This document shows positions 1-45,287 of a stretch of 45,287 bases of DNA, in pieces. How positions within the stretch are numbered: the first letter of the stretch is position 1; each line of letters begins with the position of its first letter. The stretch comes from Chitinophagaceae bacterium. Its GTDB lineage: Bacteria > Bacteroidota > Bacteroidia > Chitinophagales > Chitinophagaceae. The notes beneath the pieces were generated by a model that ran no database searches, was not told the DNA's origin, and was given only the letters and a program-made list of their open reading frames with translations. The DNA lies in contig JALHRP010000033.1 of the NCBI GenBank assembly GCA_022841365.1, positions 1 to 45,287 on the forward strand, read 5' to 3'. The translations under genes and the position numbers were made by a program.

Positions 1-2108
1 CATCCAGCGAAGTTCGTTTGTGGATATTAGGCGCCACCTCACATATGGGGAATAATAACCGCTGGGCAAGAGAAGGAGGAGTCATCAATGAACTGTTACT
101 GGAAAATGCATACCGGAATCCTGAAGGGAATGCGTTGATTTTTGATACCATTCTGCTTGAAAAAGTTGTACTGGAAAAAAACATCACCCTGTTATTGAAT
201 ACAGCCGTACATGAAATTGAAAAGAAAGATGCAGATACAATAAAATCAGTACAGGCATTTTGTTCGCAGAATTCCACAGCTTATCATCTGGAAGCTCCTT
301 TGTTTTGTGATGCTTCAGGTGATGGTATTGTTGGTTTTCTTGCAGGTGCTGCCTTTCGAATGGGAGCTGAATCAAAAGATGAGTTTGGAGAAAAATTTGC
401 CCCTTCAAAAGAATATGGTGAACTGCTGGGCCATTCTATTTACTTCTATTCAAAAGATACCGGTAAAAAAGTAAACTACGTTGCCCCTTCTTTTGCTATT
501 GATGTTACAAAAGAAATTCCCCGCTATAAAAGTTTTAATACAAAAGAGATTGGCTGCCGTTTATGGTGGATTGAATATGGAGGTCGTTTAGATACAGTGC
601 ATGAAACAGAAAACATCAAATGGCAATTATGGAAAGTGGTTTATGGTGTCTGGAATTACATCAAGAACTCAGGCAATTTTCCCGAAGCTGAAAATCTTAC
701 ACTGGAATGGGTGGGTCATGTGCCGGGTAAAAGAGAAAGCAGAAGGTTTGAAGGCGATTATATGTTGAAGCAGCAGGATATTATTGAACAAACAGCATTT
801 GATGATGCAGTGGCATTTGGCGGATGGAGTGTAGATCTGCATCCTGCTGATGGTGTGTTTAGTGAACTAAAAGGATGCAATCAATGGCATTCAAAAGGTG
901 TGTATGGTATTCCTTACCGTTGCTATTACAGCCGCAACATCAGCAACCTGTTTTTAGCCGGCCGCATTATGAGTGCAACACATGTGGCATTTGGTTCTAC
1001 AAGGGTAATGGCAACCTGTGCACATGGCGGGCAGGCAATTGCCATTGCAGCCGCTCTTTGTAAAAAATACAATGAACTTCCTAAAACAGTTGGTGAAAAG
1101 TATATTGCTGAATTGCAAACGGAGTTGATGAAAACAGGTCAGCACATTCCCGGTTTTCGTTTAAAGGATGCAAATGATCTTGTTCAGAAAGCGCTGCGTA
1201 TAGAAGCAAGTTCAACATTAGCGCTTGCTGAAATTCCACAGTCAGGTGATTGGCAGCAACTCAATTATTCAACGGCACAAATGCTTCCGGTGGGTAAACA
1301 AAAAATGTCTGCAATTACATTTTGGGCAAAGTCGAACAAACAAACTTCGCTTAATGTTCAATTGAGGGTAAGCAGTAAATCATTCAATCATACACCCGAT
1401 GTAATCATTGCGGAAAAAGAATTGCAGATAAAGGAAGGGGTAAATGAATACAGCTTTGAATTTGAATATGTATTTAGTGAAGCTCAATATGCATTTGTAT
1501 GCTTCATGAGTAACAGCGATGTGGAACTGGCAATTAGTGATAAAAGAATAACAGGAATTCTTTCGGTTTACAATGCCATCAATCCTGCTGTTTCAAATTT
1601 TGGCAAGCAGGAACCACCTGAAAATATTGGTGTAGAAGCATTTGAATTCTGGTGTCCGCAACGCAGACCTGCCGGAAAAAATATTGCCATGAAAATTCAA
1701 CCAGCATTGCAAGCATTTTCTCCTGAACATTTAAAAAACGGGTTACAACGTCCTGTACAAAGTACCAATGCATGGGCAGCTGATTATGATAACAGGAATG
1801 CTGAAATAAAAATCATCTGGAATGAGCAGCAAACAATCAATAAAGTAGAATTATTTTTTGATGCAGATGATGATCACCCGTTGGAATCTGTACTGTTGCA
1901 AAACCCCGAAACGAAAATGCCTTTTTGTGCCGATGAGGTAAAACTGTTTAATTGCAATAACGAACTGGTGGGTGAAATTTCAGGCAATTATCTGGCACAC
2001 CGAACCATCGTATTCGAGAAGCCTGTTGAAGTAACTGAATTAAAAATAAAAATCGCCAACACAGACAGTACTGCTCCTGTGTCTTTGTTTGAGGTAAGAT
2101 GTTATTAA
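1..2108 (+). CDS. FAD-dependent oxidoreductase, 5'-truncated by window edge
   Basis: The frame is open from the first bases of the window, so the gene begins upstream and the N-terminal Rossmann glycine motif is not visible. The visible 700 or so residues resemble the FAD_oxidored family (PF12831) often found in Bacteroidota sugar-degradation loci. Supporting motifs are a DASGDG segment typical of FAD-binding oxidoreductases and a C-terminal FAD contact region (NLFLAGRIMSATHVAFGSTR followed by an alanine-rich helix). The last 300 or so residues form a separate beta-rich region that may be a galactose-binding-like module. The stop overlaps the ATG cluster that starts the next gene (GH2), so the two are probably translationally coupled. 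The substrate is unknown; oxidation of a sugar released by this locus is an inference. The family is fairly sure and the role is not. Confidence 0.8.
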   Translation, partial: SSEVRLWILGATSHMGNNNRWAREGGVINELLLENAYRNPEGNALIFDTILLEKVVLEKNITLLLNTAVHEIEKKDADTIKSVQAFCSQNSTAYHLEAPLFCDASGDGIVGFLAGAAFRMGAESKDEFGEKFAPSKEYGELLGHSIYFYSKDTGKKVNYVAPSFAIDVTKEIPRYKSFNTKEIGCRLWWIEYGGRLDTVHETENIKWQLWKVVYGVWNYIKNSGNFPEAENLTLEWVGHVPGKRESRRFEGDYMLKQQDIIEQTAFDDAVAFGGWSVDLHPADGVFSELKGCNQWHSKGVYGIPYRCYYSRNISNLFLAGRIMSATHVAFGSTRVMATCAHGGQAIAIAAALCKKYNELPKTVGEKYIAELQTELMKTGQHIPGFRLKDANDLVQKALRIEASSTLALAEIPQSGDWQQLNYSTAQMLPVGKQKMSAITFWAKSNKQTSLNVQLRVSSKSFNHTPDVIIAEKELQIKEGVNEYSFEFEYVFSEAQYAFVCFMSNSDVELAISDKRITGILSVYNAINPAVSNFGKQEPPENIGVEAFEFWCPQRRPAGKNIAMKIQPALQAFSPEHLKNGLQRPVQSTNAWAADYDNRNAEIKIIWNEQQTINKVELFFDADDDHPLESVLLQNPETKMPFCADEVKLFNCNNELVGEISGNYLAHRTIVFEKPVEVTELKIKIANTDSTAPVSLFEVRCY

Positions 2109-2116
2109 TGATTGCT

Positions 2117-4159
2117 ATGAAATTAAATAGACTGATACTATTGCTTGTTTTAATTGTTGTATCGCATTTTGCAGAGTCGCAGGAAATATCACTCAATGGT
2201 CAATGGAATTTTGCATTAGACCCATTAGCAAGAGGCGAAGCAATGGGATGGGACCAGCCCTGGAAGATTAATGAAAAAGACAGCACGAATGGTTATGCTG
2301 CCGATCGCTTTGATAAAGTAAATGTTCCGCATTGCTGGAGTACAGATATCCGTTACAATTTTGTTGGTAAGGCTTGGTACAGAAAAGCATTTAAACTTCC
2401 TGAAGATGCAAAAGACAAATTAATCCGGATCAGGTTTGAAGCGGTTTTTTACAAATGCCGCATTTTCATTAATGGTGAATTGGCTGCTTATCATGTAGGT
2501 GGCTACACGCCTTTCACGGTAAACATTACCAAACATATTAAATACAGTGAAGTAAATTTTATTGCCGTTGAAGTTGATAACTCATGGACGGAGTTAACAG
2601 TGCCCGGTGCAAGAATGGGCGATCATCCGTCTGCACAGTTTTTTCCTTGGTACGAGTATGGTGGCATTACAAGAGATGTAAGTTTATTGATTACAGATAA
2701 AGTGTACATCAAAAATCAAAAAATAGAATCTGTCCCCGATTTAAAAACAGGCACAGCACAGGTTAAAATTATTACCTGGATTGAAAACAGATCTCTTGCC
2801 GATGCAACAGTGATGGTGAAACCATTTGTTACAAACCGAACCTCAGGTTCACAGATTCAGCGGGGGAGCATTCCTGTCAATTCAATCAACATAAAAGCAT
2901 TTACTACAGAAAAAATTATTCAGCAGTTTAACATGCAGGCCGGTGAAGTGATGTTGTGGGATTTTGATAATCCCAATCTGTATGATGTTGTTACCACTCT
3001 TGAGTCTGCAGGTAAAGCGATCAATCAATTTGAAACCTATTTCGGCATACGGGAATTTAAAGCAGCAGGTACTCAGTTATTATTAAATGGAAATCCAATT
3101 CGTGTAGCGGGGAGTAACCGTCATTCAGATCATCCGTTGTACGGATCAACTGAGCCGGCAGAACTTGCAAAGATGGATATGGAATTGCAGCGCAGCGGTC
3201 ATATGATTTTTGCAAGAATGAACCACACACCTGTAAGTAAGCATTTTTATAAATGGGCTGATGAGCACGGTTACTTAATGGTAGCAGAAACACCTAACTG
3301 GCAAATCAGTCCTGTGTTAATGGCCACACAAAAAGTAAAAGACGATTTTGTTGCACAAATGAAAGAAATGGTTGAAGCCTTTTGGAACAGTCCATCTGTA
3401 GTGGCATATAGTGCAGGCAATGAATATGCAAGCTGGACTCCGGAAGGTGATGAATGGACAAAAGAAATGTTTGAACAATACAGGTTATTGGATACAACCC
3501 GGCTGTTAACTTTTGTTGCTATTGGCACTGCTGTAAATCCCGTTAATTTAAAATTGCCTCATGATGCGTTCAGGTATTGCGACTTTTTAAATTTCAATAA
3601 TTATTCAGCAGTAGAAGGGCTTGAAAAAAATATGAAAGCACTTCATGCAAAATATCCGGATAAGCCCATTTTTATCAGTGAAACCGGTATGCGGTCGGAT
3701 GAAGTAAAGAATGAACAGGTAAGGGTAGACCACTTGAAAGGATTGATTGATGTAATAAACCGTCATCCCTATGTAGTTGGGTTTTCTTACTGGAGCTTCA
3801 ATGATTATCTCAGCCGCTTTGCAGGTACCAATAAAGATGGTTACAGACCATGGGGCATTGTAGATGCAAACCGTAAACCCAGAGAATTGTATACAGCTTT
3901 TCAAAAAGAATTGTCACCCGTTACGGTAGTTGTTCAGAAAAATAAAATTGTCATCACGGCAAAAACCGGTTTTCCTTCTTACACCATTACCAACCATATT
4001 TTAAAAATCATGGATGGCAGTAAAATGAAAACCAGTTATCCGGTTCCTGCAATCAATCCCGGAAGCAGTGTAGAAATAATCATCAAGAATACAATTGGGA
4101 GTAAACGAATAGTCATAGAAAATAGAGGCGGTATTGTCATTTTTGACGGTTTGTTGTAA
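2117..4159 (+). CDS. Glycoside hydrolase family 2 protein (beta-galactosidase/glucuronidase type), exported
   Basis: This is a retaining exo-glycosidase with the GH2 layout: N-terminal sugar-binding jelly roll (starting near SLNGQWNFALDP), Ig-like middle domain and C-terminal TIM barrel. The likely acid/base is the Glu of AYSAGNE and the nucleophile the Glu of IFISETG. Three in-frame ATGs (2099, 2108, 2117) lie across the stop of the preceding gene. The one at 2117 gives the cleanest signal peptide (MKLNRLILLLVLIVVSHFAES), so export to the periplasm is likely. At about 680 residues it is shorter than LacZ and closer in size to beta-glucuronidases, so the substrate could be a beta-galactoside or a beta-glucuronide. 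The hexuronate-type transporter that follows is compatible with the latter. Confidence 0.88.
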   Translation: MKLNRLILLLVLIVVSHFAESQEISLNGQWNFALDPLARGEAMGWDQPWKINEKDSTNGYAADRFDKVNVPHCWSTDIRYNFVGKAWYRKAFKLPEDAKDKLIRIRFEAVFYKCRIFINGELAAYHVGGYTPFTVNITKHIKYSEVNFIAVEVDNSWTELTVPGARMGDHPSAQFFPWYEYGGITRDVSLLITDKVYIKNQKIESVPDLKTGTAQVKIITWIENRSLADATVMVKPFVTNRTSGSQIQRGSIPVNSINIKAFTTEKIIQQFNMQAGEVMLWDFDNPNLYDVVTTLESAGKAINQFETYFGIREFKAAGTQLLLNGNPIRVAGSNRHSDHPLYGSTEPAELAKMDMELQRSGHMIFARMNHTPVSKHFYKWADEHGYLMVAETPNWQISPVLMATQKVKDDFVAQMKEMVEAFWNSPSVVAYSAGNEYASWTPEGDEWTKEMFEQYRLLDTTRLLTFVAIGTAVNPVNLKLPHDAFRYCDFLNFNNYSAVEGLEKNMKALHAKYPDKPIFISETGMRSDEVKNEQVRVDHLKGLIDVINRHPYVVGFSYWSFNDYLSRFAGTNKDGYRPWGIVDANRKPRELYTAFQKELSPVTVVVQKNKIVITAKTGFPSYTITNHILKIMDGSKMKTSYPVPAINPGSSVEIIIKNTIGSKRIVIENRGGIVIFDGLL

Positions 4160-4207
4160 AACGATGACATGAAAGTGTAAAGAAGAGTCCGGAAGTAAAT
4201 AATTAAT

Positions 4208-5605
4208 ATGGTGAAACAAATTAAAGGAATGCGCTGGTGGATTGTAGGGTTGCTGTTTACAGCAGCTGTACTGAATTATATTGACAGGCAAACCCTTTCT
4301 GCACTGGCACCAACTATTCAGAAAGACTTAGGAATGACCGATAGTGATTATGCAAACATTGTAAATATATTTTTGATTGCCTATACCATTGCTTACATTA
4401 TTTCAGGACGAATTGTAGATAAGATCGGAACAAGAACAGGCACAATGATTTTTGTAATATGGTGGTCTGTTTCAAACATGCTTACTGCAGCAGCAAGAGG
4501 AATGACATCACTCGGGGCCTATCGTTTTATGCTGGGTCTGGGCGAAGCTGGTATTTGGCCGGCTGCTTCAAAAGCAGTTTCAGAATGGTTCCCTGCAAAA
4601 CAACGGGCATTTGCAATTGGACTGTACACCATGGGGGCAACCATTGGTGCTACAGTTGCACCATACGTTGTAATACCATTGGCAACGTATAGTTATGCTG
4701 ATCAGTTACCTGCTGTTGCAAACTGGTTAGGCCAGGGTACAGGCTGGCGTTTGGCTTTTATCATTACCGGGTTTGTTGGGTTGCTGTGGATTGTTCCATG
4801 GCTGTTGATTTACAGAACACCACGAAAGAGTAAACTCATTACAAAGCAGGAGCTGGATTATATTGAACAGGATGATGAAGCAAATAAAACTGATGCGGCA
4901 AAAACCGATGAAACATGGTCGTGGAAAAAAGTATTAACGTATCGTGGCACATGGCTTTTATTACTTGCCCGTTTGCTGACTGATCCCGTGTGGTATTTTT
5001 TTCAGTTCTGGTTTCCAAAATACTTATCATCAGAACGTAACTTATCGCAGGATGCTTTAAAAATTACATGGGTTATTTATGCAGCAGCAGGAGTTGGTAG
5101 TTTGTTTGGCGGCTGGCTGTCCGGCAGGTTTATTAAAAACGGGAAGCAAGCTGTTTCAAGCAGAATGAAAGTAATGCTGTTGTGCGCCTGCATTATGCCG
5201 GCAGCTCCATTCATCAGCAGTGTTACAGGTATCAATTTGTCAATTGTTATTTCTGCAGCGGTGGTGCTGGCATCACTGGCATGGCTGATTAATCTCAGTT
5301 CTATTATTGTTGACATTGTTCCCGGCCATTCATTAGGAACTGTATTTAGCATTGTGGCAGCAGGAAGTACAATTGGTGGTATTATTATGAATATGATTGT
5401 AGCAGCAATGGTTTCAGGGCCATCTTCAAAAGCTTCCGGTTTTTTAGATCAGGGTTTGCAGGCCATACTATCACCCGTTTTAAATATAGTGAAGGGTCAG
5501 GGTTATGCCAGTTGGTTTTTAATCATTGCATTTCTGCATCCTGTAGGTTGGCTGCTGTTAAAATGGGGAGGCATTACAAAACTGCAGCCATCAGTGAAAA
5601 AATAA
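4208..5605 (+). CDS. MFS transporter, anion:cation symporter (ExuT/hexuronate-like)
   Basis: A 465-residue inner-membrane carrier with about 12 predicted transmembrane segments. The first segment carries the NYIDRQ motif typical of the anion:cation symporter branch of the major facilitator superfamily (hexuronate, galactarate and phthalate carriers). The loop between segments 2 and 3 has GRIVDKIGTRTG, the classic MFS motif A, and GLGEAGIWPAASKAVSEWFP matches the conserved region of ExuT-type proteins. A cytoplasmic central loop rich in charged residues separates the two halves. It sits 48 bp after the GH2 gene and before a sulfatase, so it probably imports a product of this locus, plausibly an acidic monosaccharide. 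The substrate cannot be fixed from sequence alone. Confidence 0.87.
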   Translation: MVKQIKGMRWWIVGLLFTAAVLNYIDRQTLSALAPTIQKDLGMTDSDYANIVNIFLIAYTIAYIISGRIVDKIGTRTGTMIFVIWWSVSNMLTAAARGMTSLGAYRFMLGLGEAGIWPAASKAVSEWFPAKQRAFAIGLYTMGATIGATVAPYVVIPLATYSYADQLPAVANWLGQGTGWRLAFIITGFVGLLWIVPWLLIYRTPRKSKLITKQELDYIEQDDEANKTDAAKTDETWSWKKVLTYRGTWLLLLARLLTDPVWYFFQFWFPKYLSSERNLSQDALKITWVIYAAAGVGSLFGGWLSGRFIKNGKQAVSSRMKVMLLCACIMPAAPFISSVTGINLSIVISAAVVLASLAWLINLSSIIVDIVPGHSLGTVFSIVAAGSTIGGIIMNMIVAAMVSGPSSKASGFLDQGLQAILSPVLNIVKGQGYASWFLIIAFLHPVGWLLLKWGGITKLQPSVKK

Positions 5606-5740
5606 ACAGGTAAAGAAAGAATCGCAGTTTGAAAAAATACGCATATGAAAAATGAAATTTTTATAGTTGAACATCGCCGGTTTGTTTTTCCGGATCAGAT
5701 GCTGCAGTTACATACTCAGATAATAACTGCAACAGCATGT

Positions 5741-7270
5741 ATGAAAGCCATTGCCGTTCGATCTTTATTATTATTGATTGCTGTATTTATTTTTATGCAT
5801 GCTGATGCTCAGAAAAATAAAAGCAATCAGCCAAACATCATTTTAATTTATACCGATGATCTGGGTTATGGCGATGTAAGTTGTTATGGTACTTCAGCCA
5901 TTGCTACGCCTCATATTGACCGGTTGGCAAAGAACGGTGTGCGGTTTACCAATGCACATGCAACATCTGCTACATGCACACCATCCCGTTTTTCTTTACT
6001 TACCGGCAAGTACGCATGGCGTAAACAGGGAACAGGTATTGCTCCCGGCGACGCATCTTTACTCATTCCAACTGCTACAACCACTTTGCCGGGTATGTTG
6101 CAAAAAGCAGGTTATAAAACAGCAGTTATTGGTAAATGGCATTTAGGATTAGGTGGCGAAAAAGGACCCGACTGGAACGGAGCTATCAAACCGGGGCCGT
6201 TGGAAATCGGATTTGATTATTCGTTTTTAATTCCTGCAACCGGCGACAGGGTTCCCTGTGTATTTGTAGAAAATCATCATGTAGTGGGTCTTGATAAAAA
6301 TGATCCGATAACAGTTGATTATAAAAAACCGATTGATACTGCTGCAGCTACAGGTAAAAAAAATCCGGAGCTTTTAAAAATGCTTCCATCGCACGGGCAT
6401 GATATGACGATCGTAAATGGCATCAGCCGCATTGGTTACATGACAGGTGGTAACAGTGCACTCTGGAAAGATGAAGACTTTGCATCTGTGCTTGTACAAA
6501 AGGCAACCGCTTTTATTAATCAGCAAAAGGCAAACCCCTTCTTTTTATATTTCTCTACGCATGATATACATGTACCCCGGATTGCCAATGAACGTTTTGT
6601 GGGAAAAAGCGGTATGGGGCCAAGAGGCGATGTGCTGCTGCAGTTAGACTGGACAGTTGGTGAAATTGTTTCCATACTCAAAAAAAATAACCTGCTTGAA
6701 AATACACTGATCATTTTTACAAGTGATAACGGACAGGTGATTGATGATGGTTACAAAGATGAAGCGGTTGAAAAATTAGGCAAACATCAACCAAATGGTA
6801 TTTATCGAGGTGGCAAGTACAGTGCTTTTGAAGCAGGTACCAGAGTGCCGTTTATTGTTAGCTGGAAAGGAAAAATAAAGTCGGGTGCAATTAACAATGC
6901 ATTATTCAGTCAGGTTGATTTGTATGCAAGTCTTGCAAACTTAACGGGTGTTAAAGTAGAGGAGGAGCAGGCGCCGGACAGTAAAAACAATTTGCCTGTA
7001 TTACTGAGTCAATCCAATAAGCCCCGTGAGTTTTTGGTAGAGCAATCACTTAACTCTACGTTGTCGTTACTTGTTGGTAACTGGAAATACATCGAACCTT
7101 CAAAAGGTCCAAAGATGAATAAAGATACCAATACAGAATTAGGCAATTCGCCTGAACCACAATTATACAATTTGGCCGATGATCCGGGTGAAACAAAAAA
7201 TCTTGCAACAACATATCCTGAAAAAGTATCAGAAATGAGACAGCGTCTGGAAAAAATCAAACAAAAATAA
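5741..7270 (+). CDS. Sulfatase, S1 family (formylglycine-dependent), exported
   Basis: This enzyme hydrolyses sulfate esters on a carbohydrate. The catalytic signature is CTPSR within ATCTPSRFSLLTG; the Cys must be oxidised to formylglycine. Other family marks are the metal-binding TDDLGYGD near the N-terminus, GKWHLG, a HDIHVP segment and TSDNGQ. The frame opens at 5645, but the ATG at 5741 starts a good signal peptide (MKAIAVRSLLLLIAVFIFMHADA before Q), so the upstream 32 codons are probably leader. The resulting 509 residues is a normal length. It is one of two S1 sulfatases in the locus, which also encodes an FGE about 14 kb downstream on the same strand. The subfamily, and so the position and sugar of the sulfate, cannot be assigned by eye. 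Confidence 0.9.
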   Translation: MKAIAVRSLLLLIAVFIFMHADAQKNKSNQPNIILIYTDDLGYGDVSCYGTSAIATPHIDRLAKNGVRFTNAHATSATCTPSRFSLLTGKYAWRKQGTGIAPGDASLLIPTATTTLPGMLQKAGYKTAVIGKWHLGLGGEKGPDWNGAIKPGPLEIGFDYSFLIPATGDRVPCVFVENHHVVGLDKNDPITVDYKKPIDTAAATGKKNPELLKMLPSHGHDMTIVNGISRIGYMTGGNSALWKDEDFASVLVQKATAFINQQKANPFFLYFSTHDIHVPRIANERFVGKSGMGPRGDVLLQLDWTVGEIVSILKKNNLLENTLIIFTSDNGQVIDDGYKDEAVEKLGKHQPNGIYRGGKYSAFEAGTRVPFIVSWKGKIKSGAINNALFSQVDLYASLANLTGVKVEEEQAPDSKNNLPVLLSQSNKPREFLVEQSLNSTLSLLVGNWKYIEPSKGPKMNKDTNTELGNSPEPQLYNLADDPGETKNLATTYPEKVSEMRQRLEKIKQK

Positions 7271-7368
7271 GTGCGTAAAAAAAGCATTCCGTTTTATGAA
7301 TACTTCCGTTTGTACTCTTGAATGTTTATCATAGGGCCATGAAATCTGAACCGGTACTAACTATAAAT

Positions 7369-8874
7369 ATGATGCGTTTCAACATAACAGTTCGCTTTTT
7401 GGTTTTACTTTTTGTATGCTTAAATGCATGCATCAGTTCCTCAGCGCAAATAATTACACCGGCTAACAAACCCAATGAAGCACAAAGAGAATTGGTTGAA
7501 AGGGGTTATGGCATGTTTATTCACTTTGGTGTTAACACATTTACAGATGTAGAATGGTCGGATGGTACTATACCTCCAGGTGTATATAATCCAACCAATC
7601 TCAATCCGGATCAATGGGTATTAACAGCCAGGGAAGCAGGTTTCCGTTATGTATTGCTGATTACGAAGCACCACGATGGATTTTGTTTATGGGATAGTAA
7701 GTATACTGATTACGACGTTGCCTCTGCTCAGGTTAAAACGGATGTTGTGAAAGCTGTTGCAGAAGCTTGTAAAAAATACGGGCTTCAGTTTGCTGTTTAT
7801 TATTCACTTTGGGACAGGCATGAACCTTCGTTTAATGATAAAGATCCGCAGAAATATATTGATTACATGCTCAATCAATTAAATGAATTGTTTACAGGCT
7901 ATGGCTCCATTTGTGAGTTGTGGCTTGATGGCGGATGGAAACGAAAACCCTCCGATTGGGGTATTGATCAGATTTATCAATTAGTGAAACAATACAATCC
8001 AAAGTGTGCAGTAAGTGTGAACCATACCATTGTAAGTGAAGCTGGCAAAAGAAAAGCTGTATTGCCTTCTTTAATGACAGAAGATAATCAGTATTTTTTT
8101 CAGTACTTCCCAAGTGATTTCAGGTTATGGGATCCGAAAATCATATCCAAGTTTGATAAGAAGCAATATTTGCATGAAGGCAAATCGTATTATCTGCCCT
8201 TTGAACATACACTTTGTTTAAGTAGCCGCTGGAACTGGTTTCAAAAATCAGCACAACTGGCAGTAAGAGAGCTGGACGAACTGCAGGAATTATTCTATTG
8301 GTGTACAGACAATGACAATTCATTGGTAATAAATGTGCCTCCCGATAGAACAGGTATGATTCGGGAATATGAGGCACTCGCAGTAATTGAATTAGGGAAA
8401 CGGTTAGGCCTGAGTGAGAATAAACCCTTGCCCAAAAACGGAACATTTATTTCACTGTTAAAGCCTGCAGAAGCAAACAGCGTATTTTCTGAAAAGGATA
8501 AAATTTACAGCGCATCATATGTAAATGACGGAAGTCTCGACAGCAGGTGGATGGCTGCAGATACTTTGGCAGAGCTAATCATAGAACTGAATCCCAATGA
8601 TGCTTTCAATAAGATCAGCATTTTTGAATACCAGGATACAAAAAATTTGCCCGATGGTTTTTCGCAGGTGCGAAACGGAAGAATAAAAGAATACACGATT
8701 GATGTTTTTACAAAGGGGGTATGGCAAACAATTTATCTGGGAACTGAACCAATGGGCGATTGTAAAGTAATTCGATTGCCCAAAAATTACACGGCAAGTA
8801 AGATGCGTTTTAAAGTTCTAAAAGCAACAGCAATGCCTTCTTTGTATGAGTTGTCGGTTATATGTATGAGGTAA
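7369..8874 (+). CDS. Glycoside hydrolase family 29 (alpha-L-fucosidase type) with C-terminal F5/8-like domain
   Basis: An exo-acting retaining hydrolase for alpha-L-fucosides; some GH29 members in algal-galactan loci act on alpha-L-galactosides. The GH29 TIM barrel is clear from YGMFIHFG, ITKHHDGFCLWDS and the nucleophile Asp in LWLDGGW. The last 120 or so residues, with DGSLDSRWMA and a closing MRFKVLKA...YELSV pattern, look like a discoidin or F5/8 type C carbohydrate-binding domain. The frame could start at a TTG (7318) or ATG (7339), but the ATG pair at 7369/7372 directly precedes a hydrophobic signal sequence ending ISSSAQ, so export is likely. It lies between the two sulfatases, in line with sequential removal of sulfate and fucose-type branches. 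Confidence 0.9.
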   Translation: MMRFNITVRFLVLLFVCLNACISSSAQIITPANKPNEAQRELVERGYGMFIHFGVNTFTDVEWSDGTIPPGVYNPTNLNPDQWVLTAREAGFRYVLLITKHHDGFCLWDSKYTDYDVASAQVKTDVVKAVAEACKKYGLQFAVYYSLWDRHEPSFNDKDPQKYIDYMLNQLNELFTGYGSICELWLDGGWKRKPSDWGIDQIYQLVKQYNPKCAVSVNHTIVSEAGKRKAVLPSLMTEDNQYFFQYFPSDFRLWDPKIISKFDKKQYLHEGKSYYLPFEHTLCLSSRWNWFQKSAQLAVRELDELQELFYWCTDNDNSLVINVPPDRTGMIREYEALAVIELGKRLGLSENKPLPKNGTFISLLKPAEANSVFSEKDKIYSASYVNDGSLDSRWMAADTLAELIIELNPNDAFNKISIFEYQDTKNLPDGFSQVRNGRIKEYTIDVFTKGVWQTIYLGTEPMGDCKVIRLPKNYTASKMRFKVLKATAMPSLYELSVICMR

Positions 8875-8992
8875 AGTATGAATAAGAATATAGTCAACTG
8901 ATGTATTGTTAAACATGCAGTAAACAAGTAAAAAAAATGAAGCGTCTCTTTTGGTTCAAACGTAAATCAACAGTTAATTAAAACGAACAGTA

Positions 8993-10498
8993 ATGTACAG
9001 ACAAGTTATTATATGGCTCACTTTCCTCTTTTGCTCTTTAAGTGCAAGTGCACAAGATAAACATCAGCAACCCAACATCATTGTTATTCTTGCTGATGAT
9101 TTAGGCTGGACAGATCTTTCCTGTTACGGCAGTACATTTTATGAAACGCCTAACCTTGATGCGCTGGCTGCAAAAGGTGTAAAGTTTACCGGCAGTTATT
9201 CAACAAGCCCTGTTTGCAGTCCCACACGTGCAAGTATTATGACAGGAAAAAATCCAATCAATACAAAAGTTACAGACTGGATAAAAGGAAGACAGGAAAA
9301 CGGAACTGCAAAACCATTTGAAAAATTTATTACACCGGCTACTGCTTTTGAATTATCACTGAATGAAAACACAGTTGCAGAGTTTGCATTGAGTAAAGGC
9401 TATCAAACCTTTTTTGCCGGCAAATGGCATCTGGGTGAAGAAGAAAAATACTGGCCTTTGAGTCAGGGATTTCAAACGAATAAAGGAGGATGGAGCAAGG
9501 GTGGGCCTACCGGAAAAAAAACCGACAGTACCGGCGGCTATTTCACTCCTTACAGTAATCCAACACTGGCTGATGGTCCACAAGGTGAATATCTTACAGA
9601 TCGCCTTGCCAACGAGTGCATCAGTTTTATTCAAAAGGAAAAGCAATCGACATTTTTTCTGATGTACTCATTATATGCTGTTCATAATCCATTGCAGGCA
9701 CCGCAGGCATTAATCAATAAGTATAAAGAAAAACAACAACGGCTTGGTTATAATGACAAAGACCGTTTCATAAAAGATGAAGCCTGGATGAAACATCAAC
9801 CTGACTGGAAAAACAGGTTGGTGCAGGACCATGCTGTATATGCTGCAATGATTGAAAATATGGATTGGAATATTGGCCGCATCATACAATCGTTGAAAGA
9901 AAAAGGATTGCTTGAAAATACGCTGATCATTTTTACATCAGATAACGGCGGATTGAGTACAGCAGAAGGAAGCCCTACAACCAATGCTCCCTTAAAAGCA
10001 GGCAAGGGATGGTTATATGAAGGTGGAATAAGAGTGCCGATGCTGATGTACTGGAAAGACAAGCTGCAGCCCGGACTTGTAACTGATATACCTGTTACCT
10101 CATCGGATGTTTTTTCTACAGTTGTAACTGCCATCAACAAAAAATACAAAAAAGAAGCAGTAGTTGAAGGAGAAGATATTGTACAACTGTTATCAAATCA
10201 ACCGAAGTCTGCGGGCAGAACATTGTATTGGTATTATCCGCATTACAGTAATCAGGGAGGCAAACCTTCTGCAGCTATCCGTAAAGGAAACTTTAAACTC
10301 ATTTATTATTACGAAGATGACAGTGTGGAGTTGTTTGATCTTTCAGTTGATATTGGAGAAAAGAAAAATCTGTCAACTGTAAATAGTCTGCAGGCAAAGC
10401 AATTAAAGAAACAACTCTTCTTGTGGCTCTCAGCTAATAAAGCAGGCAGCTTCAGGCTTAATACAAATTACACGCTGCATAAAATAATTAAACAATGA
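8993..10498 (+). CDS. Sulfatase, S1 family (second copy), exported
   Basis: A formylglycine-dependent sulfatase of 501 residues. The signal peptide is MYRQVIIWLTFLFCSLSASA before Q. Catalytic features: LADDLGWTD (metal ligands Asp35 and Asp36), CSPTR with Cys75 as the residue converted to formylglycine, GKWHLGE, a YAVHNP segment and TSDNGG. It clearly differs from the sulfatase at 5741-7270 in sequence and active-site surroundings (CSPTR versus CTPSR, and a longer insert after TGKNP), so the pair probably attacks sulfates at different positions rather than being a recent duplication. Its stop codon overlaps the start of the following GH2 gene in an ATGA arrangement, which implies co-translation. 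Confidence 0.91.
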   Translation: MYRQVIIWLTFLFCSLSASAQDKHQQPNIIVILADDLGWTDLSCYGSTFYETPNLDALAAKGVKFTGSYSTSPVCSPTRASIMTGKNPINTKVTDWIKGRQENGTAKPFEKFITPATAFELSLNENTVAEFALSKGYQTFFAGKWHLGEEEKYWPLSQGFQTNKGGWSKGGPTGKKTDSTGGYFTPYSNPTLADGPQGEYLTDRLANECISFIQKEKQSTFFLMYSLYAVHNPLQAPQALINKYKEKQQRLGYNDKDRFIKDEAWMKHQPDWKNRLVQDHAVYAAMIENMDWNIGRIIQSLKEKGLLENTLIIFTSDNGGLSTAEGSPTTNAPLKAGKGWLYEGGIRVPMLMYWKDKLQPGLVTDIPVTSSDVFSTVVTAINKKYKKEAVVEGEDIVQLLSNQPKSAGRTLYWYYPHYSNQGGKPSAAIRKGNFKLIYYYEDDSVELFDLSVDIGEKKNLSTVNSLQAKQLKKQLFLWLSANKAGSFRLNTNYTLHKIIKQ

Positions 10499-12981
10499 AC
10501 AACAGATACATAGTTAAAAACTCATTCCTTTTAATCGTTGTATTATTCCTGCATTATTCTCTTGCGGCACAGAGTGCTTTGAGAAAACGACTTTCATTTA
10601 ATGAAGGATGGCTGTTTAACAAAACAGCAGATGCTGCCGCTGCACAGACTTTTTACAACGATGCAGGCTGGCGAAAATTATCGTTGCCCCACGACTGGGC
10701 TATTGAGGGACCATTTAAACCCGAATATAATTTACGTACAGGCGGACTTCCTGTTTTTGATAAAGCATGGTACCGTAAACATTTTACTGTTGATGCATCT
10801 GCAAGGGGAAAAATTATTACGCTGGAGTTTGATGGCATCATGTACAATTCATCTGTTTACATTAACGGACAGAAAGTATATGAAAGACCTTACGGTTACA
10901 GCAGTTTTGAAATTGATATAACAAACTATGTCAAATTAGAAGGTGAGAATATTATTGCAGTAAAAGTAAATCCGGAAATGTTGTCTGCAAGATGGTATAC
11001 CGGTGCAGGTATTTACCGAAATGTATGGATGGAAATAAAAAACCCGGTACATGTAAAACATTGGGGCAATCATATCACAACCCCATCTGTTGAAAAAAGT
11101 AAAGCAGGTGTAAAGGTTGAAACCAAGATTGCTGCCAGGAAAAAAACTGTTACCGGTAAGTATCATATTACAACAAGTATTGTTGATGCCGGAGGTACAG
11201 AGGTGTCATCTGCAATGTCTGATTTCAGTTTTACAGCAGGTGAAGCAACGGTTATGCAGCAGCTGGAAGTAAAGAATCCAAAACTGTGGGATATTGAAAC
11301 GCCGCATCTGTACAAAACCGTTTCAACTGTTTACCGGAATAATATTGCAGTTGATACCTATGTTCAGCATTTCGGCATACGTACCATCAGCTATACAAGA
11401 GAAGGATTTTTTCTCAACGGCAGAAAAGTAAAACTGAAAGGTGTGTGTTTACATAATGATCTGGGTGCATTGGGATCTGCAGTGAATTACAGGGCAACAG
11501 AGCGTCAGCTGCAAATCATGAAATCAATGGGTGTAAATGCTATCCGTACATCACACAATCCGGCATCGCCTGAGCAACTTGATCTCTGTGATAAAATGGG
11601 GCTCCTTGTACAGGAAGAAGCATTTGATTGCTGGGAAATGCCCAAAGTAGAAAATGATTACAGTAAGTACTGGGCGAAATGGCATGAACAGGATTTGCGT
11701 GATATGATTCGCCGTGACAGAAACAGACCTTCCATTATTATGTGGAGTATTGGTAACGAAGTGAGAGAACAAAATAAACAGGACGGTTATCTTCTTGCAA
11801 GATCTCTTGTACAAATTTGCAAACAGGAAGATCCCAACAGACCAACAACTGCAGGGTTCAATAATTTTGCTGCTGCAATTAAAAACGGATTGGCAGCAGA
11901 AGTTGATTTAGTTGGTGCCAACTACAAACCTGCAGACTATGCGCCAACAATGGAGAAGTATACAGACTGGATTGTTTATGGAGCAGAAACCGCATCCTGT
12001 GTATCATCAAGAGGCATTTATCATTTGCCGTTAGAAAAATATGATAAACATCCCTCACTCCAGGTAAGCAGTTATGATAATCAAAGTCCCAACTGGGCTT
12101 ATCCTCCCGATGTTGAATTTTATTTTCAGGATTCACTGCCCAATGTAATTGGTGAGTTTGTATGGACTGGTTTTGATTATTTAGGCGAGCCAACTCCCTA
12201 TGGCGGAAAAGATAATCTCACGCATGGAAATTGGGATGTGGATTGGCCTGCAAGAAGCTCTTATTTTGGTGCAGTTGATTTAGCCGGTTTTCCGAAAGAT
12301 CGTTTTTATTTATACCAAAGCAGGTGGACAACAGAACCAATGGTGCACATACTACCACATTGGAATTGGGAAGAAAGCGGTGTAAAAGAAATACCTGTTT
12401 ACTGTTATACCAATTGTGATGAAGCGGAGTTGTTTGTAAATGGCAAATCGTACGGAAGAAAAAAAATGGGTGTTGATAAAACAATCATCCCCGTTGCATT
12501 TAATGCATGGAAAGGCAGAAGCAAAAATTTCGAATCGCCTTATCGTTTAAACTGGAATGTACCATATGAGAAAGGTGAACTGAAAGTTGTAGCCTACAAA
12601 GCCGGAAAAGAAGCGGCAGTTAAAATAATAAATACGGCGAAGAGCCCCCACCGGATCAAATTAATACCTGATCGAAGTTCCATCAGTGCCGATGGGGAAG
12701 ACTTGTCTTTTGTAACAGTAAAAATTGAAGATGAAAATGGAAACTTCTGCCCTCTTGCCGATAATAAAATTGACTTTAAACTGTCGGGTCCGGCAAGCAT
12801 TGCCGCAGTTGACAATGGCAATGCGGCATCTATTGAACCCTTTCAGGCCAATTACAGGAAAACTTTTAACGGACTCTGTTTGTTAGTAATCAAGAGTAAG
12901 AAGGGAGAAGCGGGTGAAGTAAAAATTGAAGCTTCATCTCCCGGCTTAAAAACTACTGTTATTACTGTAATTACAGAATAA
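10495..12981 (+). CDS. Glycoside hydrolase family 2, beta-galactosidase type with C-terminal DUF4982/Ig domains
   Basis: An 828-residue exported exo-glycosidase, overlapping the preceding sulfatase gene by 4 bp. Order of parts: signal peptide (cleavage near SLAAQ), sugar-binding jelly roll with LPHDWAIEGPF, Ig-like domain, TIM barrel with acid/base Glu422 in IMWSIGNE and probable nucleophile Glu498 in YGAETAS, then a DUF4982-like segment (NCDEAELFVNGKSYGRK) and a last Ig-like domain of the GH2 C5 type beginning near ISADGEDLSFVTV. This layout is typical of Bacteroidota beta-galactosidases. It differs in length and domain set from the GH2 at 2117-4159, so the two probably cut different linkages. 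Galactose release would fit the galK/galT pair downstream. Confidence 0.92.
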   Translation: MNNRYIVKNSFLLIVVLFLHYSLAAQSALRKRLSFNEGWLFNKTADAAAAQTFYNDAGWRKLSLPHDWAIEGPFKPEYNLRTGGLPVFDKAWYRKHFTVDASARGKIITLEFDGIMYNSSVYINGQKVYERPYGYSSFEIDITNYVKLEGENIIAVKVNPEMLSARWYTGAGIYRNVWMEIKNPVHVKHWGNHITTPSVEKSKAGVKVETKIAARKKTVTGKYHITTSIVDAGGTEVSSAMSDFSFTAGEATVMQQLEVKNPKLWDIETPHLYKTVSTVYRNNIAVDTYVQHFGIRTISYTREGFFLNGRKVKLKGVCLHNDLGALGSAVNYRATERQLQIMKSMGVNAIRTSHNPASPEQLDLCDKMGLLVQEEAFDCWEMPKVENDYSKYWAKWHEQDLRDMIRRDRNRPSIIMWSIGNEVREQNKQDGYLLARSLVQICKQEDPNRPTTAGFNNFAAAIKNGLAAEVDLVGANYKPADYAPTMEKYTDWIVYGAETASCVSSRGIYHLPLEKYDKHPSLQVSSYDNQSPNWAYPPDVEFYFQDSLPNVIGEFVWTGFDYLGEPTPYGGKDNLTHGNWDVDWPARSSYFGAVDLAGFPKDRFYLYQSRWTTEPMVHILPHWNWEESGVKEIPVYCYTNCDEAELFVNGKSYGRKKMGVDKTIIPVAFNAWKGRSKNFESPYRLNWNVPYEKGELKVVAYKAGKEAAVKIINTAKSPHRIKLIPDRSSISADGEDLSFVTVKIEDENGNFCPLADNKIDFKLSGPASIAAVDNGNAASIEPFQANYRKTFNGLCLLVIKSKKGEAGEVKIEASSPGLKTTVITVITE

Positions 12982-13047
12982 GCCGCTATCACATTTTCCG
13001 GATTGCTCTTACTCAACATCAGACCAGAAAGATCAACTTCTTATATG

Positions 13048-13078
13048 GTTGTTGTTTGATGCTGACATACTCAACAAC
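13048..13078. repeat. Inverted repeat in SusC leader region
   Basis: Seven-base arms GTTGTTG and CAACAAC separated by 17 bases lie in the 296-bp gap between the GH2 and SusC genes. There is no T-run after it, so it is unlikely to be a terminator. It may be an operator or chance, as the arms are simple sequence. Apart from this and the weak promoter candidate closer to SusC, nothing else stands out in the gap (12982-13277). Confidence 0.25.
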
Positions 13079-13166
13079 TTTGTTTAATACTCTTCTGTGC
13101 TAAAATAAACAGAGTTTGTGTAATGATTATTTATGAAAGACTACTCAAAATAAATTGACTGTTTTT

Positions 13167-13198
13167 TTTGCTGTTGACCTGATTGCACCGCTTATTTG
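13167..13198 (+). promoter_or_regulatory. Weak candidate promoter for susCD
   Basis: A TTTG at 13167-13170 is followed after 20 bases by CTTATTTG (13191-13198). This resembles the Bacteroidota TTTG / TAnnTTTG promoter in the first element and in the TTTG of the second, but the TA is missing. It would give a leader of about 70 bases. The long gap before susC and the change of functional block support a promoter somewhere here; the exact site is uncertain. Confidence 0.25.
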
Positions 13199-13277
13199 AA
13201 ATACCTGCACACCCTGAGTGTAATATTTAGTTGCTTACTTAGTAATTGTAATTATTTATCAAACCAAAACGAAAGCG

Positions 13278-16200
13278 ATGCTTGTGCTTAAACGAAAATT
13301 CCAACGCCATTTCTGCTTTTTATCATTGCTGCTGTTTGTATGTCTAAATACATTTTCACAAAGCAGAGTTGTATCCGGTACGGTTGTAAATGCAGTTGAT
13401 AATACACCTGCTGTTGCTGTATCAGTTACAGAACAGGGTTCAGCAAAAGGAACAACAACAGACAAAAAAGGGTTTTTCACTTTGTCGGTTTCATCAGCTA
13501 AACCAATTCTTGTATTCAGCAGTGTGGGATTTCAAACACTTACTTATGAATGGGATGGGTCTGCAGACATTGCCATTAAACTGGAACCCGCCGCTTCCGT
13601 TTTACAGGATGTAGTGGTGGTAGGTTATGGTACACAGAAAAAAGTGAATCAAACAGGTGCAACACAAACGCTGAAATTCAGTGATGCGGTAAATCAGCCT
13701 GTAAGTAATGCAGGTCAGTTAATGTATGGTAAGTTTTCGGGAGTTCAAATTACACAAGGCAGTGGCTTACCCGGTGCTGATGGTTCCAGTGTACTGATCA
13801 GAGGGTTGGGCACATTTGGTTCATCGGCTCCTTTGGTTGTAATTGATAACATTCAGTACTCCGGTTTAAATGAGTTTAATAATTTATCTCCTGCCGATAT
13901 TGAATCAATTTCTGTTTTGAAAGATGCAGCAGCCGGTGCTATTTATGGTGCACGTGCTGCAAACGGGGTGATTATTGTTACCACCAAAAAAGGTAAAAGC
14001 GGCACCGGCAGTATAGTTTACAATAGTTATTTCGGTCTGCAGGAAGCAACAGTAATACCAAAGTATTTAAATGCGCCAGACTATGCTACATTAATCAATG
14101 AGCGTGATGTAAATCAAACCGGACCAACCACTTCTCAGCGATATACGCTTGATGAAATTCAGGCAATGCAGGATGGAAATAAGCCTGATCAGTTCAGTAA
14201 TACCAATTGGGCAAAAGAAATTTTAAGAACTGCACCGATACAAAATCATTATTTAGCTTTTTCAGGTGGTAATCAAAATACAACCTATCGTATTTCTGCC
14301 GGTTACTTTAATCAGGAAGCCATTGTACGTGGTAAGTTTAAAACTGAACGGTTTAATCTCAGTTTAAATCTTAATTCACAAATAAAACCATGGCTGAATG
14401 TGAGTAATGTAACAAATGCATATTGGGCAAAAGTGATTGGGCCATCAGGCGGTTCAGATGCTGTGTTAGGCGAAACAGGGATCATTAACCAGTTTCAGCG
14501 TTCACATCCGGTGGTACCTGCCTATTATTCAAATGGTGAATATGGCTTTGTAGATGGAGCGTATTTAAAAGTAAATGCCAGTCCGCCCATTACAAATCCT
14601 TTACGTCGTGGAGTGTTGGGCGATTATAAAGATAATGAACTCAATATTGCAGACAGGGTTGCAGTAAAAGTAGATATTATCAAAGGCCTTTCTTTTGAAA
14701 CCAGTGGAAGTGTGAATGCACTGTTTGGGTATACATCAAATTTTACACCCACCAGCGATGTGAGAGATTGGGCAGGTAATATTGTTTCACAAAATTTAGT
14801 CAACTCGTTAAGAAAAAGCAGCCGCTTTAATTACAGGTTGCTCAACGAAAATATATTTCGGTACGGGAAAAAATTTGATGGAAATAAACATGATGTTTCT
14901 ATCCTGGCAGGTCACTCGGTAGTGTATAACCGCAACAATGGTTTCACAGGTAATTTAGAAGGATTTCCAACCAACAACCTGCAGGAGTTTAATGGCGGCG
15001 GTAATTTAAATCCCAATGTGTCCGGCAGTGCAAGTGTTGAAAAATTGCAATCATTTTTTGGAAGAGTGAATTACATTTTTAATGGTAAGTACCTGTTTGA
15101 AGCAAATGTAAGAAGAGATGGTTCTTCTAAATTCGGACCTAAGAATAAGTATGGTACATTCCCGTCTGCATCTGCAGGTTGGAGAATAAGCGAAGAAGAA
15201 TTTATTTCTAAACTGAAATGGATTTCTGATTTAAAGCTGAGAGCCAGCTGGGGTATAACAGGTAACGATAATATTGATAACAATATTTATTCGCAAAATT
15301 ATTCTGTTGCGGGAGATTACTTTATTGGTAATGCAATTGTAAGTACGGTGGCTTTAACTTCTCTTGCAAATGAGAACATCCGTTGGGAAACAGTTGAGCA
15401 GTACAATATTGGTTTAGATGCCGGTTTTTTCAGCAATCGTTTACAATTTACAGCCGACTACTTTAAGCGGATGAGTACAGACCTTTTGTACAGCAACTAT
15501 CCCATCCCTGCTACCATTGGTATATCAAGTCTTGGTGCTCAAAACGCTGCAGATATGGTTAATGCAGGTACTGAGTTTAGTTTGAGTTACAGAAACAAAA
15601 TCAAAAAATTAAATTACAATGTTGCAGCCGGCTTAAGTTTATTTGAAGATAATAAGGTAACAGGCTTGGGACAGGGTGGCAGAGAAACCATCGGCGCCGA
15701 AACAATCATTAAAGTAGGAGTTCCTTTTAATGCATTGTACGGGTATCAGGTGATTGGTATTTTTCAATCAGCAGCAGAAGTGGCAGCAGCACCCCGTCAG
15801 TTTGCAAATAACAGAACAGCTCCGGGCGATTTTCGCTATGCTGATTTAAATAACGATGGCGTTATTAATGAAAGCGACCGCACAGTTATTGGCAATCCTT
15901 TTCCAAAATCAGTTTACAGTTTTAACGGAAGCCTTGATTATGAAGGAGTAGATTTCACTTTTACATTTGAAGGTGTTGGAAGAATACAACGGGTAATGAA
16001 TGACAACGGACAACGTGTAATGGAAGACAGCCGGAATAATGTACTCTCTTATTTAATTGATCGTTGGACGCCGGGTAAAACATCATCAAAATATCCACGT
16101 GCCGGCGGGCAGAACAACGGTGTGGTTTCTACCTTTTTTGTTGAAGATGTTTCTTATACAAGATTACGAAACATTGAACTGGGATATACATTACCGTTTA

Positions 16201-16373
16201 AGCTCAGTTCCAGATTTGGAATTTCCAAGTTGAGAGTTTATGCAAGTGGTCAAAATTTACTGACGTTTACAAAGTTTGAAAATTTTGATCCTGAAAGACA
16301 AAGAGGAGGAAGCACAGATCAAAATGCGCCTCTGTATAAAGTGTACACGTTTGGTTTAAATGTTAAATTCTGA
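13278..16373 (+). CDS. SusC/RagA-type TonB-dependent outer-membrane receptor
   Basis: The outer-membrane import channel of the locus, 1031 residues. A signal peptide ends near CLNTFSQ. It is followed by a carboxypeptidase D regulatory-like domain (residues about 28-105: SGTVVNAVDNTPAVAVSV), the SusC signature LQDVVVVGYGTQKK, a plug domain with LIRGLGTFG and SVLKDAAAGAIYGARAANGV, and a C-terminal beta-barrel ending in the usual aromatic strand (TFGLNVKF). There is no extra N-terminal STN domain, so it is not the kind that signals to an anti-sigma factor. The susD partner starts 5 bp downstream. Together they would bind and import oligosaccharides with energy from TonB-ExbBD encoded elsewhere. 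Confidence 0.95.
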   Translation: MLVLKRKFQRHFCFLSLLLFVCLNTFSQSRVVSGTVVNAVDNTPAVAVSVTEQGSAKGTTTDKKGFFTLSVSSAKPILVFSSVGFQTLTYEWDGSADIAIKLEPAASVLQDVVVVGYGTQKKVNQTGATQTLKFSDAVNQPVSNAGQLMYGKFSGVQITQGSGLPGADGSSVLIRGLGTFGSSAPLVVIDNIQYSGLNEFNNLSPADIESISVLKDAAAGAIYGARAANGVIIVTTKKGKSGTGSIVYNSYFGLQEATVIPKYLNAPDYATLINERDVNQTGPTTSQRYTLDEIQAMQDGNKPDQFSNTNWAKEILRTAPIQNHYLAFSGGNQNTTYRISAGYFNQEAIVRGKFKTERFNLSLNLNSQIKPWLNVSNVTNAYWAKVIGPSGGSDAVLGETGIINQFQRSHPVVPAYYSNGEYGFVDGAYLKVNASPPITNPLRRGVLGDYKDNELNIADRVAVKVDIIKGLSFETSGSVNALFGYTSNFTPTSDVRDWAGNIVSQNLVNSLRKSSRFNYRLLNENIFRYGKKFDGNKHDVSILAGHSVVYNRNNGFTGNLEGFPTNNLQEFNGGGNLNPNVSGSASVEKLQSFFGRVNYIFNGKYLFEANVRRDGSSKFGPKNKYGTFPSASAGWRISEEEFISKLKWISDLKLRASWGITGNDNIDNNIYSQNYSVAGDYFIGNAIVSTVALTSLANENIRWETVEQYNIGLDAGFFSNRLQFTADYFKRMSTDLLYSNYPIPATIGISSLGAQNAADMVNAGTEFSLSYRNKIKKLNYNVAAGLSLFEDNKVTGLGQGGRETIGAETIIKVGVPFNALYGYQVIGIFQSAAEVAAAPRQFANNRTAPGDFRYADLNNDGVINESDRTVIGNPFPKSVYSFNGSLDYEGVDFTFTFEGVGRIQRVMNDNGQRVMEDSRNNVLSYLIDRWTPGKTSSKYPRAGGQNNGVVSTFFVEDVSYTRLRNIELGYTLPFKLSSRFGISKLRVYASGQNLLTFTKFENFDPERQRGGSTDQNAPLYKVYTFGLNVKF

Positions 16374-16378
16374 TTGCC

Positions 16379-17926
16379 ATGAAAAAATTAATATTATTCG
16401 TTTCAATTATTGCTTTTGCAGGTTGTAACAAAAGTTATTTAGACAGCCCGTCGCTCGGGAGCCTGGAAGCGGCAAATTTCTGGAAAACAGAAAATGATGC
16501 ATTGCTCGGCATCCATGCAATTTATGATGCATTACAGGATCGTATTCAGTATAGTGGTAACCTGAATGGCTTTGCAGCTGCCGGTTTTCCAATGTATGAT
16601 TGCTTTGGAGATAATGTGTTTAATGCTACCGGTTGGCTGTTTGTAGGTCCGGGTAATTATATGCTGGGTAATGTTGATCCTACATATCAGTTGTTTCAAA
16701 CACTGTGGGGCTCTCTGTACAGAGGTATCGGCCGTGCAAATCTGGCAATTGAGAACATTGAAAAAATGCCCGAAACGGCAATCACTGCACAGAAAAAAAA
16801 TCAGCTGTTAGGGCAGGCATATTTTTTAAGAGGTTTATTTTACTCACATATTGCAGTGTACTTTCAGGAGGCTCCGCTTGTTTTAAAAGTGCAGAAATTA
16901 GAAGAAGCGCTGGTGCCAAAAAATACCTATCAGGAAATTTCAGATCAGGTAGTGAAAGATTTAAAATTTGCTGCAGATAATCTGCCGGTATCTTATCCTC
17001 CTGCACAATATGGTTATGCTACCAAAGGTGCTGCATTGGGAATTTTAGCAAGGTTTCATTTATACAATAAAAATTACCAGGGTGTGCTGGATGCTACAAC
17101 AGCTATTTTGCCTTTAGGTTATTCGTTAAACAGTAGTTACGCACAACTGTTTACAGAAGCAGGTGAATCTTCAAGAGAAATATTATTTTCTGTACGGTTT
17201 AACCAGGATGTTTCCAATAATAATGAAACATTCTCCGCAACTTTTCTGGGAGCACCGAGAGTAGAGTCTGCTCCTATGAAAAATTTAGTGAACGATTACG
17301 CCTGTACAGATGGAAGGCCAATTACATCTTCACCATTATACAATCCGGCAGCTCCCGGTACTAACAGAGATCCCCGTTGCGGTGCAACCATTTATTTTCC
17401 GGGTGATATTTTTCTTACAGATTTAAACAGAGCTTTTACCGGAAATACTGCTACCAGATTCGGACAGCGTAAATATGTACGCAGAGCTGCTTCATCAACA
17501 GGTATTGCAGTATCATCACCGGGAGGGCAGGATTTTATTGTCATTCGTTTTGCTGATGTGTTGCTCATGCGTGCAGAAGCATTTCTTGAAACCAATCAGT
17601 TAACAAGTGTATATCCACTCATTAATCAGGTACGGGCACGTGTATCAATGCCTTCAGTTGAATCAGTAGAAGGAAGCGGGTTGTCGCAAGATGCATTAAG
17701 AACAGTTGTAAGAAGGGAACGACGTGTGGAACTGGCTTTTGAAGGTTTGCGTTTTATGGATTTAAAAAGATGGGGTACTATGCAGGCAGCTTTTCAGGCC
17801 ATCGTAAACGATGCGGTGCCGGGCTATGCTCCAACATATCGTGGATTAAAGTCTGAAACCTTTCCCATACCTCAAACCGAATTGAATGTAAATAAAAACC
17901 TGGTGCAGAATGCTGCATGGCAGTAA
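16379..17926 (+). CDS. SusD/RagB-type outer-membrane lipoprotein
   Basis: The surface glycan-binding lid of the SusC channel, 515 residues. The lipobox is AFAGC near residue 16, so it is a lipoprotein. Family marks are the N-terminal LDSPSLGSLEAANFWKTEND, the TPR-like helices (RGIGRANLAIENIEKMP, GQAYFLRGLFYSHIAVYF), FADVLLMRAEAFLE, the RERRVELAFEGLRFMDLKRW motif and the C-terminal FPIPQTELNVNKNLVQNAAW. It follows susC by 5 bp and is certainly co-transcribed. Sugar-binding aromatic residues cannot be assigned without a structure. Confidence 0.95.
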   Translation: MKKLILFVSIIAFAGCNKSYLDSPSLGSLEAANFWKTENDALLGIHAIYDALQDRIQYSGNLNGFAAAGFPMYDCFGDNVFNATGWLFVGPGNYMLGNVDPTYQLFQTLWGSLYRGIGRANLAIENIEKMPETAITAQKKNQLLGQAYFLRGLFYSHIAVYFQEAPLVLKVQKLEEALVPKNTYQEISDQVVKDLKFAADNLPVSYPPAQYGYATKGAALGILARFHLYNKNYQGVLDATTAILPLGYSLNSSYAQLFTEAGESSREILFSVRFNQDVSNNNETFSATFLGAPRVESAPMKNLVNDYACTDGRPITSSPLYNPAAPGTNRDPRCGATIYFPGDIFLTDLNRAFTGNTATRFGQRKYVRRAASSTGIAVSSPGGQDFIVIRFADVLLMRAEAFLETNQLTSVYPLINQVRARVSMPSVESVEGSGLSQDALRTVVRRERRVELAFEGLRFMDLKRWGTMQAAFQAIVNDAVPGYAPTYRGLKSETFPIPQTELNVNKNLVQNAAWQ

Positions 17927-17968
17927 CTCATCTTATTTCTTAAACATCTGTTCATAAAAAAGTAAATA

Positions 17969-19120
17969 ATGAAAACAAAAATTTTAAATATTCTGTTGCT
18001 CTCCATTGTTTTTGCATCTTGCAAAAAAACAGAGGTTGATAAGTACAATGGCTTTCAGCAGGGTAACAGCTTAACAATTGCATCAGGCTTAAATATGGCT
18101 GAGCCCAGAATTAATTTGAGTGCCGATTCTGTTTATTCAGATATGAATACAGGTCCTTTGTTTAAGCCATTGCCTGCCGGTTTTGATAATGATATTGCCT
18201 CCTTTTATCTGCCCAAAGGATATATGGTTGTATTTGCAGAAAACAGTGATGGTTCAGGCGAATCATCCTGTTATGTAGCTGCTAAAGCTGGTATTCAACT
18301 TAATTTTTCACCAAGATTGAGAGATAAGGTTTCTTATGTGCGTTATATACCTATTGATAATCCATCAAAGAAAGGGGTTGCGTTTACTGACAGTAATGTT
18401 GTTAAACAATTTACCAATGCAACATGGTATTATGGCTGGAGTATCAACCGGCCATCATTTGGCGCCATGAATTTTATACCAATGACATGGGGTAAATCAT
18501 CAGCAACAACAGATTTTGTGAATTACCTGGCTGACCGGAAAGATGTAAATCATTTGTTGTCGTTTAATGAACCGGATAATCCTGGCCAGTCAAACATCCC
18601 CAGCATTGATACTGCTATTGCCCGTTACAGAATTATGATGCAGACAGGATTAAGATTAGGCTCTCCTGCAGTAGAACAGAATAACGCACTCGTTGCAGGT
18701 AAATGGTTGCCTATGTTTATGGATTCTGCAAGAGCTAAAAAACTAAGGGTAGATTATATCTGTCTGCATTGGTACGATTGGGGAAATGAAAACAGCAACA
18801 CAGGCGGCGATACCGTTGTTGCGGAGCAGGTTTTCAACCGGTTTAAAACCTATGTTGAAAGAGCCCGGTTAACGTACCCTGATCAAAAACTCTGGTTAAC
18901 AGAATATAATTGTAACCCAAGCAGAAATGCCCGGCCAAATCTGATCAAATATTTCATGCAGTTATCTTCTGAATGGTTAAACAGTCTTCCATATGTTGAG
19001 CGTTACGCTTATTTTCAAACACGCACAAATGCAGTTGATGTAAACGGAACGTTGAATGATCTTGCGAAGTACTGGAACAATTTGCCTTCACCTCCTGTTT
19101 TTCCGGTAAATATTGATTAA
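17969..19120 (+). CDS. GH128-like (Asl1-type glycosyl hydrolase) lipoprotein
   Basis: A lipoprotein of 383 residues (lipobox VFASC at residue 18), probably on the cell surface. After an N-terminal region of about 135 residues of unknown type, residues 150-370 match the glycosyl hydrolase catalytic core family of Asl1 and GH128, whose known members cut beta-1,3-glucans. Evidence is the WYYGWS start, the acid/base candidate Glu201 in LLSFNEPDNPG, the substrate strand ICLHWYDWG and the nucleophile candidate Glu312 in LWLTEYNC. It lies directly after susD, the usual place for a surface glycan-binding protein or endo-enzyme. The activity is inferred from the family; other beta-1,3 linkages are possible. 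Confidence 0.78.
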   Translation: MKTKILNILLLSIVFASCKKTEVDKYNGFQQGNSLTIASGLNMAEPRINLSADSVYSDMNTGPLFKPLPAGFDNDIASFYLPKGYMVVFAENSDGSGESSCYVAAKAGIQLNFSPRLRDKVSYVRYIPIDNPSKKGVAFTDSNVVKQFTNATWYYGWSINRPSFGAMNFIPMTWGKSSATTDFVNYLADRKDVNHLLSFNEPDNPGQSNIPSIDTAIARYRIMMQTGLRLGSPAVEQNNALVAGKWLPMFMDSARAKKLRVDYICLHWYDWGNENSNTGGDTVVAEQVFNRFKTYVERARLTYPDQKLWLTEYNCNPSRNARPNLIKYFMQLSSEWLNSLPYVERYAYFQTRTNAVDVNGTLNDLAKYWNNLPSPPVFPVNID

Positions 19121-19133
19121 CAAAAACTGATTT

Positions 19134-19156
19134 GCTGATTCGAAATTTAAATCAGC
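19134..19156. repeat. Inverted repeat between GH128-like and GH16 genes
   Basis: Arms GCTGATT and AATCAGC with a 9-base loop lie just after the GH128-like stop. No T-run follows, so it could be a weak attenuator, an mRNA-stabilising 3' hairpin or chance. Confidence 0.3.
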
Positions 19157-19225
19157 CATTTATAAATGAGGTAATCCTTTTTTCTTAAGAGGTGGATTTG
19201 TTTTGTAATAATTAAGTACCTAAAG

Positions 19226-20116
19226 ATGAATTGTAAATTATCATTACTCTTTTTGTTCGTGTTGTTATGCGGAAGTATAAATGAAGGCGCAGCACAGAAA
19301 GTAAGTAAAAAGTTTATTGATTCGCAAACGCCAAAAAATGCTGTTCCTTTGGTTTCGTCCGACTCAATATCAAAAAAAGAGCTCCGGAAAAAATGGAGGC
19401 TTGAATTTTCGGATGAATTCAATGATCATACGGTTGATACATTTAAATGGACCGTTGAAGAATCAATTAAAAAGCGTGTAGATATTACACTGTATGCAGA
19501 CAGTAATCAGATTGAAGAGAAGAACGGTAATATGTATATCTATTACCGCAAATCTCCGGTGAGTGATACAGCGTATAATGCCGGAAGGTTTCATTCAAAA
19601 ACAAAATATGCACCAACGTATGGTTTTATTGAATGTAAAATGCATGTTGTAAAACCGAACGGTCATCAAACCGCATTCTGGATGATGCCGGAAGGTGCAG
19701 GTATGAAAAAAGAAGGAGTGGACGGTACAGCGAATGATGGCGCAGAGATTGATATTGTAGAGGCAACAAAAGAACATGCATTTTCTTTAGGGTTACACTG
19801 GGATGGATATGAAAAGCCGGCACATAAGTCCAACGGGCGCTTGATTAAGGCGCCGGATATGCACAAGACAGAGTATCATATTTATGGTTTTGAGTGGACG
19901 CCTACTTATTTAAAATTTTATTTTGATGGAAAAGTTGTGGCAACGATAACAGATGCCAAACTCATTCCACGTGTAGCTGAGTTTATTTATTTCTCCGGCA
20001 GTTGTTTTGGACAAAATAATTGGGTGGACGGGGATATTCGAAAAAATGAATGGATACAGTCTGGTAATACCGATGAGGCTTATATTGATTACATACGTGT
20101 TTATAAAAGTAAATAA
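19226..20116 (+). CDS. Glycoside hydrolase family 16 endo-hydrolase, exported
   Basis: A 296-residue retaining endo-beta-glycanase. The jelly roll begins near WRLEFSDEFN. The catalytic motif is EIDIVE (nucleophile Glu174, Asp176, acid/base Glu179). This ExDxxE form is the one found in laminarinases, agarases, porphyranases and carrageenases rather than lichenases. HQTAFWMMPE and HIYGFEWTPTYLKFYFDGK are further GH16 marks. An N-terminal signal sequence runs to about GAAQ. There is no carbohydrate-binding module. In this context it probably makes the first cuts in the polymer. Whether the substrate is a galactan or a beta-1,3-glucan cannot be settled here. Confidence 0.92.
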   Translation: MNCKLSLLFLFVLLCGSINEGAAQKVSKKFIDSQTPKNAVPLVSSDSISKKELRKKWRLEFSDEFNDHTVDTFKWTVEESIKKRVDITLYADSNQIEEKNGNMYIYYRKSPVSDTAYNAGRFHSKTKYAPTYGFIECKMHVVKPNGHQTAFWMMPEGAGMKKEGVDGTANDGAEIDIVEATKEHAFSLGLHWDGYEKPAHKSNGRLIKAPDMHKTEYHIYGFEWTPTYLKFYFDGKVVATITDAKLIPRVAEFIYFSGSCFGQNNWVDGDIRKNEWIQSGNTDEAYIDYIRVYKSK

Positions 20117-20139
20117 ATTTTTCAGGATGAAGTATGAGT

Positions 20140-20160
20140 GCTGACATGGTCGGAGTCAGC
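20140..20160. repeat. Inverted repeat upstream of the FGE gene
   Basis: Arms GCTGAC and GTCAGC with a 9-base loop lie 24 bp after the GH16 stop and before the candidate FGE promoter. No T-tract follows. It could be a weak 3' hairpin. Confidence 0.3.
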
Positions 20161-20186
20161 TAATAGTATTCATGCAGGATCAAAAA

Positions 20187-20216
20187 TTGAATTATTATTT
20201 TAGTTGTTTACATTCG
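20187..20216 (+). promoter_or_regulatory. Candidate Bacteroidota-type promoter for FGE gene
   Basis: TTG at 20187-20189, then 19 bases, then TACATTCG at 20209-20216, which is one mismatch from TAnnTTTG. The expected transcription start is near 20223, which fits the FGE start at 20258. If real, the FGE gene can be expressed apart from the rest of the locus. Confidence 0.4.
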
Positions 20217-20257
20217 TTTTAGCAATGACAATAGTATATATCAATTTTAACGTTCGA

Positions 20258-21397
20258 ATGTGTGAGAGGTTATTTACGAATGCTCTTTTCAGCAGTTGCG
20301 TTTTAGTAACCCTGTGCATGATGTTTTTCACGGGGTGCAATAATTCTGCCAGCTCATCAGATACGGTTAGCGATTCAGTTCACTCCTGCATGCCGGCACA
20401 ACGCCGTTTTTTATCACAGGACAGTATAGAAGTAAACAGCACAGACAGCAGTTTACTTGAAGGAATGGTGTTAATCCCGGCTGGTACTTTTGAAATGGGA
20501 GCAGATAATGATCAGGCTTCTGCAGATGAATACCCGAAACATAATGTAACCGTTGATGCATTTTACATGGATGTAACTGAAGTTACGAATGCACAGTTCC
20601 AAAAATTTGTTGATGCTACCGGATACATCACAACTGCAGAACGTAAACCCGATTGGGAAGAATTAAAAAAATCAGTACCACCCGGTACGCCCAAGCCGCC
20701 AGATAGTGTATTGATAGCGGCATCATTGGTATTTAAACAAGGTAATGGTCCTGTTGATTTAAATAATTACGCACAATGGTGGAGTTGGGTAGCAGGTGCT
20801 GACTGGAAGCATCCGGAAGGTCCGGGAAGTAATATCAAAGGCAAAGAAAATTTTCCGGTAGTGCATGTTAGCTGGGACGATGCAATGGCTTATTGCAAAT
20901 GGGCCGGAAAGCGATTGCCCACAGAAGCAGAGTGGGAGTATGCTGCAAGAGGCGGCTTGAAGAAAAATATTTATCCATGGGGTAATGAACATGTAAATGC
21001 AGGTACTCCAAAAACAAACAGCTGGGAAGGAAAGTTTCCTTATTTGAATGAACAAAAAGACGGGTATGTAAAATATGCACCGGTACAATCATACAACTGT
21101 AACAGTTACGGTTTGTTTGATATGGCAGGTAATGTGTGGGAGTGGTGCAGTGATTGGTACGATCATAATTATTACCAATCAATCGCAAACATAACTGCAA
21201 TAAACCCTGCGGGACCCAAAAAAAGTTTTGATCCGCAGGATCCTTATACCCCTAAAAAAGTATTGCGTGGCGGGAGTTTTCTCTGCAACGACAGTTACTG
21301 CAGCGGTTACCGTGTTGCCAGAAGAATGAAAAGCAGCCCCGATACCGGATTGGAACATACCGGCTTCAGATGTGTAAAGGATGTTCCCGAAAAGTAA
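20258..21397 (+). CDS. Formylglycine-generating enzyme (SUMF1/FGE family), lipoprotein
   Basis: This protein would oxidise the catalytic Cys of sulfatases to formylglycine. The FGE-sulfatase domain runs from LEGMVLIPAGTFEMGAD to the C-terminus, with YMDVTEVTNAQFQKFVDATG, FPVVHVSWDDAMAYCKWAGK, RLPTEAEWEYAARGG and MAGNVWEWCSDWYD. The catalytic cysteine pair of true FGEs is present in LRGGSFLCNDSYCSGYR (CxxxxC, as in human SUMF1), which many FGE-like relatives lack. The frame opens at a TTG (20204). The ATG at 20258 gives a lipoprotein signal with lipobox FFTGC at about residue 27. Membrane anchoring would place it outside the cytoplasm, where exported sulfatases arrive. The two S1 sulfatases upstream are its obvious clients. 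Confidence 0.9.
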   Translation: MCERLFTNALFSSCVLVTLCMMFFTGCNNSASSSDTVSDSVHSCMPAQRRFLSQDSIEVNSTDSSLLEGMVLIPAGTFEMGADNDQASADEYPKHNVTVDAFYMDVTEVTNAQFQKFVDATGYITTAERKPDWEELKKSVPPGTPKPPDSVLIAASLVFKQGNGPVDLNNYAQWWSWVAGADWKHPEGPGSNIKGKENFPVVHVSWDDAMAYCKWAGKRLPTEAEWEYAARGGLKKNIYPWGNEHVNAGTPKTNSWEGKFPYLNEQKDGYVKYAPVQSYNCNSYGLFDMAGNVWEWCSDWYDHNYYQSIANITAINPAGPKKSFDPQDPYTPKKVLRGGSFLCNDSYCSGYRVARRMKSSPDTGLEHTGFRCVKDVPEK

Positions 21398-21427
21398 TAA
21401 CATCAAAGCGTTTGTTTCAGGGAAAAA

Positions 21428-21461
21428 GATCGTCGCCAGACAAACGATCCGGTTCTTTTTT
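21428..21461 (+). terminator. Candidate terminator after FGE gene
   Basis: Arms GATCGT and ACGATC (6 bp, 10-base loop) are followed within 3 bases by a T-rich run (TTCTTTTTT). It lies about 30 bp after the FGE stop. The stem is short, so confidence is moderate. Confidence 0.45.
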
Positions 21462-21543
21462 ATAGAGCAGTTTAATTATTTCATAAGCGGAGGGCTCATT
21501 CATTTATTTGTTTCTATTCTGCGAGTGATGAAAGCAGAAGGGT

Positions 21544-21559
21544 ATGTAAGTGCTTACAT
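21544..21559. promoter_or_regulatory. Palindrome upstream of galK (site 1)
   Basis: Perfect 7-bp arms ATGTAAG and CTTACAT around a 2-base centre. It contains the half-site TGTAA, shared with the palindrome at 21657-21674. Confidence 0.4.
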
Positions 21560-21574
21560 CAAAAAAAAGGCATA

Positions 21575-21596
21575 GGTATATTCAAAAACATATACC
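21575..21596. promoter_or_regulatory. Inverted repeat upstream of galK (site 2)
   Basis: Perfect 7-bp arms GGTATAT and ATATACC with an 8-base spacer, 15 bp after site 1. It could be a regulator site; no T-run follows that would suggest a terminator. Confidence 0.35.
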
Positions 21597-21656
21597 CTAC
21601 ACATGTTTTGAAATGAATCAAATGGAATAATTTATGAAACAAATAATATTTAAATG

Positions 21657-21674
21657 TTTTGTAATCTTACAAAA
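21657..21674. promoter_or_regulatory. 18-bp palindrome upstream of galK (site 3)
   Basis: Perfect 8-bp arms TTTTGTAA and TTACAAAA around TC. The dyad ends 91 bp before the galK ATG and looks like a transcription-factor operator. The TGTAA...TTACA core is shared with site 1, but with a different spacer (2 versus 4 bases). Confidence 0.5.
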
Positions 21675-21765
21675 GTTTAAACCGGTAGTAAATATTACTT
21701 CTTTGCAGTGTTTTTGAAGCAGCAGTTGCTTTCATAATTGACGGGGGAGTACTAAAAATTTATAC

Positions 21766-22923
21766 ATGCACACAAAAGATACCATTAAACAAGCGTTCAT
21801 TCGTCAGTTTTCTGTTGAACCACTCATCGTCCGCTCACCCGGCCGCATCAATATCATTGGCGAACATACCGATTACAATGATGGATTTGTATTGCCTGCA
21901 GCAATTGACAAAGCCGCTTATATAGCCATCAGCCTGCGTAACGATGATGAAATCCATTTACTAGCACATGATCTCAACGAATCATTTTCAACAACCATCA
22001 GTGATTTAAAACCGGTAGGCGATATCAGCTGGCCCAATTATATGCTGGGCAGTGCGGCGCAGTTTCTGAAACGGGGAATACAGTTAAAAGGATTTAATGC
22101 AGTCCTCTCAAGCGATGTGCCAATGGGAGCAGGTTTGTCTTCTTCTGCTGCAGTTGAATGTGCTGTTGTGTTTGCATTAAATGAATTGCTGGGTGCAAAA
22201 CTCGACCGCATTACCATGGTGCAGATGGCGCAAAAAGCAGAACATGAATACGCCGGTGTGATGTGCGGTATTATGGATCAGTTTGCATCCATGATGGGCA
22301 AAAAAGATCATGTTATACAATTAGATTGCCGCACGCTGCATTACGAATACAAACCGTTTAAACTGGATGGGTATAAAATTCTGTTGCTGAATACCAACGT
22401 AAAGCATTCGCTTGCTTCAAGTGAATACAATACACGCAGAAAAGAATGCACACAGGCTGTTCAATGGATACAGGAGCATCATCCCGAAGTAAAAGCATTG
22501 AGAGATGCAGATGAAACAATGCTTGATAAATATGTATTGCCCAAAGATGCATTGATTGATAAACGCAGCCGTTTTGTGGTGCAGGAAATCAACCGGCTTT
22601 TAACAGGTTGTACAGATCTGGAGAAGGGTGATACAAAAGCACTTGGTGCAAAAATGTTTCAAACACATCAGGGCCTCAGCGAAATGTATGCAGTGAGTTG
22701 TAAAGAACTCGATTGGCTGGCAGATCAGGTAAAAAATAATCCGGCAGTGATGGGTGCACGTATGATGGGTGGCGGCTTTGGTGGTTGTACCATCAACTTA
22801 ATAAAAGAAGAAGCCATTGCACCACTTATACAAACCTTGCAGCCAGCTTACGAAGCAGCCATGCATCTGCCGCTCACTTATTACATCGCAACAATTGAAA
22901 ACGGAACAGAAATAATTGCATAA
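21766..22923 (+). CDS. galK: Galactokinase
   Basis: Phosphorylates alpha-D-galactose to galactose 1-phosphate in the Leloir pathway, in the cytoplasm. The 385-residue length is normal. Diagnostic motifs are the galactokinase signature GRINIIGEHTDYNDGFVLP near residue 28, the GHMP ATP-binding loop VPMGAGLSSSAAVE, and the C-terminal GHMP motif MGARMMGGGFGGCTI. It is followed after 3 bp by galT, so the pair is an operon ended by the terminator at 23986. Neither galE nor galM is in the window. Its position next to a locus with GH2 beta-galactosidase-type enzymes suggests galactose is a product of that locus. Confidence 0.97.
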   Translation: MHTKDTIKQAFIRQFSVEPLIVRSPGRINIIGEHTDYNDGFVLPAAIDKAAYIAISLRNDDEIHLLAHDLNESFSTTISDLKPVGDISWPNYMLGSAAQFLKRGIQLKGFNAVLSSDVPMGAGLSSSAAVECAVVFALNELLGAKLDRITMVQMAQKAEHEYAGVMCGIMDQFASMMGKKDHVIQLDCRTLHYEYKPFKLDGYKILLLNTNVKHSLASSEYNTRRKECTQAVQWIQEHHPEVKALRDADETMLDKYVLPKDALIDKRSRFVVQEINRLLTGCTDLEKGDTKALGAKMFQTHQGLSEMYAVSCKELDWLADQVKNNPAVMGARMMGGGFGGCTINLIKEEAIAPLIQTLQPAYEAAMHLPLTYYIATIENGTEIIA

Positions 22924-22926
22924 ACC

Positions 22927-23967
22927 ATGTTTGATTTAAAAGAACATTCTCATACAAGGAAAAATATTCTTACCGGCGACTGGATTTTGGTATCACCACA
23001 TCGCATGAAACGCCCATGGCAGGGCAAGGTTGAAGATCTTCCTGCAGATGACCGGCCGCAATATGATGCCGGTTGTTATTTATGCCCCGGTAATAAACGG
23101 TCTGATGGTACAGTTAATCCGGTATATGAAAACGCTTATGTATTTACCAACGATTTTTCTGCGTTGCTGGCAGATACACCCGACGGTGAATACAACAATG
23201 CATCGTTGCTGATGGCAAAAAGTGAAAGCGGAATTTGTAAAGTGATTTGTTTTTCACCCGATCACAGTTTAACGTTGCCACGCATGAGTGAACAGGCCAT
23301 AGAAAAAGTAATTGAACTGTGGCAGCAGGAGTTTACAGAACTGTCTCAACACAGTTATATCAAATACATCCAGATTTTTGAAAACAAAGGAGAGATCATG
23401 GGTTGCAGCAATCCGCATCCGCATGGACAAATATGGGCTTCATCATCCATTCCATTAGAACTTTCTAAAGAAACCACTCAACAACAGTTGTATTATAACA
23501 GCAACGGTAAAAGTTTGCTGGGCGATTATTTACAGATTGAACTGCAGCAACAGGAACGTATTGTTGTTGAGAACGAACATTTTGCAGCGCTGGTTCCTTT
23601 CTGGGCGGTATGGCCTTATGAGACAATGATCATCAGCAAACGGCATGTGCAACATCTGCTTCAGTTTACCGATGTAGAAAAAGCATCGCTTGCTTCGCTG
23701 TTAAAAAAACTCACCACTAAATACGATAACCTCTTTAATGTATCGTTCCCTTATTCTGCAGGTATGCATCAGGCACCGGTAAACGATGGTGCACATGAAG
23801 AATGGCATTGGCATATGCATTTTTATCCGCCGTTATTACGCAGCGCTACCGTTAAAAAATTTATGGTGGGGTATGAAATGCTGGCTAATCCGCAACGGGA
23901 TATTACAGCCGAGACAGCTGCTTCGGCACTCCGCTCATTACCGGAAGTACATTATAAAGACAAGTAG
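22927..23967 (+). CDS. galT: Galactose-1-phosphate uridylyltransferase
   Basis: Transfers UMP from UDP-glucose to galactose 1-phosphate, the second Leloir step. At 346 residues it has the family length. The active-site motif NPHPHGQIW is intact, with His166 as the uridylylated nucleophile, and Cys50/Cys53 in GCYLCPGN are the usual zinc-binding pair. The C-terminal HWHMHFYPPLLRS is also conserved in GalT. It starts 3 bp after galK and is followed at once by a strong terminator. Confidence 0.97.
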   Translation: MFDLKEHSHTRKNILTGDWILVSPHRMKRPWQGKVEDLPADDRPQYDAGCYLCPGNKRSDGTVNPVYENAYVFTNDFSALLADTPDGEYNNASLLMAKSESGICKVICFSPDHSLTLPRMSEQAIEKVIELWQQEFTELSQHSYIKYIQIFENKGEIMGCSNPHPHGQIWASSSIPLELSKETTQQQLYYNSNGKSLLGDYLQIELQQQERIVVENEHFAALVPFWAVWPYETMIISKRHVQHLLQFTDVEKASLASLLKKLTTKYDNLFNVSFPYSAGMHQAPVNDGAHEEWHWHMHFYPPLLRSATVKKFMVGYEMLANPQRDITAETAASALRSLPEVHYKDK

Positions 23968-23985
23968 GTGCAAATGCTATCAAAT

Positions 23986-24025
23986 AAAAAAGGATAAACC
24001 GGTTGATCAGTTTATCCTTTTTTTT
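23986..24025 (+). terminator. Rho-independent terminator of galKT
   Basis: Near-perfect stem AAAAAGGATAAAC / GTTTATCCTTTTT with a 10-base loop, running into a tract of T residues. It begins about 20 bp after the galT stop and marks the right end of the sugar-use region. Confidence 0.9.
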
Positions 24026-24188
24026 GTGTATCCAACTTTACAATTCTCGAACCATTTTATACTTGATTTGACAAGGCTGGCGAACCTTGTGACGGCATAG
24101 GATTAAGGCAGAAGTTTTTATTAACTGATTTTAAATACTTTAGAAAAAGTAAAACCACTATATAATTTATTGAACTTGTATTTCACCC

Positions 24189-25652
24189 TCACGCCTCATC
24201 ATACACCACCATCACATTAAAATCAAATTTATCTGCAGTGCCTGTCAATTCTATTGTAACCTGTATGGGATAATCTTTTTTGTAAGGTGATTTTTCCCAA
24301 AGGCTATCTGGAATTTTTATTGACTGGCTTAATGAAAACACAGGCTGATAATTATTCGGGGTGTTATATGAAGAAACGGAATAAGATTGGCTTACTTTCA
24401 TCCCATTACTAGTTACACATCTAACTTCAATCATCAATGCGTTTTTTATCAGTTGAGCAGCCCATTCATCAGGGTGCGACCAGGTGAATAATGGGGTGAG
24501 TATTATTTTTTTAATCTCAATGAACGACCCCAAGTTGACTAATGTAATTTCTTTTTTCCTTTCTGTATTTGTAAAGCGCATGGCTGCATCTTTTTTTATA
24601 GACGCCGTTCCTTCAATACTGTAATTGGTACTTGCCCCGGCGCCATGCATTACAAGTAGTTTGTCTTTCACCATACCGGTAAGTATCCGTTTCACTGTTG
24701 GTAAAGGGATGCTTAATTTTTCTGCTATTTCGCCTGATTGAGAACCCGGATGATTTTCAATGTATGAATATATTTTTTTCTCTCTTATTGAAAGCTTTCC
24801 GCTTTTTGTTTGCACCTCTAACTTCGTCATCAATTGGCTTTGGATGTTCTTCAGGCAATCTAAAAAAAACAATACCCAGGGATAAACATCTTCACCCGGC
24901 CTTTGCCGCTGGCACTGCATTAAAATTTTATAGTATTCCGATTTACGGTTTTCAATTTCATGTTCAAAGCTTACATACTGCACCCATGAATATCCATGTT
25001 TAAGCAATAATAATGTTCCCAGCAAACGGCTCAATCTTCCATTACCATCCTGAAATGGATGGATACTCAAAAAGTTATACACAAATATGGCGGCTTTTAT
25101 CAAAGGCAATGTTTGTGTATCAGATTTATACCAGGTTATTAAATTACTCATAGCATCTTCGGTAGCAAGACCCGGCTCTGTTGTTTTAAAAACAACATGT
25201 TTTGAGCCATCTGCATTTACTGCTTCCACCACATTACTATGTTGCTTATAGTTTCCTTTATGCCAGCTATCTTTTTCGCTATGCTTCATCAGAGTATTAT
25301 GCAGATGTTTCAAATTACTTTCTGTAATTTCTACATCCCTGAATGATTCTGCTATCAACTCCAGTGCTTCAAAATAGCCTGCTACTTCCTGATGGTCCCG
25401 TTCTTCCAATTTTGAAATGGCAAGATTTTTTATCAGCACTTCCACTTCATCATCTGTCATTTTAGAACCTTCAATACGTGTAGAGGCACCTACACTCCGG
25501 ACAGTGGCGATAGATTTCAGTTGCTTTAGTGTTTGACCTTCCCTTTTTTCAATTGTTGCCCATGAGGCATCAAACCGGTCTAACTGACTGATTTGGTTGG
25601 TCAAGTGCATCCAATTTGGTTCAAAAGTGAAGGTATAAATCGAGTTTGACAT
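24189..25652 (-). CDS. Fic-domain protein (class II, autoinhibited) with winged-helix and extra C-terminal domain
   Basis: A 487-residue Fic protein, probably an AMP-transferase or related nucleotidyl transferase acting on a protein. The Fic_N region at residues 1-90 carries the inhibitory motif STRIEG (S57, E61, G62; pattern S/TxxxEG), and the Fic core holds HPFQDGNGRLSR (His198), with all catalytic positions intact. Residues 285-355 look like a winged helix (IREKKIYSYIENHPG, EIAEKLSIPLPTVKRILTGM), common at the C-terminus of this group. Residues 360-487 form a further domain that I do not recognise. The gene stands alone on the minus strand between the galKT terminator and a recombinase remnant, and its leader contains the ordered repeat array at 25662-25756, possibly its own operator. 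No antitoxin gene is adjacent, consistent with built-in inhibition. Confidence 0.9.
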   Translation of the reverse strand: MSNSIYTFTFEPNWMHLTNQISQLDRFDASWATIEKREGQTLKQLKSIATVRSVGASTRIEGSKMTDDEVEVLIKNLAISKLEERDHQEVAGYFEALELIAESFRDVEITESNLKHLHNTLMKHSEKDSWHKGNYKQHSNVVEAVNADGSKHVVFKTTEPGLATEDAMSNLITWYKSDTQTLPLIKAAIFVYNFLSIHPFQDGNGRLSRLLGTLLLLKHGYSWVQYVSFEHEIENRKSEYYKILMQCQRQRPGEDVYPWVLFFLDCLKNIQSQLMTKLEVQTKSGKLSIREKKIYSYIENHPGSQSGEIAEKLSIPLPTVKRILTGMVKDKLLVMHGAGASTNYSIEGTASIKKDAAMRFTNTERKKEITLVNLGSFIEIKKIILTPLFTWSHPDEWAAQLIKNALMIEVRCVTSNGMKVSQSYSVSSYNTPNNYQPVFSLSQSIKIPDSLWEKSPYKKDYPIQVTIELTGTADKFDFNVMVVYDEA

Positions 25653-25661
25653 ATTTTAATA

Positions 25662-25756
25662 ATACGATTTGATACGCTAATGTACGATTTTAGCTCGAAA
25701 TTAAAAATGAAAAATGATTCGATTTGAAACGATTTTATACGATAATGATTCGAAAT
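25662..25756. repeat. Two 40-bp blocks of four CG-phased units in the Fic leader
   Basis: Block 1 (25662-25701) and block 2 (25717-25756) are both 40 bases long and match at 29 of 40 positions. Each holds four units centred on CG, with cores such as TACGATTT, TTCGATTT and TCGAAAT. The CG steps lie at 25665, 25675, 25685, 25696 and at 25720, 25730, 25740, 25751, so both blocks have the same 10-10-11 spacing, one DNA turn per unit. The array starts 10 bp before the Fic ATG. A TAATTTCG at 25703-25696 (minus strand) is one mismatch from TAnnTTTG and could be the promoter core. This fits an operator bound by a multimer, perhaps through the Fic winged helix; that binding is inference. Confidence 0.75.
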
Positions 25757-26111
25757 AGCTGGTATGTTTTAAATATGTGTTCACTTGTGCCAAGAATCAA
25801 AGAGCTTTTTAGGATACTATGAAAAACAACAGCAAGGCATGTTGAATGAATGGACAGATTCTGTTTGGAATGAATAATTCAAGCGTTAGTTGACAATAAG
25901 TAACAAGAGAATAAATAATTTTTATACCGGCTCTTTCATCTCTATTTATCTTTTGTTGCGACGCTCAGTTCGTCGTTTTGTTCACCTATCATCAAAGACT
26001 TGGCGCAATCCTTTCGCTGTTTATATAAATCGTTACGTCTACGTTCCAAACAAAATGACGAAACCATTGCGCCGGATAAAGATATTGGAATTGCGATTGG
26101 CTATCATATAA
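25757..26111. other. Degenerate intergenic stretch
   Basis: About 355 bases without a convincing gene. Short open frames exist on the + strand (73 codons at 25890-26111, and another frame ending in DKDIGIAIGYHIR before a TGA at 26114) but neither shows a recognisable family or proper start. The stretch probably contains eroded coding sequence from the element that left the recombinase remnant. Confidence 0.4.
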
Positions 26112-26706
26112 GATGAATTAAACTATCCAGCAAAACACAATTCCAAAAACTATAAAGCAGAAAATGCAAACCAGTAGTTTTCAAGTGAACTTAAAAAATT
26201 AGTTCCAAAACCGGGTACGACTGAAGTTTATAAAATTGTTTTGCAGGAAGAATTTAAAGCCCAAACAAAGTCTCAGCGGGAAGATTTAAAGCAGGTAAAG
26301 GAAACCTTAGAAAAAGCCACTACAGAGCTTGCACATGCTCGTAAATTGCTTTTAGCAAACGAGATTGAGCCATCAGAATATAGGTCAATAAAATTTGAGT
26401 ATGAAAAGAGAATTACCGGGCTTGAATCAAAACTGATAGAATTGTCAAAGGAGGGAAAAAGCATAGAACCCTTTTTGAATAAAGCATTATCAACATTGAC
26501 ATCCTTAGATAAATTATACGAAAAAGCAGACAACAAAGCCAAAATAGAAATGATTGGGTCGATATTCGAAAAACTCGTTTTTGACGGATTTCAATATCGA
26601 ACCGCCAGATTAAACGAAGCTGTTCAACTAATATACAGTCTGGGTAAGGGTTTCAGCCAAAATGAAAATGGACAAACCGAATCAATTTTCGATTTGTCCA
26701 CTTCAG

Positions 26707-26790
26707 TGCCCGGGACTGGATTCGAACCAGCACGTCCTTTCGAACACCACCACCTCAAAGTGGCTTGTCTACCAATTTCAACACCCGGGC
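26707..26790 (-). tRNA. tRNA-Leu (anticodon GAG)
   Basis: An 84-nt class II tRNA without encoded CCA. The acceptor arms GCCCGGG / CCCGGGC pair fully with discriminator A. The D-arm has the tRNA-Leu pattern AATTGGTAGACA. The anticodon stem CCACT/GGTGG encloses loop TTGAGGT, giving anticodon GAG. A long variable arm is present, and the T-loop is TTCGAATC. Its 3' end faces the recombinase remnant and is probably the former attachment site. Confidence 0.93.
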
Positions 26791-26792
26791 AA

Positions 26793-26810
26793 AAGAGTTC
26801 TTCAACTCTT
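26793..26810 (-). terminator. Small hairpin between the sensor kinase gene and tRNA-Leu
   Basis: On the minus strand, arms AAGAGTT and AACTCTT with a 4-base loop are followed by TTTT at the tRNA 5' edge. It could end the kinase transcript, or be a processing hairpin if kinase and tRNA are co-transcribed. The stem is weak and the T-run very short. Confidence 0.3.
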
Positions 26811-26922
26811 CATTCAGGGCAGCAAATGTAATTGAAAATTTAAAAGAAGAAAAAACAAGTTTGCAGTTTGTAGTTAGGGTAAGCATATTAACTAAAAACT
26901 ATAAACTACCAACCATTAACAT

Positions 26923-28071
26923 CTATTTCTTCAACACTATCCGAAAAGTAGTTCCTTTTCCCAGTTCTGAATGTTTTACATACAACTGTCCTTTATGGTA
27001 TTGCTCTATGATCCGTTTGCTGAGTGAAAGACCTAAGCCCCATCCACGTTTTTTTGTGGAAAAGCCCGGCTTAAATACTCGGCTGATGTTTTGCGATGAA
27101 ATGCCTTTGCCGGTATCTGTTACATCAATCAGGATGTTTTTTTCTTCTTCTTTCATTTGAACAATAATGGAGCCTTTGCCATCCATTGCATCAAGCGCAT
27201 TTTTTAATAAGTTTTCAATCACCCAATCAAACAAAGGAGCCGAAATAGGTGCAATCATATCTGCTTGATCTTTTTTTACTTCCAGATGCACTTTACCTGT
27301 TGCCCGTTTGCGGATGTACTCAACCATTTCTTCAACCTGCCGAACTACATTATTCGGTTCAAGTTGCGGAATGCTGCCAATCTTTCCAAAACGATCGCTT
27401 ACCAAACGCAAACGTTGTACATCTTTTTCAATTTCTATTGCAATAGGTTCATTGGCTTTGTTTTCTTTCAGCATTTCAACCCAACCCTGTAACGATGTTA
27501 CGGGTGTGCCAAGCTGATGTGCCGTTTCTTTAGCCATGCCCGCCCATACCTGGTTTTGTGTTGATTTATTTCTTGCCTGTAATGAAAAAATGGTGATGAT
27601 GATGAACAGAGCTACAATCAATAATTGCACAATGGGATAATACCGTACCTGTTGTAACAACACAGAATGACCGTAGTAATATTTATTGATGAGCAAAGGA
27701 TCTTTGCTTACTTCTAATGTAATAGGATTGTTCTCCGTTTTAAACTCCTTTAATTTTTTTTGAACATAGTCAGGGTCTGCAGCAGCTTTGGCCGAATCAA
27801 TATTAATAAAACTAACTACACTGTCTTTTTCATCTGTTTCAATAATGGGGATGCTTTTTTGTTCGTTGCGGATTAAGCTGGGCAGTTTGGTATCTGCATC
27901 AACAGGTGCGTTGATGATGAACTTGCCCGCTTCAACCCATTGCTCTACTTTTTGCCGTTCATCTTTTGCAATTTTTCCCGCAAGAAAGTCTGAGTAAAAG
28001 ATGGTTCCTGTTACAATACCGATGGCCACCAGTGCCAAAAGCGTTCTCCAGTTAAAATATTGACCAAGCAT
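26923..28071 (-). CDS. Membrane sensor histidine kinase
   Basis: A 382-residue two-component sensor. An N-terminal transmembrane helix (TLLALVAIGIVTGTIFY) and a second at residues 148-165 flank an extracytoplasmic sensor region of about 110 residues of no recognised type. The phosphoacceptor is His185 in AKETAHQLGTPVTSL. The ATPase domain has the N box NLLKNALDAM, the G1 box DTGKGI and the G2 box GWGLGLSLSKRI. There is no HAMP or PAS domain and no response regulator gene nearby, so it is an orphan kinase. The signal is unknown. It is divergent from the glycosyltransferase gene, with only 40 bp between start codons. Confidence 0.92.
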   Translation of the reverse strand: MLGQYFNWRTLLALVAIGIVTGTIFYSDFLAGKIAKDERQKVEQWVEAGKFIINAPVDADTKLPSLIRNEQKSIPIIETDEKDSVVSFINIDSAKAAADPDYVQKKLKEFKTENNPITLEVSKDPLLINKYYYGHSVLLQQVRYYPIVQLLIVALFIIITIFSLQARNKSTQNQVWAGMAKETAHQLGTPVTSLQGWVEMLKENKANEPIAIEIEKDVQRLRLVSDRFGKIGSIPQLEPNNVVRQVEEMVEYIRKRATGKVHLEVKKDQADMIAPISAPLFDWVIENLLKNALDAMDGKGSIIVQMKEEEKNILIDVTDTGKGISSQNISRVFKPGFSTKKRGWGLGLSLSKRIIEQYHKGQLYVKHSELGKGTTFRIVLKK

Positions 28072-28111
28072 GCACCTAATTTAGAGAAGGTTTGGCTGCC
28101 AACAGCTATTT

Positions 28112-29152
28112 TTGAAAAAATATTTATCACACTTGCTGCATCAACCATCTGTTGCGATTGTTATTTTAAACTGGAACGGGAAAAAATTCCTGCAGCAGTT
28201 TCTTCCTTCCGTACTGGCATCTGCCTATATAAACAAACGGATAATTGTGGCCGATAATGCATCGGCAGATAATTCGGTTGCATTTGTACAACAGCAATTC
28301 CCTACGGTAGAAGTATTAACCAACACAAACAATTTGGGCTTTGCTAAAGGATACAATCATTTTTTAAAACAGGTAGAAGCAGATTATTACATATTGCTCA
28401 ATAGTGATGTAGAAGTTGAGCCCGGTTGGATTGAACCGGTAATACAACTCATGGAAGACAATACATTGATTGCGGCTTGTCAGCCAAAAATTCTTGCTTA
28501 TCACAACAAACATCAGTTTGAATATGCCGGTGCCGCAGGTGGATGGATAGACAGTCTGGGTTATCCTTTTTCAAGAGGAAGGGTGTTTGATGTGTTAGAA
28601 GAAGACAGCGGACAGTACAATAATGCCTCACCTGTTTTTTGGGCCAGCGGAGCCGCTATGTTTGTGCGGGCAAACTGCTTTCATGAAATGGGTGGGTTTG
28701 ATGAACATTTCTTTGCTCACCAGGAAGAGATTGATTTATGCTGGAGAATGCAACGCAACGGATACCTTATATATACATGTCCGCAATCGGTCGTATATCA
28801 TGTAGGAGGTGGCACATTACCAACAGGCAGTTCCTTAAAAGTGTATCTCAACTTCAGGAACAACCTAATCATGTTGTACAAAAATCTGCCCTTTTCTCAG
28901 CTTATCTGGAAACTGCCGTTTCGTTTGGCACTCGATGCCCTTTCTGCATACAAAGAATTGCTGAGTGGCAAAACCGGTTACTTTATGGCAGTGGTAAAGG
29001 CTCATGTACATTTTACCGCATGGGTGTTACGTAAAAAAGAAAAAATACAGGCAGGCTATCCTGCAATGCAGGGAGTATATAAAGGAAGTATTGTGTGGCA
29101 GTATTTCGTTAAAAAAAGAAGGATTTTTTCAGAAATTGTGCAGCCCGATTAA
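28112..29152 (+). CDS. Family 2 glycosyltransferase
   Basis: A 346-residue cytoplasmic glycosyltransferase with a GT-A fold, similar to rhamnosyltransferase-like enzymes of cell-surface glycan synthesis. Marks are VAIVILNWNGKKFL at the start, VADNASADNS, NLGFAKGYNHFL, the metal-binding LLNSDVEVEPGW (DxD-like), ASGAAMFVRANCFHEMGGFDE and the EEIDLCWR motif. The start is a TTG at 28112; the frame has a stop at 28082 and no ATG before the conserved core. The acceptor and donor sugars are unknown. Confidence 0.9.
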   Translation: MKKYLSHLLHQPSVAIVILNWNGKKFLQQFLPSVLASAYINKRIIVADNASADNSVAFVQQQFPTVEVLTNTNNLGFAKGYNHFLKQVEADYYILLNSDVEVEPGWIEPVIQLMEDNTLIAACQPKILAYHNKHQFEYAGAAGGWIDSLGYPFSRGRVFDVLEEDSGQYNNASPVFWASGAAMFVRANCFHEMGGFDEHFFAHQEEIDLCWRMQRNGYLIYTCPQSVVYHVGGGTLPTGSSLKVYLNFRNNLIMLYKNLPFSQLIWKLPFRLALDALSAYKELLSGKTGYFMAVVKAHVHFTAWVLRKKEKIQAGYPAMQGVYKGSIVWQYFVKKRRIFSEIVQPD

Positions 29153-29174
29153 CTGGATATGTTTAATCATCCCT

Positions 29175-29182
29175 TACATTTG
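29175..29182 (+). promoter_or_regulatory. Promoter element upstream of the 67-residue protein
   Basis: TACATTTG is an exact match to the Bacteroidota -7 element TAnnTTTG, 20 bp before the ATG at 29202. No clear TTG element is seen at the right distance upstream. Confidence 0.5.
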
Positions 29183-29201
29183 CAGCAGAAAATAAATTGA
29201 T

Positions 29202-29405
29202 ATGGCACAGGAAATCATTGATAACAAGGCAAAAGACATCACCGGTAACTGGGTAACATCTTCCCGTTTCCTTTTTTATGTACAATTGTTTTGTATTGTT
29301 GCGTTTTTGCTTGGTGGATGTTATAAATTATACAGCTACCGTTACAAAGGCAAACCAACTGTTGAAGTGCCGGAGAGTACATTGTATAATCCCAAGTATA
29401 AATAA
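29202..29405 (+). CDS. Small single-pass membrane protein, unknown function
   Basis: A 67-residue protein with a polar N-terminus (MAQEIIDNKAKDITGNW), one hydrophobic segment (LFYVQLFCIVAFLLGGCYKL) and a short basic C-terminal tail ending NPKYK. I do not recognise a family. A coding role is supported by an exact TAnnTTTG element upstream and a good terminator directly after it, so it forms its own transcription unit. The LLGGC could be read as a lipobox, but it lies far from the N-terminus, so a plain membrane anchor is more likely. Confidence 0.65.
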   Translation: MAQEIIDNKAKDITGNWVTSSRFLFYVQLFCIVAFLLGGCYKLYSYRYKGKPTVEVPESTLYNPKYK

Positions 29406-29426
29406 ACAAACTGTTTCAATACATTC

Positions 29427-29459
29427 ATCCCTTCCTTTTTTTGCGAAGGGATTTTTTTT
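29427..29459 (+). terminator. Rho-independent terminator
   Basis: Stem ATCCCTTC / GAAGGGAT with a 10-base loop, followed by eight T residues. It closes the transcription unit of the small membrane protein. Confidence 0.85.
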
Positions 29460-29483
29460 ATCAGAAATAATTGGGTGAGTTTT

Positions 29484-29513
29484 TTGTCAATTACACAGGC
29501 TTCTTTACATTTG
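29484..29513 (+). promoter_or_regulatory. Promoter of tRNA-Gly
   Basis: TTG at 29484-29486, 19 bases, then TACATTTG at 29506-29513: an exact match to the Bacteroidota housekeeping promoter. Transcription would start about 15 bases before the tRNA. Confidence 0.75.
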
Positions 29514-29535
29514 CACCCCGATAGTTCTTTTTCAA

Positions 29536-29608
<73 letters not shown>

Positions 29609-29613
29609 CAAAG

Positions 29614-29640
29614 TCCCGCATCTAAAGCGGGATTTTTTTT
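29614..29640 (+). terminator. Terminator of tRNA-Gly
   Basis: Stem TCCCGC / GCGGGA, 7-base loop, followed by eight T residues, directly after the tRNA. Confidence 0.85.
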
Positions 29641-29652
29641 CACCTCTTTGGA

Positions 29653-29705
29653 GCCCCGGTGGTGGAATTGGTAGACACGCCCCGATTAAGATCGGGGTGA
29701 TCCAA
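29653..29705 (+). pseudogene. Truncated tRNA-Leu (5' half only)
   Basis: The first 28 bases (29653-29680) are identical to the 5' end of the intact tRNA-Leu(UAA) at 29759, covering the 5' acceptor strand and the D-arm. The next part forms a perfect 7-bp hairpin CCCCGAT / ATCGGGG with loop TAAG, in place of a normal anticodon arm with a 7-base loop. The variable arm, T-arm and 3' acceptor strand are missing. It cannot fold into a working tRNA and is either a decayed duplicate or a product of recombination at the tRNA. Confidence 0.7.
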
Positions 29706-29719
29706 AAAAGAACGATTGA

Positions 29720-29738
29720 ATTTTATTTGAAATAAAAT
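29720..29738. repeat. AT-only palindrome upstream of tRNA-Leu(UAA)
   Basis: Perfect 9-bp arms ATTTTATTT / AAATAAAAT around a single G, lying between the truncated and the intact tRNA-Leu. It may overlap the promoter of the intact gene. Confidence 0.4.
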
Positions 29739-29758
29739 ATTTACTTCCACAACTAAAT

Positions 29759-29844
29759 GCCCCGGTGGTGGAATTGGTAGACACGCAGGACTTAAAATCC
29801 TGTGACCCGCAACGGTCGTAACGGTTCAACTCCGTTCCGGGGCA
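29759..29844 (+). tRNA. tRNA-Leu (anticodon TAA)
   Basis: An 86-nt class II tRNA: acceptor arms GCCCCGG / CCGGGGC with discriminator A, D-arm with AATTGGTAGACA, anticodon stem CAGGA/TCCTG with loop CTTAAAA (anticodon TAA), long variable arm, T-loop TTCAACT. CCA is not encoded. Confidence 0.97.
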
Positions 29845-29850
29845 CAAGTA

Positions 29851-29883
29851 AAAAAAAGCAACGATTATTCGTTGCTTTTTTTG
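29851..29883 (+). terminator. Terminator of tRNA-Leu(UAA)
   Basis: Perfect stem AAAAAAAGCAACG / CGTTGCTTTTTTT with a 6-base loop, running into T residues. Being symmetric, it could also act on minus-strand transcripts from the YD-repeat gene at 29945. Confidence 0.9.
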
Positions 29884-29944
29884 TTTACTATAATTTGTTT
29901 CGTTTATTCAATTTCAACTGCTCATCATTCACCACTACCACTCA

Positions 29945-30787
29945 TTACTCATACCTGTACGTAATATACCCCATCAACTGCTTTTGCTTACTGTAACAGC
30001 TTTCCTTTATTTTTAATCCCTGCGGATTATATTGATATTTCCAGGTTACATAATTGCTGCTGCCGCTTTGCACAGAAATCATTTGTGTAAGCAAGGATTG
30101 CTCATTGTATTCATAAATATAATCCGGTAATAATTTTTTCACACGGTCATTAAAGCGAACAATATCGGTTAAGCGGTTCTGCTCATCGTAATAATAATAC
30201 CATGCCTGTGTTTCTGTTCCCTTGCTCAGCCATCTTTCTTCTGCAATATTTCCTTTTTCATCGGCCGTAAAAAGTACAACAATGGTATCTGTATTGTTTT
30301 TGATGCGTACCATTTTTACAGGCAGGTTAGCAGAGTCGTAGGTCCAGTATCTTTTTTCAATTTCTTTGGTTTGATAGGCATAAGCCTGCGATACAGATTC
30401 AACACTGATTAATCTGCCATTTGCATCATAGATATAAGACGATACATTTAAAGTGGTATTGGAACTGTCGGCACTGCGGGTGAGTTGTCCTTTAAAATTA
30501 AACTGGCTGCTCAAAACTGATTGCAGTGTTTGAATAGTCTGGCTGTATGTTTTAATACTGTTGTAAGAGGGCGACACTTCCTGGTAGCAGATAAATTTAT
30601 CAACCGCTTCACCTGTTGCTTCAAATGAATTGAGGATTACTTTTTTTATCTTATTCGTTTTGTATTGTTTCAACTGGCTGGCAGCTTCTTTGGTACTAAG
30701 TATATCTTTTTGATAAAACTGACTGTAGCTGCAGAATGGAATAACTGCGATGGTTAACAGTGTAACTAAAAAATGCTTGATGTTCAT
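29945..30787 (-). CDS. Secreted YD-repeat (RHS-like) protein
   Basis: A 280-residue exported protein. The frame extends to a GTG at 30844, but the ATG at 30787 begins a clear signal peptide (MNIKHFLVTLLTIAVIPFCS before YSQ). The mature part is a series of degenerate YD-type repeats: YIYDANGRLISVES, YWTYDSANLPVKMVRI, YYYYDEQNRLTDIVRF, YIYEYNEQSLLTQM, YQYNPQGLKIKE. Such repeats build beta-sheet shells in RHS proteins, but here there is no toxin-like C-terminal region and the length is small. Function is unknown; a periplasmic or surface location is likely. It stands alone, divergent from the DUF3667 gene. Confidence 0.8.
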   Translation of the reverse strand: MNIKHFLVTLLTIAVIPFCSYSQFYQKDILSTKEAASQLKQYKTNKIKKVILNSFEATGEAVDKFICYQEVSPSYNSIKTYSQTIQTLQSVLSSQFNFKGQLTRSADSSNTTLNVSSYIYDANGRLISVESVSQAYAYQTKEIEKRYWTYDSANLPVKMVRIKNNTDTIVVLFTADEKGNIAEERWLSKGTETQAWYYYYDEQNRLTDIVRFNDRVKKLLPDYIYEYNEQSLLTQMISVQSGSSNYVTWKYQYNPQGLKIKESCYSKQKQLMGYITYRYE

Positions 30788-30962
30788 GGTAAGGGCAAAG
30801 ATATTTGAAGTAGTCGGGGTTTTCTGTGTTTTTCCACAGTTCACGCTGCATAAACGTTTGGTGCTCCTGAAATGTTGTACCTGTTTACTCTGAAAAACAG
30901 GTAAAGCTCAAAACTTGATTAAAGTTGAGGCCGATTTTCTATTTTTAGCAAAAATCAGCTGT

Positions 30963-32084
30963 ATGTCCCACGGGAAGGAACGGAAAGAAAAGAACTGTTT
31001 AAATTGTAATGCAAGGGTGTTTGGCAGGTATTGTCATTTTTGCGGACAGGAAAATATTGAACCAAAGGAAACACTTGGCGGGCTGATTGTGCATTTCTTT
31101 AACGACATCACTCACTTTGAAGGAAAGTTTCTTACAGCCATCCGTTATCTGATGTTTAAGCCGGGTTTTCTTGCAGCAGAGTATGCCCGTGGCCGTCGTG
31201 CTGCTTATATGAATCCTGTGCGGATGTATGTATTTTCATCGGCTTTCTTTTTCATCATTTTCTTTTCCATTTTTAAAGTGAATAATACCGAAATGGAAAT
31301 TGGTTACAGCAAGCTGCAGGATCGTTTCCGTAATACCTCAGCCGATTTTCATGTGGGCTTTACCTCAGGCGATATAAAAGTAAACGGAGTAAAAGTTGGT
31401 AACATCAATCGGTTATCGGAAATGAACGAACCCCTGATTGATTCATTGGTGAAAGCTGCTGATCTCGAAGCAAAAAAGGATACTACTGCTGAAGAGAATA
31501 AGAAATCTTCATTTAATGTGATCAATTTCGGAAAGCAATACAACAGTATTGCAGAGTACGATTCAATACAAAACAGTTTGCCACCAACTGCAAAAGACGG
31601 TTGGCTTAAAAAAGCATTGAACAGAAAATCGGCAGCGCTCAACGAAAAATACGGCGACAGGCCGGGGCTTGCTTTTGCACGCATGACAGATGTGTTTCTG
31701 CATAAGCTGCCCACTATCTTTTTTATATCGCTTCCCATCTTTGCATTTATACTTTTCCTTTTGTACATACGGCACCGCAGCCGTTTTAATTTTGTCAATC
31801 ATTCCATCTTCAGCATTTATTATTATATCTTCTGTTTTATTTTGATGCTGATTTATTTTGCTACAGATGAACTGTTGAAAGTGACCGGCTGGTCTCTGTT
31901 TTCATTGATCAATGTATTTCTGTTTTTTGCCTCCTTTATTTATTTATATAAGGCCATGCGGAATTTTTATCAGCAGGCCAGAGCCATTACCGTCATCAAA
32001 TTCTTTCTGCTTAACTTCATCTTTTTCTTTATTGTTCTTTTTCTTTTTACAGGATTTTTAGTTTTCTCAGCTTTTAATATTTAA
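30963..32084 (+). CDS. DUF3667 family membrane protein with zinc ribbon
   Basis: A 373-residue inner-membrane protein of unknown function. The ATG at 30963 is preferred over an upstream TTG at 30915. A short N-terminal zinc ribbon holds four cysteines (CLNC, then YCHFCGQ), followed by the DUF3667 core FNDITHFEGKFLTAIRYLMFKPG and EYARGRRAAYMNPVRMYVF. A first hydrophobic helix follows, then a charged loop of about 150 residues and four C-terminal transmembrane helices. mazG begins 3 bp downstream, so they are co-transcribed. No function can be assigned; DUF3667 is widespread in Bacteroidota. Confidence 0.87.
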   Translation: MSHGKERKEKNCLNCNARVFGRYCHFCGQENIEPKETLGGLIVHFFNDITHFEGKFLTAIRYLMFKPGFLAAEYARGRRAAYMNPVRMYVFSSAFFFIIFFSIFKVNNTEMEIGYSKLQDRFRNTSADFHVGFTSGDIKVNGVKVGNINRLSEMNEPLIDSLVKAADLEAKKDTTAEENKKSSFNVINFGKQYNSIAEYDSIQNSLPPTAKDGWLKKALNRKSAALNEKYGDRPGLAFARMTDVFLHKLPTIFFISLPIFAFILFLLYIRHRSRFNFVNHSIFSIYYYIFCFILMLIYFATDELLKVTGWSLFSLINVFLFFASFIYLYKAMRNFYQQARAITVIKFFLLNFIFFFIVLFLFTGFLVFSAFNI

Positions 32085-32087
32085 TGT

Positions 32088-32879
32088 ATGCAAGCAACCG
32101 CCGATAGTTTTTTGCGTTTGGTAAAAATTATGGATGAACTCAGGGAACAATGTCCATGGGATAAAAAACAAACCATTGAAACCCTTCGGCCGCTCACCAT
32201 TGAAGAAACCTATGAGTTAGCCGATGCCATTACTGAAAACAACTGGCAGCACATCAAAGAAGAACTGGGCGATCTGATGCTGCATCTTGTATTCTATTCT
32301 AAAATCGGTGCAGAGCAGCAACAGTTTACATTAGATGAAGTGATCAACGGAGTATGTGAAAAGTTGATTGCAAGACATCCGCATATTTATCCTCCGGCCG
32401 GTTCCGCAACTGTAGAAGTAAAAAATGAAGAGGATGTAAAACGCAACTGGGAAAAATTAAAATTGAAAGAAGGAAAGACCTCTGTTTTAAGTGGCGTACC
32501 GAAAGGATTGCCATCGCTTGTAAAAGCCATCCGTATACAGGAAAAAGCAAAGCAGGTGGGCTTTGAATGGGATAATAAAGATCAGGTGTTTGAAAAAATA
32601 GAAGAAGAAATGGATGAACTGAAAGAAGTGGTGCAGGCAAACAACCGGGATCAAATGGAGGAGGAGCTGGGCGATGTGTTTTTTTCACTGGTGAATTATG
32701 CACGGTTTTTGCAGATAGACGCAGACCATGCGCTGGAAAGAACCAACCGCAAGTTTATTCAACGGTTTACACAAATGGAACAGGAGGCTGTTGGTGAAGG
32801 AAAACAACTGGTTGATATGAGCCTGCAGGAAATGGATCTGATCTGGAACCGGATTAAAATAAAAAACAGAGAAGTTTAA
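32088..32879 (+). CDS. mazG: Nucleoside triphosphate pyrophosphohydrolase
   Basis: Hydrolyses NTPs to NMP and pyrophosphate, a house-cleaning and stress-response role in the cytoplasm. At 263 residues it is the full-length two-domain form. The N-terminal domain has CPWDKKQTIETLRPLTIEE followed by EETYELADAI and EELGDLMLH, the EExxE...ExxD magnesium-binding set. The C-terminal domain repeats it with IEEEMDELKEVV and EEELGDVFFSLVNYARF. It lies in the middle of a tight operon (3 bp after the DUF3667 gene, 10 bp before a sensor kinase gene). Confidence 0.96.
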   Translation: MQATADSFLRLVKIMDELREQCPWDKKQTIETLRPLTIEETYELADAITENNWQHIKEELGDLMLHLVFYSKIGAEQQQFTLDEVINGVCEKLIARHPHIYPPAGSATVEVKNEEDVKRNWEKLKLKEGKTSVLSGVPKGLPSLVKAIRIQEKAKQVGFEWDNKDQVFEKIEEEMDELKEVVQANNRDQMEEELGDVFFSLVNYARFLQIDADHALERTNRKFIQRFTQMEQEAVGEGKQLVDMSLQEMDLIWNRIKIKNREV

Positions 32880-32889
32880 TTCTGATCAC

Positions 32890-35800
32890 TTGAACCACAT
32901 TCAAACCATCCGCCACTTTTTATTCAAAAATGGATACCTGCTCATATTGGCCGGCTGGCTGCTGACGTTTTCTTACCTGTTTGAATATTACTGGTCTTAC
33001 ACTTCTGCACCGGCGCAGGTAAAAAAAACGGTACAGCGTACTATCAATAACAGAGAATCTGACTTTGAGAAAATTCTCAATGATACGGCATTACTTACAA
33101 GTTTAAACAACGGTACTTACAACAAAACGGTTTTTCAGGAACTGTTGAGCAAAGACTATTTTGTATTTGTGGCATCTGTTGGCAGCGATGGATTTCAAAC
33201 ACGTTTCTGGAATACACAAAGTATACTCCCCGATGATCAATTATGGAACAGGGCCGATGGTGTTTGGTTTGAACAGCTCATCAATGGATATTACACGGTA
33301 TATAAAAAAACATGCCGCATGGCCAATGGCGGTACCTGCCTTGCCATGGCATTGATTCCGGTTAAGTGGAATTATTTTGTTACAACAGATTATTTAAGCA
33401 ACAGTTTTGCCTATCTCAAAGGCATTGAAAAATATTATTCCATCAGCGATGTGACTAAAACAGAGCTGGAAGTAAAAAGTACAGACGGTACATCGCTTTT
33501 CTGGCTGAAAGAACAAACCAATTTTCCGCAGCCACTCAACAGCATCACTGTGTTGTTGCGTTTGCTGGCCATGATCTGTTTTTTATTTTTTATTCACAAA
33601 GCGGCGGCTGCTATAGCACTGAAACAGACATTTACAGGAGGTCTGCTTTTTTTAATTGCCTGTATACTGGCCATCCGCATCTGCAGTTATTTTTTTCCGG
33701 TACCGCTTAACCTCCGTCAGTTCGATTTGTTTGATCCTTCAATTTACGGATCCAATAATATTCTGAAATCATTGGGTGATTTACTCATCAATTCTTTTTT
33801 ACTGTTATGGGTATTGCTGTTTATCAGAAGATACCGGAGTGCTGCGCCGCTCTTCCGTTTCAGTATTAATCCGGTGGCAGGGTTAGTGGTTACATCAGCC
33901 GTTATTTTTTTCATCACCATTTTGTTTGGTAACATTGTTCAAAGCCTGGTGGCTGATTCGCAGATCTCTTTTAATGTTACCAACTTTTTCAGTCTGAGTG
34001 TTTTCAGCTTCGCAGGATTTTGTGTGCTGGGTTGCCTGGCTTTAAATTATTTTCTGCTGATTGACTGGCTGTTTAGTTTTTTTAAACACTATACGCACAA
34101 TAAATTAATACAGCAGTTGCTGGCTTTAACCGTTATCGGATTGTTGTATTTAACTGCAACATTTAATTCAGGTATTGTATTGTTTCATTTATACCTGCTG
34201 GGCTGGCTGCTGTTAATAACCGTGTTGCTCAATAATAATAAAATTGATTTCAGGTTTTTTCCTTCCGGCGGACGTAGTATTTTCTGGCTGTTTTTCTTTT
34301 CCGTGTCGTTAACTTTTTTATTAATTACAGAAAATGCAAAGCGTGAATGGCAGGATCGTTTACGTATGGCCGAAAAGCTGAGTTTGCAGACAGACCCCTC
34401 TGCAGAAAATCTGTTGAGTATAGCATTGAAAAATTTCAGGAGTGATTTTCTGATTGATAATTTCAGCCGTTTTACAACCTCCGGCAGTAATCAGTTTTTA
34501 AAAGACAGTTTACTGAGCGAACATTTCAGCGGATACCTGAATAAGTTTGAAACAGAAGTGTATACGTTTAATCAACAGGAGTATCCACTTTATAATGCAG
34601 ACTCTGCCTCTTACAACACACTAAATATTATTTACAAACTGCAAAGCAAACCCACAACTGTAAAAGACTGGCAGTTTTATGAAGAGTCGTTTGATAAGTT
34701 TTATTATATCGCCAAAAAAGAAATCACCAATCCGCAAACCAAACGGATTGAAGGGTATGTATTTCTTATCGCAAGACCCAAACGTTATGCCGATGAAAAA
34801 TTTGATCCGCAGCTGTTCTCCAAAACATTTAATCTGTTGCCGGAGAGTATGCCTTCTTATGCGTATGCCGTGTATAAGAACAAAGAACTCATCAGCAGTT
34901 ACAACGATTATCCGTTTCCTGTGCACTTAACAAGGCAGCAAAGCAAACAGCCGTCGTTTACTAAAGTAAAACACAACGGGTTTAGTGAGTTGTGGTATAA
35001 TGCTTCCTCTAACTTAACCGTTGTAATTGCCAAGCCTCAAAACAAGTTGCTTGAAACCATTACACTGTTTGCGTATCTGTTCTGTGTGTTTTTATTAATG
35101 GTGGCAGCCTACCGCATTGTACGTTTTATTACACAGTTTGGTTTAAAGCCGGCCGGCTGGAAAGATCATTTACAGCTTACCTTCCGCACACAGGTACATA
35201 CAACCATTATCGGAATCAGCATCTTTTCATTTCTGGTAATTGGTGCATCTACCATTTTCTTTTTTATTAACCGGCACAGCCGTATTAACAAAGAACGTTT
35301 ATCGAGAACTATACAGATTATGCTGGCCGAAGTACAGGAAGCACTCAACCATCATGCTGCGTTTGATGATGTACTGAAGGTGTATGATGAAGTGAGCTCT
35401 GCAGATCTGCAGGGAAAAGTAAACCGTATTTCAGAAATACACGGGGTGGATGTAAATATTTATGATCCTTCCGGTAATCTGAAAATTTCATCACAACCTT
35501 ATTATTACAGCAAAGGATTGCTGAGCCGTAAAACTGACCCTGCGGCTTATTTCAAATTATCAAGAGAGTATCTGGTACAAACCATTGAAGACGAAAAAGT
35601 AGGTACCCGTTCTTACATGAGTATTTATGTTCCCGTAAGGGATGAAGCAGGTAAAACCTATGCCTATCTCAACATTCCCTACTTTACTTCGCAGGATGAA
35701 TTGAAACAGGAGATTTCTAATTTTCTTGTTACGCTCATTAATCTCAATGCCTTTATTTTTTTAATTGCCGGGTTGATAGCTTTTTTTGTAACAGGCCGTA

Positions 35801-36639
35801 TTACCAATTCGTTTGCTATTATCAGTGATAAGATGAAAGAAATTAAACTGGGTAAGGCCAACGAAGCAATCGTTTGGAACAGGAATGATGAAATTGGTGA
35901 GCTGGTACAGGAATATAACAAGATGGTGTTACAGCTGGAAGAAAGTGCTAACCTGCTTGCACGCAGCGAACGGGAAGGTGCATGGCGTGAAATGGCAAGG
36001 CAGGTAGCTCATGAAATAAAAAATCCGCTTACACCCATGAAGCTGAGTATTCAGTATCTGCAAAAGGCAGTGGATTCCAATTCGCCCGATGCAAAAAATA
36101 TTTCGCAAAGCGTTGCAAAAACATTGGTAGAGCAAATTGATTATCTCTCCAATATCGCATCCGATTTCTCCAGCTTTGCAAACATCGGTAATCCAAGATT
36201 AGAACAGGTAAATCTTGGCGAAGCTATTCAATCAGTTGTTGCATTGTTCAGCATGTATGAAGAGGGAGCAATTGATTATGATAAACCGGATCAATCTGTT
36301 TTTATTATGGCTGATAAAACCCAGCTCAACAGATTATTCACCAACCTTATCCGCAATGCATTGGAATCGGTACCAACCGATCGCAAAGCAACTGTAAGTA
36401 TTCATTACACTGTTGCCGGAAATACTGTACTCATTCGTGTGCAGGATAATGGCGATGGTATTGAACCTGAGCTGCAGGAGAAAATTTTCTATCCCAACTT
36501 TACCACTAAAACATCGGGCACAGGATTAGGACTGGCCATGTGTAAAAGTATTGTAGAACAGATGAAAGGTGAAATCTGGTTCACAACTGAACAGAGGAAT
36601 GGCAGTACGTTTTTTATTGAGCTGCCGGTGATTTCTTAA
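32890..36639 (+). CDS. NtrY-like multi-pass sensor histidine kinase
   Basis: A very large kinase of 1249 residues starting at a TTG 10 bp after mazG. The N-terminal half has a first helix, an extracytoplasmic domain of about 180 residues, then a cluster of about eight transmembrane helices (residues 220-480). A second extracytoplasmic domain and another transmembrane pair precede a HAMP segment (around 960-1015). The kinase core has phosphoacceptor His1041 in ARQVAHEIKNPLTPMKLS, N box NLIRNALESV, G1 box QDNGDGIEPEL and G2 box GTGLGLAMCKSIVEQ. The H-box is of the NtrY/NtrB type, but no NtrX-like regulator is nearby. The gene converges on the next gene with 3 bp between stops. Confidence 0.92.
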   Translation: MNHIQTIRHFLFKNGYLLILAGWLLTFSYLFEYYWSYTSAPAQVKKTVQRTINNRESDFEKILNDTALLTSLNNGTYNKTVFQELLSKDYFVFVASVGSDGFQTRFWNTQSILPDDQLWNRADGVWFEQLINGYYTVYKKTCRMANGGTCLAMALIPVKWNYFVTTDYLSNSFAYLKGIEKYYSISDVTKTELEVKSTDGTSLFWLKEQTNFPQPLNSITVLLRLLAMICFLFFIHKAAAAIALKQTFTGGLLFLIACILAIRICSYFFPVPLNLRQFDLFDPSIYGSNNILKSLGDLLINSFLLLWVLLFIRRYRSAAPLFRFSINPVAGLVVTSAVIFFITILFGNIVQSLVADSQISFNVTNFFSLSVFSFAGFCVLGCLALNYFLLIDWLFSFFKHYTHNKLIQQLLALTVIGLLYLTATFNSGIVLFHLYLLGWLLLITVLLNNNKIDFRFFPSGGRSIFWLFFFSVSLTFLLITENAKREWQDRLRMAEKLSLQTDPSAENLLSIALKNFRSDFLIDNFSRFTTSGSNQFLKDSLLSEHFSGYLNKFETEVYTFNQQEYPLYNADSASYNTLNIIYKLQSKPTTVKDWQFYEESFDKFYYIAKKEITNPQTKRIEGYVFLIARPKRYADEKFDPQLFSKTFNLLPESMPSYAYAVYKNKELISSYNDYPFPVHLTRQQSKQPSFTKVKHNGFSELWYNASSNLTVVIAKPQNKLLETITLFAYLFCVFLLMVAAYRIVRFITQFGLKPAGWKDHLQLTFRTQVHTTIIGISIFSFLVIGASTIFFFINRHSRINKERLSRTIQIMLAEVQEALNHHAAFDDVLKVYDEVSSADLQGKVNRISEIHGVDVNIYDPSGNLKISSQPYYYSKGLLSRKTDPAAYFKLSREYLVQTIEDEKVGTRSYMSIYVPVRDEAGKTYAYLNIPYFTSQDELKQEISNFLVTLINLNAFIFLIAGLIAFFVTGRITNSFAIISDKMKEIKLGKANEAIVWNRNDEIGELVQEYNKMVLQLEESANLLARSEREGAWREMARQVAHEIKNPLTPMKLSIQYLQKAVDSNSPDAKNISQSVAKTLVEQIDYLSNIASDFSSFANIGNPRLEQVNLGEAIQSVVALFSMYEEGAIDYDKPDQSVFIMADKTQLNRLFTNLIRNALESVPTDRKATVSIHYTVAGNTVLIRVQDNGDGIEPELQEKIFYPNFTTKTSGTGLGLAMCKSIVEQMKGEIWFTTEQRNGSTFFIELPVIS

Positions 36640-36642
36640 TCA

Positions 36643-37611
36643 TCAATCCTGTGCAATGCGGATAACCACATTGCCTGTTTTTTGACCGGTTAATACATAC
36701 CGGTATGCGTCAGCAATTTCATTGAACGTATACGTACGGTCAATCACCGGTTTTAAATGACCGGCTTCTGCAAGTTCTTTCAAAAACACCACATCAGCCT
36801 GGCTAATGGTGGGGATGGGGAACAACAATTTTTTACCGCCAAATAGCGGAGTGATGAGTGCAAGAAAAGGATTTTGCGACATAGGCCCCAGTTCAGTTGA
36901 AATGTAAATCCCTTTTTTTGTCAACAGCGGTTTGCATTTTCCAAACGTACTTTTTCCAACTGCATCAAAAATGAAATCAAAGGATTGTTTCAGTTGAGTG
37001 AAGTCTCCTTTTTTATAATCAATCACCATATCTGCACTAAGCGATTGAATTAAATCAACATGATCGGTATCACAAACTGCAGTAACTGTTGCGCCAAAAT
37101 ATTTTGCAAGCTGCACGGCTGCAGATCCAATGGCACCTGTTGCTCCGTTGATGAGGATCTGTTGTCCGCTTTTAATTTTTGCTGCACGCAAATCGCACAA
37201 TGCATAATGTGCTCCTTCTGTTAACGGTGCAGCTTCTTCATAACTGATATTGGATGGCATGAGAGCAATGGGCGCATCTTCTTTCATACAGATATACTCT
37301 GCATGTGTACCAAATGTTACATCGTTATAACCAAATACTTTGTCGCCCGGTTTAAATGCTGTAACATTTTTACCTGTTTCTGTTACCATACCTGCAAACT
37401 CGTTTCCTGTAATTTGATTGCGTGGTTTAAGAATACCACTGAACAGGCGTGCGATGTATGGTTTGCCTGTAAGGAAACCACTGTCTGTTCGGTTAACGGT
37501 TGCTGCATAAATTTTTATGAGTACTTCATTGTCTTTGGGAACAGGTGTGGCAATTTCTTTTAGCTGAAGAACCTCCGGTTGCCCGTAGTTGGTATATATG
37601 CTTGCTTTCAT
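36643..37611 (-). CDS. NAD(P)-dependent alcohol dehydrogenase/quinone oxidoreductase family (MDR)
   Basis: A 322-residue medium-chain reductase of the zinc-free quinone oxidoreductase (zeta-crystallin) type. Marks are VLIKIYAATVNRTDSGFLTG, GNEFAGMVTETGKNV, FKPGDKVFGY, the Rossmann nucleotide loop ILINGATGAIGSAAVQLAKYFGA and DFIFDAVGKSTF. The cysteines and histidines that bind zinc in alcohol dehydrogenases are missing. It is predicted to reduce quinones or enones with NAD(P)H in the cytoplasm; the substrate is unknown. It shares strand with the flavin-dependent enzyme downstream in coordinates, but the 114-bp gap suggests separate promoters. Confidence 0.9.
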   Translation of the reverse strand: MKASIYTNYGQPEVLQLKEIATPVPKDNEVLIKIYAATVNRTDSGFLTGKPYIARLFSGILKPRNQITGNEFAGMVTETGKNVTAFKPGDKVFGYNDVTFGTHAEYICMKEDAPIALMPSNISYEEAAPLTEGAHYALCDLRAAKIKSGQQILINGATGAIGSAAVQLAKYFGATVTAVCDTDHVDLIQSLSADMVIDYKKGDFTQLKQSFDFIFDAVGKSTFGKCKPLLTKKGIYISTELGPMSQNPFLALITPLFGGKKLLFPIPTISQADVVFLKELAEAGHLKPVIDRTYTFNEIADAYRYVLTGQKTGNVVIRIAQD

Positions 37612-37725
37612 TGCAACAAAATAGTTGTTTTATTGCAGGGAGAAAAGTAAGTGCAGAAAAACAACAGTACAAAAATGCAGACTGCTTTCTGCAGAGCAAT
37701 GAAAATTGTAAACTGCTGCAAATGT

Positions 37726-38757
37726 TTACTTCTTTAATGCCGCTCTCACTTTGGGTGCAATCTGTGTTCCAAAAATTTCAATTGATTTCATGAGTGAAGT
37801 ATGCGATGGGCCGCCAACATCCATGTGTGCTGAAAAACGGGTGATGCCAAACATTTCCTGCATGTACAAAATTTTATCAATTGTTTCAGATGCATCTCCA
37901 ATGAATAATGCACCATCTCTGCCACGTCCATAATCATATTGCTGACGCTGATACGGCGGCCACCCTCTGCTGCGTCCTACACGGTCCATTTGAGCGGCAT
38001 ATAACGGATAGTACATGTCTGCAGTTTGTTTACTGTCTGTGCCAAAAAAGCAATGCATGTGCACCCCTGTTTCAAACTGCTTCATATCGTGTTTAAAATG
38101 CTGGTATGCTTTTTTGTAATACTCAAACAACGGTTTAAACTGCGCAGGATTGCCGCCAATAATAGCAAACACTACCGGCAGCCCATGTGTAGCTGCACGT
38201 AAAACAGATTCGGGTGTGCCGCCAACTGCCACCCATAATTTCAGTTGGTTGTTAACTGCTCTTGGTAAAATTTCCTGATCGTTTAATGCCGCACGGAAAT
38301 CACCTTTCCAGGTGATGCGTTCGTTTTGATTGATGCGAACCAGCAGATCCAGCTTCTCATCAAACAGCGCATCATAATCGTTCAGGTTAAAACCATACAA
38401 CGGAAACGATTCAATAAAACTTCCACGGCCTGCAGTAATTTCTGCACGGCCATTGCTTAACTGATCAATGGTTGCATATTGCTGATATACCCGAACAGGA
38501 TCAGCCGAGCTTAACACCGTTACGGCACTGCCCAGCTTAATTTGTTTGGTTACACTTGCAGCAGCAGCTAAAATAATTTCAGGAGTTGAAACAGCATAGT
38601 CGGGGCGGTGATGCTCACCAAGTCCATAAAAATCAAGTCCCAGTTCATCCATCAGTTTTATTTCTTCCACCAGTTCTTTTAAACGCATGCCCACGGGTAA
38701 AACATTCCCGTTTGTATCGTAATGATTATCGCCAAACATACTAATGCCTAATTCCAT
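37726..38757 (-). CDS. Luciferase-like (LLM class) flavin-dependent oxidoreductase
   Basis: A 343-residue cytoplasmic flavoprotein with a luciferase-like TIM barrel. The ATG at 38757 (MELGISMFGD) is preferred over a TTG two codons earlier. Conserved segments are GLDFYGLGEHHRPDYAVSTPEIILAA split across the barrel start, VTVLSSADPVRVYQQYATID, LSNGRAEITAGRGSFIESFP and LWVAVGGTPESVLRAATHG. This pattern is that of the LLM subgroup often called LLM_2I7G. Substrate unknown; F420 use is unlikely in Bacteroidota, so FMN is the expected cofactor. Confidence 0.92.
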   Translation of the reverse strand: MELGISMFGDNHYDTNGNVLPVGMRLKELVEEIKLMDELGLDFYGLGEHHRPDYAVSTPEIILAAAASVTKQIKLGSAVTVLSSADPVRVYQQYATIDQLSNGRAEITAGRGSFIESFPLYGFNLNDYDALFDEKLDLLVRINQNERITWKGDFRAALNDQEILPRAVNNQLKLWVAVGGTPESVLRAATHGLPVVFAIIGGNPAQFKPLFEYYKKAYQHFKHDMKQFETGVHMHCFFGTDSKQTADMYYPLYAAQMDRVGRSRGWPPYQRQQYDYGRGRDGALFIGDASETIDKILYMQEMFGITRFSAHMDVGGPSHTSLMKSIEIFGTQIAPKVRAALKK

Positions 38758-38843
38758 ATGCAAACTTTAAAACAAAGATAAGCAGGGAAGATGGAGGAGT
38801 TGCTGTAAGCTGAATGAAGTGATGCTGAACCACGGATGCGTTA

Positions 38844-40805
38844 TTAATTTGGAACCAGGATTTCCAGTGTACATCCTTCACCGGGAGCAGAGGTGAGCAT
38901 CATTTTGCCGGCATAAAAATGCACTCTGCTGTTGATATTTTTCAAACCAATTCCGTTGCTGGGTACCTGCATGTCGAAACCAACGCCATTATCATTGATC
39001 AGTAGCGACAGATTATTTTCCTGCAGTTGGAGGCAAATGACCACTTCCGTAGCATTTGCATACTTTACAATATTGGTCAGTTGTTCCTGCACTATACGGT
39101 ACAGCATCAGTTCCTTCTTTTTATCCTGCAGAGCATGTTCAAAATCTTCATCTAAGAGTAACTGGATATCTATTTTATTGAGATCCTGCACACTTCTTGC
39201 AAGATCTTCAAGCGCTTCTTTTAATCCGTCATGACCGAGTGAAGGTGCAACAAGTGAATGCGATAATTTGCGAATATCACGAATGGCTTCTTCTAAATGC
39301 AGGTAGCTTTTATCAATCATTTCTTGTCTTACTGCTGTTTCAGTTTTTGCCCTGCCGAGATAAAGTTTAACCACACTGAGTAATTGATTGATATTATCGT
39401 GTAACTCAAGCCCCAGTTCGTTTCGTTCTTTTTCCTGTGCAAGAATGGTGATTTCTGTAATGAGTTTTTGTTGCGACCGTTCTTTTTCTCTTAACTCTTC
39501 TTCCATTTTTTTCTGCTCGGTAATATCAACCATAATACCGCTCAGTTTTACCGGTTTCTTATTTTCCATTAATACAGAAACAAAATCCCTCAACCAGAGT
39601 ATTCGTCCGTCGGCTGCAATCATCCGGTACTCAAACTGGTGAGGCCTTCCCTGTGCAGTAGCCGCGGCGCAAAAACTTACAGCCCATGTGCGGTCATCTT
39701 CAATAATATGATCGGCCCAGAAAGTGGGTTCGGTTACCCAACGTTCTGTCGGGTAGCCCAATATCTGTTCTGCCTGTTTACTGATAAATGTAAAAGCAAA
39801 GTTCTGAGCATCGGCCTCCCACACAATTCCATCCACACTGTTCATAAGTGTATAGAAGCGCTCCTGCGATTGTTTAATCTTGTACTCAGTCATTTGCCTC
39901 AGTTCTTCTTCGGCTTTTTGTTTTTCCAGTAACCGCTTTGCTTCCGATTTATTAATGATGCGTGCTGTAGTCCAGACAAGTAAACCAAACATGAAAATAA
40001 CCGCACAAACAAATAATGCCATCCATACAACAACAGAAAAATGTCCTTTAAAAATGCCCTTTAAAACAAAATAACCCAGAAAAGCGGGGATCATAACCAG
40101 TGCCGGTAATAAAATGCGTGCAGCCTTGCCTCCTGCATGAAGGTTGGTTACTTCCCCCATGAATCCTTTGGTACTGTCTGCCAGCAACAGAGCCATTGAT
40201 AACAGATTTAAACAAATACCTTCATGAAATGATAAAGGAATGAATGAAGTAACAACATAAAAGGAGCTGATATGATAACTGTAACCAACAACTGAAAGTA
40301 TACTTAAACCGTTTACCGGTAAAACCAGCCATTGCGATGTATTCACTCTGCCATTGATTAAAAAGAACAACGATAAACCGCAAATAAAAAAAGCTAGCGC
40401 AGCATGAGGAACCATATGGTTTGGCGTTCCGCTGTAGATGGTTGTCTGCAGTTTTTCTGTAAACAGCAACCTGTCAATCCCCGCATCATATAAGCCGGGA
40501 ACGGCCATCATTCTGAGTGCTGCAATCAGCATCACCAGAACTGCCAGAGCAAGAGCAAGATGATGTTTAAAGCCTTTTTGCCTGTGCAGTAAAAAAGAGA
40601 TGCCGCATAATACAAACAACAGGGCCGACATAGGATTCATGGCCACTGCTTTTAGAAGTATTTGTTTGAGTACAACAATGTTGAGCTGCCAGCCCATAAG
40701 CACGAGTAAGCCGGTTAGAATGACAATGATGGCAGATGCTCTGGTAATGTAATAACTGATTCTGACCAATGGTTTTATATGGGTTTTGATGGTTGTTTTG
40801 GGCAA
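38844..40805 (-). CDS. PAS-domain sensor histidine kinase (HisKA_3 type)
   Basis: A 653-residue kinase starting at a TTG, the only start before the in-frame stop upstream. Residues 20-285 hold about eight transmembrane helices forming an integral-membrane sensor. A coiled coil (290-312) leads into a PAS/PAC module (318-432: ERFYTLMNSVDGIVWEAD, FEYRMIAADGRILWLRDF, GIMVDITEQKK). The dimerisation domain is HisKA_3, with His469 in LGLELHDNINQLLSVVKL. The compact ATPase domain has LTNIVKYANA, NDNGVGFD and GIGLKNINSRV. Such kinases normally act on NarL/LuxR-type regulators, but none is encoded nearby. The PAS fold suggests a redox or small-molecule signal, not identifiable here. Confidence 0.92.
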   Translation of the reverse strand: MPKTTIKTHIKPLVRISYYITRASAIIVILTGLLVLMGWQLNIVVLKQILLKAVAMNPMSALLFVLCGISFLLHRQKGFKHHLALALAVLVMLIAALRMMAVPGLYDAGIDRLLFTEKLQTTIYSGTPNHMVPHAALAFFICGLSLFFLINGRVNTSQWLVLPVNGLSILSVVGYSYHISSFYVVTSFIPLSFHEGICLNLLSMALLLADSTKGFMGEVTNLHAGGKAARILLPALVMIPAFLGYFVLKGIFKGHFSVVVWMALFVCAVIFMFGLLVWTTARIINKSEAKRLLEKQKAEEELRQMTEYKIKQSQERFYTLMNSVDGIVWEADAQNFAFTFISKQAEQILGYPTERWVTEPTFWADHIIEDDRTWAVSFCAAATAQGRPHQFEYRMIAADGRILWLRDFVSVLMENKKPVKLSGIMVDITEQKKMEEELREKERSQQKLITEITILAQEKERNELGLELHDNINQLLSVVKLYLGRAKTETAVRQEMIDKSYLHLEEAIRDIRKLSHSLVAPSLGHDGLKEALEDLARSVQDLNKIDIQLLLDEDFEHALQDKKKELMLYRIVQEQLTNIVKYANATEVVICLQLQENNLSLLINDNGVGFDMQVPSNGIGLKNINSRVHFYAGKMMLTSAPGEGCTLEILVPN

Positions 40806-40974
40806 ACAATATTAAACAGATTTTTGTAATATATGGGCGGAGATTTTCTGAAAATCGAGATCGTCTTTCGGTGAAGATGTCAGGGGGGATTATAAATTAT
40901 AAGATAACGTTGCTGCTATTGGCGGAAACACCCACAACTGCAAAAAAAGCAATCGGATCGTTCACTCACAACTA

Positions 40975-42009
40975 TCATTTTTTCTTTTGAACCCGGAATC
41001 CATGTTTTGGAGAATAGCGTCCGGATAAAGGGGAAAGTATGATGTAATCGCTTTTAAATATTTTTCTGTTATTATCGTCTGTTGTGTTGTACAGTAACCA
41101 ATTATCTGATCTGTCTCCGTTTATTAAGATGATACCCGGAGCATCATTGTTCATTTTCCATTTTCCTTTTAACAGCTTGTTCTTATTGATCACCCAAATG
41201 TATGTTCCATCTTCATTGATTCGTAAAGGAGGAAGTCTGTCTCCGCCACTGACGATTGTATAAACATCACGATCAATCTGACGATTTACGGAAGTTATTG
41301 GTAAATACAAGCCCCAATCACCAATAAAAAAAGTAGTCCAGGAAGATTGTCTTTGAGGTGAAGTAATAAAATTAGTATCAAGATATCTCTGGTCTGTTTT
41401 TGTACTGTTTTCTACAAGGTAGGGAGGTATGCCATCTGAGCTTAAACTTGTATTGGTTGAAATTTCTTTAATTACTCCCGGCTCCCAGGTTTTTCCTCTA
41501 TCTCTGCTATGTAACACTTTTTCTCCCACTTTGTATTTGTAGCCATTGGAATTACTTTCCGTTTTTTGTGTTAAACCGGTAGCACTCTCCTTCTTCTTTT
41601 CTTTTGTCTCCTTACTGACTACGCCCATTGGCTTTTTCATTTTGCTTTTGATGAGTTCTATTATCGAAGGGTCGCCCATTTTCTCGGCATATTGTAAAGC
41701 ATTCATACCATCTATGTTTACACTGTCTACACTTGCTCCTTTTTGTAAAAGAAATTTCACCATCAAAGGTTTCTTTGTAAAAATCGCTTGCGTTAAAGGA
41801 TTGTAACCACTGCGTTTGTAATCAATATTACCGCCTTCCTTTAGTGCCCAGTTAATGGTAGTCGTATCATTGTCTGCTACTGCAGCTATCATCCATGCTG
41901 CAAGATCATGCGGAGAGCGTTGCTGTGCAATTGCACTGGTAAAAGCTGAAAGAAATAAAAAACTTAACAGACAGAAACAGCAAACAGGACGAATGATATT
42001 TTTTTTCAT
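40975..42009 (-). CDS. Secreted ankyrin-repeat protein with unknown C-terminal domain
   Basis: A 344-residue exported protein; the ATG at 42009 (MKKNIIRPVCC...) is chosen over one three codons upstream because it gives a typical signal peptide ending TSAIAQ. Residues 30-130 hold two or three ankyrin repeats (GYNPLTQAIFTKKPLMVKFL, LQKGASVDSVNIDGMNALQY, AEKMGDPSIIELI). A Lys-rich linker follows, then a segment YKVGEKVLHSRDRGKTWEPG that looks like a small SH3/Tudor-type barrel, and a Trp-rich beta region (YIWVINKNKLLKGKWKMN) that I do not recognise. Function is unknown; repeats of this kind bind proteins. It is monocistronic, with an AT-only palindrome upstream. Confidence 0.8.
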   Translation of the reverse strand: MKKNIIRPVCCFCLLSFLFLSAFTSAIAQQRSPHDLAAWMIAAVADNDTTTINWALKEGGNIDYKRSGYNPLTQAIFTKKPLMVKFLLQKGASVDSVNIDGMNALQYAEKMGDPSIIELIKSKMKKPMGVVSKETKEKKKESATGLTQKTESNSNGYKYKVGEKVLHSRDRGKTWEPGVIKEISTNTSLSSDGIPPYLVENSTKTDQRYLDTNFITSPQRQSSWTTFFIGDWGLYLPITSVNRQIDRDVYTIVSGGDRLPPLRINEDGTYIWVINKNKLLKGKWKMNNDAPGIILINGDRSDNWLLYNTTDDNNRKIFKSDYIILSPLSGRYSPKHGFRVQKKK

Positions 42010-42045
42010 AAGGACCATATTGTTAAATTGATTGAAGCCAAAACA

Positions 42046-42069
42046 AATATATATAATATTATATATATT
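42046..42069. repeat. 24-bp AT-only perfect palindrome
   Basis: Two 12-base arms (AATATATATAAT and its complement) meet without a spacer. It lies 37 bp upstream of the ankyrin gene start on its promoter side. It could be a regulator site or a melting/cruciform element. Confidence 0.5.
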
Positions 42070-42111
42070 GAAAATTCAAGACTTCAATACCAATCGGATA
42101 GTGTGCAACTT

Positions 42112-42146
42112 TTGTTGCTGCAGTTGACGGGTTGCCAACAACAGCA
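42112..42146. repeat. REP-like repeat, degenerate copy
   Basis: This segment contains GTTGACGGGTTGCCAACAAC followed by AGC, which aligns with the stem-loop at 42738-42761 over 24 positions with one gap and a few changes. It lies between the ankyrin and DUF1801 genes. Confidence 0.45.
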
Positions 42147-42179
42147 AGAAAAATAATTCAAACAGGAATATGCAGTTTT

Positions 42180-42584
42180 TTATGTTACTGCTGTAGTTAT
42201 GATTTCTTCCAGCACATGCACATCAACATCTTCCAGTTTGTTAATGTACAAACAACCCTTGCCGGTTTTGTGTTTACCTAATCTTGTCAATGCTTCAGCA
42301 TGGGGTTTCAGATTCATCAGGTGTAACGAGAGGTTGGCTTTGCGGGGCGAAAAACCAATTTTAAACCAGTCTACTTCTCTGCCAGTGGAGGGGCTTTTGT
42401 ATCTGATCTTACCAAAACCAATCATAGAACTGCCCCACATTTTGGGCTGCTCTTTTGTTGCTTTCTGCATCAGCTTCAGGATTACCCGGCTATCCTTTTG
42501 CTGTTGTACATCAGCGAGCTGATGAATAAAATCTGCAGCACTGGCTTCAGTTTGTTTCGTTTTTATTACTGCTAATTTGGCCAT
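42180..42584 (-). CDS. DUF1801 domain protein
   Basis: A 134-residue cytoplasmic protein of the DUF1801 family (YdhG-like fold, related to frataxin-like proteins by structure). Family features are a helical start (ASAADFIHQLADVQQQKD), KMWGSSMIGFGKIRYKSP, a central strand WFKIGFSPRKANLSLHLMN and the closing GKGCLYINKLEDVDVHVLEEII. The biochemical role is not known. It is a single gene, flanked on both sides by copies of the REP-like repeat. Confidence 0.85.
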   Translation of the reverse strand: MAKLAVIKTKQTEASAADFIHQLADVQQQKDSRVILKLMQKATKEQPKMWGSSMIGFGKIRYKSPSTGREVDWFKIGFSPRKANLSLHLMNLKPHAEALTRLGKHKTGKGCLYINKLEDVDVHVLEEIITTAVT

Positions 42585-42737
42585 TGGATGTTTATGTTTG
42601 AATGGTTCTGTTTGTAAATTAAAACATCATTTGCAGTGGTTGAATAGGAGTGCAACATCAAAAAAAACCAGGATGATCATTCAGATGCATATTTAAAGCT
42701 AATCAGCAGCATGCATTTTTGCAAGAGGGTTTCGTTG

Positions 42738-42761
42738 GTTGTTGGCGGGGACGCCAACAAC
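42738..42761. repeat. REP-like stem-loop, intact copy
   Basis: Perfect 10-bp arms GTTGTTGGCG / CGCCAACAAC around GGGA, followed by AGCG. No T-run follows, so it is not a standard terminator. A related degenerate copy lies at 42112-42146. It looks like a dispersed intergenic palindromic repeat. Confidence 0.65.
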
Positions 42762-42898
42762 AGCGATAATCAATGCAGAGTGCAAATGAAAAAAATGGTT
42801 AGAGAAAACACTAACCATGTGATTGCAAATGCCAGCATGTAAACACCCATCTCACAAATCCCATTAATCCTTCCAAATCCAGGTTCAGACAATTTCTT

Positions 42899-42906
42899 TT
42901 TCTTTG
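42899..42906 (+). promoter_or_regulatory. Possible -7 element directly before queA
   Basis: TTTCTTTG is one mismatch from TAnnTTTG and ends 4 bp before the queA ATG. If used, the message would be leaderless or nearly so. The sequence is T-rich, so chance is possible. Confidence 0.25.
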
Positions 42907-42910
42907 CAGC

Positions 42911-44155
42911 ATGCATCCTTCGCAGATACAGATCAAAGATTATACTTACAACTTACCCGATGACCGGATAGCCCGTTATCCATTGGCGCAACGGGATCAA
43001 AGTAAACTGCTCATCTACAAAGACGGGAACATCAGCGAAGATCTGTATCGCAACATTGGCCAACAGCTCAACAACAAAACATTACTGTTATTCAACAACA
43101 CCCGTGTAATTGAAGCCCGGATGTTTTTTGAAAAATCAACCGGCGGCAGTATTGAAATTTTTTGTCTGGAGCCTGCTGCAGATACCGAACTTACACAGGC
43201 CATGATGAGCATAGGTAAAGTGCGCTGGAATTGTTTGGTAGGTGGTGCTGCAAAATGGAAACAGGGATTGCTGGAAAAAAAATTAGTACAGCAGGAGCAA
43301 TCGTTTTCGCTGTATGCAGAAATGATTGAACGCAAAACCGATCATTTCATCATTGAGTTTACATGGCAACCGCAATTTACGTTTGCAGAAGTATTACATC
43401 TGGCAGGCATACTTCCTTTACCTCCTTATCTGCAACGCCAGACAGAAGCAGCCGATTACGAACGCTACCAAACCGTGTATGCCAAACAGGAGGGGAGCGT
43501 GGCGGCACCAACTGCAGGATTGCATTTTACAGATGAGTTATTAAAACAGTTGCAAGAGCAGGGAATAGAAGAAGCATATGTAACGTTGCATGTAGGTGCA
43601 GGTACGTTTAAACCGGTGAAAAGTGCAACCATGCAGGATCATGAAATGCACAAAGAATGGATGCAGGTAAAACGGTCAACCATTGAAACAATCCTGTGTT
43701 TTCAATCGGGCAATATTATTCCCGTGGGAACAACTTCTCTGAGAACCCTTGAAAGTTTATACTGGATGGGCGTTAAAGCATATCATCAACCCACCGCAAC
43801 AATGGAGGAACTGGAAATTCATCAGTGGGATGCATATGAACTGCCTTCCTCTTTATCAGCAACAGATGCATTAACCGCCTTGCTCAACTGGATGCATACA
43901 CATGAAACAGAAGAACTCATTTGTCATACACAGATTTTAATTGCACCCGGTTATAAGATCCGGCTGGCCAATGCACTTGTTACCAATTTTCATCAACCCG
44001 ATTCTACCTTATTATTATTAGTAGCTGCTTTTGTGGGCAACGACTGGCGAAAAATATATGACTATGCACTGGCGAATGACTTTCGTTTTTTGAGTTACGG
44101 CGATGGGAGTTTGTTATGGAGAAGAGAGACCTCTCCCTCGTTCCCTCTCCCATAG
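42911..44155 (+). CDS. queA: S-adenosylmethionine:tRNA ribosyltransferase-isomerase
   Basis: Converts preQ1 at the wobble position of tRNA to epoxyqueuosine, a step of queuosine synthesis. Marks: LPDDRIARYPLAQRDQSKLL at the N-terminus, LLLFNNTRVIEARMFF, VAAPTAGLHFTDELL, VTLHVGAGTFKPV, NIIPVGTTSLRTLESL, TNFHQPDSTLLLLVAAFVG and the C-terminal DYALANDFRFLSYGDGSLL. The length of 414 residues is longer than E. coli QueA (356), mostly through internal and C-terminal additions. The last 10 residues (RETSPSFPLP) come from a repeat-like CT-rich palindrome after the normal end of the protein. The gene is monocistronic in this window. Confidence 0.96.
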   Translation: MHPSQIQIKDYTYNLPDDRIARYPLAQRDQSKLLIYKDGNISEDLYRNIGQQLNNKTLLLFNNTRVIEARMFFEKSTGGSIEIFCLEPAADTELTQAMMSIGKVRWNCLVGGAAKWKQGLLEKKLVQQEQSFSLYAEMIERKTDHFIIEFTWQPQFTFAEVLHLAGILPLPPYLQRQTEAADYERYQTVYAKQEGSVAAPTAGLHFTDELLKQLQEQGIEEAYVTLHVGAGTFKPVKSATMQDHEMHKEWMQVKRSTIETILCFQSGNIIPVGTTSLRTLESLYWMGVKAYHQPTATMEELEIHQWDAYELPSSLSATDALTALLNWMHTHETEELICHTQILIAPGYKIRLANALVTNFHQPDSTLLLLVAAFVGNDWRKIYDYALANDFRFLSYGDGSLLWRRETSPSFPLP

Positions 44156-44162
44156 AGAGGGA
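44142..44162. repeat. CT-rich palindrome overlapping the queA stop
   Basis: Perfect 8-bp arms TCCCTCTC / GAGAGGGA with a 5-base loop span the queA stop codon. No T-run follows. The CCCTCTCC...GAGAGGG style is that of dispersed intergenic repeats in Bacteroidota; it may serve as a 3' hairpin. Confidence 0.5.
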
Positions 44163-44330
44163 GGCCCGGCAACTAACAATTATGAGCATTTGCAATTCAG
44201 CATTTCAACTACATAATAGTATTGACCAATAAACAAGGGCAGAGGTGTAAGAAATAATGTTTGGCTGTGCTGTGAAGTGCCGTCCTCCTCTTTTGAAGAA
44301 GGAAAGAGAATGATGCCTCATAACATTTTC

Positions 44331-44360
44331 TTGACAATTTCAACCCAACTCCTACCTTTG
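44331..44360 (+). promoter_or_regulatory. Promoter of kup
   Basis: TTG at 44331-44333, 19 bases, then TACCTTTG at 44353-44360, an exact TAnnTTTG. Transcription would start near 44367, just before the palindrome and about 50 bases before the GTG start. Confidence 0.65.
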
Positions 44361-44373
44361 ATCCGTTAAGGAA

Positions 44374-44394
44374 AACCAATTATACTAATTGGTT
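44374..44394. promoter_or_regulatory. Palindrome in the kup leader
   Basis: Perfect 9-bp arms AACCAATTA / TAATTGGTT around TAC. It lies just downstream of the expected transcription start, where a repressor operator or a leader hairpin could act, and 24 bp before the start codon. Confidence 0.5.
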
Positions 44395-44418
44395 CGTATC
44401 CTCACTTAAATACTATTT

Positions 44419-45287
44419 GTGGGAAAGCACACATCAAAGGTCACTGCGGCCGGCTTAATGATAGCATTAGGCATTATTTATGGCGACATCGGAACTTCTC
44501 CTCTTTACGTGTTCAATGCCATTATCGGAGATCGGGTAGTTTCAGAAAAACTGATCGTCGGGACTCTGTCCTGTATCATCTGGACACTCACTTTACAAAC
44601 CACCATTAAATATGTAGTGATGATCCTCCGGGCCGATAACAAAGGCGAGGGCGGAACATTCTCTTTATATGCATTGGTACGGCGCAGAAGAAAATGGCTG
44701 GTGATCCCTGCCATGATCGGTGGTGCATCTCTCCTGGCCGACGGGATTATTACTCCGCCTATTTCTATAACATCAGCCATTGAAGGATTAAGAGTATTGC
44801 CGCAGTTTCGTGAACTGTCGGTTGATACAACTGTAACCATTGTATTGGTGATCTTAACGCTGTTCTTTTTTATGCAGCAGTTTGGAACAGGTTCTATAGG
44901 ACGGCTGTTTGGTCCGGTGATGCTGGTATGGTTTACCATGCTTGCTCTGTTAGGAGCAGTGCATGTGTTTGATGATCTCTCCATCTTTAAAGCACTGAGT
45001 CCTTATTATGCATTTGATTTTTTAAGAACCTATCCTGAAGGTTTCTGGTTATTGGGTGCGGTGTTTCTGTGTACAACAGGAGCAGAAGCTTTGTACAGTG
45101 ATCTGGGTCATTGCGGCCGTGATAATATCCGCATCTCATGGGTATATGTAAAAGCATGTTTGCTGATTAATTATTTTGGACAGGGAGCTTCTCTGTTATC
45201 GCACTACAACGGAACAGAAATTACCAAAACGTTTAAAGCATCAACAGGTATCCATGCGTTTTACGATCTGATGCCGCATTGGTTTAT
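44419..45287 (+). CDS. kup: KUP-family potassium transporter, 3'-truncated by window edge
   Basis: A potassium uptake permease (K+/H+ symporter type) of the inner membrane. The frame has a stop at 44407 and the GTG at 44419 gives the expected N-terminus (VGKHTSKVTAAGLMIALG). Diagnostic segments are GIIYGDIGTSPLYVFNAI, RADNKGEGGTFSLYALV, LADGIITPPISITSAIEGL and LCTTGAEALYSDLGHCGR. About 290 residues, the first 7 or so helices, are inside the window; the family is normally over 600 residues. It is preceded by a good promoter and a leader palindrome. Confidence 0.93.
   Translation, partial: MGKHTSKVTAAGLMIALGIIYGDIGTSPLYVFNAIIGDRVVSEKLIVGTLSCIIWTLTLQTTIKYVVMILRADNKGEGGTFSLYALVRRRRKWLVIPAMIGGASLLADGIITPPISITSAIEGLRVLPQFRELSVDTTVTIVLVILTLFFFMQQFGTGSIGRLFGPVMLVWFTMLALLGAVHVFDDLSIFKALSPYYAFDFLRTYPEGFWLLGAVFLCTTGAEALYSDLGHCGRDNIRISWVYVKACLLINYFGQGASLLSHYNGTEITKTFKASTGIHAFYDLMPHWF

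Follow-up and report, generated by a model that had tools for sequence, protein, structure and literature searches.

Phased direct repeats as a predicted operator in the leader of a Bacteroidota Fic gene

The fic gene and the repeats in its leader

The stretch of DNA analysed here (the window, 45,287 nucleotides) carries a fic gene on its minus strand. Pfam matched the Fic domain to residues 109-216 of the encoded protein (E = 1.3e-16, 61.7 bits against a cut-off of 24) and HTH_24 to residues 289-325 (E = 4.8e-5, 23.3 bits against a cut-off of 21.9), and the PADLOC SoFic model matched residues 14-341 (161 bits, 1.1e-47). The winged helix lies downstream of the Fic domain, as in other members of the SoFic-like class. 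SoFic entries of the PDB (3eqx, 3zcn, 9tc4 and others) match residues 162-270 by sequence. The PDB entry that matches best, 8uqu over residues 37-273, is a Fido-domain protein. No Pfam match to the N-terminal domain DUF4172 was found in the protein at E <= 0.001, and residues 350-487 gave no Pfam match above cut-off (best DUF5034, E = 0.042, 14.3 bits against 25). The features of the gene are as follows.

24189-25652, minus strand: fic gene, 487 residues, class II Fic enzyme with C-terminal winged helix (open reading frame, Pfam, PADLOC)
25467-25484, minus strand: inhibitory-helix motif STRIEG, residues 57-62 (sequence)
25026-25061, minus strand: Fic active-site motif HPFQDGNGRLSR, residues 198-209 (sequence)
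24615-24800, minus strand: winged helix, approximately residues 285-346 (HTH_24 match at residues 289-325)
24702-24704 and 24687-24689, minus strand: recognition-helix residues 317 and 322 (top-ranked covariation columns)
24192-24614, minus strand: extra C-terminal domain, residues 347-487 (protein beyond the winged helix)

The STRIEG sequence has the form that we take to define the inhibitory motif, (S/T)xxxE(G/N), and is invariant across a 10-row alignment of homologous proteins. In the same alignment HPFQDGNGRLSR, which conforms to the Fic motif HPFx[D/E]GNGRxxR, is invariant or nearly so. With this motif intact, the protein is a putative AMP-transferase. STRIEG also agrees with the examples of inhibitory motifs in two studies of related enzymes (PMC10628234, PMC9755527).

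Downstream of fic, a convergent open reading frame occupies positions 22927-23967 and is presumably galT. We checked the downstream side for an antitoxin gene in 45 named loci with at least 1.2 kb of downstream sequence. In 26 of them no close co-directional reading frame of about 100 codons precedes a convergent one, and inspection by eye revealed no common downstream neighbour in the other 19. On the other side of the gene, a coiled-coil reading frame at 26241-26831 runs into a tRNA-Leu(gag) at 26706-26790. We take it to resemble the C-terminal end of a serine recombinase; positions 26241-26720 had no Pfam match above cut-off. The reading frame and the tRNA gene are possibly the remnant of an integrated element.

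The leader of fic contains eight CG steps, at 25665, 25675, 25685, 25696, 25720, 25730, 25740 and 25751 on the plus strand, or -14, -24, -34, -45, -69, -79, -89 and -100 relative to the Fic ATG. A first-pass annotation of this DNA had described these eight steps as two similar blocks with common phasing and a shift of 55 bp, and both parts of the description were borne out. The single direct-repeat family that we found consists of two 44-nt copies (25658-25701 and 25713-25756) that are 73% identical and 55 bp apart. In gene direction both blocks are spaced 11-10-10, and their units are head-to-tail direct repeats of approximately wwwTCGTATC.

25658-25703, minus strand: proximal operator block, predicted; CG steps 25696, 25685, 25675, 25665; matrix score 39.2
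25713-25758, minus strand: distal operator block, predicted; CG steps 25751, 25740, 25730, 25720; matrix score 44.8

Arrangements of this kind were rare when the 150-bp leader was shuffled 20,000 times with its dinucleotides preserved. A CG block spaced 11-10-10 turned up once or more in 11 shuffles and twice in none, and two chains with any mix of 10- and 11-bp spacings occurred in 2. A self-similarity score that is blind to CG was 38 for the leader, a value attained by 0 of 200 shuffles. We also derived a matrix of the block from 162 examples in relatives, among which the two of the window were counted, and scanned the 45-kb window with it. The two blocks were the two best matches, and the next-best score was -7.9, shifted registers of the array excepted.

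Leaders of homologous fic genes

The Fic protein was searched in 119 related genomes and in 395 genomes of the class, 396 of the order and 296 of the phylum. Genome contigs were searched as well, with the best 80 of at least 572 relatives taken. The resulting homologue set of 241 loci, which is part of all matches, includes 222 that matched at E <= 1e-20. A usable start and non-duplicate status left 189 loci, of which 187 had 150 bp upstream and 163 remained after removal of similar proteins. These 163 leaders belonged to proteins with at least 50% identity (101), with 33-50% identity (57) or below (5). One leader of the first group (100 N in 150) was dropped after the shuffle test, leaving 100.

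All 512 four-unit spacings with steps of 7-14 bp were compared by the CG-blind score. In the 101 leaders at 50% identity or more, 11-10-10 ranked first (mean 35.3; all spacings 22.4, SD 1.7) and 10-10-10 second (30.0). Tested against their own shuffles, 88 of the 101 leaders reached p <= 0.05 and 80 reached p <= 0.01, the leader later dropped being counted as a miss. A leave-one-out matrix for the 46-bp block, from which the tested leader was excluded, gave a best block of at least 5, the threshold, in 95/100 leaders and a second block in 67/100. As controls we took 4,492 windows of 165 bp lying outside these leaders in the same loci; 3 passed. The phased CG array that the first-pass annotation proposed to look for in related leaders is therefore present in 95/100 of the non-redundant homologues with at least 50% identity; 28 of the 100 leaders have one block. 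Random clustering of CG is ruled out by the shuffles, the spacing scan and the leave-one-out matrix.

Five leaders were missed by the matrix. In one (L220) the start was mis-called and the array is located further up. The other four (L078, L087, L127, L213) contain, by eye, repeats about one turn apart in which TG replaces CG. Over 993,957 bases of homologue loci the matrix found 270 matches at 3 or above, 66 of them outside called leaders, and many of these 66 are the leaders of loci that had been dropped as duplicates.

In the 66 two-block leaders the consensus of the proximal block is TCgaATnaTtATCGtATATTtgCGtATCAtAtCGTATcA, and that of the distal block is similar. Over 92 leaders, units 2-4 hold 1.43 bits per column, compared with 0.16 in the 16 bp that precede the block. 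Within a block the first unit is the weaker one: it has 4.4 and 3.0 bits in the two blocks, and the other three have 6.8-9.4. Some leaders hold longer arrays: L046 has some twelve CG units, most of them 10 bp apart, and L036 has three blocks. Taken as sequence, the array is a conserved predicted operator and no local repeat.

The domain beyond the winged helix had been considered part of the system, a view that did not hold. Arrays were found in 17/17 proteins of at least 450 residues, a length that we used as a proxy for having the extra domain, and equally in 73/77 proteins of 330-400 residues. The extra C-terminal stretch is therefore not needed, and a dependence of the array on it is rejected, with length as the proxy.

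Below 50% identity the 11-10-10 spacing was mostly not detected: p <= 0.05 was reached in 1/5 leaders at 45-50%, 3/36 at 40-45% and 6/16 at 33-40%. A strict 11-10-10 rule for all homologues is rejected by this group. Its best four-unit spacings were 8-11-11 and 11-11-11, and its best three-unit spacings 11-11 and 10-12, with 11-11 scoring 18.5 (mean 15.2, SD 0.9). Units were also called by an automatic finder with steps of 10-12 bp. Its cut of 5 was passed by 90/2,000 and 55/1,100 shuffled leaders, so about 1 in 20 random leaders would pass. Calls scoring below 5 were omitted from the tables (12/100 and 22/55 leaders, and 14/32 among the further sequences described below). A stricter cut of 6 was passed by 5/2,000 and 1/1,100 shuffles, 6/3,100 in total, and by 68/100 and 17/55 real leaders, the 55 being those at 36-50% identity. 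Many homologues in this range have other words that are again about one turn apart. In still more distant Fic genes (L016, L017, L018, L024, L026, L029; 27-33% identity) we noted another pattern, an inverted repeat GCGGw...wCCGC, which was present in 6 of 16 distant leaders examined and looks like the mode of CccR, discussed below.

Matches to the block were also seen beside fic genes. At L199, from an uncultured Mucilaginibacter, a further array (4043-4088, score 35.6) directly follows fic, and 77 bp beyond it begins a short Argonaute operon of two genes (4166-6978; PADLOC Aga_REase-PNTD 3e-88 and pAgo_I 2e-175; Pfam DUF4062). The Fic protein of this locus may control the defence system. At L215 an array (4235-4280, score 47.0) is found about 190 bp downstream of fic, with no closed reading frame of at least 60 residues on the array strand in the 2.8 kb after it. 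Downstream of the fic gene of Sediminibacterium soli (L190) lies an ATPase of the candidate defence family PDC-S27 (4887-6320, 5e-194).

Covariation of the unit with the recognition helix

The unit is not the same in all homologues. Among 95 of them the words were CGTATC (55), CGTATA (12), CGGATA (9), CGAATC (5) and rarer others. With units derived from the matrix, residue 322 of the recognition helix ranked first by mutual information for base +4, the fourth base after CG (0.527; next column 0.347). The pairs of residue and base were R/C 60, K/A 23, K/C 4, R/A 1, R/T 1 and N/C 1, with the residue absent in 5.

The automatic units (117 homologues, 345 columns) again put residue 322 first for base +4, at 0.590 and narrowly ahead of residue 323 at 0.550. 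For the first base of CG, residue 317 ranked first at 0.642, by a narrow margin over residues 318 (0.628) and 41 (0.583). The columns that ranked highest for bases +1 and +2 lay outside the recognition helix. At 317, a basic residue occurred with T in 30 homologues and with C in 2, and a non-basic residue with C in 81 and with T in 4. At 322, R/C was found 49 times, K/A 37, R/A 10 and K/C 5, or 15 exceptions in 101. The stricter cut left 83 rows, in which the 317 rule was kept in 82 (basic/T 20, non-basic/C 62, non-basic/T 1) and 322 gave R/C 37, K/A 30, R/A 6, K/C 4, R/T 1 and other residues 5.

Since one phylogeny is common to all columns, the top rank of the helix positions 317 and 322 is informative. 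Sign tests on independent pairs agreed in direction with the prediction; for 322 and the matrix-derived units, about 4.1 pairs were in favour and 0.1 against. With so few pairs the tests did not reach 0.05 (median p 0.125 to 0.5). The covariation of the unit with the recognition helix ties the array to the Fic protein rather than to another regulator. A role of CG as methylation target is an unlikely reason for the core, given that its C is T in homologues with K or R at 317.

The rule for 317 and 322 was fixed before we turned to 56 further loci, of which IMG/VR supplied 49, plasmids 5 and genomes 2; the five plasmid leaders, however, had already been inspected. Of these loci, 49 had a usable gene, 32 were non-redundant and 18 had a confident unit. 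K or R at 317 went with T in 14/14 cases, or 10/10 without the plasmids, and a non-basic residue with C in 2/4. The majority of these rows are closely related to the known R317/T group, so that the test is a mild one. For 322 there were two usable R rows, one with C and one with G (L288), and no K rows. We noticed post hoc that D or E at 322 went with G in 5/7 further sequences, and also in L098. This would agree with an acidic residue pointing at the C of the complementary strand, just as R would point at G; we offer it as no more than a suggestion.

The five plasmid loci, chosen among 15 matches listed of 60 matching records, come from Chroococcidiopsis, Thiothrix (two), Shinella and Rhizobium, and their proteins have 38-41% identity. 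By eye, these leaders from outside Bacteroidota contain TGGATA, TTGGCTAA or TGGATG words 10-12 bp apart. Bartonella and Agrobacterium are also among the plasmid matches listed. Some viral or distant homologues have Q at 322 (L264, L271, L273, L290, L294, L297); their leaders contain ATAATCTGATATA-like words of another type, outside the 317/322 rule.

Promoter placement, mechanism and comparison with known systems

The -7 box of Bacteroidota, TAnnTTTG, is located at -12 to -5 from the start point (PMC9723704), and promoters of B. fragilis have TTTG near -33 (PMC7366714). The first-pass annotation had noted that the array overlaps a possible -7 element.

25677-25684, minus strand: candidate -7 element TACATTAG between proximal units 2 and 3, one mismatch to TAnnTTTG

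TAnnTTTG is present between units 2 and 3 in 24/66 proximal versus 1/66 distal blocks, and TTG lies exactly 19 nt upstream of the TAnnTTTG site in 13/66 leaders. In the window leader no -33 TTG was seen by eye. In the homologues, the -7 element of Bacteroidota tends to fall inside the proximal block. The start point of the window gene is predicted near 25672, which would give a leader RNA of 20 nt. Relative to the predicted start point, the proximal units extend from about -25 to +12 and the distal units from -80 to -44.

Distances between the two blocks (n = 67) were 44-47 bp in 18 leaders, 50-58 bp in 44, 65 bp in 2 and 36-43 bp in 3. At a period of 10.5 bp they gave R = 0.62, where a smoothed null did not exceed 0.35, with the reservation that related leaders are not independent. 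The period itself is not pinned down, with R between 0.60 and 0.63 from 9.5 to 11 bp.

We propose, with a probability of roughly 0.8, that the array is an autoregulatory operator that the Fic protein would read head-to-tail with its own winged helix, repressing its own promoter. Autoregulation by self-binding had been suggested from the window alone, and the arrays of the homologues and the covariation with the helix now support it at the level of sequence. The winged helix of one Fic protomer would read one ten-base unit, with residue 322 reading the fourth base after CG and residue 317 the first base of CG. Protomers would align head-to-tail on one face of the DNA, one per helical turn, in blocks of about four. 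The proximal block would cover the -7 element and the start point, and the distal block would lie upstream of the -33 region. Filled blocks would exclude RNA polymerase, and in this proposal the AMP-transferase would thereby limit its own synthesis. The array, its conserved phasing, its position over the promoter motif and its covariation with the helix are observations; we infer that Fic itself binds the units, cooperatively and with one protomer on each, that the effect is repression and not activation, and that there may be a link to enzyme activity.

As a counterpoint, a symmetric Fic dimer such as SoFic or CccR would on its own not fit direct repeats. The protein might instead bind the array as a dimer that bridges the blocks or reads alternate units, closer to CccR. 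We consider this unlikely, although it deserves to be taken seriously. A Fic dimer could place one arm on each of two blocks at preferred distances; the units inside a block, however, are direct repeats one turn apart, and only one block is present in 28 of 100 leaders. Moreover, 45-55 bp is short for a DNA loop. In favour of the dimer, both SoFic and CccR are reported as dimers in PMC10628234 and PMC9755527.

Activation of fic, or of fic together with neighbouring defence genes, from the array appears improbable. The distal block upstream of -33 would suit an activator, and at L199 a further array stands between fic and the short Argonaute operon. Yet the proximal block lies over the -7 element and the predicted start point, an occluding place, and CccR is described as a repressor. 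Occupation of the array by a different conserved regulator of fic genes is very improbable: we infer the binding of Fic, and the association with the helix columns is partly common to neighbouring columns, but the unit changes with the Fic recognition helix, and another regulator would need to change in step. A neutral tandem repeat, a curved-DNA signal or a leader RNA element can practically be dismissed. The similarity of the two copies, 55 bp apart, hints at an old duplication, but the phasing is kept as the words change, the stretch before the block is not conserved, positions 25400-26100 have no Rfam match at the gathering threshold and transcription is predicted to start within the proximal block.

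A more speculative extension of autorepression, which we regard as doubtful, is that the array holds Fic in one state (off or deAMPylating). The promoter would then play the part of the antitoxin in a single-gene system, and release from it would activate the enzyme and restart synthesis. If so, the two-residue code would allow a single genome to carry several of these systems without cross-talk.

Head-to-tail binding of the kind proposed has parallels in proteins without a Fic domain. BldC of Streptomyces binds head-to-tail direct repeats as a cooperative multimer, with four protected tracts one turn apart (PMC5859096). The window array resembles its sites in having direct repeats about one turn apart and in variable number. 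BldC is, however, a 68-residue MerR-like protein with a regulon and no enzyme domain, and the window protein is a 487-residue Fic enzyme. The winged-helix protein RdfS binds as a tetramer with one molecule per 10 bp and no apparent consensus motif (PMC11963761), and the response regulators PhoP and PmrA are winged-helix proteins on direct repeats (PMC5859096); all three are unrelated to the window protein.

Among the Fic proteins themselves, we know of no operator for SoFic. According to PMC10628234, DNA binding of SoFic has not been shown. The same source describes CbFic2 of Coxiella burnetii, like the window protein a class II Fic enzyme with a winged helix, whose AMPylation and deAMPylation are altered by DNA binding. 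Its specific site is given there as not known and random DNA was used, in contrast to the sequence-defined array of the window. Whether the activity of the window enzyme is set by its sitting on its own promoter, as DNA does for CbFic2, is a question that this comparison raises.

The closest system is CccR of Yersinia pseudotuberculosis, a class II Fic protein with a C-terminal winged helix that represses its own promoter (PMC9755527). It sets a precedent for autorepression by a Fic protein with a winged helix. In both cases the site is near promoter boxes. The CccR dimer protects an inverted repeat with the sequence AGATAATCAT-N26-ATGATAATCT (PMC9755527). The window array is not an inverted repeat with a long spacer; it consists of direct repeats, about four per block and one per turn, often in two blocks. 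No Fic operator of such layout was found in the open-access literature searched, and within that literature an operator had been mapped for only one Fic enzyme with a winged helix. Autorepression by a Fic protein with a winged helix had already been published for CccR. What appears new is the predicted operator layout and recognition rule, and what is known is a self-regulating Fic protein with a winged helix. By our prediction, one conserved class of operator serves a large group of these enzymes, and particular residues are tied to particular bases. This rule makes self-binding testable with natural pairs of protein and operator and offers a route to the targets of the enzymes. The window Fic protein may work like CccR, on another kind of site.
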